Shown here: one piece after another, positions 1-64,000 of the stretch
Position numbering within the stretch: the first letter of the stretch is position 1
How the letters are laid out: each line of letters opens with the position of its first letter
Assembly: GCF_017094525.1 (NCBI RefSeq)
Contig: NZ_CP064788.1
Span: 2,651,030 to 2,715,029, forward strand
Length of the DNA stretch: 64,000 bases
Source: Halapricum desulfuricans
GTDB lineage: Archaea > Halobacteriota > Halobacteria > Halobacteriales > Haloarculaceae
Direction: 5' to 3'
Notes under the pieces: generated by a model
Databases searched by the model: none
Told to the model about the DNA's origin: nothing
What the model saw: the letters and a program-made list of their open reading frames with translations, nothing else
Translations under genes and position numbers: made by a program

Positions 1-242
1 ATCTCGGCGACCGAGCCGTCGGGCTGGACGAGCGTCATCTCGACGCGCGTCGGCGCGGTGCTGGCGTCCAGCTTCAGAAACAGGACGCCATCGGCACCGA
101 CTCGCTCGCCGTCCGGGTGGTCGAGGCCCGTCTCCCGATCGGCGAGTCGACGGGTAAAGGACGCTCTATCTTCGATAGGGGCGTCGGCCTCGACCACGAC
201 GAAGTCGTTGCCAGTGCCGTGGTACTTCTCGACGGTGATCAT
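1..242 (-). CDS. dapF: Diaminopimelate epimerase, 3' part outside the window
   Basis: The first 80 codons are visible; the rest lies beyond base 1. The enzyme converts LL- to meso-diaminopimelate in the lysine pathway. Residues 8-19 read HGTGNDFVVVEA, the N-terminal signature of DapF around the substrate-binding Asn. The ATG at 240-242 overlaps the TGA of lysA by 4 bases (ATGA), so translation is probably coupled to lysA, which lies upstream in the same transcript. The family identity is firm; nothing can be said about the C-terminal half. Confidence 0.93.
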   Translation of the reverse strand, partial: MITVEKYHGTGNDFVVVEADAPIEDRASFTRRLADRETGLDHPDGERVGADGVLFLKLDASTAPTRVEMTLVQPDGSVAE

Positions 243-1486
243 TGCTCGATCTCTAGTCGGGTCAGCTCCGAAAGGGTTTCGCGTTCGACGGCGAGCCGCG
301 ACTCGCCTCCGTCGAGGGAAACGACGGCCGGACGGGGCCGGGAGTTGTAGTTCGAGGCCATCTCGTAGCCGTACGCGCCGGCGTTGCCGATCGTCAGCAC
401 GTCGCCCCGTTCCGGGCCCGGCAGCTCGCGGCCGCGGCCCAGAACGTCGGCGGTCTCACAGATCGGGCCGGCGACCGTCGCCGTGACCGACTCGCGCTCG
501 TCGGCGTCGGGTGCCAGCGTCCGGATCTCGTGGTATGCGTCGTACATCGCCGGGCGCAACAGCGTCGTCATGCCCGCGTCGACGCCGACGACCGTCGTCT
601 CGGGCGTCGGCTTGACGGTGTTGACCGTCGTCAGAAGGACACCTGCGTCGGCGACGACGTACCGGCCGGGTTCGATCCCCAGTCGAGCGTCCAGTTCGCC
701 GACCGCCTCGCGGGTCGCCGCCGCCACGCTGTCGAGATCCAGCGGTTCGTCTGTCGGTCGGTAGGGGATGCCCAGTCCGCCGCCGACATTGAGAAAGTCG
801 AGGTCGTGATCGAGCTCGCGTGCCAACTCGCCCATTCGAGAGACGAGTTCGCGGTGGGCCGCCAGATCCGACGCCTCGTGGATCCCGCTGCCGGCGTGGG
901 CGTGCAGGCCGACGAGGTCGAACCCCCGACTGACGATCTCGCTCGCGAGTTCGGAGACGCGATCGTACGGGACGCCGAACTTCGGGGCGTCGCCGGTCGT
1001 GACCTTGGCGTGGTGGCCCGCACCGACGCCCGGGTTGACCCGGATCGCCAGCGGGCCGTCGTAGCCCCGCTCGGCGAGCGCCTCGAAGGCGTCGGCCGCG
1101 CCGACGGTGATCACCAGATCGAGGTCCCGGGGCGGATCCGCAGCGAGGTCGACGACGTGATCGAGATCCCCGGCGGGCGGGTTGACCGCAGTGTATCGGA
1201 GCCGGTCGAAGCCGGCGTCGACCGCACGCTGGAGTTCGCCGGCAGAGGCACACTCCGCGCCGATCCCCGTCTCTGCGATCGTTTCAAGCGTCGCGCGGAC
1301 GGTGTTGGCCTTGACGGCGTAGCTGATCGACTCCTCGTGAAAAGCGGCTCGGAGGTTGGCGACGTTCTCCCGAACGCGTCGCTGGTCGAGAACGTAGAGC
1401 GGCGTCCCGTGTCCGTCGGCGAGATCGCGCAGCGTGGCCGCGTCCCAGTCGGCCAGGCGGCGGATCGGTGGTCCCTCGGTGGTCAT
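239..1486 (-). CDS. lysA: Diaminopimelate decarboxylase
   Basis: This PLP enzyme makes L-lysine from meso-diaminopimelate, the last step of the pathway. The 415-residue protein has the PLP lysine in YAVKANT (Lys59), the glycine-rich NVGGGLGIPY phosphate-binding segment, and CETADVLG near the C-terminus, which supplies the active-site Cys across the dimer. The start at 1486 gives MTTEGPPIRR; an ATG ten codons upstream is less likely because the family begins close to this point. It is cotranscribed with dapF, with a 4-base overlap. Its length is normal. Confidence 0.94.
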   Translation of the reverse strand: MTTEGPPIRRLADWDAATLRDLADGHGTPLYVLDQRRVRENVANLRAAFHEESISYAVKANTVRATLETIAETGIGAECASAGELQRAVDAGFDRLRYTAVNPPAGDLDHVVDLAADPPRDLDLVITVGAADAFEALAERGYDGPLAIRVNPGVGAGHHAKVTTGDAPKFGVPYDRVSELASEIVSRGFDLVGLHAHAGSGIHEASDLAAHRELVSRMGELARELDHDLDFLNVGGGLGIPYRPTDEPLDLDSVAAATREAVGELDARLGIEPGRYVVADAGVLLTTVNTVKPTPETTVVGVDAGMTTLLRPAMYDAYHEIRTLAPDADERESVTATVAGPICETADVLGRGRELPGPERGDVLTIGNAGAYGYEMASNYNSRPRPAVVSLDGGESRLAVERETLSELTRLEIEQ

Positions 1487-1759
1487 TACGGGTCGTTCGA
1501 TCCGGCCGCAAATCATAGTGACTATCCTGACCCGCCGTCAGAGATCTGCAAAGAGAACTGTCGGTGGAGATAGAAACCGTCTGACGTCGCGAACGCGACT
1601 GTGGGGGGTATCGCCCTGTTTACCGCTATTTACGCTGTGAAACGATCACAGCCGGATATCTCGAAAAGTACGACAGACGCGCCCGGCGGGCACTGATCTC
1701 GTCCGTACGACGGCTGATGAGGGGCCGGCGGCCCGCCCGGAGAGCTCCCGACGGTTCTC

Positions 1760-3424
1760 CTACATCATGCCGCCCATGCCGCCGCCCATACCGCCCATGC
1801 CGCCGGCGCCGGGTCCGCCAGCGCCTTCCTCGTCGCCGCCGGACGTCGACAGGTCGCCGGCAGCGATGATGTCGTCGATCTTCAGCACGAGGTTGGCGGC
1901 CTCGGCGGCCGAGGACAGCGCCTGCGACTTGGCGTGGGCCGTCTCGACGACGCCCGCCTCGTAGGTGTCTTCGATATCGCCGGTGAAGACGTTCAGCCCG
2001 GCGTTCTGGTCGCCGTCCTCGTGGGCGGAGCGGAGTTCGACCAGCGTGTCGATCGAATCGAGGCCGGCGTTCGCCGCCAGCACTCGCGGGATCAGTTCAA
2101 GCGAGTCCGCGAAGGCCTCGATGGCGAGCTGTTCGCGGCCGCTGATGCCGTCGGCGTAGTCGCGCAGCCGGCTCGCGAGTTCGACCTCGACGGCACCGCC
2201 GCCGGCGAGCACGAGCCCGTCCGCGACCGCCGCGGCGACGACGTCCAGCGCGTCGTTGACGCCGCGCTCGAGTTCGTCGACCACGTGGTCGGTCGACCCG
2301 CGCAGCAGCAGCGTCACGCCGTGGGAGTTGTCGCCCTCGACGACGAACCACTCGTTGTCGGCGTCGTAGGTGACGTCGCCCGATCCCAGATCCGCCCCGG
2401 AGAAGTTGTCCAGATCGGAGACGATGTTCGCATCGAGGACCTCGCGCATGAACTCGATGTCGGACTTCTTCGCTCGCTTGACCGCGAGGATTCCCTCCTT
2501 GGCCAGCATGTGCTGGACCATGTCGTCGATGTTCTTCTGACAGAAGACCACGTCGACGCCGGCGTCGGCGATCGTCTCGACCATCTCCTCGAGCTGCTGT
2601 TCCTCCTGTTCGACGAACTGCTGGAGCTGGGACGGGTCGTCGACGCTCAGCTGGGCGTCGGCGTTGGCCTCTTCGATCTCCAGTGCCGTGTCCATCAGGA
2701 GGACCTCGGCGTCCTCGAAGTCGGTCGGCATGTCCTCGTGGACCGGATCCTCCGTGAGGAGGACGCCCTCGACGAGTTCCGAGTCCGCGGCGGTTCCGCT
2801 GGCCTCGGTCGTGATATCCAGGAACTCCAGATCGACGACCGAGGAGCCGTCCTCGGCTTCGACCGTGACGTTCTCGACGGCGTCGACGATCAGCTCGCCG
2901 AGCAGATCCTTGTTCTGCTCCGCGCCCTTGCCGGTCATCGCCGTCTCGGCGACCTGCTTGAGGACTTCCCGGTCATCGACGCTGACTTCCTCAGCCACGT
3001 CGTCGATCTGGCTTCGGGCCTCCTTGGCGGCCATGTCGAAGCCCTTGATGACCGTCGAGGGGTGGATGTCCTGTTCGAGCAGGTCCTCGGCGTTTTTCAG
3101 CAACTCGCCCGAGATCGAGACGGCCGAGGTCGTGCCGTCGCCCGCCTCGTCTTCCTGGGTCTCGGCGACCTCAACGATCATCTCCGCCGTCGGGTTGTCG
3201 ATGTCCATCTCCCGGAGGATGGTCACGCCGTCGTTGGTGACCGTGACGTCGCCCGTCGAGGAGACGAGCATCTTGTCCATCCCCTTCGGACCGAGCGTCG
3301 AGCGTACCGACTCCGCGACCGCCCGGGCCGCGGAGATGTTGTGGCTCTGTGCGTCCTTGTCCTGCATCCGCTGAGAATCCTCGCCCAGAATGACCATGGG
3401 CTGTCCCTGCATTCGCTGACTCAT
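1760..3424 (-). CDS. ths: Thermosome subunit (group II chaperonin)
   Basis: This is a subunit of the archaeal double-ring ATP-dependent folding machine. The 554-residue protein has the chaperonin signatures TLGPKGMDKML (43-53), the ATP-binding GDGTTS (95-100) and the Gly-Met-rich tail GGMGGMGGGMGGMM typical of haloarchaeal Cct/Ths proteins. The start at 3424 (MSQRMQGQP) is chosen because a TATA box lies about 30 bases upstream; a longer reading frame upstream would include that promoter. I cannot decide between alpha and beta type from the sequence alone. It stands alone between lysA and a tRNA gene. Confidence 0.96.
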   Translation of the reverse strand: MSQRMQGQPMVILGEDSQRMQDKDAQSHNISAARAVAESVRSTLGPKGMDKMLVSSTGDVTVTNDGVTILREMDIDNPTAEMIVEVAETQEDEAGDGTTSAVSISGELLKNAEDLLEQDIHPSTVIKGFDMAAKEARSQIDDVAEEVSVDDREVLKQVAETAMTGKGAEQNKDLLGELIVDAVENVTVEAEDGSSVVDLEFLDITTEASGTAADSELVEGVLLTEDPVHEDMPTDFEDAEVLLMDTALEIEEANADAQLSVDDPSQLQQFVEQEEQQLEEMVETIADAGVDVVFCQKNIDDMVQHMLAKEGILAVKRAKKSDIEFMREVLDANIVSDLDNFSGADLGSGDVTYDADNEWFVVEGDNSHGVTLLLRGSTDHVVDELERGVNDALDVVAAAVADGLVLAGGGAVEVELASRLRDYADGISGREQLAIEAFADSLELIPRVLAANAGLDSIDTLVELRSAHEDGDQNAGLNVFTGDIEDTYEAGVVETAHAKSQALSSAAEAANLVLKIDDIIAAGDLSTSGGDEEGAGGPGAGGMGGMGGGMGGMM

Positions 3425-3445
3425 ACTCAGTCGTGGATTGAATGT

Positions 3446-3462
3446 GGTTCTATATAAGCGTG
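3446..3462 (-). promoter_or_regulatory. Promoter of the thermosome gene
   Basis: The minus strand reads CGCTTATATAGAAC, a strong TATA box centred near 3455. The distance to the ATG at 3424 predicts a nearly leaderless transcript. A purine-poor CACACGC stretch lies where the TFB-recognition element is expected. Confidence 0.7.
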
Positions 3463-3590
3463 TGGGTTCGAAGTCGCCTCGCGTCTCGTGGTCCTCGCCG
3501 GTGAGTCCGCGCGGCAGCAACAAGCATCCGCGCCGCGCGGTTCACCGGACACGAGGCCGACGGCCGAGTGGCCGGCAGTTTTTCGCCACG

Positions 3591-3650
3591 TTTTTACGAG
3601 GAGTGGTGCCCGCAGGGCCGAAGGCCCGAGGACACCCGACGAAGTAAAAA
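3591..3650. repeat. Imperfect 60-bp palindrome between thermosome gene and tRNA-Ala
   Basis: The ends TTTTTAC and GTAAAAA are inverted repeats, and the centre is the hairpin GGGCC-gaa-GGCCC (3615-3627). The block lies in the 418-bp interval between the thermosome promoter and tRNA-Ala, which holds no convincing gene. It does not share ends or core with the TNA-flanked elements described elsewhere. It may be a decayed mobile palindrome or a transcription-stop structure. Confidence 0.45.
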
Positions 3651-3720
3651 GTGGTAGTGGTCCACCGAAAGACTCACTCCGTTCGTCTTTCGAGCCCTCA
3701 CTCGCTCACGACGCTCGTGA

Positions 3721-3744
3721 GGACGACGGGGATTTGAACTGAGG
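3721..3744 (-). other. tRNA 3'-end-like fragment
   Basis: The 13 bases at 3727-3739 are identical to the T-arm of the tRNA-Ala gene at 3851-3863 (minus strand GTTCAAATCCCCG). The fragment lacks the pairing 5' half of the T-stem, so it is not a working tRNA. Such partial copies next to a tRNA gene are often remnants of integration at the tRNA 3' end, but T-arms are similar in all tRNAs, so a chance or unrelated tRNA origin is possible. Confidence 0.35.
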
Positions 3745-3805
3745 AAGACGATCGCCTCGCGTTGCTCGGCGCTGCGTGTTCTCTCATTCACATCCCGCCT
3801 CTCAG

Positions 3806-3841
3806 ATTTGCGTCGCTCGCGGTTTGCGAGCGACAGCAAAT
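3806..3841 (-). terminator. Hairpin directly downstream of tRNA-Ala
   Basis: A long stem is formed by ATTTGC plus GTCGCTCGC (3806-3820) with GCGAGCGAC plus GCAAAT (3826-3841), with one bulged base. It starts one base after the mature tRNA 3' end. A similar GCGAGCGAC/TTTGC hairpin follows tRNA-Cys at 32131-32159. It may direct 3' processing or stop transcription; there is no T-run, so the terminator role is a guess. Confidence 0.4.
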
Positions 3842-3842
3842 A

Positions 3843-3914
3843 TGGACCGGCGGGGATTTGAACCCCGGGCCTCTTCCTTGCGAAGGAAGCGATCTGCCAC
3901 TGATCTACCGGCCC
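3843..3914 (-). tRNA. tRNA-Ala(CGC)
   Basis: The 72-base gene folds into a full cloverleaf: acceptor GGGCCGG/CCGGTCC with one G-T pair, D-stem GATC/GATC, anticodon stem CTTCC/GGAAG with loop TTCGCAA, and T-arm CGGGG-TTCAAAT-CCCCG. The anticodon CGC reads the alanine codon GCG, and the discriminator is A. CCA is not encoded. The body matches the haloarchaeal alanine tRNA pattern. Confidence 0.95.
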
Positions 3915-4017
3915 GCGTATGTCGTCCCACGAAGCGCAGGCGTTTGAATGATGCGATTCCCCTGCGCGTGAGACCCGCGTTCCGAACGGCGCGGTGCCGC
4001 TTGACTCCCAAGCGTCG

Positions 4018-4103
4018 TCATAGTGACCGTTGTAAGTCTGTCCCGGATCGTCCGCACGCAGTCGTGCGGTTGCACCGGTACATCGGTACAACGGTCACTA
4101 TCA
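4018..4103 (+). mobile_element. Family I palindromic element, 80 bp, TCA target repeats, at the rpsJ stop codon
   Basis: The element occupies 4021-4100 between direct repeats TCA at 4018-4020 and 4101-4103. Its ends TAGTGACCGTTGTA and TACAACGGTCACTA pair perfectly over 14 bp, and an inner hairpin CCGCAC/GTGCGG is present. The right-hand TCA is, on the minus strand, the TGA stop codon of rpsJ. The uS10 C-terminus is complete (ends IVLED), so insertion happened in the stop triplet without changing the protein. It has no coding capacity and resembles a MITE. Confidence 0.8.
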
Positions 4104-4409
4104 GTCCTCGAGCACGATCTCGATCGAGACGTCGTTGGGCACCTGGATGCGCATCAGCTGGCGGAGCGCCCGTTCGTCGGCGTCGATGTCGATCAGCCGC
4201 TTGTGGACGCGCATCTCCCAGTGCTCCCAGGTCGCCGTCCCTTCGCCGTCGGGCGACTTCCGGGCAGGCACTTCCAGCGTCTTGGTCGGCAGCGGGACGG
4301 GCCCGCTGAGCTTGACGCCGGTCTTGTTGGCGATCTCGCGGACGTCGTCGCAGATGTCGTCCAGATCGTCCGGGTTCGTGCCCGCGAGCCGAACGCGTGC
4401 TTGCTGCAT
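4101..4409 (-). CDS. rpsJ: 30S ribosomal protein S10 (uS10)
   Basis: The 102-residue protein is full length for archaeal uS10, a component of the 30S head. It begins [20 protein letters not shown] and contains the conserved PTKTLEVP and the RLIDI segment. Its ATG overlaps the stop of the EF-1A gene by one base (TAATG), so the two genes form one translationally coupled unit. This EF-1A/uS10 order is common in archaea. The TGA stop codon is shared with the target repeat of a palindromic element immediately downstream. Confidence 0.97.
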
Positions 4410-5680
4410 TATTCGCGCTCTTGAACGCTCAGGACCTTCCCTGCCGCGATGGTCTGACCCATGTCACGGATGGCGAAGGACCCGAGCTCGGGGATCTCGC
4501 TGGACGGCTCGATGCTGAGCGGCTTCTGCGGCCGAACGGTGACGACCGCCGCGTCACCCGACTGGATGAAGTCGGGGTTCTCCTCGGCGACCTCGCCGGA
4601 GGAGGGGTCGATCTTCTTGTCGATGGACTCGACCGTACAGGCGACCTGTGCGGTGTGGGCGTGGAAGACCGGCGTGTAACCGGCCGTGATCACGCTGGGG
4701 TGCTGCATGACGACGATCTGCGCCTGGAAGGTCTCGGCGACCGTCGGCGGGTCGTCGGCCGGACCACAGACGTCGCCGCGGCGGATGTCGTCCTTGCCGA
4801 TACCGCGGACGTTGAACCCGACGTTGTCGCCGGGGCCCGCGCTGTCGACTTCCTCGTGGTGCATCTCGATGGTCTTGACCTCGCCACCGACGTCCGAGGG
4901 CTGGAAGCTGACGTTGTCGCCGGGGTTCATCGTCCCGGTCTCGATCCGTCCGACGGGAACGGTCCCGATGCCGGAGATCGTGTAGACGTCCTGGATCGGC
5001 AGTCGCAGCGGCGCGTCCGTCGGCGGCTGGGGCTCCGGCAGGTTGTTGAGCGCTTCCAGCAGGGTCGGGCCGTCGTACCAGGGCGTGTTGTCCGAAGCGG
5101 ACTCGACGTTGTCGCCCTCGAAGGCCGAGGTCGGGATGAAGCTCGCGTCGTCGGTGTCGAACGACACCTGGTTGAGCAGCTGCTTGACCTCTTCGACGAC
5201 CTGCTTGTAATCGGACTCGCTGTAGTCGACGAGGTCCATCTTGTTGACGGCGACGATGAGTTCGTCGATACCCAGCGTCTTCGAGAGGAAGACGTGCTCC
5301 TGGGTCTGGGGCTGGACGCCGTCGTCGGCGGCGACCACGAGCACGGCGTTGTCGGCCTGGCTCGCGCCCGTGATCATGTTCTTCACGAAGTCGCGGTGCC
5401 CGGGACAGTCGACGATGGTGAAGTAGTACTCGTCGGTGTCGAACTCCTGGTGGGCGATGTCAATGGTGACCCCGCGCTCGCGCTCCTCGGCGAGGTTGTC
5501 CATGACGTAGGCGAACTCGAAGCCGCCCTTGCCCTTCTCTTCTGCTTCCTCGCGGTACTGTTCGATGACGTGCTCGGGGACGGACCCTGTCTCGAACAGG
5601 AGTCGCCCGACCATCGTACTCTTTCCGTGGTCGACGTGGCCGATAATGGCCAGGTTCTGGTGCGGTTTGTCCTCACTCAT
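4409..5680 (-). CDS. tuf: Translation elongation factor 1-alpha (EF-Tu orthologue)
   Basis: This GTPase brings aminoacyl-tRNA to the ribosome. The 423-residue protein shows all GTPase motifs: GHVDHGKS (G1), RGVTID (G2), DCPGH (G3), NKMD (G4) and SAF (G5), followed by the two beta-barrel domains with VGRIETG and the C-terminal SFAIRDMG. It is the first gene of a unit with rpsJ and has its own strong promoter about 50 bases upstream. Length and start are standard for the family. Confidence 0.97.
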
Positions 5681-5726
5681 TGGTATCTCACGCGCAGAGG
5701 CGCTGTATCGGAATCATTCGGCAGAA

Positions 5727-5745
5727 GCAATTAAAACCGTTTCGA
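5727..5745 (-). promoter_or_regulatory. Promoter of the EF-1A/rpsJ unit
   Basis: The minus strand reads CGAAACGGTTTTAATTGC. CGAAACGG fits a TFB-recognition element and TTTTAATT a TATA box. The spacing gives a leader of about 25 bases before the ATG at 5680. Confidence 0.65.
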
Positions 5746-5794
5746 TACGGCGTAAGCGGTATCCCGTTGCTGTCTGGCGATTTGGGAACTGCTG

Positions 5795-6751
5795 TCACGG
5801 ATCGGGCCGGGGAAGGCGATTAATATCGGCCAGTATCGCCGTCGCAGTTTCCGGGCCGCCAGCACCCCGCCCCGAGAGGTTGAGTCGGCCGGCGTTTTCG
5901 GTTTCCAGCTGGACGATATTGGTCGTCCCCGTAACCGCGAGGTCGGCCTGTTCGGGGACCAGCCGCGGCCCCACGCGGATCTCCCCGCCCGCAACCTCGC
6001 CGATCAGCCGGATCGTCCGGCCGTCCTCGCGGGCCAGTTCCAGCGCGCTGGGCGGGATCGCGTCGATCCCCTCGACGGTCGCGTCAGCGAGTGTGTACTC
6101 CCGATCCTCCGCGAGGACGTTCGCCAGGATGACGCACTTCAGCGCGGCGTCGGTCCCCTCCACGTCGAAGGACGGGTCCGCTTCGGCGACGCCCAAGTCC
6201 TGGGCCTCCGCCAGCACGTGCTCGTAGCCGAGCCCCTCCGCGGCCATCCGCGAGAGGACGAAGTTCGCGGTCCCGTTGAGCACGCCCCGGGCGGCGGTGA
6301 TCGTCGACGGGCCGTAGTCCTCAATCGTCGACAGCACCGGGATCGCACCGCCCACCGTCGCTTCGAACCGAACCTCGCCAGCGCTGTCCTCGGCCAGCGC
6401 CGTCACCTCGCCGTAGCGCTCTGCGACCGGCCCCTTGTTGGCCAGCACGACGTGGCGGTCCCGTTCGAGCGCACGCTCGACGTGACCAAAGCCAGGCTGG
6501 GCGTCGCCCAGCGTCGTCGGCGTCGCCTCCACGAGCGCGTCGTACTCGGCCGCCAGCGCGTCTTCCGGATCTGCCGTCCCGACAGCGCCCTCGCTGTCCT
6601 TGCGTTCGAGGACGGCGTCGATGTCGAGACCGTCGGGGTCGACCGCGGCCGAACGCGAGTCGGCTATCGCGGTGACGTCGTGCCCGTCATCGCCGGCCAG
6701 TTGCGCGACCGAGCGACCGACAGCACCGGCGCCTGCGATCGCCAGCCGCAT
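5795..6751 (-). CDS. hom: Homoserine dehydrogenase, copy 1
   Basis: The enzyme reduces aspartate semialdehyde to homoserine for threonine and methionine. The 318-residue protein has a Rossmann NAD(P) site GAGAVG near the start, the family motif LVEATPTTLGDAQPG, and catalytic-domain segments ANKGP and GVLNGTANF. It has no ACT domain of its own; the preceding gene supplies one and overlaps it by one base (TGATG). A second copy at 8118-9071 is nearly identical from about residue 65 onward but clearly different in the N-terminal Rossmann part. Confidence 0.93.
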   Translation of the reverse strand: MRLAIAGAGAVGRSVAQLAGDDGHDVTAIADSRSAAVDPDGLDIDAVLERKDSEGAVGTADPEDALAAEYDALVEATPTTLGDAQPGFGHVERALERDRHVVLANKGPVAERYGEVTALAEDSAGEVRFEATVGGAIPVLSTIEDYGPSTITAARGVLNGTANFVLSRMAAEGLGYEHVLAEAQDLGVAEADPSFDVEGTDAALKCVILANVLAEDREYTLADATVEGIDAIPPSALELAREDGRTIRLIGEVAGGEIRVGPRLVPEQADLAVTGTTNIVQLETENAGRLNLSGRGAGGPETATAILADINRLPRPDP

Positions 6752-7278
6752 CAGACGCCACCTCCCGCCGCCAGCGGCTCGATCACGCGCAGCTCCTTCT
6801 CGTCGGCGACCGTCCGCACGGCCGCGAGCGTCTCCTCGACGGCACCCTGATCGGCCTTCAGCCGGAGTCGGGCACTCGACTCGTCGTCAGTTCCCTCGGG
6901 TGCGGACAGCGACAGGTCCGCGACGCGGCTGTTCGCTTCCGTCCGCAACCGCGAGAGCGTATCCGAGAGGTCGGTGTCGACGAGATGGCCCACGAGGACG
7001 ATCGTCAGCTCCTCGCTGTAGCGTTCCTGGCCGGCCTGAACGACGTTGACGCCGGCCTCGCGCAGCGCCTCGACAATCGTCTCGAACCGCTCCGGCGTCG
7101 CCTCCAGGTCCACCTCCACGGGGATCCGACCGCGCGGCGTGACGTTGCCCCGCTCGTGGAAGATCGACAGCAGGTTCCCGCCGTTGTCGGCGATCGGTTC
7201 CAGCGCTCGGAGCAGTTCCCCTGGTTCGTCGACCAGCTCCAGTCGCACGGTGTAGGCCTGGGTTCGCGTCTCGCTCAT
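6751..7278 (-). CDS. ACT-domain regulatory protein, partner of hom copy 1
   Basis: The 175-residue protein has an N-terminal ACT domain (VRLELVDEPGELLRALEPI, then NGGNLLSIFHERG) and a second alpha/beta region with EEL and VLVGHLVDTDL. ACT domains bind amino acids, and the gene is translationally coupled to homoserine dehydrogenase, so feedback control of that enzyme by threonine or a related amino acid is the likely role (inference). A second copy lies at 9071-9595. The C-terminus LRVIEPLAAGGGV is the same in both. Confidence 0.85.
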   Translation of the reverse strand: MSETRTQAYTVRLELVDEPGELLRALEPIADNGGNLLSIFHERGNVTPRGRIPVEVDLEATPERFETIVEALREAGVNVVQAGQERYSEELTIVLVGHLVDTDLSDTLSRLRTEANSRVADLSLSAPEGTDDESSARLRLKADQGAVEETLAAVRTVADEKELRVIEPLAAGGGV

Positions 7279-7448
7279 CGGACGCTCACCCCGCTCTCGA
7301 TCGGGTTCATGCTACCTGGCGTACGCCGGACGCCGTCAAGAAAGTTCGGACGAGAAACCGGTGGCGGTCGCCACAAACCAGACGTATCGTCTTCGCTCGA
7401 CACCGCGCTCCGAAATAGCATACACCTATCACCTTAGACAGCCAACAT

Positions 7449-8045
7449 ATGGGCATGGATATACGATCACGAACTCGTAACGCCGAACTCGCCCGCGGGG
7501 CGGTCGCCGGCGCTGTCGGTTTCGTCGCTGGCTATCTGCTCACGTGGATCTTCGCCGGCGCAAAGATCGCGGATCTCACGATCGGCGGGGTCTTCGGCGG
7601 CGGTGTGCCGGACTGGCGGGCGGTCCTGTGGGTGTTTTATGACAGTCATTTCGTCGGCACGCGGACGCCCGAGGTATTCGGCCCGGGCGGCGATCGCTGG
7701 GCCGGCGGCGACCTCATCGACACAGTCGAACTGCTCGGCGTCGAGTACCTCTATCTCGTGCCCGTCGTCGTCCTCCTGATCGGGGGCGTGGCGATGGCAC
7801 GTTTCGCCGGCGCGAGGACGGCCAGGGACGGAGCGATGGCCGGCGCCACGCTCACACTCGGGTATGTCCCGCTCGTGGTCCTCGGGCTCTTCGTCGCCAC
7901 CCAGGGCGGCGTGGCGCCCAGTCCGCTCCGCGCGCTCGTGATCGCGGGTGTCGTCTACCCGATCGCGCTCGGTGCGATCGGCGGTGCTGTCACCGGTTTC
8001 TATTTCGATTCAGCGAGAGAAACCGGCCACACCCAGCGGACGTGA
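7449..8045 (+). CDS. Membrane protein of unknown function, four predicted TM helices
   Basis: The 198-residue protein has hydrophobic helices near residues 17-36, 95-115, 130-150 and 162-182, with a loop of about 60 residues between the first two. It lies between the two hom-ACT pairs on the opposite strand and has no obvious link with amino acid synthesis. An AT-rich stretch with GCATACACC lies about 30 bases upstream of the ATG. I recognise it only as a haloarchaeal-type conserved membrane protein. Confidence 0.75.
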   Translation: MGMDIRSRTRNAELARGAVAGAVGFVAGYLLTWIFAGAKIADLTIGGVFGGGVPDWRAVLWVFYDSHFVGTRTPEVFGPGGDRWAGGDLIDTVELLGVEYLYLVPVVVLLIGGVAMARFAGARTARDGAMAGATLTLGYVPLVVLGLFVATQGGVAPSPLRALVIAGVVYPIALGAIGGAVTGFYFDSARETGHTQRT

Positions 8046-8117
8046 ACGGCGTTTCGGCACGCTGTCGGCGTGCAGCCGGGCGGTGAGAAATCGCTGCTCG
8101 GAGTCGCGTGACGGCTG

Positions 8118-9071
8118 TCAGAGCGGCGGGAGCCGACCCACGTCCGCGAGCATCGCCGTCGCGGTCTCGGGGCCGCCGGCACCCCGCCCCGAGAGGTTGA
8201 GTCGGCCGGCGTTTTCGGTCTCCAGCTGGACGATGTTGGTCGTCCCCGTGACCGCGAGTTCGCTGTGTTCGGGGACCAGCCGCGGCCCCACGCGGATCTC
8301 CCCGCCCGCGACCTCGCCGATCAGCCGGATCGTCCGGCCGTCCTCCTGGGCCAGTTCCAGCGCGCTCTCGGGGATGTCCCTGATTCCCTCGACTGTCGCG
8401 TCCGCGAGGGTGTACTCCCGATCCTCCGCGAGGACGTTCGCCAGGATGACGCACTTCAGCGCGGCGTCGGTCCCCTCCACGTCGAACGCGGGATCGGTCT
8501 CGGCGACGCCCAGGTCCTGGGCCTCCGCCAGCACGTGCTCGTAGCCGAGCCCGGCGTTGGCCATCCGCGAGAGGATGAAGTTCGCGGTCCCGTTGAGCAC
8601 GCCCCGGGCGGCGGTGATCGTCGCCGGACCGTAGTCCTCGATCGTCGACAGCACCGGGATCGCACCGCCCACCGTCGCCTCGAACCGGACCTCGCCAGCG
8701 CTGTCCTCGGCCAGCGCCATCACCTCGCCGTAGCGTTCGGCCATCGGCCCCTTGTTGGCCAGCACGACGTGGCGGTCCCGTTCGAGCGCACGCTCGACGT
8801 GGCCAAAGCCAGGCTGGGCGTCGCCCAGCGTGACCGGCGTCGCCTCGACGAGCACATCGTACTCGGCCGCCAGCGCGTCTTCCGGGTCGGCCTCGCCGAG
8901 GTGGCGCTCGCCCTCCTGCTGGCGTTCGAGCGCGGCCTCGACGTCGATCCCGTCGGCGTCGATCGTCGCCGCCTCGACGTTGGCCATCGCGGTGACTTCG
9001 TGCTCGTACTCGCTGGCGAGTTCCGCGACGGAACCCCCGACGGTGCCGGTCCCGACGATCGCCAGCCGCAT
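8118..9071 (-). CDS. hom: Homoserine dehydrogenase, copy 2
   Basis: This 317-residue paralogue of the gene at 5795-6751 has the Rossmann motif GTGTVG, LVEATPVTLGDAQPG, ANKGP and GVLNGTANF. From about residue 65 to the end the two proteins differ at only scattered positions, and the DNA is also closely similar there. In the first 65 residues they differ at many positions. Like copy 1 it overlaps its ACT partner by one base. Both copies look intact. Confidence 0.92.
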   Translation of the reverse strand: MRLAIVGTGTVGGSVAELASEYEHEVTAMANVEAATIDADGIDVEAALERQQEGERHLGEADPEDALAAEYDVLVEATPVTLGDAQPGFGHVERALERDRHVVLANKGPMAERYGEVMALAEDSAGEVRFEATVGGAIPVLSTIEDYGPATITAARGVLNGTANFILSRMANAGLGYEHVLAEAQDLGVAETDPAFDVEGTDAALKCVILANVLAEDREYTLADATVEGIRDIPESALELAQEDGRTIRLIGEVAGGEIRVGPRLVPEHSELAVTGTTNIVQLETENAGRLNLSGRGAGGPETATAMLADVGRLPPL

Positions 9072-9595
9072 CAGACACCACCTCCCGCCGCCAGCGGCTC
9101 GATGACGCGCAGGTCCTTCTCCTCGGCCACCTGCCGCACGGCCGCGAGCGTCTCCTCGACGGCACCCTGATCGGTCTTCAGCCGGAGTCGGGCGCTGGAC
9201 TCGCTCTCGGCACCTTCCGGCGCGGACAGCGACAGGTCCGCGACGGCACCGTTCTCAGCGCGCAGTTGCGAGAGCGTGTCCGACAGATCGGTATCGACGA
9301 GATGGCCGACCAGCAAGACTGTCAGTTCCTCGCTGTAGCGTTCCTGCCCGGCCTGAACGACGTTGACGCCGGCCTCGCGCAGCGCCTCGACGATCGTCTC
9401 GAACCGCTCCGGCGTCGCCTCCAGGTCCACCTCCACGGGGATCCGACCCCGAGGGGTGAGGTTGCCCCGCTCGTGGAAGATCGACAGCAGGTTCCCGCCG
9501 TTGTCGGCGATCGGCTCCAGCGCGGCCAGCAGTTCACCAGGCTCGTCGGCCAGTTCGAGTCGAACCGTGTAGGACTGGGTGCGCGCCTCGCTCAT
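9071..9595 (-). CDS. ACT-domain regulatory protein, partner of hom copy 2
   Basis: The 174-residue paralogue of the protein at 6751-7278 is nearly identical through the ACT domain and differs mainly in a short stretch around residues 105-130. The start is followed by MSEARTQSYTVRLEL. The bases just upstream of both ACT genes (minus strand GGGGTGAGCGTCCG) are also the same, so the duplicated block includes the translation-initiation region. It is coupled to hom copy 2 by TGATG. Confidence 0.85.
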   Translation of the reverse strand: MSEARTQSYTVRLELADEPGELLAALEPIADNGGNLLSIFHERGNLTPRGRIPVEVDLEATPERFETIVEALREAGVNVVQAGQERYSEELTVLLVGHLVDTDLSDTLSQLRAENGAVADLSLSAPEGAESESSARLRLKTDQGAVEETLAAVRQVAEEKDLRVIEPLAAGGGV

Positions 9596-9702
9596 CGGAC
9601 GCTCACCCCGGGATCGGAAACGCTCATGTTGGGTTCAACTGGTCGCGGCGATTGTAAGTCAATTTCGTCTCTGGGGCGCTGTGCGAGGTGTCGGCCACGG
9701 CT

Positions 9703-10968
9703 CTAGCCGATATACTCGAACAGCGTCCCGAGCAACAGCCCGGCCCACAGCAGGAGCCCGGCGACGAGCAGGCGGTTCCGGTGGGTGTCGGCGGTCGCGC
9801 GCTGGGCGGCCCCGCCGGCGATCAGCCCCAGCGCCAGGACGACCCCCACCCGCTGGAGGACGATCTCGATCGGCAGCACCTCGACGCCGAGATAGCCGTA
9901 ATCCAGGAAGAACGCGACCGAGAGCGCGCTCGCACCCGTGACAGCGGCGTCCATCCGTCGCCGGATGCCGCTGGCGAACGCGTAGGTCACGATCGGAATC
10001 CCGACCGCAACGAACGGATACAGCAGGGCTGCGATCGCGTGCATCGACAGGGCGGGCACGTACCACTCCAGCAGGACGCCGGCAGCGCGAACGCCCAGCA
10101 CGAGCGCGACGATACTGCCAAAAAGCAGGCCGTGACGAACGGTCACCCGGTCGACGACCGCCCGGATCCGCCTGCGATCGACCGCGGTGAGTCGCTGTCG
10201 CCAGAGCTCCCGTGCGGAGACGAGTCCGAGCCCGACGGGAATCGCGACGAACAGCTCGACGACCGTCGCCCAGCCGTCGGCGTCCGAGGGCCCGTCGTTG
10301 TCGAGATACGCCCGCCAGACGCGCTCGACGTACGGTTCGGACATGAGATCCCGTTCGACCTGTCGTTGCCCCCGCTGGACGCCGTCGACGGCGTGGCGGA
10401 GCGTGAACCAGTCGAAGTGCTCGGTATGCACCTGCATGGCGACCCACGGCTCCTCGTCGGGAACCGGGGACTCGTAGAGGCGGATGTGCGTCCGGTAGCC
10501 GTAGTAATCCCCGTTGTGGAGCTGGTCGGTCTCGCGGATCCACTCGCCGGACTCCCCGTCGTGGACGTAGGCGTAGCGGGCAGTCCCGGTCGTCTCGCCC
10601 CACTCGATTGTCGTCCCGGTGAGGTTGAACCCCTCGGGGACCGGATCGGTCGGCTCGGCCGGTCGCTGTGTCTCGTCAGTCCGGTTCCAGGTATGCTCGT
10701 CGCTCGAGCGCAGCAGCTCGACGACGGTGTCGGCGTCCTCGCGGACGACCACGTTGATCGGGCTGCGCTTTCTGAACTCCCGGCTGGGGCTGAGATACGT
10801 CCAGACGCCGCTGTCGTCGCCCTCGAAGCGGAACAGCTCGCGCTCGTCGCTGTCGGCCGTCTCGGGTGGCAGCGTCTGTACCGTCGGGGTCGTGAACACG
10901 ACGAGAACCGCGCCGAAGACGACCGCCAGCGCGAGTATCGTCCCGGCTATCCTGACGCTGCGACGCAT
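9703..10968 (-). CDS. Polytopic membrane protein with a large N-terminal outside domain, unknown function
   Basis: The 421-residue protein starts with a signal-anchor helix (IAGTILALAVVFGAVLVVF, about residues 6-24), followed by an exposed domain of about 190 residues rich in acidic and aromatic residues, and then six or so TM helices from about residue 220 to the end. The start at 10968 places the hydrophobic segment at the N-terminus; the longer frame upstream runs into the divergent kinase gene and is not credible. It is transcribed divergently from the AarF-type kinase gene. I do not recognise the family. Confidence 0.75.
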   Translation of the reverse strand: MRRSVRIAGTILALAVVFGAVLVVFTTPTVQTLPPETADSDERELFRFEGDDSGVWTYLSPSREFRKRSPINVVVREDADTVVELLRSSDEHTWNRTDETQRPAEPTDPVPEGFNLTGTTIEWGETTGTARYAYVHDGESGEWIRETDQLHNGDYYGYRTHIRLYESPVPDEEPWVAMQVHTEHFDWFTLRHAVDGVQRGQRQVERDLMSEPYVERVWRAYLDNDGPSDADGWATVVELFVAIPVGLGLVSARELWRQRLTAVDRRRIRAVVDRVTVRHGLLFGSIVALVLGVRAAGVLLEWYVPALSMHAIAALLYPFVAVGIPIVTYAFASGIRRRMDAAVTGASALSVAFFLDYGYLGVEVLPIEIVLQRVGVVLALGLIAGGAAQRATADTHRNRLLVAGLLLWAGLLLGTLFEYIG

Positions 10969-11065
10969 AGTCACGATATCGAGACGCCACGAGTATGGTT
11001 CTACTGGTCGATCGCGGCCGAGAGCCAACCTACAAGGCCGGCCGGCACGTGGAGACACCAACGCG

Positions 11066-12856
11066 ATGCAGCCTGAGTCGTCGGGGCGGACCGCCGAGCG
11101 ATCGAGTGCTGAATCGGAGGCTCCAGCCGCCGGTCTGCAGGCCGCCTCGGCGACCGGGACGGGTGTCCGGCTTCGGGCGCTGTGGCGGCTGCTGGTCGTC
11201 GTCAGGACGTTCCTGCCGCTTGCGATCGCCTGGTGGCGCGACCGTCGTCGGTACCTGCTTTTCGGCGGCCGGCGTGACGTCTCGGACGAACAGCGCCGCG
11301 AGCGGGCCGAGTACCTGCTCTCGGCGTTCGTCTCGCTCGGCCCGACGTTCATCAAGCTCGGGCAACTGCTCTCGACGCGCCCGGACGTGCTCCCGCGGGC
11401 GTACGTGGACGTGCTCTCCCGACTGCAGGACCGGGTGCCGCCTGACCCCTGGACAGAGGTCGAACCGTTGCTGGAGGGGGAGATCGGCGACGTCGAGTCG
11501 GTCTTCGACTCGTTCGACCGCGAGCCGATTAGCGGGGCGAGCCTCGGGCAGGTCTACACCGCGAACCTCGACGGCCAGCGCGTGGCGGTGAAGGTCCTGC
11601 GGCCGGGCATCAGACGACGCGTCGAGGCCGACATCCGCGTGCTGTCGGTGCTCGTCCCGGTGCTTGCCAGGTTTGCACCCCGATCCCAGCAGTTCACGCT
11701 TGAGAACCTCACCGAGGAGTTCGCGGCCTCGATCCGCCGGGAGATGGACTACGAGCTGGAGGCACAGACCCTCGAGCGGATCGCCGAGAACTTCGCCGAC
11801 GACCCGAAGATCCGCCTCCCTGAGGTCGAACACGAGTACTTGACCGACCGCGTACTCGTCATGGAATACGTCGACGGGATCAAGATCACCGACCTCGACG
11901 CGCTCGAACGCGAGGGGATCGACCGGTCGACGGTCGTCGAACGGCTGGAAGACGCCTACATCAGGATGATCGCCGAGCACGGGCTCTTTCACGCCGATCC
12001 CCATCCAGGGAATCTGGCGGTCCAGCCCGACGGGACGATCGTCTTCTACGACTTCGGGATGGCGGGGCGACTCGACGATCGGACCCGCGAGCAACTGTTC
12101 GAGTTCTACGTCGCCGTCGCCGAGGACGACGTCGACCGGATGATCGACGCGTTCGTCGCGATGGGCGCGCTCGATCCGAACGCCGACCGACAGCTGATGA
12201 CGGAGGCGTTCGGGCTCGTGCTGGACAGCTACCGGGGCGAGGACATCAGCCAGTACCAGGTGGCCGAGCTGTTCGAGCAGTTCCAGGGGACGATGCAGGA
12301 GATGCCGATACGGCTCCCGCAGAACCTCGCGCTGGTCGTCCGCGTCTCGAGCGTCCTCGAGGGGGTCTGTCGGACGCTCGACCCCGAGTTCGACTTCATC
12401 AGCGTCGTCAGGGAGTACGTCGCCGAGCGCGCGACTGAGACGGCGACGACAGAGCGAGTCCGCGAGGAACTTCGCTCGCGTGCGGTCGATCTCGAACGGA
12501 GCGTGCGGCGTCTCCCCGGACAGGTCGACGCCGCCCTCGATCGCGAGGAACGCGGCGCGCTCGGAATCTCGATGGATATCGAGTCCGACGACGACGTCTT
12601 CGGTCGGCTGGCCCGGCAGGTCGTGTTCGGGAGCGCGACCGCGGCCGCCGTCGTCGCCACTGCGGGCCTGTACGGCGTCGGCAACGGGACATGGGCGGCC
12701 ATCGGCGGGGGCACGGCGCTGGTGCTCGGCGCGCTCACGAAGCGAGCGTTCGCGACCGACGGACCGCGGCGGGACGTCCAGGCCGGCACCACGATGGCCC
12801 AGCGTAGCCTCCGGGGTCGAAAGCAGGGCGACAGCGAAAGGCAGCGCGGCCGGTGA
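11066..12856 (+). CDS. ABC1/AarF/UbiB-family atypical kinase
   Basis: The 596-residue protein has the family's KxGQ motif (FIKLGQLLSTRPDVLP), the alanine-rich nucleotide loop ASLGQVY, the VAVKVLRPG lysine, the catalytic segment HADPHPGN and DFGM. A C-terminal pair of TM helices (about residues 510-560) would anchor it in the membrane. Relatives act on isoprenoid lipids such as quinones or in lipid homeostasis; the haloarchaeal substrate is not known. The start at 11066 follows from the family alignment; the frame is open further upstream over the divergent gene. Confidence 0.88.
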   Translation: MQPESSGRTAERSSAESEAPAAGLQAASATGTGVRLRALWRLLVVVRTFLPLAIAWWRDRRRYLLFGGRRDVSDEQRRERAEYLLSAFVSLGPTFIKLGQLLSTRPDVLPRAYVDVLSRLQDRVPPDPWTEVEPLLEGEIGDVESVFDSFDREPISGASLGQVYTANLDGQRVAVKVLRPGIRRRVEADIRVLSVLVPVLARFAPRSQQFTLENLTEEFAASIRREMDYELEAQTLERIAENFADDPKIRLPEVEHEYLTDRVLVMEYVDGIKITDLDALEREGIDRSTVVERLEDAYIRMIAEHGLFHADPHPGNLAVQPDGTIVFYDFGMAGRLDDRTREQLFEFYVAVAEDDVDRMIDAFVAMGALDPNADRQLMTEAFGLVLDSYRGEDISQYQVAELFEQFQGTMQEMPIRLPQNLALVVRVSSVLEGVCRTLDPEFDFISVVREYVAERATETATTERVREELRSRAVDLERSVRRLPGQVDAALDREERGALGISMDIESDDDVFGRLARQVVFGSATAAAVVATAGLYGVGNGTWAAIGGGTALVLGALTKRAFATDGPRRDVQAGTTMAQRSLRGRKQGDSERQRGR

Positions 12857-12910
12857 GCGAACCGCGTCGCCGATCGAGCCACCGGATTCGATGTCCCGGG
12901 CACGGCCGAT

Positions 12911-12932
12911 GGATTTCTTTTCGGGTTTCTAA
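12911..12932 (+). terminator. T-rich stop region after the AarF kinase gene
   Basis: The sequence GGATTTCTTTTCGGGTTTCT about 55 bases past the stop codon is the kind of short T-run cluster that ends archaeal transcripts. There is no clear hairpin. Confidence 0.35.
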
Positions 12933-12949
12933 CTGTTTCGGACGGAATC

Positions 12950-12962
12950 AGAAATTTTAACC
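12950..12962 (+). promoter_or_regulatory. TATA box upstream of the TFB gene and its leader ORF
   Basis: The sequence AGAAATTTTAACC stands out in GC-rich DNA. Its distance of about 30 bases to the ATG at 12989 predicts a leaderless transcript beginning at a 22-codon ORF rather than at the TFB start. Confidence 0.55.
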
Positions 12963-12988
12963 TGTTTCTTCGTTCTATCATCGGCTGT

Positions 12989-13057
12989 ATGCTGTCACGG
13001 GGGTGGCCGTGCGGAGGTCGTGGGGACCTGTCGGTACCGATCGTGGCGGCCGTGTGA
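12989..13057 (+). CDS. Possible 22-residue leader ORF before TFB
   Basis: ATG at 12989 opens a frame MLSRGWPCGGRGDLSVPIVA and two further residues, ending TGA at 13055-13057. After one codon the TFB ATG follows in the same frame. The upstream TATA box is placed so that transcription would begin almost at this ATG. It may be a translated leader that affects TFB translation. It may equally be chance; nothing in the peptide is recognisable. Confidence 0.3.
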   Translation: MLSRGWPCGGRGDLSVPIVAAV

Positions 13058-13060
13058 GAC

Positions 13061-13999
13061 ATGTATCGAGGACCTCTGTCGTCTGCGGACAGTCGCATCG
13101 ACACCTGCCCGGAGTGTGGCGGTCGCGTGACAGGCGGAGCCGAACGCGTGTGTCAGGCGTGTGGGCTCGTGCTCGAGGCCTCGCCGCCCGACCGGCGTCC
13201 GCGACAGACGCGGCCGCGAGCGCGCGACGGCGGCCGCGGGACTGGTGCGCCATTGCGTCCGGCACGTCCGAACCAGCGGCTCACCACGCGAGTGGGGCGG
13301 CGACGGGACGCACGCGGACGGCCCGTCTCGGCCCGGACGCGGCGTCGCCTGCACAGACAGCGGACACAGCACCGGCGGGCCGCCCGGGCGGCGAACAAGG
13401 AGACGCTCCGGCCGGGGCTCTCCGAGATCGCCCGCGTGTGCGCGGTGCTGGATGTCTCCGATAGCGTCCGTGCGAGCGCGAGCGTGCTGTTCCGGCGGGC
13501 ACTCGGGGAGCATCTGCTGTACGGCCGGGCCTACGAGTCGATCGCCGGTGCGACGGTCTATCTGGGAGCCCGACAGGTCGACGTCGTGCGGACGCTCACC
13601 GAAGTGGCGAACGCGAGTCGGTGTCCCAACACCACCGTCGTTCGTGACGTCCGGTTTCTCCAGCGTGAACTGAAAATCGCCGTCGGCCCGCTCTCGGCGG
13701 CCGTGTACCTCCCGCGGTTGCGGTCGGCGCTCGGCCTCGACGAGCGGGCCGTCCGGTCGGCGCGCAGGCTTCTCGAGGCCGCGATCGCGGAGAACCTTCA
13801 CAGCGGGCGCGACCCGAAAGGCGTCGCCGCCGGCGCGCTGTACACCGTCTCGCGACTCGACGGCTGCGCTGCGGACCTCAGACAGACCGAGGTCGCGGCG
13901 GCGGCCGACGTCTCCCCGGAGACCGTCCGCACGCGGTTCGACGAGTTCGCGTCGTGCTGTCCGGAGGTGCTCGCCGGCGGGAACGCGGCGTCCCCGTAG
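13061..13999 (+). CDS. tfb: Divergent transcription initiation factor B (TFB) paralogue
   Basis: The 312-residue protein has an N-terminal zinc ribbon (CPECGG...CQACGL, residues about 18-36), a B-linker region and two cyclin folds (about 118-205 and 215-300). The TFB core recognises promoters with TBP and recruits RNA polymerase; haloarchaea carry many paralogues for different gene sets. The segment between ribbon and core is unusually rich in arginine and lacks the common acidic spacer, although a degenerate LTTRVGRR... SARTRRRL B-reader-like stretch is visible. It stands alone, convergent with a DUF89 gene. Confidence 0.87.
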   Translation: MYRGPLSSADSRIDTCPECGGRVTGGAERVCQACGLVLEASPPDRRPRQTRPRARDGGRGTGAPLRPARPNQRLTTRVGRRRDARGRPVSARTRRRLHRQRTQHRRAARAANKETLRPGLSEIARVCAVLDVSDSVRASASVLFRRALGEHLLYGRAYESIAGATVYLGARQVDVVRTLTEVANASRCPNTTVVRDVRFLQRELKIAVGPLSAAVYLPRLRSALGLDERAVRSARRLLEAAIAENLHSGRDPKGVAAGALYTVSRLDGCAADLRQTEVAAAADVSPETVRTRFDEFASCCPEVLAGGNAASP

Positions 14000-14013
14000 C
14001 CGTCGCGTCGCGG

Positions 14014-14835
14014 TCACGCGACGACGATGCTCCCCTCCGGCGCGCCGACGCTGTCGGCGACGACGCCGCACTTGACCAGAAACAGGAAGTAGACGTCGGC
14101 GTCGACGTCGCTGAACAGTTCGTAGTTGCCCTGGCCCTTGCTGATGACGACGTCGGCCTCGCGGAGGCGCTGGTCGAACCGCTCGGAGATCGTCCCGACG
14201 CCGTCGGCCCCGCGCGTTCGCACGCTCGCAACGTCCCCCAGCCCGACGGCACGCGCCTCCGCCGCCGTCGCGTCGTTGAGAAACGGTCGGTCCTTGACGA
14301 CGACCTCGACGTCGGCGTCGAGGCGTTCGATCAGCAGCCGATCGAGGACGATCTCGCCGGCGTTATCGGCCAGATACAGCACGTCCGAGGCCGTCTCGAG
14401 GTCGGCACGCAGTTCGTCGAGTCGGTCCACCGCGAAGGGCTGCTCGAGGACGTCCTCGATCGTCGCCTCAATGTCGACGTCGTGGCCCGGGCCGACGTCG
14501 ATGACGTTGCCGGCGATCGCCAGCCGGACGCCGTGTTCGAAGGGGTCGTCGGCGCGTTCGAGGCCCGCCCGCAGCTCCGGCACGAGGCCCTCGACGGTCT
14601 CGTTTGCGACGCGTTTGTGCTCGGCGAACGGGTCGCCGTCGCCGGTTTCCTCGCGGACGATCGACTGCGCTCGCGCGGCGATCTGCATCGGCGTCGCCGC
14701 GAACGACATCTCGCTGATCGCCGCCGCCGCCCGTCGCAGGACGCGCTCGCGGGTCGCGTCGCTCGCGTCGGTCTGCTGGGCTGTCTCGAGGGTCTGTCGC
14801 AGGACACAGGGTGCACACTGCAGGTTCGCGTCCAT
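14014..14835 (-). CDS. DUF89/ARMT1-type metal-dependent phosphatase
   Basis: The 273-residue protein begins MDANLQCAPCVLRQTLETA, the typical N-terminus of archaeal DUF89 proteins, and contains LYLADNAGEIVLD and KGQGNYE, metal- and phosphate-site motifs of the family. DUF89 enzymes are thought to hydrolyse damaged or surplus phosphometabolites. The start at 14835 is chosen over an ATG five codons upstream because of the family N-terminus. It is convergent with tfb and its product should be cytoplasmic. Confidence 0.87.
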   Translation of the reverse strand: MDANLQCAPCVLRQTLETAQQTDASDATRERVLRRAAAAISEMSFAATPMQIAARAQSIVREETGDGDPFAEHKRVANETVEGLVPELRAGLERADDPFEHGVRLAIAGNVIDVGPGHDVDIEATIEDVLEQPFAVDRLDELRADLETASDVLYLADNAGEIVLDRLLIERLDADVEVVVKDRPFLNDATAAEARAVGLGDVASVRTRGADGVGTISERFDQRLREADVVISKGQGNYELFSDVDADVYFLFLVKCGVVADSVGAPEGSIVVA

Positions 14836-14906
14836 GTCCGGACGGTCCACGGCGAGGACGAAAACAGCGACGATCGCGCTCGGAGAGGGCTGTGGCTATC
14901 GGGCGT

Positions 14907-14946
14907 GAAAAAATGAAAAATCGTCAGGAGTCAGCGGCTGCTGACT
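14907..14946 (-). terminator. Terminator of S-layer gene 1
   Basis: On the minus strand, the stem AGTCAGC/GCTGACT (14929-14946) begins at the TAA stop codon and is followed by GATTTTTCATTTTTTC. A hairpin with oligo-T tracts fits archaeal termination. The same sequence ends S-layer gene 2. Confidence 0.75.
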
Positions 14947-17900
14947 TAGTTGTTGCGGCGGGCCGCGAGCATCGCAGCACCGAGCAGCGCGACGAGCGCG
15001 ACGGCGATACCGAAGCCGGGTCCGTCACCGTCACCTGCGTCGGTGGTGGTGTCGGCCGGTTCTTCGGTCGGCTCCTCGGTCTCGGTCGGTTCCGGCGTCG
15101 GTTCCGGCGTCGGCTCCGGCGTCGGTTCCGGCGTCGGTTCCGGCGTCGGCGTTGGCTCTTCCTCGGCCTCGACGACTACGCCGTCGGTCGTGTCGTCCAG
15201 AGTGTAGCCAGTGCCGGTCGTCCGCACTTCGAATTCATCGTCGACCGGGCGGTCGCTGAAGTCGAAGGTCGCGCTGAACGTGCCGTCCGCTTGGACGACG
15301 ACGTCCTTCATCTGCTTGAGGTACCCAGCGTCACCCGTGCCGGTGGCACGGACGTCGAACTCGGTCCCGGGCGCGAGCGTGGTCGTGCCGGTGATCGTCT
15401 GGTTCTCGGCGCTCTCGACGACCACGTAGTCCTCGTCATCGACTTCCTCGGTGTCGAATTCGACGTCAGGATCGACCATCTCGAACTCGGTCGTCATCGT
15501 CTCGTAGAGGTCCGTCCCGTCGTCATCCCAGTCTTCATCGTCCTCGTTAAGCAACCAGGAGTCCTGAAGCGCGAACTCCATCTCGAACTCGTCACCGTCT
15601 TCGACCACTTTGTCGCCTTCGTCAAGGTTGTCAGCGATGGCGTTCGTGTCGACCACGACGTACCAGTTGCCTTCACCGTCGTAGAAGACCTCGAGGTCGT
15701 CTTTTTCGAGGTCATCCCTGAAGTCAAGCTCGTTGGCGTCTTGGTTGGAACCAGGGTTGAGCTGCTCCAGCGTCAGCGCGAAGTTATCGGCGAGGTTGTC
15801 AGAGTCGACATCGGAATCGTATTCCTCAAGCGCGGTCCAGAAGGCGTCAGTCGCGACGCCGTCCTCGTCGACGGAGTCCTCGTCAACTTCGACAAGGCCT
15901 TCAAGACCGGAGCCGCTGATCTGGGCGACCATCGTGTCGCCGGTGGCAAGCGAGGTCGACTCGGTCAGCTCGCCGTCTTCGGCGGCCGTGGTGACGTCAC
16001 CGATCGTCTCGATGTCGCCCGCGTTGCTGTCCGAGATCGTCCAGGTGTTCAGCGATTCGAGCGAGGGCTCCTCAACGAACAGCGACGCCACGTCGTCCGG
16101 GCTGTCGATGGCGTCCGCGTACGCACCATCACCGACGATGGAGGAGACCGTGTAGCCACCCGTGTCAAGCACGGAACTCAGATCGTCCCAGCCCTGGCCG
16201 CTGGCTTTAACCGAAATGGTGTCGTCTTCTTCCTCTTTGTCGACCCACACATCGTCCTTGGGAGTACCGTCACCAGCAGCAGCGGTGTCGAAGTAGACGA
16301 TGACTTCGCCGTCACCGTCGTCTTCGACGGTCGCGTTCAGCTGGTACCCGTCTTCCTCGTAGTCGCCGATGGCGAGCGTCCCGATATCACCCTCAGCTTC
16401 GCCGTCGAAGCTCAGGACCATCTCGGTGACGTCACCCTGAGCGACGTCCTCGACACTCTCGATCGTGACCTCGCCGTCACCGACGTCGGTCACCGTGATC
16501 GAGTCGGAATCGGACGCGTCCGTGTCGGCGACATCGAAGTCGAAGTCGTAGTCACCGGCGTCCTGGCCGTCGAAGTCAGCATCAATCGACTCGCCATCCG
16601 CAGCTGGGACGACAACGTAGTCCGGATCGTCGTCTTCCTCGACTGCCTTCGTGGCGGACGGGAAGATCTCGTCAAGCGTGTCGTACTCGACTTCGCTGCC
16701 GTCGAGTTCGGCACTGATCTCGACATCGAACTCGGGGCGCAGCGACTCGATGTCGATAGCGGTGGTCTCGTCGTTGCCGACCTGATCGTTGTCCTCATCG
16801 AATTCGGCGCTCAGATCCTGCGTTAGCAGCTCGAACTCAGTCATATCCTCCCCAGGGGAGGCACTGAAGCTGCCACCGGCGAGGAACTGTCCGCCCGAAC
16901 GAAGGACGTAGAAGCCCTCACCGCGCAGGCGATCAGTTTCCACATTGATGAACAAGTCATTGCCAACTTCGTACGACCGGGCCTGACCGGTGGTCACTGG
17001 GTCACCGTCACTGCCTCGATCCTGCACGATGCGAACATCGACCTGGTCACCGGGGGCAACACCGGTGCCAGACAGGTCGATCGCGACTTCCTGACCGATC
17101 CAGGCGAGTTGGCCGTTGGTTTCCAGCGTCGCGTCCGTCGCGGTCGCAGTGAAGTTACCGGGCGAGTCGTTCGTGTTCCCGACCGCGTCAGTGAGTGACG
17201 TGAAATTCACGAGGAGGTCTTCGCTCGGTGTGACGTCCCGTTCGAGTTCCACGGTCACTTCGCCGTTCGTGGCATCCGCGTCCACGTTCGAATAGCTCAG
17301 TTCGCTTCCGTCAGCGTACACCGACAGATCACTACTAACATCCGTCGAATCGAGAGGTTCACTGAAGCTGATCTTGAGACGGCTCTCACCAGTAGCGGAG
17401 TCCTCGTACTCGGAGGCCGCATCGATCTCGGGGGGCGTCGTATCGGGTAACGCTTCGCCCGTCCACGGTGCATACTCTACGTTGGAGGTCACGGACGCGC
17501 CGCTACCGGGACCATCTCCACCCGGTCCATCAACTGCACCCCACCAGTTCGAGGTGGCATCGACATTGCTTGAGGTCTGCTTGAGATTTGGACCATCAAC
17601 ATCAACAGAAACACCTTCGGAAACATCAGCGATGTTGTTTTCAGTGACGACGGTACTACTGGCGACATCAGACGCTACTTCGACACCAGTACCGCCGTCG
17701 TTCACCAAGCTAAATCCAGAGACCGTTACGTCTGGTACATCAATATCAATCACAGGCTGCTCCGAATTAGGTGCGTCAATAGTCGTCTCTCCAGCACCGT
17801 CCGTCGATTCGACCGTGACATCCTCCGTGTTGATGCTCACTCTCTCGTTGTAGGTGCCAGGCGAGACCTCAATCGTTTCTCCCGAGCTGGCCTCACTGTT

Positions 17901-18923
17901 AGCGAGATCAATGGAGTTCGCTACCGAGGTGACGCTAACACTGTCACCAGTTCGTTGTGCGGCGCGGTCGAATTGGTTGTTGTCAACAACGTCCTCCCTG
18001 AACTCGCTTTGATCGTCAACATAGATGACCTCCGTGCCGATATCGGACGAGAAGTCATTACCTTCGAGTGTGGTGACGCTTGAACTGCTGGAGATTTCGA
18101 CACCCTTAGCCGGGTTAGTACCATCATCGGCGTTGGTGGTTACGATAGTGTTATCAGAGACCACACCATCTTGAGCGGCATTATCGCCACTATCGACAGT
18201 GAACAGAATTCCAGTGACGTAATTCGCCCGATCTACCGGTGACTGGTGGTCATCTGAAAGTTGAATCTCATTGTTCGTGATTGTGACGCCGTCACCGACC
18301 ACCTGAACGGTGTCTCCAAATGTCTCGGTCTGTACCGTAGAGTCTTCGATTACGTTGGACTCTATTGTGGCGTCTTCACCTGCAACAACACCAGCTTGTC
18401 TCCAATCGCCTCCGATAGTGAGACCGCGCACTTCTGCGCCGTCATTGATATCAAAGACAGTGGAAGCGGAGGCACCAGAGCCATCGAAGGTGATAGTTGT
18501 TTCTCCAGGCCCGTCATATGAGGCTACCTGATCAACAACGTCCCCGTCAATGATGACTGCAGGATTGTCCGCACCATATGGACTGGAGCTGTCACTGTCC
18601 CCTCCAGACTGATCGATATTCGTCTCGGTCGTGTCGGAGAAGACGAGGATTGAGTGCGGACCATCACCTGCGTCATCAGCAGCCTGTACTGCTGCCCCTA
18701 TCGTTTGATACGATTCTTCAGCAGTGAAGTCACCTGCGCTAGGTGCATTTCCGTCACTGGTAACTGCGTAATCGAAGTTTGCCGGATCAGGCTGTTGGTA
18801 ATTGCTGAGATCTGCGTCTGCCGCCGCACTCCCGGCAAACGACGCGCCCATCACGAAGACCGACATTACCATCAGCGCGGCCAGGAAGACCGCACGGACT
18901 TGCTCACCTGTGCTACTATTCAT
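14946..18923 (-). CDS. S-layer-type surface glycoprotein with beta-helix domain (twin 1)
   Basis: The 1325-residue secreted protein has a signal peptide (cleavage after about residue 35, SAAADA), a right-handed beta-helix-type region (about 85-480, ending with SNWWGAVDGPGGDGPG), an Ig-like segment (about 500-600), then the haloarchaeal surface-glycoprotein region beginning AWIGQEVAIDLS, a PTPE proline-threonine stalk and a PGF-CTERM tail (GPGFGIAVALVALLGAAMLA, then ARRNN). N-glycosylation sites such as NFT, NAT and NQT are visible. The PGF-CTERM is cut by archaeosortase and replaced by a lipid anchor. The last ~740 residues closely match the gene at 19209-21884. It has its own promoter and terminator. 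Confidence 0.92.
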   Translation of the reverse strand: MNSSTGEQVRAVFLAALMVMSVFVMGASFAGSAAADADLSNYQQPDPANFDYAVTSDGNAPSAGDFTAEESYQTIGAAVQAADDAGDGPHSILVFSDTTETNIDQSGGDSDSSSPYGADNPAVIIDGDVVDQVASYDGPGETTITFDGSGASASTVFDINDGAEVRGLTIGGDWRQAGVVAGEDATIESNVIEDSTVQTETFGDTVQVVGDGVTITNNEIQLSDDHQSPVDRANYVTGILFTVDSGDNAAQDGVVSDNTIVTTNADDGTNPAKGVEISSSSSVTTLEGNDFSSDIGTEVIYVDDQSEFREDVVDNNQFDRAAQRTGDSVSVTSVANSIDLANSEASSGETIEVSPGTYNERVSINTEDVTVESTDGAGETTIDAPNSEQPVIDIDVPDVTVSGFSLVNDGGTGVEVASDVASSTVVTENNIADVSEGVSVDVDGPNLKQTSSNVDATSNWWGAVDGPGGDGPGSGASVTSNVEYAPWTGEALPDTTPPEIDAASEYEDSATGESRLKISFSEPLDSTDVSSDLSVYADGSELSYSNVDADATNGEVTVELERDVTPSEDLLVNFTSLTDAVGNTNDSPGNFTATATDATLETNGQLAWIGQEVAIDLSGTGVAPGDQVDVRIVQDRGSDGDPVTTGQARSYEVGNDLFINVETDRLRGEGFYVLRSGGQFLAGGSFSASPGEDMTEFELLTQDLSAEFDEDNDQVGNDETTAIDIESLRPEFDVEISAELDGSEVEYDTLDEIFPSATKAVEEDDDPDYVVVPAADGESIDADFDGQDAGDYDFDFDVADTDASDSDSITVTDVGDGEVTIESVEDVAQGDVTEMVLSFDGEAEGDIGTLAIGDYEEDGYQLNATVEDDGDGEVIVYFDTAAAGDGTPKDDVWVDKEEEDDTISVKASGQGWDDLSSVLDTGGYTVSSIVGDGAYADAIDSPDDVASLFVEEPSLESLNTWTISDSNAGDIETIGDVTTAAEDGELTESTSLATGDTMVAQISGSGLEGLVEVDEDSVDEDGVATDAFWTALEEYDSDVDSDNLADNFALTLEQLNPGSNQDANELDFRDDLEKDDLEVFYDGEGNWYVVVDTNAIADNLDEGDKVVEDGDEFEMEFALQDSWLLNEDDEDWDDDGTDLYETMTTEFEMVDPDVEFDTEEVDDEDYVVVESAENQTITGTTTLAPGTEFDVRATGTGDAGYLKQMKDVVVQADGTFSATFDFSDRPVDDEFEVRTTGTGYTLDDTTDGVVVEAEEEPTPTPEPTPEPTPEPTPEPTPEPTETEEPTEEPADTTTDAGDGDGPGFGIAVALVALLGAAMLAARRNN
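15088..15157 (-). repeat. 12-bp tandem repeat coding for PTPE stalk of twin 1
   Basis: Units of GGCGTCGGTTCC or GGCGTCGGCTCC repeat in phase and code for Pro-Thr-Pro-Glu. The stalk is expected to be O-glycosylated and to hold the surface protein away from the membrane. Twin 2 has more copies, as expected for slippage in a short tandem repeat. Confidence 0.85.
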
Positions 18924-18930
18924 GCTGTTT

Positions 18931-18955
18931 CCTCCTGCGGGAGAGCCGCTCCCGC
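18931..18955 (-). promoter_or_regulatory. Strong Shine-Dalgarno and adjacent hairpin of S-layer gene 1
   Basis: On the minus strand GGAGGA lies seven bases before the ATG at 18923, which fixes this start. Just upstream, GCGGGAG and CTCCCGC (18937-18955) form a perfect 7-bp stem with a 5-base loop. The stem ends two bases from the Shine-Dalgarno, so it could tune ribosome access or protect the message. Confidence 0.6.
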
Positions 18956-19077
18956 ACTACGCGGGTTCGCTGTTCCCTCCAGAGAGTATCCACCGGTCGC
19001 CGGTACGCGCGTTTCGGCGTTGGGATACGTAGACCTGTTGTCGAGTATACCGGTCGTCATTGTATGATACGTCCAAG

Positions 19078-19108
19078 TCATATATTTGATTAGATATAAA
19101 AATAATGG
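19078..19108 (-). promoter_or_regulatory. AT-rich promoter region of S-layer gene 1
   Basis: The minus strand holds TTTTTATATC and AAATATATGAC, two TATA-like boxes, in an otherwise GC-rich region. Either would give a leader of about 130-150 bases before the ATG at 18923, ending in the hairpin and Shine-Dalgarno described above. Confidence 0.5.
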
Positions 19109-19169
19109 TCTCTACAACACGGGGCCAACACTGGCCAGCGCCACGACGAGTGCTGTGGCTATCGGGCGT

Positions 19170-19209
19170 GAAAAAATGAAAAATCGTCAGGAGTCAGCGG
19201 CTGCTGACT
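19170..19209 (-). terminator. Terminator of S-layer gene 2
   Basis: It has the same hairpin and T-tracts as at 14907-14946. The identity with that site extends about 55 bases past the stop codon (from 19152, matching from 14890), so the duplicated or converted block includes the terminator. Confidence 0.75.
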
Positions 19210-21884
19210 TAGTTGTTGCGGCGGGCCGCGAGCATCGCAGCACCGAGCAGCGCGACGAGCGCGACGGCGATACCGAAGCCGGGTCCGTCACCGTCACCTG
19301 CGTCGGTGGTGGTGTCGGCCGGTTCTTCGGTCGGCTCCTCGGTCGGCTCCGGCGTCGGTTCCGGCGTCGGTTCCGGCGTCGGCTCCGGCGTCGGTTCCGG
19401 CGTCGGCTCCGGCGTCGGTTCCGGCGTCGGTTCCGGCTCGGCGTCGACGACTACGCCGTCAGTCGTGTCGTCCAGAGTGTAGCCAGTGCCGGTCGTCCGC
19501 ACTTCGAATTCATCGTCGACCGGGCGGTCGCTGAAGTCGAAGGTCGCGCTGAACGTGCCGTCCGCTTGGACGACGACGTCCTTCATCTGCTTGAGGTACC
19601 CAGCGTCACCCGTGCCGGTGGCACGGACGTCGAACTCGGTCCCGGGCGCGAGCGTGGTCGTGCCGGTGATCGTCTGGTTCTCGGCGTTCTCGACGACCAC
19701 GTAGTCCTCGTCATCGACTTCCTCGGTGTCGAATTCGACGTCAGGATCGACCATCTCGAACTCGGTCGTCATCGTCTCGTAGAAGTCCGTCCCGTCGTCG
19801 TCCCAGTCATCCTGGTCTGCGTTGAGCAGCCATTCGTCCTGGAGCGCGAACTCCATCTCGAACTCGTCACCGTCTTCGACCGCTCCGTCGCCTTCGTCAA
19901 GGTTGTCAGCAATGTCGTTCGTGTCGACCACGACGTACCAGTTGCCTTCACCGTCGTAGAAGACCTCGAGGTCGTCTTTTTCGAGGTCATCCCTGAAGTC
20001 AAGCTCGTTGGCGTCCTGGTTGGAACCAGGGTTGAGCTGCTCCAGCGTCAGCGCGAAGCCTTCAGGGTTGGCCTCGTCGTCGTCAGACGGGCTGCCATCG
20101 TAGACATTGAGCGCTTCCGTGAAGTCGTCAGTCGCGACGACGCCGTCCTCGTCGACGGAGTCCTCGTCAACTTCGACAAGGCCTTCAAGACCGGAGCCGC
20201 TGATCTGGGCGACCATCGTGTCGCCGGTGGCAAGCGAGGTCGACTCGGTCAGCTCGCCGTCTTCGACGGCCGTGGTGACGTCACCGATCGTCTCGATGTC
20301 GCCCGCGTTGCTGTCCGAGATCGTCCAGGTGTTCAGCGACTCGAGCGAGGGCTCCTCAACGAACAGCGACGCCACATCGTCCGGGCTGTCGATGGCGTCC
20401 GCGTACGCACCATCACCGACGATGGAGGAGACCGTGTAGCCACCCGTGTCAAGCACTTCGCTCAGGCCTTCCGTAGTGTCGCCGTTCTCGACGACGACAT
20501 TTTCGGCGTTAACACTGTCGTCTTCTTCCTCTTTGTCGGCCCAGACACGCTGCTCGTCTGTATCAGTACCGGCAGCCGAAGTATCGAAGTAGACGATGAC
20601 TTCGCCGTCACCGTCGTCTTCGACAGTCGCGTTCAGCTGGTACCCGTCTTCCTCGTAGTCGCCGATGGCGATCGTTCCAACATCACCCTCAGCTTCACCG
20701 TCGAAGCTCAGGACCATCTCGGTGACGTCACCCTGAGCGACGTCCTCGACACTCTCGATCGTGACCTCGCCGTCACCGACGTCGGTCACCGTGATCGAGT
20801 CGGAGTCGGCCGCGTCCGTGTCGGCGACTTCGAAGTCGAAGTCGTAGTCACCGGCGTCCTCGCCGTCGAAGTCAGCCTCGAAGGATTCACCGTCGGTGGC
20901 TGGGACGACAACGTAGTCCGGATCGTCGTCTTCCTCGACTGCCTCCGTGGCGGACGGGAAGATCTCTTCGAGGTCCTCGTAACTGAGTTCGCTCCCGTCG
21001 AGTTCACCGCTGATCTCGACCTGGAAGTCCTTGCGGAGCGACTCGATGTCGACATCGACGGTCTCGTCGTTGCCGACCTCGTCATCGTCATCGTCGAATT
21101 CGGCGCTCAGGTCCTGAACGAGGAGTTCGAACTCGGCGATGTCATCGTCAGTAAGTGAATCATCAAAGTCTCCATTTGAGGCGTTAAAGTAATTGCCATC
21201 GAAGCGGAGGGCGTAGAAGCCTTCCCCACGGAGACGATCCGTTTCGACGAGGATCGTCTCGTCGTCACGGACAGTGTACGAGCGGGCCTGACCAGTGTTG
21301 GCCGGATTTCCGCTGTCGTCGCGGTCAGTAATATACCGGACGTCGATGGTATCACCAGCTACAACGTCATCACCTTCTGAGTCAGTCGCACTGGAGAGGT
21401 CGATTTCGACTTCCTGGCCGCTCCAGAAGAGCTCCCCGTCGACGCTATCAGGCTGCTCGTCACCATCGTCAATGGTCACTGTGGCCGAGTCTGAAGTGTA
21501 GATCACGTCCTTATTAGGACCTTCAGCATCCCCCGGATGCACCGCAGCTACAATGTCAGTGGACTCGGTGATGTCTGTATCTAGTTTGATAGTCGCCTCA
21601 TCTCCTGTGATATCGGTAAACTTGGTAAAACCAAGGACCGTATCGAGTTCCCCGTCAGTAACGTTCCAAATTGCAACGTACTGAGTACCAGTATCAGACG
21701 TATTCTCATTCACACCCGTAACTGTAACTTGAGTGACATCACTACCGGAGGCGATGTCATCGACAGTCACGGCCTCACCTTCTGCCGCAGCACTTCCTGT
21801 GAGCGCGATGCCACCAGCGAAGACGCTGAGTACCATCAGCGCGCTCAGGAAGAGAGCGCGTATCTTGTCTGTTTTGCTTGTCAT
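19209..21884 (-). CDS. S-layer-type surface glycoprotein (twin 2)
   Basis: The 891-residue secreted protein starts MTSKTDKIRALFLSALMVLS, a signal peptide cut after about residue 34. A short N-terminal domain (35-145) is followed by the surface-glycoprotein region that starts ELFWSGQEVEIDLS and is almost the same as in twin 1. Then come a longer PTPE stalk and an identical PGF-CTERM tail. N-glycosylation sites include NTS, NVT, NAS, NAT and NQT. Its strong TATA box and position suggest that it is the main S-layer protein, with twin 1 as a beta-helix variant (inference). It is strongly acidic, as expected for a halophile surface. Confidence 0.93.
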   Translation of the reverse strand: MTSKTDKIRALFLSALMVLSVFAGGIALTGSAAAEGEAVTVDDIASGSDVTQVTVTGVNENTSDTGTQYVAIWNVTDGELDTVLGFTKFTDITGDEATIKLDTDITESTDIVAAVHPGDAEGPNKDVIYTSDSATVTIDDGDEQPDSVDGELFWSGQEVEIDLSSATDSEGDDVVAGDTIDVRYITDRDDSGNPANTGQARSYTVRDDETILVETDRLRGEGFYALRFDGNYFNASNGDFDDSLTDDDIAEFELLVQDLSAEFDDDDDEVGNDETVDVDIESLRKDFQVEISGELDGSELSYEDLEEIFPSATEAVEEDDDPDYVVVPATDGESFEADFDGEDAGDYDFDFEVADTDAADSDSITVTDVGDGEVTIESVEDVAQGDVTEMVLSFDGEAEGDVGTIAIGDYEEDGYQLNATVEDDGDGEVIVYFDTSAAGTDTDEQRVWADKEEEDDSVNAENVVVENGDTTEGLSEVLDTGGYTVSSIVGDGAYADAIDSPDDVASLFVEEPSLESLNTWTISDSNAGDIETIGDVTTAVEDGELTESTSLATGDTMVAQISGSGLEGLVEVDEDSVDEDGVVATDDFTEALNVYDGSPSDDDEANPEGFALTLEQLNPGSNQDANELDFRDDLEKDDLEVFYDGEGNWYVVVDTNDIADNLDEGDGAVEDGDEFEMEFALQDEWLLNADQDDWDDDGTDFYETMTTEFEMVDPDVEFDTEEVDDEDYVVVENAENQTITGTTTLAPGTEFDVRATGTGDAGYLKQMKDVVVQADGTFSATFDFSDRPVDDEFEVRTTGTGYTLDDTTDGVVVDAEPEPTPEPTPEPTPEPTPEPTPEPTPEPTPEPTEEPTEEPADTTTDAGDGDGPGFGIAVALVALLGAAMLAARRNN
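19338..19437 (-). repeat. 12-bp tandem repeat coding for PTPE stalk of twin 2
   Basis: The unit is the same as in twin 1 (GGCGTCGGTTCC and variants), but the tract is about 100 bp, giving a stalk several units longer. Copy number is the clearest difference between the two C-terminal regions. Confidence 0.85.
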
Positions 21885-21983
21885 AGTTTGTGTTGTTGTT
21901 CTGTTTGTGCTAGCAGTTTTGCAGGTCTACCGTACCTGCGACCCGACTAGCAGCGGGCAGTACGTCGTGAGGTTCCTGTGCCA

Positions 21984-21997
21984 CCCATAAATACTTT
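21984..21997 (-). promoter_or_regulatory. Promoter of S-layer gene 2
   Basis: The minus strand reads GAAAGTATTTATGGG, a clear TATA box. Transcription would start near 21960, leaving a leader of about 75 bases. The rest of the 470-bp interval up to the TetR gene holds a palindromic mobile element and no visible gene. Confidence 0.6.
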
Positions 21998-22143
21998 CTG
22001 AACGATATTGGCATCCGTTGACACGCCGCGTCCGGCGATTTCGGGCCCCGAAGCCCCTCCCCAGTCGGGTGATCTCCACCCATCCCGGCGGACGACATTC
22101 CCCGATCCACATCCCGCCGTAACTGGCGATTCCAACCGAGTCG

Positions 22144-22227
22144 TCATACTGCCGGCTGTAAGTTCGTAAAGATATTCGCCACCCCGGGGTGGCGAATTCC
22201 TTCAGTTTGTTACAGCCGGCAGTATCA
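22144..22227 (+). mobile_element. Family II palindromic element, 78 bp, TCA target repeats
   Basis: The element occupies 22147-22224 between TCA repeats (22144-22146, 22225-22227). The ends TACTGCCGGCTGTAA and TTACAGCCGGCAGTA pair perfectly over 15 bp. The core GTTCGTAAAGATAT is followed by an 11-bp perfect inner stem TTCGCCACCCC/GGGGTGGCGAA. The same core and length recur in the copy nested at 45210-45287. It lies between S-layer gene 2 and the TetR gene and touches neither. Confidence 0.78.
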
Positions 22228-22354
22228 CGAACCGCGAGCAATTGTCGTTGACATCGATATTGATCCTCCACACGTGCGGGCGCGTGATCACCACCCGTGT
22301 ATCGAATCCCGTGTATCACCGAATCCCGTGTATCGAATCCGCCGTCCCTGCTGC

Positions 22355-22963
22355 TCACGCAGGCTCGACGAAGCCCCGGACCAGCGTCTCGATGAGGGCG
22401 TCACGGGCGGCTTCGTAGGCCGCCACCGACCGCAAGGTCTCGAACGCCTCGCGGGTCCGCACCGTCTGGGCGAGCATCCGGAGGACGTTGACCACCTCCT
22501 GTGGCTCGTCGACCCGGAACCGGGGATGGTCCGTCCACCGCTCGGCCAACACGAGCAGCGTGTCCTCGCCCTCCTTGAACTGCTGTTGCCTCTCGGGCGC
22601 GAGGCTCCGCAGGAGCTGCTGGCGTTCGTTCTCGACGACCGACCGATAGAACAGCGGATTGGTCTCGAGCTCCTCGAAGAGGATCTCCAGACCGACCCGG
22701 ACTTCCGACTCGATATCGGGCTCATCGCGCAGGACGTCCGTGTACGACCGGGCGAGACGCTCGATCTCGTCGTCCAGCACGGTCAGATACAGCTCCCCTT
22801 TCGAGTCGAAGAACGTGTAGAACGTGCTCGTCCCGATCCCGACCTCGTCGGTCAGATCGGTTACCCGGGTCCGTTCGAGCCCCAGCCGCGAGAACAGGTC
22901 GGAGCCAGCCTCGATCAGGTCGCGGCGGATCCGTTCGCGCTCCGCGCTCGAAAAGCCGCTCAT
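22355..22963 (-). CDS. TetR/AcrR-family transcriptional regulator
   Basis: The 202-residue protein has a TetR DNA-binding domain in residues 10-55 (LIEAGSDLFSRLGLERTRVTDLTDEVGIGTSTFYTFF split around the helix-turn-helix) and an all-helical ligand-binding part. It is divergent from the CARDB-RND genes that start at 23157, and a palindrome ACAAAA-N3-TTTTGT lies between them. The usual logic is repression of the exporter operon until a hydrophobic ligand binds. The ligand cannot be predicted. Confidence 0.88.
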   Translation of the reverse strand: MSGFSSAERERIRRDLIEAGSDLFSRLGLERTRVTDLTDEVGIGTSTFYTFFDSKGELYLTVLDDEIERLARSYTDVLRDEPDIESEVRVGLEILFEELETNPLFYRSVVENERQQLLRSLAPERQQQFKEGEDTLLVLAERWTDHPRFRVDEPQEVVNVLRMLAQTVRTREAFETLRSVAAYEAARDALIETLVRGFVEPA

Positions 22964-23026
22964 CGATCGCTACCTCCCGATCGCCCGGCGTTTGCGCTCA
23001 TGCTAGCTCCCGCTACGAACGCAAGA

Positions 23027-23041
23027 ACAAAATCGTTTTGT
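23027..23041. promoter_or_regulatory. Candidate TetR operator
   Basis: ACAAAATCGTTTTGT is a palindrome with perfect 6-bp arms, 64 bases upstream of the TetR ATG and overlapping the only AT-rich, TATA-like stretch before the CARDB gene. A regulator bound here would block the exporter promoter and could also control its own gene. Confidence 0.5.
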
Positions 23042-23156
23042 GTTTCTGACCCGCAGGATGGACCATGCAGCGACTAGCGACGACGGCCGCGCTGCCGTCG
23101 ACTCAGTCCGATCGGTATCGACCGACAACAACCCACTCACACGGGAGGCCGACTCG

Positions 23157-24785
23157 ATGAGCCAGCGCCGATCAGCCGTCACGATCGCGCTGGCGCTCGC
23201 GATCGCACTGTCCGGGACAGTCGCGATTGCGGGCGTCGGACTGGCACAGACGACCGACCCACCCGCACCGACGGGAGTGGCTCAGGGCGAACCGGATATC
23301 GACGTCCATCTACCGGAAGACACGGTCCTCCCCGGAGAGACAGCCCGGCTTAATCTACAGATCTCGAACGGCGGGGAGATGCATTACGGTCCACCCGAGA
23401 TGCAGGAGACGGTGACCACCGCCCGCAACGTGCGCGTCGAGGCCGAAGCGGAGGGACCACTGACCGTCGAGACCGGCCAGCAGGCGATCGGTGGGGTGAC
23501 GACCACCCGGCCGGGATCGTCGACTATCGCACTGACGGTCCCCGAAGGGACCGAACCGGGGACCTACGAGATCGACGTCGAAGTGGCGTACAGATACACC
23601 GATCTCGTTCGACTCGGAGGGACGGTCATCAACGAGGACACCGAGACCGTGACGCGCACGGTCGAAGTGACCGTCGACGACGCCCCGCGCTTCGAGATCA
23701 CGAACGCCACGACCGACGTCCGATCAGGCGATCAGGGAACGATGGACGTGACCCTGCAGAACACCGGGTCACAGACGGCCGATGACGTCCAGCTAGCGCT
23801 CGACTCCACGAGTTCGTCGTTCCTCTTCGGACAGGTCCGGACGGACACGGCCCGCGTCGACACGCTCGCGCCGGGCGACAACACGACGCTCGAATACGAC
23901 GTGACCGTTCCTCCGGACACGACCGCTCGCGACTACGCTCTTTCCGGAACCGTGACGTACACTGACCCGGACGGAATCCCGGGCGTCCATAAAGGGTTGT
24001 CCGTCGGCGTGCGGCCGCTGGCCGAGCAGACGTTCGCGGTCGAGACGGTTGCGTCGACGCTCCGGGTCGGCGAAGAGGGACAGCTCCGGGGCACGGTGAC
24101 GAACACGGGCCCGAGTACGGTGAACGACGTCGTCCTCCAGTACGCTGACGAGTCGGCGACTTCGATCGTCCCGACGGTCAGTAACGTCGCTATCGGCGAC
24201 CTCGAACCCGGCGAGACGGGCACGTTCGAGTTGCCGCTGGAAGTGACCACGAGCGGCAAGGCGACCACGCGGTCGCTGGATATGGCAGTCACCTATCGCA
24301 ACGACGAGAACGAAAAACGGGCCTACGAGGCCGCGAACGCGATCGCGTCGATCGAGCCGCGCCGCGATCAGTTCGCGATCGCGGTCGACGACGACACCGT
24401 CGCTGCCGGCGGCCAGCGGACCGTCACGGCCACGGTGACGAACCAGCTCGACGAACCCGTCTCCGACGTCAACGTGCGAATGTTCGTCGACGATCCCCTG
24501 GATAGTACCGAAGACGAAGGCTACATCGGCTCGCTCGCGCCCGGCGAATCCGAGACGGTCACGCTACAGCTGAGCGCGTCAGGTGACGCGGTCGCGAAAG
24601 TATATCCGACCGATTTCGACGTCAACTACGAGGATGCCGACGGCATCTCGAAGAACGCCGATACCGTGACCCTCCCGATCACCGTCACAGACGGGGGCGA
24701 TTCGGGGCTCCCCGTGATCGCGATCGCGATCGGTGCGTTACTCGTCGTGCTCGTGGTCGGGGGCTTCTGGTACTGGAGGAGCTGA
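23157..24785 (+). CDS. Secreted CARDB-like repeat protein, RND partner (copy 1)
   Basis: The 542-residue protein has a signal peptide (RSAVTIALALAIALSGTVAI), several CARDB/COG1361-type beta-sandwich repeats marked by LQNTGSQTADDV, VTNTGPSTVNDV and VTNQLDEPVSDV, and a C-terminal TM anchor LPVIAIAIGALLVVLVVGGF. The ATG at 23157 has GGAGG nine bases upstream. ATG at 23058 in the same frame would suit a leaderless transcript and add 33 residues. It ends three bases before the RND gene. It probably works outside the membrane with that exporter (inference from pairing, repeated at 27502). Confidence 0.85.
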   Translation: MSQRRSAVTIALALAIALSGTVAIAGVGLAQTTDPPAPTGVAQGEPDIDVHLPEDTVLPGETARLNLQISNGGEMHYGPPEMQETVTTARNVRVEAEAEGPLTVETGQQAIGGVTTTRPGSSTIALTVPEGTEPGTYEIDVEVAYRYTDLVRLGGTVINEDTETVTRTVEVTVDDAPRFEITNATTDVRSGDQGTMDVTLQNTGSQTADDVQLALDSTSSSFLFGQVRTDTARVDTLAPGDNTTLEYDVTVPPDTTARDYALSGTVTYTDPDGIPGVHKGLSVGVRPLAEQTFAVETVASTLRVGEEGQLRGTVTNTGPSTVNDVVLQYADESATSIVPTVSNVAIGDLEPGETGTFELPLEVTTSGKATTRSLDMAVTYRNDENEKRAYEAANAIASIEPRRDQFAIAVDDDTVAAGGQRTVTATVTNQLDEPVSDVNVRMFVDDPLDSTEDEGYIGSLAPGESETVTLQLSASGDAVAKVYPTDFDVNYEDADGISKNADTVTLPITVTDGGDSGLPVIAIAIGALLVVLVVGGFWYWRS

Positions 24786-24788
24786 CGG

Positions 24789-27233
24789 ATGAGCGCGAGG
24801 GGTCGTATCGACGCGTGGGTCGAACGAGTCACGGGTTTCGTGACCGAGCGACCACGGGTCGTTATCGTCGGGTTCCTCCTGATAACGGCCGTCTTCGCCG
24901 GCGGTATGGGTCAGGTATCGATGGGAAGCAGCGATCAGACCGAATCGTTCACCGAGGGAATCCCCGAACAGGAGGCCCTCGACAGTATCAACGAAGAGTT
25001 CCAGGGCCCGTTTGAAGCCGATACGCCATCCACCCAGCTGATTCACGAGAGCGAAAACGTCCTCTCGCAGTCCAGTATGCTCGAGATGCTGCGGCTTCTC
25101 GAGCGAATCGACCAGCGCGAAGAGCTGTACGTAGCATCCACAGCGGGGCCGGCACCGGCAGTCGCACAGGCACTCGACCCGACGGCGACGACGCCCGAAC
25201 AACAGCAGCGAGCCATCAGACGGGCGAGCGAGACCGAGTTCCGGAAGACTGTATCGGCCCTCGCCGAACGGCCGGGGTTCTCGCGATCGCTGAGTGACGA
25301 CTTCAACGCCCGCGAGGGCACTGCATCCGCCGCGATCACCGTCGTGACACACTCGCCGCCCGACCAAGGCGACCACACGGAAGAGATCCAGACGACGATT
25401 CAGTCGCTGGCCGGGGACGGGGACGCGACAGTCTACGTCCTGGGTGACGGGATCGTCCAGTCCGAGATGAACAACGTGATCAACGACTCGCTCGCGATCG
25501 TGATGCCGCTGGTCGTCGTGCTCATCCTGGGCTTTCTGGCCGTCGCCTACCGTGATCCGATCGACATGCTCCTCGGGCTCATCGCCCTGGCGATGACGAT
25601 CGTCTGGACGTTCGGGTTCGTCGGCTTCGCGGGCATCCCGTTCGATATGACGATGATTACCGTCCCGGTGTTGCTGTTGGCCGTCGGGGTCGACTTCGGG
25701 ATTCACATCATCAATCGCTACCGCGAAGAGACGGTGATCGGCCGCGAGAAGATCCCCTCGATGCGGGTCGCGCTCTCCCAGCTACTCGTCGCGTTTGTCA
25801 TCGTCGCGATCACGACGTTGTTCGGCTTTGCCGCGAACATATCGTCCGATCTGGAGCCCATCCGCCGCATGGGCTTCGTCGCGGGGATCGGCATCCTGTT
25901 TACGTTCTTCATTTTCGGGATCTTCCTCCCGGCGGCCAAGATCGAGTCCGACCGGTTTCGCGACCGATACAACGTCCCCGAGTTCGACAACACGCCGGTT
26001 TCGAGCGGCGACTCGGTACTCGGGCGGGTGCTTGCGGTCCCGGCCCGGATCACGAACCGGGCGCCCGCAGCCGTGGTCGTGGCCGTACTGTTGGTGACCG
26101 CCGGCACTGCCGTGTACGGTGCCGGCGTCGACAACACCTTCGAGACCGAGGACTTCCTCCCGCCGGAGGAGCAACCCGATGTCGTTGAGAACCTGCCCGG
26201 CGATCTCGCACCCAGCGAGTACACGATGACGGCCACGTACAATTTTGTCGAGGACAATTTCGAGACGGCGACTGGCGAGGAGGTCATACTGTACGTCGAG
26301 GGCCCCTTCGAGCAAGCACACGCTCTCGACTCGCTCGTCGCGCCAAACGACGACCCGCCGGAACCGTTCGCCGTCGGAGAGCACGGCCGGGCAGAGAGCG
26401 AGAGCATCGTGACGGTGATCCAGTCGTATGCTGAGGAGAACCCGGAATTCGCCGCACTCGTCGCCAGAAACGACCTCGACGACGACGGCATCCCCGATCG
26501 GAACCTGGTACAGATCTACGACGAACTCGATCGATCACCGTACGGCGATCGGGCGTCGGAGTACCTGACCGAGGACCGACGAGGGGCGAAAGTCAGTTAC
26601 TCGGTCGATGCCGAAGCGTCGCAGGGCGAGATCGAAGCGGCCGGGCGAACGTTCGCGGACGATTTCCAGTATGAGGCGACCGCGACCGGCAACACGATCG
26701 TCTTCGGGGCCGTCTCCGACATCGTCTTCGAGTCGTCGATCCAGAGTCTCGCTCTCGCGATCGGGCTCTCGGGCGTGTTCCTGATCGTCGTGTACTGGCT
26801 GCTCGAGGGACGGCCGATGCTTGGTGTCATCAACACCTTCCCGATTATCGTCGCCGTCGTCGGCCTCCTGGCCACGATGCGTGCCCTGGGCATGGCGTTG
26901 AACGCGGTCACGGCGACGATCCTCTCTATCGCGCTGGGCGTCGGTATCGCCTACTCCGTCCACGTCATCCACCGCTACGTCGACGAGGTCGGCGACGGAA
27001 CCGGGACCCAGGAAGCGCTTCTCACGACGCTGACCGGGACCGGCGGTGCGCTGACGGGGAGTATGGCCACGACTTCGCTCGGGACGGGAGCGCTCGCGTT
27101 CGCCATCTCGCCAGTCCTCGGCGACTTTGGGTTCCTGATGGCGATCAGCGTGTTTTACTCCTTCGCGACGTCGATAATCGTCCTGCCCCCGACCGTCCAG
27201 GCGTACGCCCAGTGGGACGGCTATCCGAAGTGA
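24789..27233 (+). CDS. RND/MMPL-family exporter (copy 1)
   Basis: The 814-residue protein has the two-fold architecture of the family. TM1 (about 22-42) is followed by an outside loop, TM2-6 (about 232-375), TM7 (about 420), a second outside loop and TM8-12 (about 650-805). The signature DFGIHIINRYREE follows TM4, with the related YSVHVIHRYVDE in the second half. Such proteins use the proton gradient to export lipids or other hydrophobic substrates. It is separated by three bases from the CARDB gene. Its paralogue is at 29122. Confidence 0.88.
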   Translation: MSARGRIDAWVERVTGFVTERPRVVIVGFLLITAVFAGGMGQVSMGSSDQTESFTEGIPEQEALDSINEEFQGPFEADTPSTQLIHESENVLSQSSMLEMLRLLERIDQREELYVASTAGPAPAVAQALDPTATTPEQQQRAIRRASETEFRKTVSALAERPGFSRSLSDDFNAREGTASAAITVVTHSPPDQGDHTEEIQTTIQSLAGDGDATVYVLGDGIVQSEMNNVINDSLAIVMPLVVVLILGFLAVAYRDPIDMLLGLIALAMTIVWTFGFVGFAGIPFDMTMITVPVLLLAVGVDFGIHIINRYREETVIGREKIPSMRVALSQLLVAFVIVAITTLFGFAANISSDLEPIRRMGFVAGIGILFTFFIFGIFLPAAKIESDRFRDRYNVPEFDNTPVSSGDSVLGRVLAVPARITNRAPAAVVVAVLLVTAGTAVYGAGVDNTFETEDFLPPEEQPDVVENLPGDLAPSEYTMTATYNFVEDNFETATGEEVILYVEGPFEQAHALDSLVAPNDDPPEPFAVGEHGRAESESIVTVIQSYAEENPEFAALVARNDLDDDGIPDRNLVQIYDELDRSPYGDRASEYLTEDRRGAKVSYSVDAEASQGEIEAAGRTFADDFQYEATATGNTIVFGAVSDIVFESSIQSLALAIGLSGVFLIVVYWLLEGRPMLGVINTFPIIVAVVGLLATMRALGMALNAVTATILSIALGVGIAYSVHVIHRYVDEVGDGTGTQEALLTTLTGTGGALTGSMATTSLGTGALAFAISPVLGDFGFLMAISVFYSFATSIIVLPPTVQAYAQWDGYPK

Positions 27234-27365
27234 CAGCGTTGCCCGCTCACGGGCCACTTCGTTCGGAAGTCCCCTGCATCTCCGCGAGTTCACGTCGTCG
27301 AAGCAGCCGATCGGGTGGTTCGGGATTAGCGTCGGGGCGAACCGGCTGGTTAACCGACACGTTGC

Positions 27366-27394
27366 TGACCGGTCAACTGTGCAAAAAGTATACC
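27366..27394 (+). promoter_or_regulatory. Promoter and possible operator of the second CARDB-RND pair
   Basis: A TATA-like AAAAAGTATA lies at 27383-27392, preceded by the perfect 10-bp palindrome TGACCGGTCA (27366-27375). Transcription would begin near 27415, almost at the ATG of a short leader ORF (27419). The palindrome differs from that near the TetR gene, so the two pairs may be controlled separately. Confidence 0.45.
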
Positions 27395-27418
27395 AATACG
27401 TGGGCCAACATTCGGTGC

Positions 27419-27502
27419 ATGAACGAGAAGCGTGCTACCGAGACGGAGGAGTCGGGGCAGGCGGTCACCGCGAGTACCGCACGACAGGGAGGCACCAGCT
27501 GA
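27419..27502 (+). CDS. Possible 27-residue leader ORF, coupled to CARDB copy 2
   Basis: ATG at 27419 opens MNEKRATETEESGQAVTAST plus seven residues, and its TGA overlaps the CARDB ATG (TGATG). The TATA box upstream fits a leaderless start at this ATG. It could be a translated leader that passes ribosomes to the next gene. The peptide has no recognisable domain and may be incidental. Confidence 0.35.
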   Translation: MNEKRATETEESGQAVTASTARQGGTS

Positions 27503-29118
27503 TGGGCCGGATTGGTCCCCGAAACACGGTCGCAGTGACGCTCCTCGTCGTGCTCGCCGCGACCGTTGCCCTCGTCAGTGCGACGGGCGTATTCGCGCAG
27601 GAAATAGAACGGGACGGGGGCATAACGCGTGGTGAACCCGAACTGGACGTCTGGGCCACAGAGGACGAAGTGACACCCGGAAGCGACTCGCCACTGGAGG
27701 TCACGATACAGAACAACGGGGATCTCGACTTCGGCAGTCAGGCCGAGACCGTCCTCACCGCTCGGGGCGTCACGATCGAGGTCGAGGACGCGGGCCCCTT
27801 CGAATCGGCAGCGGGGAAGACCGGCCTCGGCCGGATTCAGGACGGTGTGTCACGGACCGTCCCGCTGGAACTCGAGGTCCCTAATGATATCGAACCCGGC
27901 ACCTACGACGTCGAGGTCGAAATCGAATACGAGTATACGAACCGGGTGACCAGCGACGGGAGACAACAGCGACTCTCCGAGAGCGATACCCATGAGATCG
28001 AAGTCGTCGTGCCCGACGAGCCGCAGTTCGAACTCGGAGCCGTAGAGACCGATATCGCGCCGGGAACGACCGATACCGCGTCGGTCGAGATCGAGAACGT
28101 GGGCACGGAACCGGCGAACGAAACGCGGGTCTCCTTTACCGGGGCCGGTGGCGTGACAATCGACGGTGGGGCGAGCGAGAACTACCTCGGCGACCTCGAG
28201 CCGGGTGAAGCGGCAACGACGACCGTAGAGGCAGCGGTCGCTGAGTCGAGCGGCGCGGCAACCACGTCCATCGAGGCCGCGTTCACGTACACGGACGGGA
28301 ACGGAATCGAGCGACAGGGAACGTCAGATCGAGCGCGATTCTCGCTCGGCGAATCGCAGTCGTTCTCGATATCGAACCTGGAAGGGACGCTCGCGGTCGG
28401 ATACGACGGGATCGTCTCTGGCACGGTCCGCAACGACGGTCCCCGGACTGTCGACGATGCCGTGTTAATCGTGGAGCCGATGAGCGACTCGATGGTCGTC
28501 GAAGATACCCGCTATGCACTCCCCGAGATGAGACCCGGAACGACGGCGAACTTCAGCTACCCGACTGACGTCACCGGCAACGCCGACCCGGGCGATCGGC
28601 AAGTCCGGTTCACCGTCGAGTACACGGGGAGCGGCGACACGACACTGCAAGACGGGCCACTCTCCGAACGGATCACCGTCAACGACGTGAGCGACGAGTT
28701 CTCGATCGGCGGCGACAGGGAGTCGATCCGCCAGGGTGAGTCGCGCGAGATCGTCCTAGAGATAACGAACGAACGCCCCGAGACACTGTCAAACATCGAC
28801 GCGAAGCTCTACGACGACTCGCCGTTCGATGCCACGGACGACGAGGCGTTCGTCTCCGAACTCGAACCGGGCGAGTCGGCACAGCTCCAGTTTGCTGTCT
28901 CGGCTGAGCGCGGCGCGCCCGTCGAGACCCACCCGATAGAACTCGACTTCGAGTACGACACCGAACGCGGTGACACGGTCCTGTCCGACACGTACCAGTA
29001 TCCGATCGACATCGAAGCGTCCGAAGACGACAGTGGTGGCGTTCCCACCTGGGTTCTCGGAGCCGCGGCCCTGGCCGTGATTGTCGTCGGCGCAGCGATC
29101 TGGTCCCGGTATCGATAA
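27502..29118 (+). CDS. Secreted CARDB-like repeat protein, RND partner (copy 2)
   Basis: The 538-residue paralogue of the protein at 23157 has a signal peptide (NTVAVTLLVVLAATVALVSA), the shared early motif RGEPELDVW, CARDB-like repeats (IENVGTEPAN, VRNDGPRTVDDA, ITNERPETLSNI) and a C-terminal TM helix (VPTWVLGAAALAVIVVGAAI). The start at 27502 has GGGAGG about ten bases upstream. Overall similarity to copy 1 is moderate, so the duplication is old. It lies four bases before the second RND gene. Confidence 0.85.
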   Translation: MGRIGPRNTVAVTLLVVLAATVALVSATGVFAQEIERDGGITRGEPELDVWATEDEVTPGSDSPLEVTIQNNGDLDFGSQAETVLTARGVTIEVEDAGPFESAAGKTGLGRIQDGVSRTVPLELEVPNDIEPGTYDVEVEIEYEYTNRVTSDGRQQRLSESDTHEIEVVVPDEPQFELGAVETDIAPGTTDTASVEIENVGTEPANETRVSFTGAGGVTIDGGASENYLGDLEPGEAATTTVEAAVAESSGAATTSIEAAFTYTDGNGIERQGTSDRARFSLGESQSFSISNLEGTLAVGYDGIVSGTVRNDGPRTVDDAVLIVEPMSDSMVVEDTRYALPEMRPGTTANFSYPTDVTGNADPGDRQVRFTVEYTGSGDTTLQDGPLSERITVNDVSDEFSIGGDRESIRQGESREIVLEITNERPETLSNIDAKLYDDSPFDATDDEAFVSELEPGESAQLQFAVSAERGAPVETHPIELDFEYDTERGDTVLSDTYQYPIDIEASEDDSGGVPTWVLGAAALAVIVVGAAIWSRYR

Positions 29119-29121
29119 CGA

Positions 29122-31647
29122 ATGCGAGAATCCACACAGCCTGTCGCCAGCGAATCGGACGGCGACGGACCGGAACGCGGGCGTCGGCTTCCCACCGACC
29201 GCATCTCGACGGCGATTACCCAGTACTCCGGCCGAGTGGTGCTCGCGTTCCTCCTCGTCACGGTCGTGCTGGCTGGCGGGATGACCAACGGCGGCGGGCA
29301 GGAGTCGGGGACCGACCAGTTCACCGAGAACTTGCCCGAACAGCAAGCGCTCGACGATATGGAGGCGGACTTCCGACTCGATGGACGGTCGGAGGGCGGC
29401 TCCACGGCAACCCTGTTCGTCAGTGATGATCGGAACGTCCTATCGAGGCAAGGCCTCTTGCGGATGGTCGAGTTTCAGGACCGGGCCGAGAACGAAGACG
29501 GACTCCGGATCCGGTCGACGACGAGCCCGGCGTCACTGGTCGCACAGCAACTCGATCCGAGCGCCGAGACGCCCGACGAGTACCGCTATACCATCGAAGG
29601 GGCGACACAGCGAGAGCTAGAAAGAGCCATCGCAGCGGCCGATCGAAGCCGTGGGCTGCCGGTGAGTACGGATTTCACACGCGAGTCCGTCTCGGCCAAG
29701 GTCGCCCAGGTCGCGATGACCTACGACACCGCCCCGGCCGCGGACACCGACGACGAACTGGCGCTGCAGACCGATACCGTCGAGTTAGTCAACGAGATCG
29801 ATGGCTACGAATCAGGCGAGAACGTCGACGTCTTCGGCAACGCGATCATCGACAGCGAGAGCCAACAGTTGCTGCTGGATACCTCGATCGTGGTTTTCCC
29901 GGCCGCGGCCCTCTTGATCCTCATCCTCCTGCTGTTGGCCTATCGCGATCCGGTTGACCTCGTGCTTGGGCTGGTCTCGCTGATGATGACCATGGTCTGG
30001 ACGTTTGGATTCATGGGTTACGCTGGGATCCCGTTTTCGGAGTCGTTTATCGTCGTGATCGCACTCCTGCTGGCCGTCGGGATCGACTTCGGCATCCACA
30101 GCATCAACCGCTACCGCGAGGAGCGAGCGAAAGGGACGGACATCACGAACTCGATGACTGCGTCGATCGACCAACTGACCGGCGCGTTCCTCCTGACCAC
30201 TCTGACGACCGCAATCGGGTTCGCATCGAACCTGACGAGTTCGATCGGGCAACTGCGAGACTTCGGGCTCGTCTCGGCCGTCGGAATCATCTTTACGATG
30301 TTGATCTTCGGGGTATTCCTTCCCGCCAGCAAAGTCGGACTGGACCGCCTCCGGGAACGGTTCGGCCTTCCATCACTCGGGGGCGCACCTCTGGGAAGCG
30401 AGGGATCGCTCCTCAGCCAGGCCCTCACGGTCGGGGTAAAGATGGCCCGTATCGCCCCTGTCGTCGTTCTCGTGAGCGCACTGCTTGTCGGTGCCGGCGC
30501 GGCGGCGTACGGAACTGGCGTCGAGGCCGAGTTCTCACAGGAGTCGTTTTTCCCGAACGAGGATCGCATCGAACAGTACGAACAGCTGCCGGAGCCGTTT
30601 TCGCCCGGCGAATACACCTTTATCGCGGTGCTCGATCACCTGGAGGAGGACTTTGACCAGGGATTTGTCGGCTCGGTGACCGTGTACGTAGACGATCCGG
30701 ACGTGCGCTCGGCTCGCGGGTTCCGGGACGTAGATCGCACTCTGGACGATCCGCCGGACGCGATCAAACAAGAGCGAGGTCGGGCGGACGCGACCAGTAT
30801 CGTCTCGATCACCAATCAACAGGCCAACAGCGATCCCGCGTTCGCAGCCAAACTCGCGCGGGCGGATTCGAACGGCGACGGACTCCCAGAGCGCGATATC
30901 GACAAGGTGTATGACGAGCTGCTCGAGAGCGAAACCGCCCGGGAATACGTCACGAGCGAGCGGGACGCGACGCGGATCGTCTATCAAGTCGACAAAGACG
31001 CGGACGAGACCGGGGCAACGCGCGCTGCGGCGGCGATCGCCGAAGAGATGGAGATGGACGCGACACCGACCGGCGAGCTCGTCGTCTTCAGCGCGTTGAC
31101 CGACCGGCTCACTGAATCAGCACTCGTCGGGCTTGTACTCGCGTTGCTGCTGACGGCGATCGTGCTGATGGTCGCCTATCAGTGGCTCAACGGGCGTGCG
31201 ATATACGGCGTGATCAACCTCATCCCTGTCGTCGTCACGGTCGCGGCGATCGCAGGTTCGATGCGATATCTCGGGATCTCGATCTCGGCGTTCAACGCGC
31301 CGATCCTCTCCGTCTCGATCGGGCTGAGCGTCGACTACACGGTCCATTTCATGCACCGATTCGTCGACGAGTTCGAATCCGGCAAGGACGTCCACGACGC
31401 ACTCGACGTGACCGTCCGCGGCACGGGAAGCGCACTCACGGGCAGTATGCTCACGACTGTGTTCGGATTAGGCGTGCTCGCACTGGCGTTGATCCCCCTG
31501 ATCGCCGAATTCGGGATCCTACTCGCGATGAGTATCTTCTACGCCTACGTCGCGTCGATACTGATCCTTCCTTCGACTATCGTCGTGTGGGATCGGTTCG
31601 GCGAACCGATCGTCGAACGAGTCGCGACAATACGCGCGATGCGGTGA
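29122..31647 (+). CDS. RND/MMPL-family exporter (copy 2)
   Basis: The 841-residue paralogue of the exporter at 24789 has the same layout of 12 TM helices and two outside loops. DFGIHSINRYREE follows TM4, and YTVHFMHRFVDEF lies in the second half. The N-terminus is longer (MRESTQPVASESDGDGPERG) before TM1. Conservation is strongest in the TM regions; the outside loops differ, which suggests a different substrate or partner from copy 1. It is coupled to CARDB copy 2. Confidence 0.88.
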   Translation: MRESTQPVASESDGDGPERGRRLPTDRISTAITQYSGRVVLAFLLVTVVLAGGMTNGGGQESGTDQFTENLPEQQALDDMEADFRLDGRSEGGSTATLFVSDDRNVLSRQGLLRMVEFQDRAENEDGLRIRSTTSPASLVAQQLDPSAETPDEYRYTIEGATQRELERAIAAADRSRGLPVSTDFTRESVSAKVAQVAMTYDTAPAADTDDELALQTDTVELVNEIDGYESGENVDVFGNAIIDSESQQLLLDTSIVVFPAAALLILILLLLAYRDPVDLVLGLVSLMMTMVWTFGFMGYAGIPFSESFIVVIALLLAVGIDFGIHSINRYREERAKGTDITNSMTASIDQLTGAFLLTTLTTAIGFASNLTSSIGQLRDFGLVSAVGIIFTMLIFGVFLPASKVGLDRLRERFGLPSLGGAPLGSEGSLLSQALTVGVKMARIAPVVVLVSALLVGAGAAAYGTGVEAEFSQESFFPNEDRIEQYEQLPEPFSPGEYTFIAVLDHLEEDFDQGFVGSVTVYVDDPDVRSARGFRDVDRTLDDPPDAIKQERGRADATSIVSITNQQANSDPAFAAKLARADSNGDGLPERDIDKVYDELLESETAREYVTSERDATRIVYQVDKDADETGATRAAAAIAEEMEMDATPTGELVVFSALTDRLTESALVGLVLALLLTAIVLMVAYQWLNGRAIYGVINLIPVVVTVAAIAGSMRYLGISISAFNAPILSVSIGLSVDYTVHFMHRFVDEFESGKDVHDALDVTVRGTGSALTGSMLTTVFGLGVLALALIPLIAEFGILLAMSIFYAYVASILILPSTIVVWDRFGEPIVERVATIRAMR

Positions 31648-31797
31648 GTACTGTCCCGAAAACGGCGAGCAATCGACGCGAAGCAACCGGGACCACGACA
31701 GCACGATGGCGGTGACACTACGAGCGAACAGCCCGAGCCGGTCTCGGCGTCGCGCTGGCGCCGGTCAAGGTAACGCGACCCGATATCGAAGCCGAAT

Positions 31798-32061
31798 ATG
31801 AGCGACTCAAACGCGCGTGAACGCCTCGATGCGAAGCACGAACGCAACCGTGACCACCGTATCGAAGGCATCAGGCGCTGGGTCGAATACATCGAGTCCG
31901 AACCCCCCGAAACATGGGGACCACAGCAGAACGCAATCGTCAACGACCAGATCGAAGCGGCCCAAAGCATACAGACTTCGACATCCCATCAACAGAAAAT
32001 AAATGGCGTAGCAGCGGAGAGTCTCGAAGTGACCGACGAGTCTGACGCCGATTCGAAGTGA
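31798..32061 (+). CDS. Small conserved haloarchaeal protein, unknown function
   Basis: The 87-residue hydrophilic protein contains RIEGIRRWVEYIESEPPETW and GPQQNAIVNDQIEAAQ, a composition and spacing that look like a conserved soluble haloarchaeal family with two amphipathic helices. No catalytic motif is visible. It lies between the RND gene and tRNA-Cys, on its own. Confidence 0.7.
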   Translation: MSDSNARERLDAKHERNRDHRIEGIRRWVEYIESEPPETWGPQQNAIVNDQIEAAQSIQTSTSHQQKINGVAAESLEVTDESDADSK

Positions 32062-32130
32062 AGTCTCAAGAGGTTCGACTCAGAAAGCAGACATAGCATC
32101 GCCAAGACAAAGTCATCTTGGGCTTTGCCG

Positions 32131-32159
32131 TTTGCTCGCGACGCACTGTCGCTCGCAAA
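32131..32159 (-). terminator. Hairpin downstream of tRNA-Cys
   Basis: TTTGCTCGCGAC and GTCGCTCGCAAA pair with two mismatches around a 5-base loop, four bases from the tRNA 3' end. It resembles the hairpin behind tRNA-Ala. The role, either 3' processing or termination, is inferred only from position. Confidence 0.35.
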
Positions 32160-32162
32160 ACA

Positions 32163-32238
32163 AGCCAAGGGCCGGATTTGAACCGGCGATGATCCGCTCT
32201 GCAGGCGGACGCGTTCGGCCGGACTCTGCCACCTTGGC
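32163..32238 (-). tRNA. tRNA-Cys(GCA)
   Basis: The 76-base cloverleaf has acceptor GCCAAGG/CCTTGGC with discriminator T (U73, the cysteine identity base), anticodon stem TCCGC/GCGGA with loop CTGCAGA, and T-arm GCCGG-TTCAAAT-CCGGC. The anticodon GCA reads cysteine codons. Confidence 0.95.
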
Positions 32239-32335
32239 GCAGGTTAGACTAACCGGCTATACTGCTTAAGGCTAGCGCTTTCGATCGTACGAATCACTTG
32301 GGGATATCGGACACGAGCACGTTGTACCCGGAGAG

Positions 32336-33385
32336 TCAGCCGGCCGAGACCGAACCGCCGGACCCGCAGTTCGAGCCGCTCTCCTGGTCTTCGAGGATCG
32401 CCGTCCGGAACTGACACTGATAGCCGACGCCGTCTTCGGGGATCGTGATCGAAGTGCCGGTTTCCGGAACGGCGAACTCCAGCCGAGGGTCGATCACCAG
32501 CCGCGAGGACTCGCCGTTGGCGATGTGGCTCAGGAACCAGTCGTCGACGTTCTCGTTGGTCATCGTCACCGTGTACTCGACAGTCCTGGTTTCGCCGGGC
32601 GCGAGCACTGCGTCCCTGTCGACGCTGTCCGTCGAGAGCGCGTCCCCGCTTGCGGTGAACAGCGGCACGTCATTGGCCGTGGCGTCGAGTCGGAACCCGT
32701 CCGGGACCAGCGCAACTGGAACCGATCCGGAGTTGTGGACATGCATCGTCAGCGTCATGTTCGAGCGGTCCTCGGTCACTGTCGCCCACTCCGCGCCGGC
32801 GTCGCGGATTTCATAGCCGGCGGTCGCCGGTCCACTCCCGGCCGTGTATTCGCCTTCCATCGTCGAGACGGCGGCCGAGAACGCCTCGATCACGGGCTGG
32901 CGGTCCTCAAGCAGCGTGCGCTCGTGCTCCGGGAACGAGACGTGTTGCTGTCCGAACGCCTCGACCGTCGCGTTCCCGGTGGCGCGCAGTTCGATCGTCT
33001 CGTCCGCGCGGACGTACGCGACCCACCACGGCACGATCCTGTCGTTGTCGAGCGTCGATGTGAGCGTGATCGTGCTCGATCCGCTCGGGACCGATACCGA
33101 GTCGCGCTGGCCGTCGACGAGTCGCACACCGTTGAGGTCGACCCAGTACCGCGCGTCGAACCTCTCGGAGAGGCTGATGCCGAGCGGGTTCGGGTTCTCG
33201 ACGCGGATCGTCGTCTCTATGTCGGTCGTCTCCTCGGTCGTCGTCCCCCACTCGCCCGGATCGTCGACCGTCACGCTCGGGACTCCGAGAATACCGGTCG
33301 CGAAACCGAGCGCGACCAGCACGACGCCGAGAACGAACAGCACGCCGACGAGCTTGAGGAGTCGCTTCGCCAGCGAGAGTACCAT
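32336..33385 (-). CDS. LEA14/WHy-domain membrane-anchored protein
   Basis: The 349-residue protein has an N-terminal TM helix (LVGVLFVLGVVLVALGFATG) and two repeats of the water-stress/LEA type 2 fold. Each has the asparagine-rich turn (RVENPNPLGI about residue 62; MHVHNSGSVPVALVP about 215). Such domains are linked with desiccation and salt stress. The C-terminus has two cysteines (YQCQF, SNCGSG). It should face the outside of the cell. The start at 33385 puts the TM helix at the N-terminus. Confidence 0.85.
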   Translation of the reverse strand: MVLSLAKRLLKLVGVLFVLGVVLVALGFATGILGVPSVTVDDPGEWGTTTEETTDIETTIRVENPNPLGISLSERFDARYWVDLNGVRLVDGQRDSVSVPSGSSTITLTSTLDNDRIVPWWVAYVRADETIELRATGNATVEAFGQQHVSFPEHERTLLEDRQPVIEAFSAAVSTMEGEYTAGSGPATAGYEIRDAGAEWATVTEDRSNMTLTMHVHNSGSVPVALVPDGFRLDATANDVPLFTASGDALSTDSVDRDAVLAPGETRTVEYTVTMTNENVDDWFLSHIANGESSRLVIDPRLEFAVPETGTSITIPEDGVGYQCQFRTAILEDQESGSNCGSGGSVSAG

Positions 33386-33533
33386 ATCCGAATGTATCTG
33401 TAAGTCAATATACGTCTGGTGGCCGCGGAAACGCTGTCGACGGTCGCGTCGGGGTCGCCGATCCGATACGACAGCCTAACCGCTCACCGCCTGAAAGAAA
33501 CGAAAATTGTGTGCTCGCGTCCGCAGTCAGAGC

Positions 33534-33734
33534 CTACTCGTCGAGGCGCTTGACGTTGGTCGCGCGCGGGCCTTTGGGGGCCTGTTCGATGTCGAATTCC
33601 AGTTCTGTGCCTTCCTCAAGGTCCGGGCCGCCAACGTCTTCCATGTGGAAGAAAACGTCCTCGTCCGCGTCCTCAGTCTCGATAAAGCCGTATCCGCCCG
33701 TGTCGTTGAAGAAATCAACCGTACCTTTCGCCAT
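33534..33734 (-). CDS. cspA: Cold-shock-domain protein
   Basis: The 66-residue protein is a single cold-shock domain, an RNA-binding OB fold. It has the RNP1-like motif GGYGFIET and RNP2-like DVFFHMEDV. The start at 33734 (MAKGTVDFFN) matches the family; a longer frame upstream crosses the ferredoxin gene. A TATA-like CGTTTATC lies about 30 bases upstream. These small proteins melt RNA structure or act as translation helpers. Confidence 0.94.
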   Translation of the reverse strand: MAKGTVDFFNDTGGYGFIETEDADEDVFFHMEDVGGPDLEEGTELEFDIEQAPKGPRATNVKRLDE

Positions 33735-33880
33735 TGCAGGTAGACAGACGCCACGAAGACTGATAAACGTTGCGAGGTTCGCCGGGATGTCTCCTCGATC
33801 GACGAACGAGCGGCTGGCCGTGGACGGCAAACGGGGTCGAACCGCTGTGACCCCGGAGAACGGGTCAGTGCGCGTAGCGT

Positions 33881-34270
33881 CTAGATGACGCGGTTCTGCA
33901 GGTAGTCGAGGTGCTTGGCGTTGTATACGATCTGCACCTCGTCGCTGCCGGGCGTGCCGACGCAGGTCAGGCGGACGCCCTTGTCTTCGACCTCTTCGTC
34001 GCTGAGGATCTGTTGCATGTCCATCTCGACTTCGCCCTCGCGGACGATCGACGCACAGTTCGCACAGGCGCCCGCCCGGCACGAGAACGGCCAGTCGAAC
34101 CCTTGTGCTTCGGCGGCCTCGAGGATGTACTCACCCTCGGCAACCTCGAGTTCACCGTGATCGGCCTCGTCGAGGTCGGCATCTTCGGCCTTCTCGAAGA
34201 GGTCGTCGTCGTAAATGTCCCAGTCCTGGTCGTCGACTACTTCGTAGTTGAGGTACTCTACTGTGGGCAT
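33881..34270 (-). CDS. fdx: Haloarchaeal [2Fe-2S] ferredoxin
   Basis: The 129-residue plant-type ferredoxin has the cluster ligands in CRAGACANC and a distal Cys in RLTCVG, plus the acidic N-terminal insertion ([20 protein letters not shown]) that typifies halophile ferredoxins. The start at 34270 is preferred because the known mature proteins begin PTVEYLNYE. An extra ATG lies directly upstream. It accepts electrons from 2-oxoacid oxidoreductases in haloarchaea. The C-terminus [10 protein letters not shown] is canonical. Confidence 0.96.
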
Positions 34271-34354
34271 CACCCGAAGTATACTGAGGCCTCACGGTTA
34301 GACTTTGCTGTTTGATGTGGTGCACGATAACACGCCTGCGTGTTCGGGACACGG

Positions 34355-35554
34355 TCAGACGATCGGGACGAACCGGAACACGAGGAAGGCGGCGATCGTC
34401 GCGATCGACGGGACGAGATTCTGCATGAGTACGACTCTCGCGGTCGTCTTCGGTTCGAACAGTTCGTCCGCCGCCGGGATCTCCTCGCTCCGTTCTTCGC
34501 CGATCGGGCGGGTCTCGACGTCGGTGGGTGTGCCGGTCTCCCCGCCGACGGTCGGCGCGTCGTCGGCGGCGGTGAGCGCACCGACCGAGACGTCGGGCGT
34601 CTCCCCGTATACCGTCTCGCCGAGTGTGACCGTCCGCGTCGCCCGACCCCATCCCAGACCGACGATGCTCATCGTGGCGATGACGACGAAACTCGCCGGG
34701 ATCCCGATCGCCGAGAGCCCGGTCACGACGGTCGAACTGACGACGGCGACGACGATCGCCGCGAGCAGCGGCAGGTCGGTCAGGTCGTTGCCGACCGTGT
34801 CCATCGTCCGGCGGGCGATCGTGAACGCGCCGAGCCCGATCGCGCCGCCCGCGAGCAGGATCCCCTCCGTCTCGCCGAGCGATCCGCTGCCGACCAGCGG
34901 CGCGACCGCGTTCGCGACGTTCGAGGCCCCCGCGGCGAAGGCCATATAACAGCCGATCCCAACGACGACGACCGTCCCGAACACCTCCCGGGACGTCGTC
35001 TCCTCGCCCAGCCGCGGTCGCGGAAGCGCCCCGGTGCGATCGAGGACGAACAGCGATCCTCCGGACTGGTCAATCGCGAACCGCTCTACGAGCGTCGGAT
35101 AGAGATACCGCCCGATGACGCCGCTGACCCAGAAGGCGACGACCGGCGCGACCAGCCACCAGGCCACGATCTGCCCCATCGTGCTCCACTTGAGGGTGTG
35201 TTCGGCCAGTCCGAGCCCGGCGATCGCGCCGACGGCCGTCATCGACGTCGAGGCGGGTACGCCCGCGACGTTCGACAGAAAGAGCGCAAAGCCGACGAAA
35301 AACAACACGACAATGCTCACGACCATCGTGAACTCGGTCGTGACGATGTCCGATCCAAGGGTGTCGACGACCTCTCGGCCAACGGTCAGCCCGCCGGCCA
35401 GCGCGAACACCGTCATGAGCGCCGCCGCGCCGAGTTTCGAGATCGTCCCCGCCCCGACCGCCGGCCCGAACGCTACGCCCGTCGAGGACCCGCCGATGTT
35501 GAAGCCGACGAAGGCGGCGACGAGGATGCCGACTGCGAACAGTACCCCGTCCAT
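34355..35554 (-). CDS. pit: Inorganic phosphate transporter, PiT family
   Basis: The 399-residue membrane protein carries the two PiT repeats: FNIGGSSTGVAFGPAVGAG near the N-terminus and GASNVANAVAPLVGSGS in the second half. About ten TM helices are visible, with a central soluble loop and a long acidic segment before the last helix. PiT proteins cotransport phosphate with cations. No PhoU-type gene is adjacent. The first repeat has lost the usual Asp of the AND motif (GFNIGG), which may affect cation choice. Confidence 0.87.
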   Translation of the reverse strand: MDGVLFAVGILVAAFVGFNIGGSSTGVAFGPAVGAGTISKLGAAALMTVFALAGGLTVGREVVDTLGSDIVTTEFTMVVSIVVLFFVGFALFLSNVAGVPASTSMTAVGAIAGLGLAEHTLKWSTMGQIVAWWLVAPVVAFWVSGVIGRYLYPTLVERFAIDQSGGSLFVLDRTGALPRPRLGEETTSREVFGTVVVVGIGCYMAFAAGASNVANAVAPLVGSGSLGETEGILLAGGAIGLGAFTIARRTMDTVGNDLTDLPLLAAIVVAVVSSTVVTGLSAIGIPASFVVIATMSIVGLGWGRATRTVTLGETVYGETPDVSVGALTAADDAPTVGGETGTPTDVETRPIGEERSEEIPAADELFEPKTTARVVLMQNLVPSIATIAAFLVFRFVPIV

Positions 35555-35696
35555 CGTATGCGATGACAGGGCAACCGGCGGCTAAACTGTGACGCATCGA
35601 TCTGAGAAGTGCTAATCGACACAATGCGCGACTGCGAGCGGACCGACCTGACGTATCAGATTCACAGACAGGGCAGTTAATACCGCGCCGTACATA

Positions 35697-35964
35697 ATGA
35701 TTAATCGTAACGGATAAAGTAACGCTCAGTGAAAGCCAGTCGGTCCTCAGCGAACTCACATACCCGGTTGATCGGACTGTCGCAGCGGACGAGTTCGCCG
35801 AAGTCACCTTGCAACTGGCCGACGGAGAGAGGAACCTCGGCGAATTGATCTCACAGACGACCAGCGAGACGTTCGACACCCCCCGTGACCTCGAAACCGA
35901 ACTCCACAACGTCCTGCCACGCGAGGCAGTCGGGGAACCGTTCCAATCCGAAGGTGAAGGATAA
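35697..35964 (+). pseudogene. DUF5789-like small protein with a possible +1 frameshift after codon 4
   Basis: From 35707 an 85-codon frame reads VTDKVTLSESQSVLSELTYP and continues to PREAVGEPFQSEGEG, which looks like a small conserved haloarchaeal protein of the DUF5789 type. The frame has no ATG, GTG or TTG at its beginning. ATG at 35697 is one base out of frame and ends after six codons. Removing one A in CGTAACGG would join them as MINRTDKVTLSE. A TATA-like AGTTAATACC sits about 20 bases upstream of this ATG. It is either a fresh frameshift or a sequencing error. Confidence 0.6.
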
Positions 35965-36005
35965 CAATCTAGTCGAGCTTGGATTCGCTGCTCGCGGCAA
36001 AAGTA

Positions 36006-36087
36006 CGCCAGGACTGGGATTTGAACCCAGAATCCCGAAAGGGAACACGCTTTCCAGGCGTGCGCCTTACCGTTCGGCCATCCTGGC
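36006..36087 (-). tRNA. tRNA-Ser(GGA)
   Basis: The 82-base gene has acceptor GCCAGGA/TCCTGGC with discriminator G, anticodon stem CACGC/GCGTG with loop CTGGAAA, a long variable arm (TCCC-TTTC-GGGA) as expected for serine, and T-arm CTGGG-TTCAAAT-CCCAG. The anticodon GGA reads UCC and UCU. No gene is seen in the 247 bases between it and radA. Confidence 0.95.
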
Positions 36088-36334
36088 TCGTTCGAATCGT
36101 GAGTCTCCCGTCGATTAAGGGCTTTCGTTATCCGGCGACTGATTGGATACTCGCGGGCCGCCGCTCCGCCACACGCGAGTCGTTCCCAACCCCCTGTCTT
36201 CGGATCGAAACCAACCTACGTATTGCGATTACGGCCCGTTCCGTTCACTTTCACTCCGGGGCTAGATACGAACGCGGCGCCGGAGCGCGCTCGACACGAA
36301 ACGAGGGTCGGGACGGAAACCAGTGATACCGGCG

Positions 36335-37384
36335 CTACTCGGCCATCAGGCCGCCTTCCTCGACGCGCATGACCGCCTCGCCGTCCGGCAGGTTCGGCGC
36401 GTCGACCAGCTTGACGATCCGCTTGTTGTTCTTCGACTTCCGGAGGTACATCCGGAACGTCGAGGTGTGGCCGAGGATGTTGCCACCGATCGGCTGGGTC
36501 GGATCGCCGAAGAACGAATCGGGATTGGAAGCGACCTGATTGGTGACGACGACGGCGGTGTTGTTGAGGTCGCCGACCCGCATCAGGTCGTGCAGGTGCT
36601 TGTTGAGTTTCTGCTGGCGCTCGGCGAGTTCGCCACGACCGACGTACTCCGCGCGGAAGTGGGCTGTCAGTGAGTCGACCGCGAGCAGCCGGACCGGGAA
36701 CTCGTCGTCCTGGGACTCGCTGGCGATCTCCTGGGCCTTCTCGGCCAGCAGGATCTGGTGGTTGGAGTTGAACGCCTTCGCGACGTGGATCTTGTCGAGC
36801 ATCGACTCGACGAGTTCCTCAACGAGCGCTTCGTCACCGGCGTCAGCGTCGTCCGCCTCCTCGACGATCCCGTGCAGGACCATCGTCGCCTCGATGGTCT
36901 CGTCATCGAGCCCGTTGACCATCTGCTCGATCCGCTCGGGTCGGAACGTGTCCTCGCTGTCGATGAAGATCGCGCTGCCCTCCAGTCCGCCGTGTTCGGC
37001 CGGCAACTGGACGGTTACAGCCAGCTGGTGGGTCACCTGGGACTTGCCGGCCCCGAACTCGCCGTAGACTTCGGTGATCGACTGGGTCTCGACGCCGCCG
37101 CCAAGCAACTCGTCGACCTCCTCGACGCCCCAGGAGAGCTTGCCGATCTGCTCGCGCCGCTCGAGGACCGTCGCACCGCTCTCGAACCCGCCGATGTCGG
37201 CGGCCTCGCGGGCGGCCTGAATGATGTCCGCCGCCGACGATTCGCCGACGTCGGCCGTGTTCGACAACTCGCCCGGCGAAGCGACTGCGATCCCCTGGTA
37301 GGACTCGTATCCGTTCTCGCGCAACTTTTCGGCTGTCGCCGGGCCGACGCCCGGCAGGTCTTCGAGGTCTTCGGTCGCTGCCAT
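36335..37384 (-). CDS. radA: DNA repair and recombination protein RadA
   Basis: The 349-residue archaeal RecA/Rad51 recombinase has an N-terminal helix-hairpin-helix domain ([12 protein letters not shown]), Walker A GEFGAGKS (108-115), Walker B LLAVDS and the L2-region [14 protein letters not shown]. It forms filaments on single-stranded DNA and drives strand exchange. The start at 37384 ([14 protein letters not shown]) is chosen from the family; a TATA-like TTTATG lies about 25 bases upstream. No intein is present. Confidence 0.97.
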
Positions 37385-37515
37385 ACCCCTCGCTTGTATC
37401 GGATGGGTCATAAACCCTCGTTAACAGCAGACTGAAAGTGAAAGCGCATGACGTAAGTCCCACGGTTCGTGCTCGAATCGCCGGGTTTAGGTGAGAAGGC
37501 GACGGGACGAGACCG

Positions 37516-38127
37516 TCACTCCCAGGGGTGTCCGTCGTCTTCGGGCCAGAGCGGATACCAGTAGGCTTCGTCGGCTTCGAGGTCGAGTTCGCCGTCGAGC
37601 ACGCTCTGGAGTTTGAACTCGGCGCTCGAATCGCGCTCGCGCTTGCCGGGCAGCGGCGCGAACGGATAGTATGCCCCCCGGCGGAACGAGTACACCCAGT
37701 AGACAGAGCGGTCCTCGGTGGGGTGCTCGAAGGCGAACAGCGCCGCGAGCAGCCGCGAGCCGTACCCCTGTTCGATGAGTTCGTCGGCGGCGAAGTGGAT
37801 GCTCGTCACCAGGTCCTCGAAGGTATCGTCTTCGAGGACGACCCAGTGGTAGCCGTGGCCGTCCTCGACGAACTCGGCGGTCGTGCCCGTCTCGGCCTCG
37901 CCGGCCCGCAGAATCGCCTCGACGTTCTCCAGCGCGTCGGTGAAGTCCGTGCTGTCGACGGCGGCGAAACACAGCGCGGCGTCGCCGGTCGGCGCGTAGT
38001 CCAGATCGGCCTCCATTGTCACGTACGCGGTACTCATCCCCCAGAGGTCGTCGGGATCGGCGTCCCGGGTCGCGTCGGCCTCGGCCTTGAGCCCGAGCGC
38101 CTGCTTGAGCCCGTCGAACAGTCCCAT
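37516..38127 (-). CDS. pspAB: PspA-associated protein PspAB
   Basis: The 203-residue soluble protein starts MGLFDGLKQALGLKAEADAT and contains MSTAYVTMEADL, FAAVDSTDF, YWVYSFRRGAYYPFAP and the C-terminal EAYWYPLWP, which I recognise as the haloarchaeal PspAB family named for its association with PspA-type membrane-stress proteins. No pspA gene lies in the window. It is likely cytoplasmic. The start at 38127 is the usual one for the family. Confidence 0.75.
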   Translation of the reverse strand: MGLFDGLKQALGLKAEADATRDADPDDLWGMSTAYVTMEADLDYAPTGDAALCFAAVDSTDFTDALENVEAILRAGEAETGTTAEFVEDGHGYHWVVLEDDTFEDLVTSIHFAADELIEQGYGSRLLAALFAFEHPTEDRSVYWVYSFRRGAYYPFAPLPGKRERDSSAEFKLQSVLDGELDLEADEAYWYPLWPEDDGHPWE

Positions 38128-38170
38128 GGCTGTCGGTTCGGCCGTGTGCTATATACATTCGACGGGTGAC

Positions 38171-38719
38171 CTACAGTTCGAACGCAAGCCTGTCCCCGGC
38201 TTCGACGCCCCGGTCTGCCGTCCACCCGTAGGCGACTTCGAGGACGTACTGTCCGCGACCCGGATACCGCTGGTCGTTCCCGTCTTCGTCGGGGGCCGGC
38301 ACAGGCGCGTGACGGATCGCTGTGATCGTCTTCTCGCTGTCGGCGTAGACGATGTCGATCCCGAAATCCATCCGCCGCATGACGAACGAGCGATCCGCGA
38401 CGCCGTCGAAAACGAACAGCATGCCGCGGTCGACCGGCAGCGTTTCCGTCCCGCTGAGACCCCGATATCGAAGCTCCGGGGTGTCCGCGATCGCTGCCGT
38501 CACCTCCCCGAGCGACTCCCGGTCCGGTGTCAGCGCACGAACCGTCGTGGTCTCGTAGCCTCGGTGAACGCTCGAGGCGGTCGCCGGACCGGACGTGCCG
38601 GCGCTCGTCGATCGGTTCGCCGTCGATTCCGCGTCCGTCCGTTCGGACTCACGACTGGCACAGCCTGCCAGCACCGCGACGCCGGCCCCGACCCCTCGAA
38701 GATACGTCCGGCGGTCCAT
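38171..38719 (-). CDS. DUF192-domain lipoprotein, Tat-type signal
   Basis: The 182-residue protein begins MDRRTYLRGVGAGVAVLAGC, a twin-arginine signal ending in a lipobox (LAGC), so it should be exported folded and lipid-anchored. After a Ser/Thr-rich linker, residues 60-182 form a DUF192 domain with RYRGLSGTETLP, GMLFVF, FVMRRMDFGIDIVYAD and YVLEVAYGW. The function of DUF192 is not established. It is adjacent to but not overlapping pspAB. Confidence 0.85.
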   Translation of the reverse strand: MDRRTYLRGVGAGVAVLAGCASRESERTDAESTANRSTSAGTSGPATASSVHRGYETTTVRALTPDRESLGEVTAAIADTPELRYRGLSGTETLPVDRGMLFVFDGVADRSFVMRRMDFGIDIVYADSEKTITAIRHAPVPAPDEDGNDQRYPGRGQYVLEVAYGWTADRGVEAGDRLAFEL

Positions 38720-38770
38720 GGGTCGGGTTCGACCGCCACCGTCAAGACAGCGGCGGTCGCTCTATCACGC

Positions 38771-39229
38771 ATGGAGTTCACGCCGGACGAACTCGCCGGG
38801 ATCGTCGACCTGTTCGGCGCGCTTGACCGGTCGGCGCTCCAGCGGGCCTGCGTCGAACTCGCCTACAAGCGCGGCGCGGACCGCGAGCCTGCGGGTTTCG
38901 ACGACGCCATCGACGCGGCTGTCGCCGACTACCACCTGCTGGTCCTGGACGACGAGTTGCTGGTACCGGGACCGATCGCGTTCCCCGAATTGCCCGAGGG
39001 CGCGACCGACCTCCCGCACATCCTCGATGTCGAGTCACGGACGATCGATCGCGACCGGCTGGCCGAGGCCGCTCAGCGGCGGTTTCGAGCTGACGCCGCG
39101 GCGGCCGTCGAGGCCGGCGACCGCGAGCGCATCGAACACCTGCTCGACGTCAGTTACGAACTCGAGGTCTGGGCACCGGTCGAACTCGCGCAGGCGCGAC
39201 GCCGACTAGACGACGCGCTCGGGGAGTGA
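38771..39229 (+). CDS. Conserved haloarchaeal protein of unknown function
   Basis: The 152-residue acidic protein begins MEFTPDELAGIVDLFGALDR and ends with a helical segment ELAQARRRLDDALGE. It has no cysteine cluster or TM helix. The start at 38771 is supported by an immediately preceding intergenic gap from the divergent lipoprotein gene and by coding character. It precedes a Nudix gene by about 40 bases on the same strand, so the two may be cotranscribed. Confidence 0.75.
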   Translation: MEFTPDELAGIVDLFGALDRSALQRACVELAYKRGADREPAGFDDAIDAAVADYHLLVLDDELLVPGPIAFPELPEGATDLPHILDVESRTIDRDRLAEAAQRRFRADAAAAVEAGDRERIEHLLDVSYELEVWAPVELAQARRRLDDALGE

Positions 39230-39271
39230 CCTTGCCGGACGAATTATTAGTGCTCGCGTCCGAGTACCGGT

Positions 39272-39871
39272 ATGGACCTGGGGCCGATCCGCGAGTACGA
39301 TCCTGCCGACCTCGACGGGGACGCCCGAGAGGCGTCGGTGTTGCTCCCGATCGTCGATCGGCCAACGGGCCCGCACTTGCTGTTCACCAAACGCGCCGAC
39401 CACCTCGAGAATCATCCCGGACAGATGAGCTTTCCCGGCGGCCGCCGCGAACCCGAAGACGACGACAGGGTCGAGACCGCGCTCCGGGAGGCCAGAGAGG
39501 AGATCGGGCTCCGGCCGATCGAAGCACGACTGCACGGCCGTCTGGACGACCTCGAAACCGTCTCGGCGTACGTCGTCCGACCCTACGTCGGGACGATCCC
39601 CGACCGGTCGTACACGCCAAACGACGGCGAGGTGGCCGAGATCACGGTCCTGCCACTCTCGGGCATCCTCGACTCCGACAACCACGAGAGCGAGTGTCGC
39701 GATCACCCACAGTACGGGGAGATCCAGCTGCACTACTTCACCGTCGACGGCTACACCGTCTGGGGGGCGACGGCCGACATCCTCGTGCAGTTTCTTGAAC
39801 TCGCGACTGACTGGCGTGCCCCCGCCGAACCCGACTGTGCGGCAAGCCACGAGACCGATCTCACGACGTGA
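39272..39871 (+). CDS. Nudix hydrolase, CoA-pyrophosphatase type
   Basis: The 199-residue protein has a complete Nudix box GGRREPEDDDRVETALREAR followed by EEIGL. Just upstream is LLFTKRADHLENHPGQMSFP, the motif that marks the NudL/coenzyme A pyrophosphatase group. It probably cleaves CoA or acyl-CoA to phosphopantetheine and 3',5'-ADP, as a housecleaning enzyme. The Mg-binding glutamates are present. It is convergent with a small Hsp20-type gene. Confidence 0.87.
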   Translation: MDLGPIREYDPADLDGDAREASVLLPIVDRPTGPHLLFTKRADHLENHPGQMSFPGGRREPEDDDRVETALREAREEIGLRPIEARLHGRLDDLETVSAYVVRPYVGTIPDRSYTPNDGEVAEITVLPLSGILDSDNHESECRDHPQYGEIQLHYFTVDGYTVWGATADILVQFLELATDWRAPAEPDCAASHETDLTT

Positions 39872-39877
39872 TTCGGT

Positions 39878-40297
39878 TCACGCTTCGTCTTCTGTGTCGC
39901 TGTCCGGGGACTCCGCTTCGTCGGCTTTCGGCACCTCGACCCGAAGCGTCCCGTTGTCGTGCAGCGTCGCGGTCGCGCCCTCGGCCTCGATCGCCGCGTC
40001 GTCCGGGAGCGTCACGGTCCCGTCCAGCGACAGCCCGCGACCGGGCAGCACCATCTCGAAGTGCTCGTAGACCTCCCGGAACCGGTCGACCCGCACGTCG
40101 ATCGTCCGACCGCTCAGTCGGACCTGCACGTCGCTGCTGGTCGCACCCGGCGCGTCGAACACGGCCAGATACGCGTCGTCGCTCTCAAGCAGATCCACCG
40201 GGAGCGGCGTCCGTTCCTGTGCCTGTCCCATCGCCCGGCCGACGTTCTCGAGCACGGCGTTGCTGATCGTCTTCCCCACGTCTCGAATCGAGGTCAT
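39878..40297 (-). CDS. Hsp20/alpha-crystallin-like protein
   Basis: The 139-residue protein contains a beta-sandwich region (LPVDLLESDDAYLAVFDAPG, VQVRLSGRTIDVRVDRF, TATLHDNGTLRVEVPK) resembling the alpha-crystallin domain, with an acidic C-terminal tail. It lacks the usual C-terminal IXI motif. It may be a small chaperone or a related scaffold. A second, more typical Hsp20 gene is at 54195. Confidence 0.75.
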   Translation of the reverse strand: MTSIRDVGKTISNAVLENVGRAMGQAQERTPLPVDLLESDDAYLAVFDAPGATSSDVQVRLSGRTIDVRVDRFREVYEHFEMVLPGRGLSLDGTVTLPDDAAIEAEGATATLHDNGTLRVEVPKADEAESPDSDTEDEA

Positions 40298-40597
40298 ACG
40301 TCTCCTTGGGACGGTAGCGTCTTAGGGGTTATGTCCTCGGCAGAACGACAGGACTGTTCGGGGCCCGGCAGTTCGAGAGTCGCGTAGCGATCTGCGGACT
40401 TCGCCCGTGAAGCCGACCTCGGTCAGTATGACTGTATACGTCATGCAAGCAAGCCGACTTCCCTGGAGTGGAACCGGATTTGAGTCAGCGCCCGGGACAG
40501 CAATCGAGAATTAATAAACCCTGTGCTGATATGAACGTTTAACTCCAATCTAGCGAAGATATTTTGAGCCAGGGGTGGTTTCGGGTGAGTAACTACA
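40298..40597. other. 300-bp non-coding interval upstream of the Fic gene
   Basis: No convincing gene, RNA or repeat is visible. The right half is AT-richer than the surroundings (GAATTAATAAACCC, GAACGTTTAACTCC, AGATATTTTGAGCC) and probably carries the Fic promoter, with GTTTAACTCC a reasonable TATA element. The change in base composition fits an acquired segment that includes the Fic gene. Confidence 0.4.
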
Positions 40598-41752
40598 ATG
40601 CCCACCGAGGAGCTACCCGAGCGGGCACCCGGCAAATACGTCCCGTTCGGACAGCAGTCGTACTACCTTCCGGAAGAGCTGCCGCCGTCGCGTGAGATCG
40701 AACTCGGCCCGAAGTTTCACGAAACGCTCCAGGACGCGATCTACCAGCTCGGTCGACTGGAGGGAATCAGCGAAGAGACGGACGCGAGCCCCATCGTTTA
40801 CACCTCTCTAGTGCGGCGTGAGGCCGTCGAGTCGGTACTCATCGAAGGTGCGGACCTCGAACTCGAAGACCTGTTTCGACCCTCGGACATCGATCGCGGT
40901 GAAACGACCAGAGACCTCCGCGAGGGGTTGAACTACGAGAAAGCAGTCAAAGAAGGGGCGAACCGCGTCACCGAAACCGGCGGGATATCTATCGAGTTGA
41001 TCCATGGCCTCCACGAAACGATCATGGCGGGCGTCCGCGACGAGGGAGATGAAACCGGCAGATTCCGGTCACAGCCGGTACACATTCCGCCACCCGAGCC
41101 CCATCGCGCACCGTTCATCCCGCCCGCCCCTAGCCATGTTCCCGGGCTCATGGACAACCTCGTAACCTACATCAAGCAGGGCGGCCCCTACCACGATCTC
41201 GTTGACCTCGGAATCGTCCACTACCAGTTCGAGACGATCCACCCTTACGGCGACGGGAACGGTCGGATCGGTCGACTGCTAATCACGCTGCAACTTGTCC
41301 AGCAGGGGTACCTGAGCGATCCCTACCTCTATCCCAGCGCGTACTTCAACGAGCACAAAATCGAGTACGTCAAACTACTGCGGGCGGTGAGCGAAGACGG
41401 TGCCTGGGAGCAGTGGCTTCACTTTTTCGTTGACGGCATCCGCCAGCAGGCCGCCGACGCGGTGGCGAGGACCGACGAACTTCGCGGATTGCGCCAGGAG
41501 TACGACGCGCGGTACGGCCACGAGAAGACCGCAACCGACCGCCTCGCAATGCGCCTCTTCCAGTATCCCTATGTGACGACCAACGACGTGGAGGAACTGC
41601 TTGACGTGTCTCATCAGACGGCCCGGAACGCGATTACGGAGCTAGAGCAAGACGGTGTGCTTCAGGAGACAACTGGCAAGAAACGTTATCAGGAATTTAA
41701 AGCGGTGGACATCTTCGACATTCTGACGCGGTCGTTCGGGAACGAGTCGTGA
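40598..41752 (+). CDS. Fic-family AMP transferase with C-terminal winged helix
   Basis: The 384-residue protein has an N-terminal Fic_N region, the Fic core motif HPYGDGNGRIGR (a Tyr in place of the usual Phe in HPFxDGNGR) and a C-terminal DNA-binding helix-turn-helix (VTTNDVEELLDVSHQTARNA). The segment SVLIEG about 150 residues before the core fits the (S/T)xxxE(G/N) inhibitory helix of class II Fic proteins, so the enzyme is probably self-inhibited. Fic enzymes usually transfer AMP to a protein hydroxyl. No partner antitoxin gene is needed or seen. Confidence 0.88.
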   Translation: MPTEELPERAPGKYVPFGQQSYYLPEELPPSREIELGPKFHETLQDAIYQLGRLEGISEETDASPIVYTSLVRREAVESVLIEGADLELEDLFRPSDIDRGETTRDLREGLNYEKAVKEGANRVTETGGISIELIHGLHETIMAGVRDEGDETGRFRSQPVHIPPPEPHRAPFIPPAPSHVPGLMDNLVTYIKQGGPYHDLVDLGIVHYQFETIHPYGDGNGRIGRLLITLQLVQQGYLSDPYLYPSAYFNEHKIEYVKLLRAVSEDGAWEQWLHFFVDGIRQQAADAVARTDELRGLRQEYDARYGHEKTATDRLAMRLFQYPYVTTNDVEELLDVSHQTARNAITELEQDGVLQETTGKKRYQEFKAVDIFDILTRSFGNES

Positions 41753-41790
41753 GCGGCAGATTAGGTAAGGCTATTCACACTTCCCGTGTG

Positions 41791-43176
41791 TCACCGTCGG
41801 TCGGCGGCCAGTTCGTCAGCGAGCCCGGTGTATTCGGCGGGCGTCAGCGCTTTCAGTTCCTCGCGTACGGCTTCCGGGACGTCCATGTCCTCGAATCGCT
41901 CCCGGAAGTCCGCGAGCGAGACGCGCCGGCCGCGCGTGAGGTCTTTCACCCGCTCGTAGGCGTCGTCGTAGCCCTCCCGCCGGAGGATCGTCTGGACGGC
42001 CTCGCCGATCACCTCCGGGTTGGCCCGCAGGTCCTCGGCCATGACGTCCTCGTTCGGCGTGACCTTCCCCAGTCCGGTCTGGAGTTTGTCGTAGCCGATC
42101 AGACAGTGTGCCAGCGCCGCGCCGACGTTGCGCTTGACCGTCGAATCCGACAGGTCGCGCTGGAGCCGGGAGTGAGTGACGTAATCGCCCAGGAAGGTTA
42201 GATCGGAGTTGGCCTTCGAGAGGTTGCCTTCGCTGTTCTCGAAGTCGATCGGGTTGACCTTGTGCGGCATCGTCGAGGAGCCGGTCTCGCCCTCGCGGGT
42301 CTGCTGGCCGAGATACCGGTCGGAGATATACAGCCACATGTCCCGATCGAGGTCCAGCAGGACGTTGTTCGCCCCTCGAAGCGCGTCGAACAGCGCCTGG
42401 AGGTCGTCGCCGGGGTTGACCTGCGTCGTGAGCGGTTCGTGTTCCAGCCCCAGCGAGGCCACGAACGACTCGGCGAAGGCGGGCCAGTCGACCTCGGGAT
42501 AGGCGGCGTGGTGGGCGGCGTAGGTCCCGGAGGCCCCGGCGAGCTTGCCCGAGAGGTCGTCGGTCGCACGCTCGATCCGGCCGATCGCGCGCCCCAGCCG
42601 CGAGGCGTAGACGGCCATCTCCTTGCCGAAGGTCGTCGGCGTCGCGGGCTGGCCGTGAGTCCGCGCGAGCATCGGGACCGCCCGGTTTGCCCGGGCGAGT
42701 TCGGCCAGCGCGTCGCGGACGGCGCGCAGCTCCGGGAGGAGCACGTCCTCGATGGCCGGGCCGAGCAGGAGCCGGTACGCGAGGTTGTTGACGTCCTCGC
42801 TGGTCAGCCCGAAGTGGATCCAGTTGTCGATCGCCAGCCCCTCGGGCAGGCCCTCGCGGACGAAGTACTCGACGGCCTTGACGTCGTGGTTGGTCGCCGG
42901 GTAGTCCCCGTAGCCCGTCGTCTCCAGTCGCTTGACGATCTCCGCGTCGCTCTCGTCGAACTCCTCGTACAGCGCCTGCAGGTGCGCGCGCTGGTCGTCG
43001 GTGAGTTCGAGCGGCGTGGCCTCGAGGTCGGCGAGCGCGAGGAGGTACTCGACCTCGACCTCGACGCGAGCGCCGATCAGCGCCTGCTCGCTGGCGTACG
43101 GCACCAGCGGCTCGGTGTATCGGGCGTAGCGACCGTCCAGCGGCGAGACGGCCTGGAGTGCGGACCGGTCTGTCAT
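41791..43176 (-). CDS. purB: Adenylosuccinate lyase
   Basis: The 461-residue enzyme of purine synthesis cleaves SAICAR and adenylosuccinate. It has the fumarase-superfamily signature SSTMPHKVNPIDFEN, the conserved ARTHGQPATPTTFGKE and the N-terminal SPLDGRY. The start at 43176 (MTDRSALQAVSPLDGRY) fits the family; an earlier ATG would add residues across the intergenic space. It is convergent with the Fic gene and stands alone. Confidence 0.96.
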   Translation of the reverse strand: MTDRSALQAVSPLDGRYARYTEPLVPYASEQALIGARVEVEVEYLLALADLEATPLELTDDQRAHLQALYEEFDESDAEIVKRLETTGYGDYPATNHDVKAVEYFVREGLPEGLAIDNWIHFGLTSEDVNNLAYRLLLGPAIEDVLLPELRAVRDALAELARANRAVPMLARTHGQPATPTTFGKEMAVYASRLGRAIGRIERATDDLSGKLAGASGTYAAHHAAYPEVDWPAFAESFVASLGLEHEPLTTQVNPGDDLQALFDALRGANNVLLDLDRDMWLYISDRYLGQQTREGETGSSTMPHKVNPIDFENSEGNLSKANSDLTFLGDYVTHSRLQRDLSDSTVKRNVGAALAHCLIGYDKLQTGLGKVTPNEDVMAEDLRANPEVIGEAVQTILRREGYDDAYERVKDLTRGRRVSLADFRERFEDMDVPEAVREELKALTPAEYTGLADELAADRR

Positions 43177-43281
43177 GGCTGTGGCTCCGCGGCAGATCCG
43201 CAAAAGCGTGCCGAAACGCGATACCCGCGTCCGTTCCGACCGCGGGGCCAGCACAGCCGTCTCGGCACATCCGGCTCTCGG

Positions 43282-45042
43282 TCACTGATACCGGCCGCGC
43301 CCCTCGATCTCCCGGAGACTGTCGAGGACGGGCTCAGGTGCCGAACTGGCCGTCCGGTAGGCCCCGCGGGCGGCCGCGATCAGCGACTCGCTGTTGTCGG
43401 CGGTCCCGGTCAGCGACTGGTCGAAGACGTGCAGGTCCATCGCGTAGTCCTCGGGATCGTCGGTGAAATACCCCAGGCCGAAGTCGATGAGATAGCGACG
43501 GTCGTCGCTCGCCGCGCGTTCGATCCGGACGTTGCGCGTGGTTGGATCGCCGTGGACGAACCCGGCGTCGTGAATCGTCGCGAGGTGCCGGGCGACGGCC
43601 CGCACGTGGCGCTCGGCCGGGTCGTCCCGCAGGTCGGCGTCGCCGACGCGCTCGAAGACGAGCAGCCCCCGCTCGGGGTCGACGTCCTCGAGGATCGGTG
43701 TCGGGACGCCCACGCGGCGGGCCTGACTGGTGAGCCTGGCCTCGAGACGGGTGCGCTCGCGGCGCAGGCGCGAGTCGAGGCGCTCGTGGCGATAGGCCCG
43801 CGGGTTCCGCCGCTTGGTGACGGTCCCGTCCTCGATCGTGACGGTCGCTTCCGCCCCCTGCAGGGCGTCTACGTGGGCGCTCTTATTTCGGCTGTCGTTG
43901 CCGAGCCGAACACTATCGTCTCGGCTGTCGCTGCCGAGCCGAACACTATCGTCTCGGCTGCTAGTGCCGAGCCGAACACTATCCCCATCTGCGGTCCAAT
44001 CTTCCTCCTCGCGCCAGGTGACCGGTACCTGATCGGGCCGGAAGTTCGAATCGATTCGGGAGTCTTCGATCGCGATCGTGTCGCCGGCCTCGTACATCTT
44101 CGCGCCGAGCACGGCGATCATCCCGGCGTTATCCCGGAGAAATCGGGGTTCTGGGGCGTAGAACTCGGCCCCGCGCTGTTCGCACATCGACGCCAGCATC
44201 TCCCGGAGTCGCTCGTTCTGGGCGACCCCGCCGCCGAGGACGAGCTGGCCGCTGCCGGTCAGCGACAGCGCTCGCTCGCTCACCTCCGTCAGCATCGCAA
44301 ACACGTGCTCCTGCAGGCCGAAACAGACGTCCTCGACCGCTTCGCCGCTGTCGACGGCCTGTTTGGCTGCGCTCATGATCCCCGAAAACGAGAAGTCCAT
44401 CCCCTTGACGACGTACGGCAGGTCGAGGAACTCGCCGTCTTTCGCGCGCGCTTCGACCTTCGGACCGCCGGGATGGGACCATCCGAGGTGGCGGGTGAAC
44501 TTGTCGATGGCGTTGCCGACGCCGGTGTCCATCGTCTCGCCGAGCACGCGATAGCGGCCGTTGCGATAGCCCAGGACGTGGGCGTTCGCGCCGGAAGCGT
44601 TCAGACACACCGGCGAGGCAAACTCCGAGCGGTGGCGGCCGATCTCCAGATGGGCGACCATGTGGTTGACGCCCACGAGTGGAACGTCGAAGCGCTGAGC
44701 CGTCGCGCGAGCTGCGGTGGCGACGATCCGCAGGCAGGGCCCAAGTCCCGGGCCACGCGAGAAGGCGACGGCGTCAATGGCGTCGTCCCCGCCGCGCTCG
44801 TCGGCCCACTCGCGGGCGGTCTCCCGCGCCTGAGCGACCACCTCGGGGATCGACTCGTGCATGTGCTCGGCGGCCTCGCGGGGATGGATCCCGCCGCTGT
44901 CGGGTTCGTAGGCGTCGGTGTAGATCTCGACGCGCTCGTCGTCGGTCCGACGGGTCGGATCGGTCGTCTCGAAGACCGCAGCCGAGGCTGCCCAGGCCGT
45001 GCCTTCGATCCCGAGGATCCGAAGCGGTCGACTGCGGGCCAT
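43282..45042 (-). CDS. kae1-bud32: Kae1-Bud32 fusion (tRNA threonylcarbamoyladenosine synthesis, KEOPS)
   Basis: The 586-residue fusion has an N-terminal Kae1 domain (about 1-330; metal-binding NHMVAHLE, GPGLGPCLRI, DFSFSGIM, VLGGGVAQN) and a C-terminal Bud32 kinase (about 390-586; HGDPTTRNVRI and IDFGLGYFT). Kae1 transfers the threonylcarbamoyl group to A37 of ANN-decoding tRNAs, and Bud32 supports KEOPS by ATPase/kinase activity. The linker holds three copies of an 11-residue repeat. The start at 45042 is fixed by the family; the frame upstream runs into a mobile element. Confidence 0.95.
   Translation of the reverse strand: MARSRPLRILGIEGTAWAASAAVFETTDPTRRTDDERVEIYTDAYEPDSGGIHPREAAEHMHESIPEVVAQARETAREWADERGGDDAIDAVAFSRGPGLGPCLRIVATAARATAQRFDVPLVGVNHMVAHLEIGRHRSEFASPVCLNASGANAHVLGYRNGRYRVLGETMDTGVGNAIDKFTRHLGWSHPGGPKVEARAKDGEFLDLPYVVKGMDFSFSGIMSAAKQAVDSGEAVEDVCFGLQEHVFAMLTEVSERALSLTGSGQLVLGGGVAQNERLREMLASMCEQRGAEFYAPEPRFLRDNAGMIAVLGAKMYEAGDTIAIEDSRIDSNFRPDQVPVTWREEEDWTADGDSVRLGTSSRDDSVRLGSDSRDDSVRLGNDSRNKSAHVDALQGAEATVTIEDGTVTKRRNPRAYRHERLDSRLRRERTRLEARLTSQARRVGVPTPILEDVDPERGLLVFERVGDADLRDDPAERHVRAVARHLATIHDAGFVHGDPTTRNVRIERAASDDRRYLIDFGLGYFTDDPEDYAMDLHVFDQSLTGTADNSESLIAAARGAYRTASSAPEPVLDSLREIEGRGRYQ
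43888..43984 (-). repeat. 33-bp tandem repeat in the Kae1-Bud32 linker
   Basis: Nearly three copies of a 33-bp unit (43901-43933, 43934-43966, partial from 43967) code for DSVRLGTSSRD, DSVRLGSDSRD and DSVRLGNDSRN. The reading frame is kept because 33 is a multiple of three. The units are almost identical in DNA, so the expansion is recent. Confidence 0.9.
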
Positions 45043-45109
45043 TGGATACTGCTCGGAGGGGGACCGAAAAGACGACTTCGATATTCGGTCGTACCGGCGG
45101 CGACCGCTC

Positions 45110-45194
45110 TCATACGGTCGGTTGTAAGTCTGTTCCGGATCGATCGCATCCGTTATGCGATCGCACCGGTAAATCGTTACAACCGACCGTATCA
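45110..45194 (+). mobile_element. Family I palindromic element, 79 bp (tandem pair, left copy)
   Basis: The element occupies 45113-45191 between TCA at 45110-45112 and TCA at 45192-45194. The ends TACGGTCGGTTGTAA and TTACAACCGACCGTA pair over 15 bp, and the inner stem CGATCGCA/TGCGATCG is perfect. The right TCA is shared with the next copy, giving the order TCA-element-TCA-element-TCA. It fills most of the 312-bp gap between kae1-bud32 and the MFS gene. Confidence 0.82.
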
Positions 45195-45357
45195 TACAGT
45201 CGGTTGTAATACTGGTGGCGATACCATTTCGAACTGATCTGGCACGCCGCTGTGCCAGATATCTTTACGAACCTATAGCCACCAGTATAAGTCTGTTCCG
45301 GATCGATCGCACCCGTTATGCGATCGTACCGGTAAATCGTCACAACCGACCGTATCA
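45192..45357 (+). mobile_element. Family I palindromic element interrupted by a family II element, at the MFS stop codon
   Basis: The host copy runs from 45195 to 45354. After removing the 78-bp nested element plus one 3-bp repeat, it is exactly 79 bp, the same as its left neighbour. The host ends pair with two mismatches. Its right TCA (45355-45357) is the TGA stop codon of the MFS gene on the minus strand. Core bases (AAGTCTGTTCCGGATCGATC) match the left copy. Confidence 0.82.
45207..45290 (-). mobile_element. Family II palindromic element nested in family I, TAA target repeats
   Basis: The 78-bp element (45210-45287) lies between TAA at 45207-45209 and 45288-45290. The undisturbed family I sequence TTGTAAGTCTG shows a single TAA at this point, so the triplet was duplicated on insertion. 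Its ends TACTGGTGGC/GCCACCAGTA pair perfectly, and an inner stem ATCTGGCAC/GTGCCAGAT is present. On the minus strand it contains GTTCGTAAAGATAT, as does the copy at 22147. Confidence 0.83.
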
Positions 45358-46551
45358 CGCCGCGCCAGCGGCGGATCGCCCGCGACGGGCCAGTGCGAGT
45401 CCGAGCGCCGCGAACGCCGCGAGCGCCGCTAGCGTCGCAGCGGCGAACACGCCTCGGATCTCTGCCACCCCGAGCACGGCACCGAACACGACCGGCGCGG
45501 CGAACTGCCCGAGATACCCCGCCGAGGCGAGATACGAACTGAGACTGCCCTGCCGGTCCGGCGGCGCGAGCGACTCGATCCACGCGAACGACGACGGGAA
45601 CACCAGCCCGAGTCCGAGGCCGAACATGACGACCGGGACGAACGCGGTCAGCCGCGTCGAGACGACGACCGCTGCGCCGAGACCGCCGATCCACAGCGCG
45701 AACGCACCGAGCACGAGGGCATGCCGGTCGAGAGCTCCCAACAGTCGGTCGTACAGCACCGCCGAGACGCCGCCGGCCGCGCCGTTGACCGCCAGATAGA
45801 GCCCGACGAGTCCGGTGGAGGTGACGCCGAGTTCAGCCAGCAGTTGCGGGTAGAACACGACGATCGCGTACAGCAGGAGGTTCGCGCCGAAGTACAGGAG
45901 ATACACCGCCGGGATCGACGGAACCCTCCGGAACACGCCGAAGAAGGCTTGCAGGCGCTCCAGACGGCTCCGGTCGTCGTCCGGTCGCCCGCCGTGGCCG
46001 GTCTCGGGGATCGCCGCGATCGCGGCCAGCCCCAGCGGGATCGCGACGAGGTAGACGGCGAAGGGTGCCTGCCAGGAGAGGGTCCCCAGCGCGCCCCCGA
46101 CCAGCGGCCACACGGCCGCGCCGGCGCTGTTAGCGCTACTGCGCAGTCCCAGCGCCCGATCCATCCGCTGGCCCTCGTAGAGCGTATAGAGCAACACCGT
46201 GATACCAGTGTAGACGAAGGCCACGCCGACCCCGAGGACGACCCGCGAGAGGAGCAAGGGGACGAACGAGTCGACGAACACGCCGGCTCCGCCGCCGATC
46301 CCGTACAGAAACAGCCCGAACACGTAGGGGCGACGCGGCCCGACGCGATCGACGATCGTTCCTGCGATCGGGCTGACGACGACGATCAGCGCGCCGTGCG
46401 TCGTGATGATCAGACCGGCCAGCGACTCCGAGACGCCCACGCCGAGCTGGATCTGGCGGACGACCGGCCCGATGATCGCCCCCGCCATCACTGTCAGCGT
46501 CGCGGAAGCGAGGATCACCGCGAGCGTCCCGCGGTGTCGGTCACCACTCAT
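45355..46551 (-). CDS. MFS transporter
   Basis: The 398-residue protein has 12 predicted TM helices with a central acidic loop near residues 185-205 (TGHGGRPDDDRSRLERLQAF). The first half holds the MFS-type loop GTIVDRVGPRRPYVFG between helices 2 and 3. The substrate is unknown; it resembles drug or small-metabolite exporters of the DHA type. Its stop codon TGA coincides with the target repeat of a palindromic element. Codon use and composition resemble the neighbours. Confidence 0.87.
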   Translation of the reverse strand: MSGDRHRGTLAVILASATLTVMAGAIIGPVVRQIQLGVGVSESLAGLIITTHGALIVVVSPIAGTIVDRVGPRRPYVFGLFLYGIGGGAGVFVDSFVPLLLSRVVLGVGVAFVYTGITVLLYTLYEGQRMDRALGLRSSANSAGAAVWPLVGGALGTLSWQAPFAVYLVAIPLGLAAIAAIPETGHGGRPDDDRSRLERLQAFFGVFRRVPSIPAVYLLYFGANLLLYAIVVFYPQLLAELGVTSTGLVGLYLAVNGAAGGVSAVLYDRLLGALDRHALVLGAFALWIGGLGAAVVVSTRLTAFVPVVMFGLGLGLVFPSSFAWIESLAPPDRQGSLSSYLASAGYLGQFAAPVVFGAVLGVAEIRGVFAAATLAALAAFAALGLALARRGRSAAGAA

Positions 46552-46620
46552 CGTGTGGTCGGTTCGGACCCAGCGTCCAAACGGCGTTTCGGTTCGGTCG
46601 TCTCCGGCGGGGCGGCGCTG

Positions 46621-46706
46621 TCATAGTGACCGTTGTACGTCTGTTCTGGATCCACCTGACGAAGCCGTGCGGTCGCGCCGGTAAATCGGTACAACGGTCA
46701 CTATCA
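46621..46706 (+). mobile_element. Family I palindromic element, 80 bp, at the AAA ATPase stop codon
   Basis: The element occupies 46624-46703 between TCA repeats (46621-46623, 46704-46706). The ends TAGTGACCGTTGTA/TACAACGGTCACTA are the same as at 4021 and pair perfectly; the inner stem is partly decayed. The right-hand TCA is the TGA stop codon of the ATPase gene. It separates that gene from the MFS gene downstream. Confidence 0.8.
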
Positions 46707-47810
46707 GTACTCCATGCCGAACCGGCGCTCCCGGAGTTCGGGCGTGATTTGGATCCGGTCGACGCTCTGTCCAGTCCGATACCAGACGAACGCCGCGCGG
46801 ATGAACAGCTCCCGACACTCGATGCGAACCTCGCGGGGGTTGCCCTCGGTCACCTCGTGGATGTCCCGGATCGCCTCGCGGGTGAACAGGTCCGGAAACG
46901 ACCCGTCGTACTCCTCGCCCCGGAAGTACGCGAGCGATCGCCCGATGTACTCGGCGATGTCGGACGGCTCGAACGGATCGATCCCCTCGTAGTAGCGAAG
47001 CCGCGAATCGAGCGTTCCCCGCAACTCGGCGACCCGGCGCTTGCCCTCCGGCGTGCCCATCAGGAACAGTCGCACTCCCATGTCGCCGGCGACCTGCAGC
47101 GTCGAGAGTAATTCCTCGGGTAGCACCTCGATCTCGTCGACCAGCAACAGCAGGGTCTTCCCGTCGGCCCTGATCTCCGTGACGACCGCTCGGACGGCGT
47201 CTTTGGCCTCCTCAGTGATCCAGGGGACACCTTCTCGCACCTGTTCGTACTCGTCGGGATCGATCCCGTAGCCGTCCCCGGCGGCTGCGTCCAGCAGCGC
47301 CGCGTACAGCTTCCGGGGCGTGATCTCCCGGGGGTTGTCGAGCGTCGCCAGGACGTACTCGTCGTGTTTGCCCAGGTCCCGGCGGACGATCTCCCGGAAG
47401 GCGGTCTTGCCCGTCCCGTAGGGGCTGACGAGCCCGATGTGCTGGTCGCCCAGCAGCCATGCGGTAACCTGGTTGAGCATTTCAGTGTCGTGGCGGACGT
47501 ACAGCGGTTCAGGCATCCGCGACAGCCCGGCCTCCTCGGTAAAGGGTAGATCCGTCACTTCCTCCGGGTCGCCACCCAGTTCCCGCCCGAACGACAGCAG
47601 GCGCTCGCGGACTTCCTCGAGCTGATCGAGCAACACCCCCTCGGACGGCGACTCCGAGCGCTGCTGCTCGTCGGCCCGCAGCTCGCGCAACCGCTCGACG
47701 ACGTCCCCGACGCGCTGGTCGTCCGATCGAGTGACGTCGACGCCCGAGTCGGTGTTTTCTGTCACTGTCGTGCGGTGGTTTTCGGAGCGGACAGATATAT
47801 GTTCCGGCAC
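46704..47810 (-). CDS. AAA+ ATPase, Orc/ExeA-like, unknown role
   Basis: The 368-residue protein has an N-terminal coiled segment (about 25-75), then an AAA+ core with Walker A SPYGTGKT (about 130-137), Walker B LLLLVDEIE (about 220), and a sensor-2-like GNPREVRIECRE. There is no winged-helix domain after the core and no origin-type repeats nearby, so it is not an Orc1/Cdc6 initiator. A regulatory or DNA-transaction role is possible but unproven. Its TGA stop codon is shared with a palindromic element. Confidence 0.8.
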   Translation of the reverse strand: MPEHISVRSENHRTTVTENTDSGVDVTRSDDQRVGDVVERLRELRADEQQRSESPSEGVLLDQLEEVRERLLSFGRELGGDPEEVTDLPFTEEAGLSRMPEPLYVRHDTEMLNQVTAWLLGDQHIGLVSPYGTGKTAFREIVRRDLGKHDEYVLATLDNPREITPRKLYAALLDAAAGDGYGIDPDEYEQVREGVPWITEEAKDAVRAVVTEIRADGKTLLLLVDEIEVLPEELLSTLQVAGDMGVRLFLMGTPEGKRRVAELRGTLDSRLRYYEGIDPFEPSDIAEYIGRSLAYFRGEEYDGSFPDLFTREAIRDIHEVTEGNPREVRIECRELFIRAAFVWYRTGQSVDRIQITPELRERRFGMEY

Positions 47811-47850
47811 TTCCGAGAAAAGCGGCGTCTCGTCGGCGAAACCGCCGAAT

Positions 47851-48399
47851 TCACCCGGTGAACTGGTGGTAGTCCATCCCGCGCTGTTTCATCTCGTTGT
47901 GCTTGCGTTCGAGGAACGAGTAGACCGATCCGTGCGGTGCGCCCTCGATGATCATCTCGGCGGCTTCGCGGGCAGCCTCGACCTGTTCGGGATCGCCGAT
48001 CATCCCGAACGTCGACCCGTAGATCGCGACCGACGCGCCGGACAGCTCCTCCATCAACTCTCGCGTCCGTCCGTTCTCCCCGATGAGTCGCCCCTTGATC
48101 CGCTTGAGGTCCTTCTTGTTGCGAGCAACCTCGCCGATGTCGATCACATCGAACAGCATCAGTTCGTCTTCCAGCAGCGCCAGCGCGTCCTCGGGCGCGA
48201 ACCCGCGCCCGATCGCCTTCACGATATCCGGGCCTTTCAGTGCCGTCACGGGATCGCCCACCGACTCGACTTTGACCGCGCCGCTCTCGCTGTCAATGTC
48301 CAGACGGACCTCCGCCCGGGACTCGATCTCACGCATCGTCTCACCACCCTCGCCGATGAGAACGCCGATCCGGTCCTGCGGAATCTTCACGTGTTGCAT
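47851..48399 (-). CDS. KH-domain RNA-binding protein (Pno1/Dim2-type)
   Basis: The 182-residue protein has two KH domains: IGVLIGEGGETMREIE near the start and IKGRLIGENGRTRELMEELS about residue 100-120. It matches the archaeal relatives of Pno1/Dim2, which help 16S rRNA maturation. In many archaea it sits with eIF1A and a RIO kinase; those neighbours are absent here. The start at 48399 is followed at once by the first KH motif. Confidence 0.9.
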   Translation of the reverse strand: MQHVKIPQDRIGVLIGEGGETMREIESRAEVRLDIDSESGAVKVESVGDPVTALKGPDIVKAIGRGFAPEDALALLEDELMLFDVIDIGEVARNKKDLKRIKGRLIGENGRTRELMEELSGASVAIYGSTFGMIGDPEQVEAAREAAEMIIEGAPHGSVYSFLERKHNEMKQRGMDYHQFTG

Positions 48400-48449
48400 G
48401 AGCGACGCTATGCGACGAAACTGGATAAGCGTTCGGTACCGCAGTCGTA

Positions 48450-48650
48450 CTACCGTGGCTCAGCCGATAGCCTGGTCTGGACGCCCTGCGTGACGGCGGT
48501 GGTCACGACCCCGACGCCGACCGCGACGCCGAACTTCACGAGCAGGTTGACTCGTCGGTCGGCCAGCAGCTCGTAGCCCTGCAGCAACACCAGAAACGAG
48601 AGCGTCCCGATCACGCCCCACAGGACGGCGGCCCGGTGCGTTCGATCCAT
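48450..48650 (-). CDS. Small two-TM membrane protein
   Basis: The 66-residue protein has two hydrophobic helices (AVLWGVIGTLSFLVLLQGY and LVKFGVAVGVGVVTTAVT) joined by a charged turn. Its ATG is one base from the stop of ridA, so the two are cotranscribed and coupled. The function is unknown. Confidence 0.72.
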   Translation of the reverse strand: MDRTHRAAVLWGVIGTLSFLVLLQGYELLADRRVNLLVKFGVAVGVGVVTTAVTQGVQTRLSAEPR

Positions 48651-48651
48651 G

Positions 48652-49029
48652 CTACTTCGTCGCCACGGCCTCGATCTCGACGTCGACGTCTTTCGGCAGG
48701 CCGGCGACCTCGACGGCGCTTCTCGCCGGCGGCTCCGCCTCGAAGAACGTCTCGTAGATGTCGTTCATCGCCTCGAACTGCTCGATGTCGGTCAGGTAGA
48801 CCGTGACTTTCAGCACGTCGTCCATGCTCGAACCTGCCGCCTCGAGGATCGCCTCGACGTTCTCCAGAGCCTGTTCGGTCTGGACGTCGATCGCGGTGTG
48901 ATCGAGGAGGTCCCCCTCCGGCGTCAGCGGGATCTGCCCCGCCGTGAACACGAGGTCGTCCGTCTCTGTCGCCTGACTGTAGGCTCCGACCGCGGCCGGG
49001 GCGTCGTCCGTATTGACAATGCGGCGCAT
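48652..49029 (-). CDS. ridA: RidA-family enamine/imine deaminase
   Basis: The 125-residue protein is a typical RidA (YjgF/YER057c/UK114) subunit. It has VGAYSQA, FTAGQIPLTPEGDL and the signature ARSAVEVAGLPKDVDVEIEA with the conserved Arg that binds the substrate carboxylate. It destroys reactive 2-aminoacrylate and similar imines. The start at 49029 (MRRIVNTDDAP) fits the family; nine more codons upstream are probably not translated. Confidence 0.94.
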   Translation of the reverse strand: MRRIVNTDDAPAAVGAYSQATETDDLVFTAGQIPLTPEGDLLDHTAIDVQTEQALENVEAILEAAGSSMDDVLKVTVYLTDIEQFEAMNDIYETFFEAEPPARSAVEVAGLPKDVDVEIEAVATK

Positions 49030-49230
49030 GCGTGTACAGTCGCGGGGATCGACCATAAATGTCGGCCGCTACTCGACTTCTTGCTGGCAGACCTCGCTTG
49101 TCTGGTGACGGGCAGTGACTATCTGTAATAAATCAATAATCGATATATGAAATTGCTTGGGGTGGCGCTCTTCGCCCTTCCGTATCGACACCGAAACGTC
49201 AATCAGCCCCGATCAACATTATTAATATGT

Positions 49231-50361
49231 ATGAAATCGATCACCGAGAGCGATCACGAGCAACTCAGAGCAGCATTCGACCGTCAGCTCGCTGTCGGCC
49301 TGCATCACGGTGCGCAACTCGCGGTCTACGTCGACGGCGAGCTGGTCGTCGATTTCGCAGGCGGCACGACCGGACCCGAGGGCGAAGAGACGACCTCCGA
49401 AACCCGCCATCTGCTCTTCTCGTGCACGAAACCGTATGCAGGCGTCGGACTACATCAACTGATCGAGGACGGCAAAGCCGAGTATGACGACCCGGTCGTC
49501 CAGCACTGGCCCGGCTTCGCTGACCCCGGCACACGGAAAGCCGATATCACGATTCGGCACGTCCTCAGTCATACGGCTGGCATCCCCTACGGCGAATTTG
49601 ACGAGCAAGCCGAGAAGTGGAGCGACTGGGACGCGGTCGTCCAGGCCATGGAAGACATCGAACCGGTGTTCGAGCCGGGCGAGCAGCCGGCCTACCACAC
49701 GTTCAACTACGGCTGGCTCGTCGGCGAACTCATCCGTCGCCTTAGCGGACAGCCCGTCGAGGAATACGTCGCCGAGCACGTCTTCGATCCGCTGGGGATG
49801 GCGCGGACGTCGATCGGGCTTGCGCCCGATGCAGACGACGTCGCCACGCTCACCGGGTTCGAGGTGTTCGACCGCTGCTGTGATCCGGGCGAAGGTCTCG
49901 GTATTCCGGCATCCGAATCGGCAGCTGCGTTCAACGACGAGGGCGTCCAGAGCGCCGTGGTCCCGGCTGCGACCGGGATCGGGACCGCCCGCGACATGGC
50001 GCGGTTCTACGCCGCTATGGCCAACAGTGGCGAACTCGACGGGACTCGCCTCCTGGAGGAGACGACCGTTGCGGAGGCGACGCGGACGCACGCCGAAGCT
50101 GACTCGGACGGCACGCTCTCGCGGCCGGCACGCTACGGCCTCGGGTTCTGGACCGGCGGCCTGGCAAACGACATGTTCGGGTCGCTCAGCCGCGAACGCA
50201 TGTTCGGTCACGCCGGTCTCGGCAGCGTCTTCGGATGGGGTGATCCGGAACTGAACGTCGGGTTCGCCTACGTGACCAACGGCATCCGCGAGGAATCCTG
50301 GGAACACGCCGCCCGCGTCGCCGGGCTGTCCGACGCTGTGCGGCTCGCACTCCTGGAGTAG
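49231..50361 (+). CDS. Serine hydrolase, beta-lactamase/EstB type
   Basis: The 376-residue protein belongs to the class C beta-lactamase-like esterases. The catalytic SxxK motif is SCTKPYAG (about residues 72-79), HTAGIPYG follows, a Tyr-containing HTFNYGWL provides the second motif, and GHAGLGS near the C-terminus replaces the KTG triad. There is no signal peptide, so it should act in the cytoplasm. The start at 49231 is supported by AT-rich promoter-like DNA just upstream. The substrate is unknown. Confidence 0.88.
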   Translation: MKSITESDHEQLRAAFDRQLAVGLHHGAQLAVYVDGELVVDFAGGTTGPEGEETTSETRHLLFSCTKPYAGVGLHQLIEDGKAEYDDPVVQHWPGFADPGTRKADITIRHVLSHTAGIPYGEFDEQAEKWSDWDAVVQAMEDIEPVFEPGEQPAYHTFNYGWLVGELIRRLSGQPVEEYVAEHVFDPLGMARTSIGLAPDADDVATLTGFEVFDRCCDPGEGLGIPASESAAAFNDEGVQSAVVPAATGIGTARDMARFYAAMANSGELDGTRLLEETTVAEATRTHAEADSDGTLSRPARYGLGFWTGGLANDMFGSLSRERMFGHAGLGSVFGWGDPELNVGFAYVTNGIREESWEHAARVAGLSDAVRLALLE

Positions 50362-50434
50362 CGGGGCATGTCTCCGTCACCGACGCAGTTGCTGGAAGGG
50401 GAACTGCTTTCGGTGCGAGACCGCAAGACGGCAT

Positions 50435-51454
50435 ATGCGTGACTCGAACCGCGAGTGGGTGTTCGCACAGCGCCCCGACGGCGAACCGGACATGGACAGC
50501 TTCGAACTCCGTGCGGGCGACGTCCCGGAGCCACACCACGGCGAGCTCCTGGTGCGCGTGCGCTACCTCTCGGTCGATCCCTACATGCGAGGCCGAATGC
50601 GCGACGCCGAGTCGTACGCCGAACCGTGGGACGTCGGCGACGTGATGGCGGGTGCCGTCGTCGGCGAGGTCGTCGAGAGCGAGAGCGACGCCTACGAAGC
50701 GGGCGACCTCGTGACCGGCAACGGGACGTGGGCGGACTACAGCGTCCTTGACGCCGATAGCGTCGCTCCCGTCGACCCGTCGGTCGCGGACCTGCCGGCG
50801 TATCTCGGCGTCCTCGGCATGCCCGGTCGGACCGCGTACTTCGGGCTGCTGGAGGTCGGCGAGCCCAAACCCGGAGACACCGTCGTCGTCTCGGGTGCCG
50901 CGGGCGCGGTCGGTTCCGTCGTCGGCCAGATCGCGACGCTCAACGGCTGTCGCGTCGTCGGGTTCGCGGGCACCGACGAGAAAGTCGAGTGGCTCACCGA
51001 GGACCTCGGCTTCGATGCCGCGATCAACTACAAACAGGTCGACGACTACCGGGCGGCACTCGACGATGCCGCGTCCGACGGCGTCGACGTCTACTTCGAC
51101 AACGTCGGCGGCCCGATCACCGACGCCGTCTTCACGCGGCTGAATCTCGACGCCCGCGTCGCCGTCTGCGGACAGATCGCCCATTACAACGACGAGGGCG
51201 TCCCGACCGGGCCGCGGAAACTCCCCCAGCTCATCTCGGTGCGCGCGAAAGTTCAGGGGCTGCTCGTCGGCGACTACGCCTCCCGGTTCGAGGAGGCGAG
51301 CGAGCGACTCGGCGAGTGGGTCGCCGCCGGCGAGATCACTCATCGCGAGAGTGTCGTCGACGGGCTGGAAAACGCGCCCGACGCGTTCCTCGGACTCTTC
51401 GCCGGTGACAACATCGGCAAGCAAGTCGTCGCCGTCTCCGCGGACGGGCTCTGA
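50435..51454 (+). CDS. NADP-dependent medium-chain oxidoreductase (prostaglandin reductase/CurA type)
   Basis: The 339-residue protein has the MDR pattern SVDPYMRGRM near the start, the dinucleotide motif VVSGAAGAVGSVVGQIA (about 150-166) and DVYFDNVGGP (about 220). These mark the leukotriene B4 12-hydroxydehydrogenase/CurA group, which reduces activated double bonds using NADPH. It has no zinc-binding residues. It lies about 75 bases after the serine hydrolase gene on the same strand. Confidence 0.9.
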   Translation: MRDSNREWVFAQRPDGEPDMDSFELRAGDVPEPHHGELLVRVRYLSVDPYMRGRMRDAESYAEPWDVGDVMAGAVVGEVVESESDAYEAGDLVTGNGTWADYSVLDADSVAPVDPSVADLPAYLGVLGMPGRTAYFGLLEVGEPKPGDTVVVSGAAGAVGSVVGQIATLNGCRVVGFAGTDEKVEWLTEDLGFDAAINYKQVDDYRAALDDAASDGVDVYFDNVGGPITDAVFTRLNLDARVAVCGQIAHYNDEGVPTGPRKLPQLISVRAKVQGLLVGDYASRFEEASERLGEWVAAGEITHRESVVDGLENAPDAFLGLFAGDNIGKQVVAVSADGL

Positions 51455-51490
51455 TCCGGCCGGGATCGACGTCGTCCGTCTGCCGGGCAG

Positions 51491-51778
51491 TCAAATCACG
51501 TCGCCAGGCTCGTGTGCGTCCCGCATCCGTCGGGCTTCGCTCGCGTATTGCTCCCGGCGGTCGGAATTGTCGACGGAACCGAGATTGTCCGGGTCGGCGT
51601 CGACGGCGGCCGTCGTGTCGCGGGCGTCGGTGAACGAGGTGAGCGCCCGCTCCTTGCGGTAGTAGCGCTCGCCGTCCGTGGTCGCGTAGGTGAGGATGAT
51701 GAGGTTCTGCTCGTCGTCGGAGTACGTTCGCTCAACGAGCCAGACGCGAACACTCCCCGAATCGGAACCGCTGGACAT
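51491..51778 (-). CDS. Conserved small haloarchaeal protein, unknown function
   Basis: The 95-residue acidic protein contains VWLVERTYSDDEQNLIILTY and ERYYRKERALTSF, a strongly conserved-looking beta-rich core. It ends with HEPGDVI. No motif suggests an enzyme. The start at 51778 is preferred over a longer frame that begins in the AT-richer upstream DNA. It is convergent with the oxidoreductase gene. Confidence 0.72.
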   Translation of the reverse strand: MSSGSDSGSVRVWLVERTYSDDEQNLIILTYATTDGERYYRKERALTSFTDARDTTAAVDADPDNLGSVDNSDRREQYASEARRMRDAHEPGDVI

Positions 51779-51871
51779 GGGTGTTCGTTCGCTCCCTGGC
51801 CGGAAGTCATCTGCGCCCGAACGCCATGCGGGGGAAGGCGAGACTTTCAACATCACGGCACACTAAGCCCG

Positions 51872-52378
51872 TCATCGATACTCCGAAATCGTTTGATACG
51901 GGACATAGTAGCCGATCTCATCGATCCACGTCGACAGCCACTCGTCAGCAGTGGCTTCATCGATCTTCCCAGCATCGATTGCAGCCAACAGCACGCCAAC
52001 CGACCCGACAACGGTCACGCCCTGGTCTTTCGCAAACGACCGGGCATCTCCGTCGTCTGTGAGCAGTCGACCGTCGTGTGCGTCGGCGAGGGCAAATGCC
52101 TGTGCTTCCCCGGGATCAAGATGCCCACCAACAACGGTTTCTCTGTTTGCGACAGTATCCGAAATCGTCGCGACTGGGATTTCGTCATCGAGTGTATCGA
52201 GTGTTCTCTGGAGATATGGGTGGTCATCAACGCCGTGTTCGAGTTCCTCACGAACGACGGGTACCGTACAGATTCCAGAGAGGTCAGCAACTACCCACAG
52301 TTGATCGATGTACGCAAAATTCGAGAGGACAGTCGTGTTCAGGACGCTCGGGCTCGCTGGGAGGTCGTCATCTGTCAT
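51872..52378 (-). CDS. PIN-like toxin of a UPF0175-linked toxin-antitoxin pair (DUF3368 type)
   Basis: The 168-residue protein resembles PIN-fold ribonucleases of the DUF3368 group. It has NTTVLSNFAYI near the start with N and T in place of the usual first Asp, a conserved E in VVREELEHG, and LDPGEAQAFALA followed by LLTDDGDARSFA with the C-terminal acidic residues. Its ATG overlaps the antitoxin TGA (ATGA), as expected for a coupled pair. The weakened first acidic position makes nuclease activity uncertain. Confidence 0.82.
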   Translation of the reverse strand: MTDDDLPASPSVLNTTVLSNFAYIDQLWVVADLSGICTVPVVREELEHGVDDHPYLQRTLDTLDDEIPVATISDTVANRETVVGGHLDPGEAQAFALADAHDGRLLTDDGDARSFAKDQGVTVVGSVGVLLAAIDAGKIDEATADEWLSTWIDEIGYYVPYQTISEYR

Positions 52379-52728
52379 TTCGCACGTGAGTCCGCATCGT
52401 CGAAGTCGAGTTCGCGTGCTGCTTCTCCCTCGTAGGCTGCATCGTCTTCGTCAGCGAGTCCGAGGCGGAGTTCAACGCCGTGCTCACGGAGGATCTCACG
52501 CATCGTCCAGCGGTCGACATCAGCGAGTCTCGCAGCATCACCGAGTGTGATCCGCTCGCGTTCGTAGAGGGCGACCGCAGCTGCAATCCGTTCGTTCTCG
52601 TGGTCCTCGAAGTATTCACGCACAAATTCGCGCAACGCGTCGCTCTTGCCCCCGAACACACCAGCCTCAACAGCACCCTCGATGAGGAGGTCGAGGTCAT
52701 CTGGGTAAGAACCGGTGATTCGCGTCAT
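52375..52728 (-). CDS. UPF0175-family antitoxin with helix-turn-helix
   Basis: The 117-residue protein has an N-terminal part with GKSDALREFVREYFED resembling ribbon-helix-helix dimerisation and a UPF0175-type helix-turn-helix (ITLGDAARLADVDRWTMREI). It is the first gene of the pair and should both bind DNA and neutralise the PIN-like protein. The start at 52728 is ATG; a TTG four codons upstream is less likely. A palindrome over the TATA box lies 22 bases upstream. Confidence 0.82.
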   Translation of the reverse strand: MTRITGSYPDDLDLLIEGAVEAGVFGGKSDALREFVREYFEDHENERIAAAVALYERERITLGDAARLADVDRWTMREILREHGVELRLGLADEDDAAYEGEAARELDFDDADSRAK

Positions 52729-52749
52729 CGTTCTATCCAAAACTACGGC

Positions 52750-52766
52750 TTCATACTATTTATGAA
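52750..52766. promoter_or_regulatory. Palindrome overlapping the TA promoter
   Basis: TTCATACTATTTATGAA has perfect 6-bp arms around a 5-base centre and overlaps the minus-strand TATA-like CATAAATAGTATG. Its position 22-38 bases before the antitoxin ATG suits autorepression by the antitoxin or the complex. Confidence 0.5.
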
Positions 52767-52902
52767 CTGCGCCAGGCTGCCATATGCATTGAGAGGCCGG
52801 CCTCACTACTGACAGAGCGAATTCTATATATCGATATCTGGTTTACCTCGGGTCGGACACCGAAGGGAGCGTTTAACATCACACCGCCCGGAGACGCCAG
52901 CC

Positions 52903-53217
52903 ATGGCGCGTTCGGTCGGCTCAGTGGTGGTTCCGCGTCGGCTCTACGGGATCGGGCTGCTCGTCCTCGGCGTCGGCAACGTGAGTTTCGGCGCTGGCCA
53001 GTACGTCAACGGGTCGCAGCTGCCCGTGCTGTCGCTCGTCCAGCTGGTGATGGGAGCGACGCTGCTCGCGATCGGCGGGCTCGTCGTGGTCGACTCGGAC
53101 CGACTGTCGACGCCGGATCTCTCGGATCGGGTGCTGATAGCGATCGGTATCGTCGGCACCGTCGTCGGGCTGTACATGGCGGTCGCGGGATTCGTCCTGC
53201 TGTCGGGGCCGGCGTGA
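52903..53217 (+). CDS. Small three-TM membrane protein
   Basis: The 104-residue protein has hydrophobic helices at about 12-32 (RRLYGIGLLVLGVGNVSFGA), 43-62 and 78-100. A short charged loop VDSDRLSTPDLSD lies between the second and third. The function is unknown. It precedes pheA with a gap of about 110 bases. Confidence 0.72.
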   Translation: MARSVGSVVVPRRLYGIGLLVLGVGNVSFGAGQYVNGSQLPVLSLVQLVMGATLLAIGGLVVVDSDRLSTPDLSDRVLIAIGIVGTVVGLYMAVAGFVLLSGPA

Positions 53218-53329
53218 TCGCCGTCGTCCTTTCGGGATCGATCACACGACTCGTGTGGTTGCAGCGGTATCGCGCCGTCTCTTCGGAGACACCGGGCGGT
53301 TTTTGACGGCCTACGGTCTATCGTGACGT

Positions 53330-54133
53330 ATGCAGACGCTCACGCTGGGGCCGAGCGGGACCTACTCACACCGGGCGGCACAGTCGGTCTCCGAAGATAT
53401 CGAGTTCACCGAATCGGTGACGGAAATCGTCCAGGCGGTCGCAAACGGCGCGTACGATCGCGGGGTGATCCCCATCGAGAACAGCATCGAGGGCAGCGTC
53501 ACCGAGAGCCTGGACGCGCTGGCCGAGTACGACATCGCGGTCGTCAGAGAGATCATCACCCCGATCCGCCACGCGCTGCTGGCCCGGGGGGAGTCGTTCG
53601 AGACCGTCGCCAGTCACGCCCAGGCGCTGGCTCAGTGTCGGGGCTACCTTGAGGAGCAGTATCCCGACGTCGAACTCGAGGCGGTCGCTTCGACCGCCCG
53701 CGGGGTCGAACGCGCCCGCGAGGACGACTCGGTGGCTGCGATCGCTCATCCCGATAACGCGGGCGACCTGGAGACGCTCGCGACTGACATCCAAGACAAG
53801 ACGTCCAACGCGACGCGGTTTCTGGCCATCGCCGGGGCCGACGAGCGCTCGCCGGCCGGCGGCAAGACCTCGATCGTTATCTACCCGAACTCCGACTATC
53901 CCGGGCTCTTGCTGGAACTGCTGAAACCGTTCGCGGAGCGCGATATCAACCTCTCGCGGCTGGAATCACGACCGAGCGGGGAGCGCCTCGGCGACTACGT
54001 CTTCCACGTCGACTTCCAGGCCGGCCTCTACGAGGACCGCACGCAGGCCGCCCTCGAAGAGATCGAGACCCTCGCCGAGAACGGTTGGGTCCGCCGGCTC
54101 GGCTCGTACGATACCGAACACGTCGTCTCGTAG
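53330..54133 (+). CDS. pheA: Prephenate dehydratase
   Basis: The 267-residue monofunctional enzyme makes phenylpyruvate in phenylalanine synthesis. It has the substrate-site motifs GPSGTYSH, VIPIENSIEGSV and the catalytic TRF of SNATRFLAI, followed by an ACT domain (about 180-260) with the ESRPSGERLGDYVFHVDF phenylalanine-binding signature. It is therefore likely inhibited by phenylalanine. Length and start are normal. Confidence 0.96.
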   Translation: MQTLTLGPSGTYSHRAAQSVSEDIEFTESVTEIVQAVANGAYDRGVIPIENSIEGSVTESLDALAEYDIAVVREIITPIRHALLARGESFETVASHAQALAQCRGYLEEQYPDVELEAVASTARGVERAREDDSVAAIAHPDNAGDLETLATDIQDKTSNATRFLAIAGADERSPAGGKTSIVIYPNSDYPGLLLELLKPFAERDINLSRLESRPSGERLGDYVFHVDFQAGLYEDRTQAALEEIETLAENGWVRRLGSYDTEHVVS

Positions 54134-54194
54134 CCCACCTTCTGACCTCTCGCCATCAACATTAAGTCGAGACGGAACGTACTAGCGACCGATC

Positions 54195-54626
54195 ATGCCA
54201 TCTAAATCAGATCCTTTCGACGACATCGAGCGGATGTTCGACCGACTGAGCGAGCAGTTTTCGAACGTCGATCCGGTCGAGTTCGGCGGTCGGCTCTCGG
54301 GGCCGGCGGTCGATCTCCGGGACGAGGGCGACGACCTGGTCGCCGTCGTCGACCTGCCCGGCTACGACACCGAGGACATCGACGTGACGCTGCCCGACGA
54401 GCGGACGCTGCGAATCACCGCCGAGCGCGAACGCGAGGTCGAAGCACACGAGGAAGGCGTCTACGTCCGGAGCGAGCGATCCCACGAGGCCGTCGAGCGG
54501 TCGATCCGGCTGCCCGATCCGATCACCGAAGACGGCACCAGCGCGGCCTACGAGAACGGCGTGCTGACCGTCACGCTCCGAAAACAACACCCCGACGACG
54601 AGGGGCGGTCGATCCCGGTCGAGTAA
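54195..54626 (+). CDS. hsp20: Hsp20 family small heat-shock protein
   Basis: The 143-residue protein has a complete alpha-crystallin domain (about 40-130) with VDLPGYDTEDIDVTLPD, RTLRITAERERE and the C-terminal strand AAYENGVLTVTLRKQ. It ends RSIPVE, close to the IXI anchoring motif. It should form oligomers that hold unfolded proteins. A TATA-like ACATTAAGTC is about 30 bases upstream. A palindromic mobile element lies 52 bases after the stop codon. Confidence 0.92.
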   Translation: MPSKSDPFDDIERMFDRLSEQFSNVDPVEFGGRLSGPAVDLRDEGDDLVAVVDLPGYDTEDIDVTLPDERTLRITAEREREVEAHEEGVYVRSERSHEAVERSIRLPDPITEDGTSAAYENGVLTVTLRKQHPDDEGRSIPVE

Positions 54627-54677
54627 CGGTCTGTGGTTCTTCAGCAGTTTCGAGGCAGAGCCTCCGGCCTCACGTTG

Positions 54678-54762
54678 TGATACGGTCGGTTGTAAGTCTG
54701 TTCCAGAGCGATCGCATCCGTTATGCGATCGTACCGGTAAATCGTTACAACCGACCGTATGA
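54678..54762 (+). mobile_element. Family I palindromic element, 79 bp, TGA target repeats
   Basis: The element occupies 54681-54759 between TGA repeats (54678-54680, 54760-54762). The ends TACGGTCGGTTGTAA/TTACAACCGACCGTA are identical to the copy at 45113, and the core is nearly so. It is downstream of hsp20 but not at its stop codon. It is the only family I copy in which the flanking triplet reads TGA rather than TCA on the strand carrying the core. Confidence 0.8.
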
Positions 54763-54849
54763 GAGGTCGGTAGTCATACTGCCGATTTGAATATCAAAAG
54801 TGAGAATAAAGGCACACATATCAAGTGAGCGTAGTGCAGACAAATCTGC

Positions 54850-56553
54850 ATGGCGTGGCAGTTTTCCCCGTATCTGATCCTTCTGTTTTTTGCGGCGATC
54901 GTCGCAGTTGGGTGGGCACTGTATGGGGCACATACGGTTCCGTTTCAGGAATGGGACTATCAGATCGGTGGGTTCGTCGTATTGAACCTCGCAGTCGCGG
55001 TATGGACGTCCGTCTACGGGATTCAGATCGCCAGTACGACGCTGGGGACAAAACTTCTCGCATACAAACTCCTCCACATCGGCGGTGTCACTGTCCCGCT
55101 GGCGTGGTTTGTGTTCTCATTGGGGTACGGTGGACTCGAAGACCGTCTTTCACTATTGAGAATCGGTGGGCTTGCTGTGATCCCCGCCACGCTGTTGGTC
55201 ACCCTACCGACGAACCCTGAGTCGCTCGCACTCGCGTCTATCACACTCAGGCGGTCCGGAGACATCTTTTTGCTCGATGTCCAGCACGGTCCAGTGTACG
55301 CGCTCTTTTTGTCCTATTCGTACGTGTTACTGCTGTCGGGAGGGTACGTGCTTGTCCGGACGGGACTGCGACAGAACCGGGTGTTTCGGGGCGCCTCCAG
55401 TCTGCTACTGGTCGGTGTCGCCGTCCCGTTCGTTGTTAATCTCGTCCACGTCTTCGGACTCCAGCCATCCGGGATCAACTACACGCCGATATCGTTGTCG
55501 ATCTCTGCATTCCTGTTCGGCGTCGCAGTCTTTCGCTACCGGGTCCACGATCTCACGCCCATTGCGCGAGAGGAGACGTTCGAGAGTATCCAAGAAGGGA
55601 TCGTCGTCTTCGACAGCAACGACCGAGTCGTCGATCTGAACCCGGCGGCAAAGGCGATACTCGCGCTCGATTCGACCGCCATTGGCCGTCCTGGAAGCGA
55701 CGTATTGCCACAGTACGAGGAACTGGGCGACACCGATCAAGAGTCCCGGGAACTGACGGTCGAACGGGGCGAGACCACACGGATCGTCGAAATGCGCCAG
55801 TCGTCAATCACCGCCGACACGACACACGGACACATTGTCGTCCTACAGGACATCACCGAACGCAGAGAGTACATCCAGCGGATCGAACGCCAAAACGAGC
55901 GACTCGACGCGTTCGCCAGCGTCGTCGCCCACGATCTACGCAACCCGCTGAGCGTGATCTCAGGTCACACCAAGCTGGCCGAGGAAACCGACGATCCGGA
56001 ACACTTCGATACGATCAACGACGCGGTAAAACGGATGGACAGTCTGCTGGAGAATATGTTAACGCTGGCGCGTCAGGGCGAGGCGATCGACGACCCTGAG
56101 GAGGTGTGTCTGGATACCATCGCTGACAAGGCGTGGTCGGTCGTCGAAACCGGCGATGCAACCCTTTCGACGCGGACCGAACTACGAATCGAGGCCGACC
56201 CAGAAGGGCTCCAACAGATCTTTGAGAATCTGTTTCGGAACGCTATCGATCACGTGGGCGAGGATGTCACCGTCGTCGTCGGAGCACTACCGACGGGGGG
56301 GTTCTACGTGGAGGATGACGGCCCCGGTATCCCGGAAGACGACCGTGATCGTGTGTTTTCTGCAGGCTACTCGACGGGTGAAGGCGGAACCGGTCTGGGG
56401 CTGAATATCGTCGCCGAGCTCGTTGAAGCCCACGGCTGGACGATCAGCGTCACGGACGGTCCCGACGGCGGCTGTCGGTTCGAGATTACGGATATCCAGA
56501 CTGTCGGTAAGGCGACCACCGGACAGCAGAAAGCGTATCGATATCCCCAATGA
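54850..56553 (+). CDS. Seven-TM PAS histidine kinase (orphan), copy A
   Basis: The 567-residue sensor has seven N-terminal TM helices (about 5-225), a PAS domain (about 235-345, starting ETFESIQEGIVVFDSNDRVV), a HisKA domain with the phospho-acceptor in VAHDLRNPLSV and an HATPase_c domain with NLFRNAIDH, DDGPGIPEDD and GTGLGLNIV. It should autophosphorylate and pass the signal to a receiver protein; none is encoded nearby. It resembles the kinase at 59371 in layout and sequence. Confidence 0.92.
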   Translation: MAWQFSPYLILLFFAAIVAVGWALYGAHTVPFQEWDYQIGGFVVLNLAVAVWTSVYGIQIASTTLGTKLLAYKLLHIGGVTVPLAWFVFSLGYGGLEDRLSLLRIGGLAVIPATLLVTLPTNPESLALASITLRRSGDIFLLDVQHGPVYALFLSYSYVLLLSGGYVLVRTGLRQNRVFRGASSLLLVGVAVPFVVNLVHVFGLQPSGINYTPISLSISAFLFGVAVFRYRVHDLTPIAREETFESIQEGIVVFDSNDRVVDLNPAAKAILALDSTAIGRPGSDVLPQYEELGDTDQESRELTVERGETTRIVEMRQSSITADTTHGHIVVLQDITERREYIQRIERQNERLDAFASVVAHDLRNPLSVISGHTKLAEETDDPEHFDTINDAVKRMDSLLENMLTLARQGEAIDDPEEVCLDTIADKAWSVVETGDATLSTRTELRIEADPEGLQQIFENLFRNAIDHVGEDVTVVVGALPTGGFYVEDDGPGIPEDDRDRVFSAGYSTGEGGTGLGLNIVAELVEAHGWTISVTDGPDGGCRFEITDIQTVGKATTGQQKAYRYPQ

Positions 56554-56844
56554 CATCCTCCGCGCCGTGAACAGAACGGGACTACGTCCAGCAGGCAGTC
56601 GGCGACACTCGACGACGGCGCGGTTTCCTCCGTGGGAGTCTCAGCCAGTCGAAGATCGCCGGAGGCAACAGTCCTGTTGTGGTAGACCGTACTCGGGTCT
56701 GTGTGCTGTTCTTCGGGCGGTGAGAGCGTGGTGACTCCGACCATTCGTGGTCGTCCCACTCGAACCGTGCTTGAAAACGCTGCGCGTTTTCAGCATCCCG
56801 GAAACCGTCGGTTTCCGAGGACACGGACCGTGCCATCGGCCTGA

Positions 56845-57030
56845 CTGCCTGCTCTGTCTGCCGTTGACGAGACGCTCGATTTCCGGTGTGCGAACGAATC
56901 GCGCAGCGATTCGTCATCGCCTGTGGAGACTGCGCTCCCTACGGGAACTGCGGTTGTTCCTGCAAAGCGCGTCGTGGAAGCAGGAAGCCCCACCCTCAGC
57001 GAGCACGTCAGCGCGAGCAGGGTGGGATAG
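56845..57030 (+). pseudogene. tnpB: C-terminal remnant of an IS1341-type tnpB
   Basis: After a TGA at 56842-56844 an open frame ends with VETALPTGTAVVPAKRVVEA followed by GSPTLSEHVSASRVG and TAG. This is the typical tail of haloarchaeal IS200/IS605-group TnpB proteins (family recognition from memory). The catalytic RuvC domain is missing, and the 290 bases upstream hold inverted repeats such as GAAAACGCTGCGCGTTTTC but no gene. The end of the remnant may keep the part of the element that specifies the guide (omega) RNA. It stops two bases before the convergent gene. Confidence 0.65.
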
Positions 57031-57031
57031 T

Positions 57032-57271
57032 TCACTCGTCTTCGTCGGGCGGTTTGGCGACCCAGCCGACGACTCGCTGAGCGGCCGACGCCGGCACGTC
57101 CGACGGCCGTTTCACGTACTCGGAGATCCCGACCATCAGGGCCGCGATCGCCAGCAGCGCGGCACCCGCGCTGGTCTGCCCGCCGACCAACAGGTGCGCG
57201 CCGGCCACGGCGACCGGGACGACGAGCAGCGCGGTGGCCATCCGTTCGACCGTCTCGACGACGCCTGCCAT
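57032..57271 (-). CDS. Small two-TM membrane protein, unknown function
   Basis: The 79-residue protein has two hydrophobic helices (TALLVVPVAVAGAHLLVG and GAALLAIAALMVGISEYV) and an acidic C-terminus KPPDEDE. The start at 57271 (MAGVVETVERM) is chosen because the frame upstream overlaps the divergent riboflavin synthase promoter. Its stop codon is two bases from the end of the tnpB remnant. Confidence 0.7.
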   Translation of the reverse strand: MAGVVETVERMATALLVVPVAVAGAHLLVGGQTSAGAALLAIAALMVGISEYVKRPSDVPASAAQRVVGWVAKPPDEDE

Positions 57272-57380
57272 CGGCGCGTGTTGGCCGGCGAGCGACAAAA
57301 GCACACCGCTCGGCGGTGGCGTTCTCCCGGCGTGAGAACGAAGGGGAACGCTTTCGCCGGCAGGGGCCGAACGGTCGGAC

Positions 57381-58004
57381 ATGTTCACCGGCATCGTCGA
57401 GACGACGGGTACGGTCACTGAGATCACCGACACCGAGGGCGGCCGCCGACTCACCATCGAGTCGCCGTTCGACGACCTCTCGGGCGGGCAGAGCATCGCG
57501 GTCGAGGGCGTCTGTCTGACCGTCGAGGAGTACGGCGAGGACGACTTCTCGGTGTTTCTGGCCGAGGAGACGCTCGATCGGACCTTCTTCGACCAGCTCG
57601 AGGAGGGCGACGGCGTCAACCTCGAGCGCGCGCTGCCGGCCGACGGCCGCTTCGACGGCCACTTCGTCCAGGGTCACGTCGACGGGACCGCCGAGATTCT
57701 CGACATCGAGGCGGTCGGCGAGGACTGGCGCTTCACGTTCTCGATCCCCGACGAGCACGACAAGTATCTCGTCGAAAAGGGCTCGATCGCCATCGACGGC
57801 ATCTCGCTGACCATCGCCGCGCGCAACCCCGACTCGATCGAGGTGGCGATCATCCCCGAGACCTACGAGGTGACGACTCTCTCTCAGAAGGCGGTCGGCG
57901 ATCCGGTCCACGTCGAGGTCGACGTGATGGCCAAGTACGTCGAGCGGATGCTTGAGGCCGACGACCAGCAGCCCGGCTGGGTCGCACAGGCGACCGAGGA
58001 GTGA
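57381..58004 (+). CDS. ribE: Riboflavin synthase (alpha-chain type)
   Basis: The 207-residue enzyme converts two lumazine molecules to riboflavin. It begins MFTGIVETTGTVTEI and has two lumazine-binding repeats (1-95 and 96-195). The second begins with GHFVQGHVDGTAEI, and each holds its SIAVEGVCLTV- or SIAIDGISLTI-type segment. Haloarchaea use this bacterial-type synthase rather than the RibC type of methanogens. It stands alone in front of a CofE-like gene. Confidence 0.95.
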   Translation: MFTGIVETTGTVTEITDTEGGRRLTIESPFDDLSGGQSIAVEGVCLTVEEYGEDDFSVFLAEETLDRTFFDQLEEGDGVNLERALPADGRFDGHFVQGHVDGTAEILDIEAVGEDWRFTFSIPDEHDKYLVEKGSIAIDGISLTIAARNPDSIEVAIIPETYEVTTLSQKAVGDPVHVEVDVMAKYVERMLEADDQQPGWVAQATEE

Positions 58005-58076
58005 CCGCGAGAGCGCCCGCGACTGGCGATTACCTGACTACCAACAGCGCAAACCGGCGGACATGAGCGGGCCATT

Positions 58077-58088
58077 TCTCATATAATC
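58077..58088 (+). promoter_or_regulatory. Promoter of the CofE-like gene
   Basis: TCTCATATAATC is a TATA box 17-28 bases before the GTG at 58105, which fits a leaderless transcript and supports that GTG as the true start despite the short protein. Confidence 0.55.
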
Positions 58089-58104
58089 CTGACAACTACT
58101 CCCC

Positions 58105-58641
58105 GTGACAGTTGACAGAAACGTGAGGTGCGTGGCGATCGAGGAGCTGCCGTCGGCGCTCGTGACCGACCGGGACGGCCGACTCTGCACGAACGCCGGG
58201 ATCGACTGGTCGAACGCGCCCGAGGGCGCGATGACGCTGTTGCCCGAGGATCCGGACGCGAGCGCCCGGCGGATTCGCACGGCCCTCAAGGAGCGGACTG
58301 GGGCCGAGCTGGCGGTCGTGCTGGCCGATTCGGAGATCCTCGGCCCGGGGTCGATGGATCTCGCGACCGGCTGTTCCGGGATTCAGGTCGTCGACAGCAA
58401 CTTCGGGCGGACCGACCTTTACGGCCAGCCGAAGATCGACGGGATGGACATGATCGCCAGCGAACTCGCCGCCGGGTCGGCGCTGCTGTTCGGGCAGGCC
58501 GACGAACAGATTCCAGTCGTCGTCCGGGGCTTGGAGTACGAGTCCGGCGAGGGCGTGCCGAACTCGGGCGGGCTGATCCGGCGCGGGCTCCGGAAGACGA
58601 TCCAGCTGACGACCCAGCTGAAGGCCCGGGAGTGGTTCTAG
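58105..58641 (+). CDS. CofE-like protein lacking the usual N-terminal part
   Basis: The 178-residue protein matches the later part of coenzyme F420-0:L-glutamate ligase (CofE). It has NAGIDWSNAPEGAMTLLPED, DPDASARRIRTALKE, VVDSNFGRTDLYG and VVVRGLEYESGEG. The first ~70-80 residues of a normal CofE (about 250 residues) are absent, and an in-frame stop lies just upstream of the GTG start. A TATA box at the right distance suggests that it is still expressed. It may be a degenerate paralogue or a family with a changed role. Confidence 0.75.
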   Translation: MTVDRNVRCVAIEELPSALVTDRDGRLCTNAGIDWSNAPEGAMTLLPEDPDASARRIRTALKERTGAELAVVLADSEILGPGSMDLATGCSGIQVVDSNFGRTDLYGQPKIDGMDMIASELAAGSALLFGQADEQIPVVVRGLEYESGEGVPNSGGLIRRGLRKTIQLTTQLKAREWF

Positions 58642-58673
58642 CTATCGCCGGGCATGCCGGATTTGATCGCTGG

Positions 58674-58835
58674 TCACCCCAGAATGGCGTCACACGAGGG
58701 GCAGACGTAGAGCGTGTCGCTTTTTTTGCCCGCCCCCATCGGCGCGATGCTGTCGCTTCCGACTTCCAGTTTCTCGAGGTCGTCGCCGGTCAGTCTCGTC
58801 CCGCAGTGGGGACACATTGCGCTGTCGACTGGCAT
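58674..58835 (-). CDS. Small zinc-ribbon protein, 53 residues
   Basis: Translation from ATG at 58835 gives two CxxC knuckles, CPHCG (8-12) and CPSCD (45-49), separated by 32 residues, which together would bind one zinc ion. The C-terminus is CDAILG. Such CPxCG-type miniproteins are common in haloarchaea and often regulate or bridge other proteins. It is convergent with the CofE-like gene and follows a tnpB fragment on the same strand. Confidence 0.75.
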   Translation of the reverse strand: MPVDSAMCPHCGTRLTGDDLEKLEVGSDSIAPMGAGKKSDTLYVCPSCDAILG

Positions 58836-58836
58836 A

Positions 58837-59010
58837 CTAGCGGGTGCGTCCGATACGATATTGAATGTTCCCCGCGCACGGTGGCGCGGAGAATCCTGCT
58901 CTCGGACAGGAGTGGTCCCTGACCCAGATCGGCTTTGCCGTCGCCACGCCGCATCGAGCGCACTCTTTCGTTGTCCCCTCGGGTTCGACCTGCACGACGT
59001 GACACCCGTA
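58837..59010 (-). pseudogene. tnpB: Internal tnpB fragment (zinc-knuckle region)
   Basis: In the frame of the upstream peptidase fragment, the sequence reads YGCHVVQVEPEGTTKECARC and continues GVATAKPIWVRDHSCPRAGF. This is the zinc-finger region of IS1341-type TnpB, with the second knuckle damaged (CPRAG for CPxCG). About 40 residues are TnpB-like; the following residues to the stop at 58837 are not recognisable. No RuvC active-site segment is present. Confidence 0.65.
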
Positions 59011-59256
59011 CAGGTCGGCCCGGCGGTTCGAGGTGAAGGCGATCCGCTCGCCGTCGTGGCTCCAGCCGCCCCAGCGGTGCTTGGCTTCGGGGATATCGGT
59101 CATCGCGTGGACCTCGCCGCTGTCGGGCGCGAGCCGAAAGAGCTGTGCCGTCCCGGTCGTGTCCATCAAGAATGCCAGCGTTCCGTCGACGGCGAGCGAG
59201 GCTCCGTAGGCGCTGCGGACGTTGAGATACCGTTCGAGGTCGAACTGCAGGTTCAT
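59010..59256 (-). pseudogene. N-terminal fragment of an S9-type peptidase
   Basis: From ATG 59256 about 80 residues (FDLERYLNVRSAYGASLAVD, later GWSHDGERIAFTSNRR) look like the first beta-propeller blades of S9-family acylaminoacyl/prolyl peptidases. The frame then continues without a break into a tnpB fragment near 59010. The catalytic hydrolase domain is missing, so the gene is a remnant, probably cut by insertion and deletion around an IS element. Confidence 0.65.
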
Positions 59257-59370
59257 CCACTCGATCGATGGACGGGGACTTCGTAGGGATCGCTGTGCAT
59301 CTGGCGGCGTGCGACCGACCGGTACGGTCGAGGGACAAGCCTTTCTACAGCCCCGGCGCGTATCGTTCCT

Positions 59371-61032
59371 GTGGTAGTCTCGCTCGGCCCGTCGCTCGAT
59401 CCGCTGTACGTCGTCTACGTCGCCGTCTTCGCGGTCGCCGCAGTCGCCAGTTACGCCAGCGTCGCCGCGACGCCGCGAATCGAGGACCCCGGCACCCGCC
59501 GCGGACTCGCCGCACTGTTGCTCGCGACCGGCGGCTGGGCGACCGCCCACGTGGGATTCCTGCTCGCACCGACGGCCGACCTCGCGCTGGGGTTTTACAC
59601 CGTCGGTCTCATCGTCGGGCTCGCGGCTGTCGGGCCGTGGCTGTACTTCACTTCGGCGTACACCGGCCGGACGCTCCATCAGGATCGGACGCTCCGGATC
59701 GCACTCCTCGCGGTCTTTCTGGCGATCGTTATCATAAAGGTGACCAATCCATATCACCACCTCTACTACGAGGCTACTTTCGTCACCCACCCCTTTCCGC
59801 ATCTGGCGATCCAGCACAAACTCGCTCACTGGCTGGCGATGGGGCTGGCCTACGGGCTGTCGATCGTCGGCTACTTCATGCTGTTCGAGCGGTTCCGGCA
59901 GGTCAGTTACGACACGCGACCGCTGCTCGCGCTCATGGGCGTGACGGCGTTGCCGATCGTGTTCGACGTCGCCGGGTTCGCGACGCCGTATCTCATCGAC
60001 ATCACATACGAACCGATCGGCGTGGTCGTGTTCGCCCTCGGGCTGCTGTTCGTCTACTTCGCGCGGTTTCAGGCCGTCCAGGCGACCGGCAGCCACGACG
60101 AGCCGATGGTCCTGCTCGACGAAACGGACCGGATCCGCGAGTACAACGACAGCGCCGAGTCGCTGTTCCCGTGTCTGCAGGGCGGGACGGCGCTGGGCGA
60201 CCCGCTGTGGTCGGCCTTGCCCGAGGTGGCCGACGCGCTCGACGCCGACGAACCCATCGTCGGACTGGAGCGTGCGGACGGCCGCCACTACTATCGCGTC
60301 TCCGAGCGCCCCTTCGCGGCCGACCGCCCACAGCTCGGCCGCCTGATCGCCCTTCAGGACGTCACCGAACGCGAGCGCTACCGGCGGGAACTCGAACGCC
60401 AGAACGACCGGCTGGAATCGTTCGCCAGCATGGTCAGCCACGACCTGCGCAACCCGCTGAGCGTTGCGATGGCCCGCCTCGAACTGGCCCGCACTGAACG
60501 CGATTCCGGCGACCACCTCGACACCGCGGCCGACGCGCTCGAGCGGATGGAGACGCTGATCGACGACGTGCTCGCGCTCGCACGACAGGGCCAGCCGATC
60601 GACGAACCGACGACCGTCAGTCTCGCGGCGCTTGCCGGGGACGCCTGGGAAATGGTCGACGCACCAGATGTCGACTTCGAAACCGAGGACTGCAGGTTCG
60701 ACGCCGACCCCGATCGGCTCCAGCAACTGCTCGAAAACCTCTTCCGCAACGCTGTCGAGCACGGCCGCTCCGATCCGGAGACGCGACTTACTGTCCGCGT
60801 CGGCCCGCTGTCTGACGGCGAGGGATTCTACGTCGAGGACGACGGACAGGGAATTCCCGAGGACGGGCGCGAGGAGATCTTCGAGAGCGGCTACTCGACG
60901 ACCTCCACCGGAACGGGATTCGGACTGGCGATCGTCGGGGAAATCGCTGCCGCCCACGGCTGGTCGATCGCAGTCACCGAGAGCGACGAGGGCGGTGCAC
61001 GCTTCGAGATCACCGGTGTCGAATCCGCGTGA
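59371..61032 (+). CDS. Seven-TM PAS histidine kinase (orphan), copy B
   Basis: The 553-residue sensor has seven N-terminal TM helices (about 8-230), a short PAS-like domain (about 240-335), a HisKA domain with MVSHDLRNPLSVA and an HATPase_c domain with NLFRNAVEHG, DDGQGIPED and GTGFGLAIV. It resembles the kinase at 54850. The start is GTG at 59371; no in-frame ATG precedes the first TM helix. No response-regulator gene is nearby. Confidence 0.9.
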   Translation: MVVSLGPSLDPLYVVYVAVFAVAAVASYASVAATPRIEDPGTRRGLAALLLATGGWATAHVGFLLAPTADLALGFYTVGLIVGLAAVGPWLYFTSAYTGRTLHQDRTLRIALLAVFLAIVIIKVTNPYHHLYYEATFVTHPFPHLAIQHKLAHWLAMGLAYGLSIVGYFMLFERFRQVSYDTRPLLALMGVTALPIVFDVAGFATPYLIDITYEPIGVVVFALGLLFVYFARFQAVQATGSHDEPMVLLDETDRIREYNDSAESLFPCLQGGTALGDPLWSALPEVADALDADEPIVGLERADGRHYYRVSERPFAADRPQLGRLIALQDVTERERYRRELERQNDRLESFASMVSHDLRNPLSVAMARLELARTERDSGDHLDTAADALERMETLIDDVLALARQGQPIDEPTTVSLAALAGDAWEMVDAPDVDFETEDCRFDADPDRLQQLLENLFRNAVEHGRSDPETRLTVRVGPLSDGEGFYVEDDGQGIPEDGREEIFESGYSTTSTGTGFGLAIVGEIAAAHGWSIAVTESDEGGARFEITGVESA

Positions 61033-61112
61033 CGCGCTCGGCTGTTCGCATTCGGGCCCTTGCCGGCGGGAAACCGCCCGTCTTTTTGACGGTGCCTCCC
61101 CACCAGTGGCGT

Positions 61113-62174
61113 ATGCGGGTCGCGTTCGTCTCGATGGAGACGACTCGTCACGACGACAGCGCGGGGAGGCGTCGCCTCGAGCGACTCGCCCGCCTGCTCG
61201 CCGAACGCGGCCACGACGTGACCGTCTTCTGCGCACGGTCCTGGGACGGCGAACGCGAGACGGCCACCGACGCCGGCGTGGTCTATCACGGCGTGACCGA
61301 CGCGCCCGCACCGACGTCGTTCGCGCTTCGACTCCCGTGGGCGCTGACCCGGTTCGATCCCGACGTGGTCCACGCGCTGCCCACGCCCGCCTCGCAGGTC
61401 GTCGCCGCGAACGTCGGCGGGACGCTCGCGCGCGCACCGCTCGTTCTCGAGGCCTTCGGCGACACCGATCCCTCCGGGTCGCGGTGGGCCGGGCGCGCCC
61501 TCTCCGCGCCCGACCGGATCGTCACGCCCTCCGAGCTGGTCCGGACCGAACTCCGCGAACGCGGCGTCGCGGACGACCGCCTGCGGACGCTTCCCGAGAG
61601 CATCGACATGGACCTCGTCCGCTCGGTCGACCCGGCCGAGGACGTCGACGTCGCGTTCGCACACCCGCTCGACGAGACGGCCAACGTCAAGAGCCTCCTG
61701 CTGGGACTCGCCGAACTCCGCGACCGGGGCTGGTCCGCGACGATCATCGGCGACGGACCCGCCCGGGCGGACTACGAGCAGGAAGTCGAGGACCTGCGGA
61801 TCGACGACCGCGTCGAGTTCGTCGGCGGGTGTTCGCGCGAACAGCGGCTGGCGATCTACAAGGGATCCCACGCGTTCGTCCAGACGGCCTACCGCGAGCA
61901 GTTCGCCACCGAGTTGCTGTGGGCGCTCGCCGCCGGCTGTGTCGGGATCGTCGAGTATCAGGCCGAATCCAGCGCCCACGAACTGATCGAGAACTACGAC
62001 CGCGGCTTCCGGGTGACGACACCACAGCAACTCGCCGACGCGATCGTCGACGCCGGTGAGTTCGAACACCTGACGATCGAGGACTCGTGGGCCGACTACG
62101 ACCACGAGGCCGTCCTCGAAGCGTACTTGCAGCTGTATCGGAATCTGCAGGGCGAATACGGGATGATAGGTTGA
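61113..62174 (+). CDS. GT4-type glycosyltransferase
   Basis: The 353-residue protein has a GT-B layout: an N-terminal acceptor domain (MRVAFVSMETTRHDDSAGRR, with DVVHALP at about 88) and a C-terminal donor domain with ATIIGDGPARADYE and FVGGCSREQRLAIYKGSH. The usual E(x)7E of GT4 is present only in a degenerate form (EQFATELLWALAAG). It may take part in surface glycan synthesis, but no sugar cluster surrounds it. The start at 61113 fits the family. Confidence 0.83.
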   Translation: MRVAFVSMETTRHDDSAGRRRLERLARLLAERGHDVTVFCARSWDGERETATDAGVVYHGVTDAPAPTSFALRLPWALTRFDPDVVHALPTPASQVVAANVGGTLARAPLVLEAFGDTDPSGSRWAGRALSAPDRIVTPSELVRTELRERGVADDRLRTLPESIDMDLVRSVDPAEDVDVAFAHPLDETANVKSLLLGLAELRDRGWSATIIGDGPARADYEQEVEDLRIDDRVEFVGGCSREQRLAIYKGSHAFVQTAYREQFATELLWALAAGCVGIVEYQAESSAHELIENYDRGFRVTTPQQLADAIVDAGEFEHLTIEDSWADYDHEAVLEAYLQLYRNLQGEYGMIG

Positions 62175-62226
62175 GAGGGATCGATGTCCACGCGTCTCGC
62201 ATCGATCGCACGTCGATAACGAACAC

Positions 62227-62312
62227 TCATACGGACTGCTGTCCGTCTGTTCCGTATCGACCGCCCGTAATCGGGCAGTTAGAGCGGTACATCGGTACAG
62301 CAGTCCGTATCA
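62227..62312 (+). mobile_element. Family I palindromic element, 80 bp, at the transducer stop codon
   Basis: The element occupies 62230-62309 between TCA repeats (62227-62229, 62310-62312). The ends TACGGACTGCTGT/ACAGCAGTCCGTA pair perfectly but differ in sequence from all other copies. The inner stem GCCCG/CGGGC also differs, while GTCTGTTCCG and CGGTACATCGG are kept. The right TCA is the TGA stop codon of the transducer gene. It lies between convergent genes. Confidence 0.8.
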
Positions 62313-64000
62313 CTCGTCGCTCGGTTGCGCGTCGCTGCTTCCGGGGCCAGTCGGGAAGTAGAACTTGCGTTCGGATTCGGTCTGGAAGCGGTCGAGCACC
62401 TCCTGTAGCGGTCCAGCGTAGCGCACGAGGTCACCGGCGCGTTCCGACACTTCGTTCAGTTCCGCGGCCTGTTCTTCGGCGGCCGTCGCGGCGTCTTCGG
62501 CTTCGTTCAGAACCACATCGGTTTCGGTGAGTACTTCGCCGATGAGAGTGGCTGTGTCTTCGAGACGATCGAGGGCGTCATCGAGATTGACGTTCTCGTG
62601 AGTAGCGTCGAGATCATCGAGGTCGGCGACGACCTGATCGAGGGCACCGGCGATGTCCTGGAGGCGCTGTTTCTGGTCGTCAGCCTGGTTCGACACCGTG
62701 AGTGCAGCGTCGACAGCGTCCTCGCTGGTTTCGCGGACGACATCGGCCGACTGCTGGACGTCCCGACCCGCCGTCTCGACCTCCTCGGCGAAACTCTTGA
62801 GCTGGCCGGTCGTCTGCTCGAGTTCGTCGATCATCTCGTTGAACTCAGTCGCGATACGGTCCATCGCCTCGTTCTCGCCGTCGGGGTCCATCCGCTGGGT
62901 GAGGTCACCGGTGGCACACTGTTGCATGATCCGGGCGTACTCGTCCGCCCGATCCTGGAGGTAACTGTTCAGTTCCATCGCCTCTGCGCGTGAGACTTCG
63001 GCCTCTTTTCGGGCTTGTTCGGCCTCTTCGATCCGCTCTTTGAGAGAATCACGCATGGCCGCGAACGAGGCGGTCAGCGTTCCGAATTCGTCGGCACGCT
63101 CAACCGAGAGATCGACGTCGAGGTTCCCCGACGCCAGTTCGTTCGCCTTGCCGGTGAGGCGACTCAGCGCGCTGACGGTCCCGCGACCGAAGACGAATCC
63201 GACCACGAGGAACCCGAGAAGCACCGTTCCGACGAGTACGAGGAGGCTGTTCGTTACCGTCGAACGGAGTGAGAACGCCTGCGATGTCGGTTCTTTGGTA
63301 ATCACGACGAGGTCGCTGTTCGCTACCTTCGCCCATCCGGCGACGTGCGGTTCCTCTAGCTGGCCGCCTTCGGTGACAGACTCGGCGAACCCGGACTGAC
63401 GTTCCGCATCGACGAACGACGGAAACCCACTCTGTCCGTCGATATAGTCCGGGAAGCTGCTCGTCCCTGCAGCCAGCGTCGTCTCTTCGGACGGTCGAGA
63501 GTCGGCGATGATCTTCCCTTGGTCGTTGACGACGACAGTGAACTGGTCCCGTGCGTTCGTCCCGAGGTCGCCAGCTAGCGTGTCGATGTCCGTTTGCATC
63601 GCGAGGACGATGTCCCGGTTGTCGTCAGTTTGGACCTCGCTGACGAAGTAAATGTTCGATCGCTGATTGGCGCGCACTGGATCAGAAATGAAGAGGTTGT
63701 CATCGCCGAGCTCGAGGTTGTCGATCGAGAGGGTGACCCAGGGCGCGTTGTCGGTCGAGAGCGTGTCGAAGTCGGGGTTCTCATTCGAGAAGTCGGGCTG
63801 GAACGCGTCGCTGCTGGTCGCCAGCACCTCCCCGTTCGCGCTGAGATCGATGTAGTACAGGTTCGCCACGTCTTCCGGGAGCCGCTTCATCTCTTCGTCG
63901 ATACGCTCCTGGACGGTCTGAGGCTCGCCGCTCTCCATGTCGGCGAGATTTGCGAGCCGAATCGTGGTGTCCCCACGCTCGTTCTGCCAGGTGTCGAGTT
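62310..64000 (-). CDS. Cache-HAMP transducer-like protein without the MCP signalling tip, 5' end outside the window
   Basis: The open frame runs off the right edge, so the true start is not visible. From the visible part: an outside sensor region of Cache type, a TM helix (SLLVLVGTVLLGFLVVGFVFG), a HAMP domain, then coiled coil. It ends with the transducer-like VSERAGDLVRYAGPLQEVLD and RFQTESERK. The hairpin tip that binds CheW/CheA in methyl-accepting proteins is absent; the coil is continuous where it should be. Signalling must therefore be by another route, or the protein is defective. Its TGA stop codon is shared with a palindromic element. Confidence 0.8.
   Translation of the reverse strand, partial: LDTWQNERGDTTIRLANLADMESGEPQTVQERIDEEMKRLPEDVANLYYIDLSANGEVLATSSDAFQPDFSNENPDFDTLSTDNAPWVTLSIDNLELGDDNLFISDPVRANQRSNIYFVSEVQTDDNRDIVLAMQTDIDTLAGDLGTNARDQFTVVVNDQGKIIADSRPSEETTLAAGTSSFPDYIDGQSGFPSFVDAERQSGFAESVTEGGQLEEPHVAGWAKVANSDLVVITKEPTSQAFSLRSTVTNSLLVLVGTVLLGFLVVGFVFGRGTVSALSRLTGKANELASGNLDVDLSVERADEFGTLTASFAAMRDSLKERIEEAEQARKEAEVSRAEAMELNSYLQDRADEYARIMQQCATGDLTQRMDPDGENEAMDRIATEFNEMIDELEQTTGQLKSFAEEVETAGRDVQQSADVVRETSEDAVDAALTVSNQADDQKQRLQDIAGALDQVVADLDDLDATHENVNLDDALDRLEDTATLIGEVLTETDVVLNEAEDAATAAEEQAAELNEVSERAGDLVRYAGPLQEVLDRFQTESERKFYFPTGPGSSDAQPSDE

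What the first reader, a model, noticed from the sequence alone, without database searches (positions are those of the whole stretch)
45207..45290. Family II element nested inside a family I element
The family I copy at 45195-45354 is split by a 78-bp family II element flanked by TAA, and the unsplit neighbour shows TTGTAAGTCTG with one TAA. Removing the insert and one TAA restores a 79-bp element. This is direct evidence of transposition and of the order of events.
Basis: seen in the sequence. Interest (0 to 1): 0.75.

Follow-up and report, generated by a model that had tools for sequence, protein, structure and literature searches.

The report
Mobile mini-element nested inside another one
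In a salt-loving archaeon, one tiny gene-less jumping element has jumped into another. The same kind of jump into the same spot has happened repeatedly and independently here and in related genera, so that spot is a real insertion hot spot rather than a one-off accident.

Summary
Window 45195-45354 is a 79-bp family I element (TIRs TACGGTCGGTTGTAA..., outer TSD TCA) split by a 78-bp family II element (45210-45287) flanked by TAA/TAA. Removing the insert and one TAA leaves 79 bp. Both families are TNA-duplicating MITEs: 81 of 88 copies in this genome have identical 3-bp flanks, 80 of them TNA. The relative G001 has clean empty sites for two other composites and one plain family I copy. At the window locus itself G001 carries a deletion scar.

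The finding is larger than reported. Three composites in this genome use the same GGTTG|TAA site and orientation. The L002 and L003 hosts are identical to different sets of five intact copies, and the inserts are of different subtypes, so these are separate insertions. The same site is hit in Haloarcula sp. LUM.49, Halobacteriales QS_5_68_33 and another genus.

The target consensus is G-N-C-TSA-G-N-C, like the 9-bp preference of PIF/Harbinger MITEs. The hit site is the best of four TNA sites in family I, which explains the choice of site. Frequency is only modestly above an intergenic expectation here. No partner transposase was found. Nested MITEs are already known, including in haloarchaea.

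The parts
45110..45112 (.). TCA, left target duplication of the upstream intact family I copy
45113..45191 (+). intact 79-bp family I element (TIR TACGGTCGGTTGTAA / TTACAACCGACCGTA), identical to four other genomic copies
45192..45194 (.). TCA shared between the tandem family I copies
45195..45354 (+). composite: family I host (45195-45209 and 45291-45354) split by family II
45207..45209 (.). TAA, inner target duplication, left copy
45210..45287 (+). 78-bp family II element (TIR TACTGGTGGC / GCCACCAGTA)
45288..45290 (.). TAA, inner target duplication, right copy
45355..45357 (.). TCA, outer target duplication, right copy
54681..54759 (+). another intact family I copy, TSD TGA
   Evidence: its listing gives the TSD start, 54678
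22147..22224 (.). family II' copy (TACTGCCGGC tips), TSD TCA

Best explanation
Families I, II and II' are non-autonomous miniature inverted-repeat elements (MITEs) moved in trans by a transposase that duplicates a 3-bp TNA target with an extended palindromic preference G-N-C-TSA-G-N-C. A family I copy inserted at a TCA; later a family II copy inserted into the TAA 13-15 bp inside its left end. That TAA is the best-matching TNA in family I, so it has been hit repeatedly and independently by family II-like elements in this genome and in related genera. Shown: TSDs, ends, empty sites, recurrence, different host and insert subtypes. Inferred: transposase in trans, DDE type, and target preference as the cause of the hot spot.
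For: TSD identity in 81 of 88 copies, TNA without being required. Clean empty sites in G001 for composites L002 and L003 and for intact copy L013. Three composites at the same site and orientation. The L002 host is identical to five intact copies and the L003 host to five different ones; inserts differ by 9-25 of 78 positions and L003's insert is the II' consensus. Same-site nesting in G021, G086 and G147 with matching inner TSDs, including a 107-bp element of another family in L207. The target matrix ranks the hit site best of the four TNA sites in family I, 87th percentile of all TNA. The second-best TNA is also hit once, in G086 (L318).
Against: No transposase with matching ends was found among 21 PF01609 hits in the genome and no DDE_Tnp_4 in six genomes. 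TAA is a rare target overall (5 of 92, three of them these composites). The target matrix does not predict all three nestings falling in this one site rather than in the more numerous II copies. At the window locus G001 shows a scar, so the host insertion there is probably older than that split.
Confidence: 0.85

Rival explanations
1. The 13-bp subterminal position is hit because a transposase or host protein bound to the resident element's TIR directs new insertions next to it (self-targeting landing pad), not because of the target sequence alone.
For: In G000 all three nestings are in family I although II/II' copies are more numerous. In G086 about 8 of 29 family I copies are hit at this site (counted). 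Elements with other tips also carry inserts about 12 bp in (L205, L222, L223). Tandem arrays sharing a TSD are common.
Against: The site is the best TNA in family I by the ordinary target matrix. The mirror-image site at the right end, equally close to a TIR, is hit far less often (L203, L214). In G000 the excess is only 3 against 0.6-0.9 expected if 10-15% of the genome is tolerated (P 0.02-0.06).
Confidence: 0.25
2. The composite arose once and spread as a 160-bp mobile unit; its insert then diverged or was replaced by gene conversion.
For: Same site and orientation in the three composites of this genome; the outer TIRs are still present.
Against: The L002 and L003 hosts are each identical to different sets of intact copies, the inserts belong to different subtypes (II versus II', 24-25 of 78 differences), and no two composites share an insert. 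Both insert orientations occur in other genera (read).
Confidence: 0.07
3. Intact family I copies are derived from composites by precise excision of II, reversing the order of events.
For: Precise excision is usual for PIF/Harbinger-type MITEs (PMC2836001).
Against: Composites are a small minority (3 of about 27 two-ended copies), carry different inserts, and an intact copy of the same subtype exists in the relative G001 (L337).
Confidence: 0.03

Closest known systems
Haloarchaeal small mobile repeats and MITEs of Haloquadratum walsbyi (PMC3119063)
   Same: Short transposase-free elements with inverted terminal repeats, high copy number, frequent insertion of one element into another with a strong site preference (SMR-A into near-terminal palindromes of PATEs and IS605-type elements); one SMR-B family is only 80 bp.
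   Different: SMRs are reported to make no target duplication; these elements make a clear 3-bp TNA duplication and nest in elements of the same general kind. Direct sequence comparison was not made.
Tourist-like MITEs of the PIF/Harbinger superfamily (PMC2836001; PMC2213677)
   Same: 3-bp TSD, TIRs of about 14 bp or longer, a 9-bp extended target preference, nested elements known (Jiang and Wessler 2001, by title).
   Different: Eukaryotic, TSD TTA/TAA; here TCA/TGA dominates and no Harbinger-like transposase was found.
IS5-family insertion sequences with TNA targets (IS1031/IS427 groups) and their MITEs
   Same: TNA-type 3-bp duplication (own knowledge; similarity of the PIF/Harbinger transposase to IS5 is stated in PMC2213677).
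   Different: No IS5 copy with these ends was found in the genome.

Membership tests
MITE (prokaryotic) | short, no coding capacity, terminal inverted repeats, many copies | tested here: met
   77-80 bp with TIRs; families I and II each number tens of copies or more in the genome
MITE (prokaryotic) | target site duplication of fixed length | tested here: met
   identical 3-bp flanks in 81 of 88 copies; 4-10 bp never identical
MITE (prokaryotic) | shares ends with an autonomous transposon that supplies the transposase | tested here: inconclusive
   none of the 21 DDE_Tnp_1 loci has matching ends; other transposase families not searched except DDE_Tnp_4
PIF/Harbinger-IS5 superfamily element | 3-bp TNA/TWA duplication with extended palindromic target | tested here: met
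   TNA in 80 of 81; G-N-C-TSA-G-N-C
PIF/Harbinger-IS5 superfamily element | DDE transposase of that superfamily encoded by or matched to the element | tested here: not met
   no DDE_Tnp_4 in six genomes and no matching-ended IS; hence not filed as a member
Haloquadratum SMR | inverted terminal repeats without target duplication | tested here: not met
   3-bp duplication present (definition)

The most novel reading that the evidence does not exclude
Each element carries, about 12 bp inside its TIR, a dedicated landing pad recognised by the transposition machinery of sister families, so that elements stack into one another up to three levels (for example L205, L213) and family I works as a sink for new insertions across haloarchaeal genera.
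Probability: 0.2. Interest if true: 0.55.

Novelty: new member of a known kind. Interest (0 to 1): 0.36.

Why it matters
It gives a clean record of recent MITE transposition in haloarchaea, with empty sites, a measurable 9-bp target preference, and a natural recurrent hot spot in which one mini-element intercepts others. This makes the question of whether mobile elements divert each other away from genes directly testable. The general kind (nested MITEs, element-on-element targeting) is already known.

Tried and rejected
Composite as a spreading unit: rejected on host and insert subtypes. L127 looked like an autonomous II' element (1491 bp with II' ends) but is a II' copy interrupted by a 1403-bp IS present in five copies, ISH8-like by its ends and long duplication. 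PF01609 transposases have other ends. PF13359: none. Plasmid searches for a long element with family I ends found only short pieces and no transposase; a script to check those ends failed and was not rerun. A viral-contig scan for II' ends gave 70 scattered stretches, not followed.

Full report
Observation. The sequence at 45195-45354 is TCA[TACAGTCGGTTG TAA [78 bp] TAA GTCTGTTCC...CCGACCGTA]TCA. The insert 45210-45287 has inverted ends TACTGGTGGC/GCCACCAGTA and is flanked by TAA on both sides. The neighbour 45113-45191 is an uninterrupted 79-bp copy with TTGTAAGTCTG. Removing the insert and one TAA gives 79 bp.

What the elements are. The window lies in a 2.89-Mb single-contig genome. Family I (79 bp) has roughly 28 copies; family II and its sister II' together have about 100. 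With boundaries set only by the inverted ends, 81 of 88 copies have identical 3-bp flanks: 37 TGA, 35 TCA, 5 TAA, 3 TTA, 1 TGC. Outside the triplet the target prefers G-N-C on the left and G-N-C on the right. These are the marks of true target duplications, since TCA...TCA is a direct and not an inverted repeat.

Empty sites. In the close relative G001 the sites of composites L002 and L003 and of the intact copy L013 are occupied by nothing: the flanks are contiguous across the insertion point, with one slightly diverged copy of the target triplet. At the window locus G001 keeps ...CGGCCGTATACCGACCGTATCACGCC..., that is, one element end and its TCA, so the relative carries a deletion scar there and the host insertion is probably older than the split.

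Recurrence. Two further composites exist in the genome, both with the insert in the same TAA and the same orientation. The restored host of L002 is identical to five intact copies (L014-L018) and that of L003 to five others (L009-L013). The inserts of L001 and L002 differ by 9 of 78 positions and from L003's by 24-25; L003's insert is the II' consensus. They are therefore separate insertions. A fourth place, L067, has II' abutting an end of family I with unmatched triplets, read as nesting followed by loss.

Other genera. The left junction pattern was found repeatedly in G021, G086 and G147 (the reversed-pattern control gave 0 hits in G021 and G086 and 4 in G147). Complete composites with matching inner triplets include L193, L199, L207 (G021), L212, L215 (G086) and, by eye, L225 (G147). 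L199 and L207 use TCA where the host has TCA, and L207 carries a 107-bp element of another family. Both insert orientations occur. In G086 about 20 intact pairs stand against about 9 nested copies, one of them at the second-best TNA (counted by eye from the listed places). An exact scan of GTDB genomes found the junction only in these and one related metagenome-assembled genome.

Why this site. A target matrix built from the non-nested copies scores the four TNA sites of family I at 1.19, -0.05, -2.33 and -3.08. The hit site is the best, at the 87th percentile of all TNA sites. This explains the choice of site and the preference for the left end. It does not fully explain frequency: with about 105 insertions and 28 hosts, 0.04-0.09 nestings are expected if the whole genome is open, and 0.6-0.9 if only 10-15% is tolerated and the site weight is applied; 3 are seen (P from about 1e-5 to 0.06). 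The open fraction is an assumption, not a measurement.

Mechanism. Most likely a DDE transposase acting in trans inserts these elements at TNA. The type is inferred from the 3-bp target with its extended preference, which resembles the 9-bp preference of PIF/Harbinger MITEs (PMC2836001), whose transposase is similar to that of IS5 (PMC2213677). No partner was found: the 21 DDE_Tnp_1 loci have other ends and DDE_Tnp_4 is absent.

Known context. In Haloquadratum walsbyi 192 cases of one mobile element inside another were counted, with small mobile repeats hitting near-terminal palindromes of other elements (PMC3119063). Nested MITEs are also known in plants (Jiang and Wessler 2001, cited in PMC2836001). 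The present case is a well-documented new member of that kind, with a TNA duplication and a recurrent single site across genera.

Noticed in passing
window 4018-4103, 46621-46706, 62227-62312; loci L112, L113, L120, L121: Elements with a conserved family I interior (GTCTGTTCCGGATCGACCGC...CGGTAAATCG) but different paired outer tips (TACGGTCGG, TAGTGACCG, TAGTGATTATTG and others) across genera: the outer 9-10 bp change together at both ends while the interior stays.
   Followed up: partly
L127 1004-2498 (genome about 2844 kb): A family II' copy is itself split by a 1403-bp IS present in five copies (ISH8-like by ends and long duplication).
   Followed up: yes
L001, L004, L079, L089, L100: Tandem elements of the same or different families sharing one TSA triplet (GTAT-S-ATAC junctions) are frequent.
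   Followed up: partly
L205 (G021), L213 and L214 (G086): Apparent three-level or double nesting: a third family sits in the insert or in the other end of the host.
   Followed up: partly
L154 (G001), around the kae1-MFS gap: Deletion scar keeping one family I end, between short CCGTAT repeats, like the repeat-mediated deletion described in Haloquadratum.
   Followed up: partly
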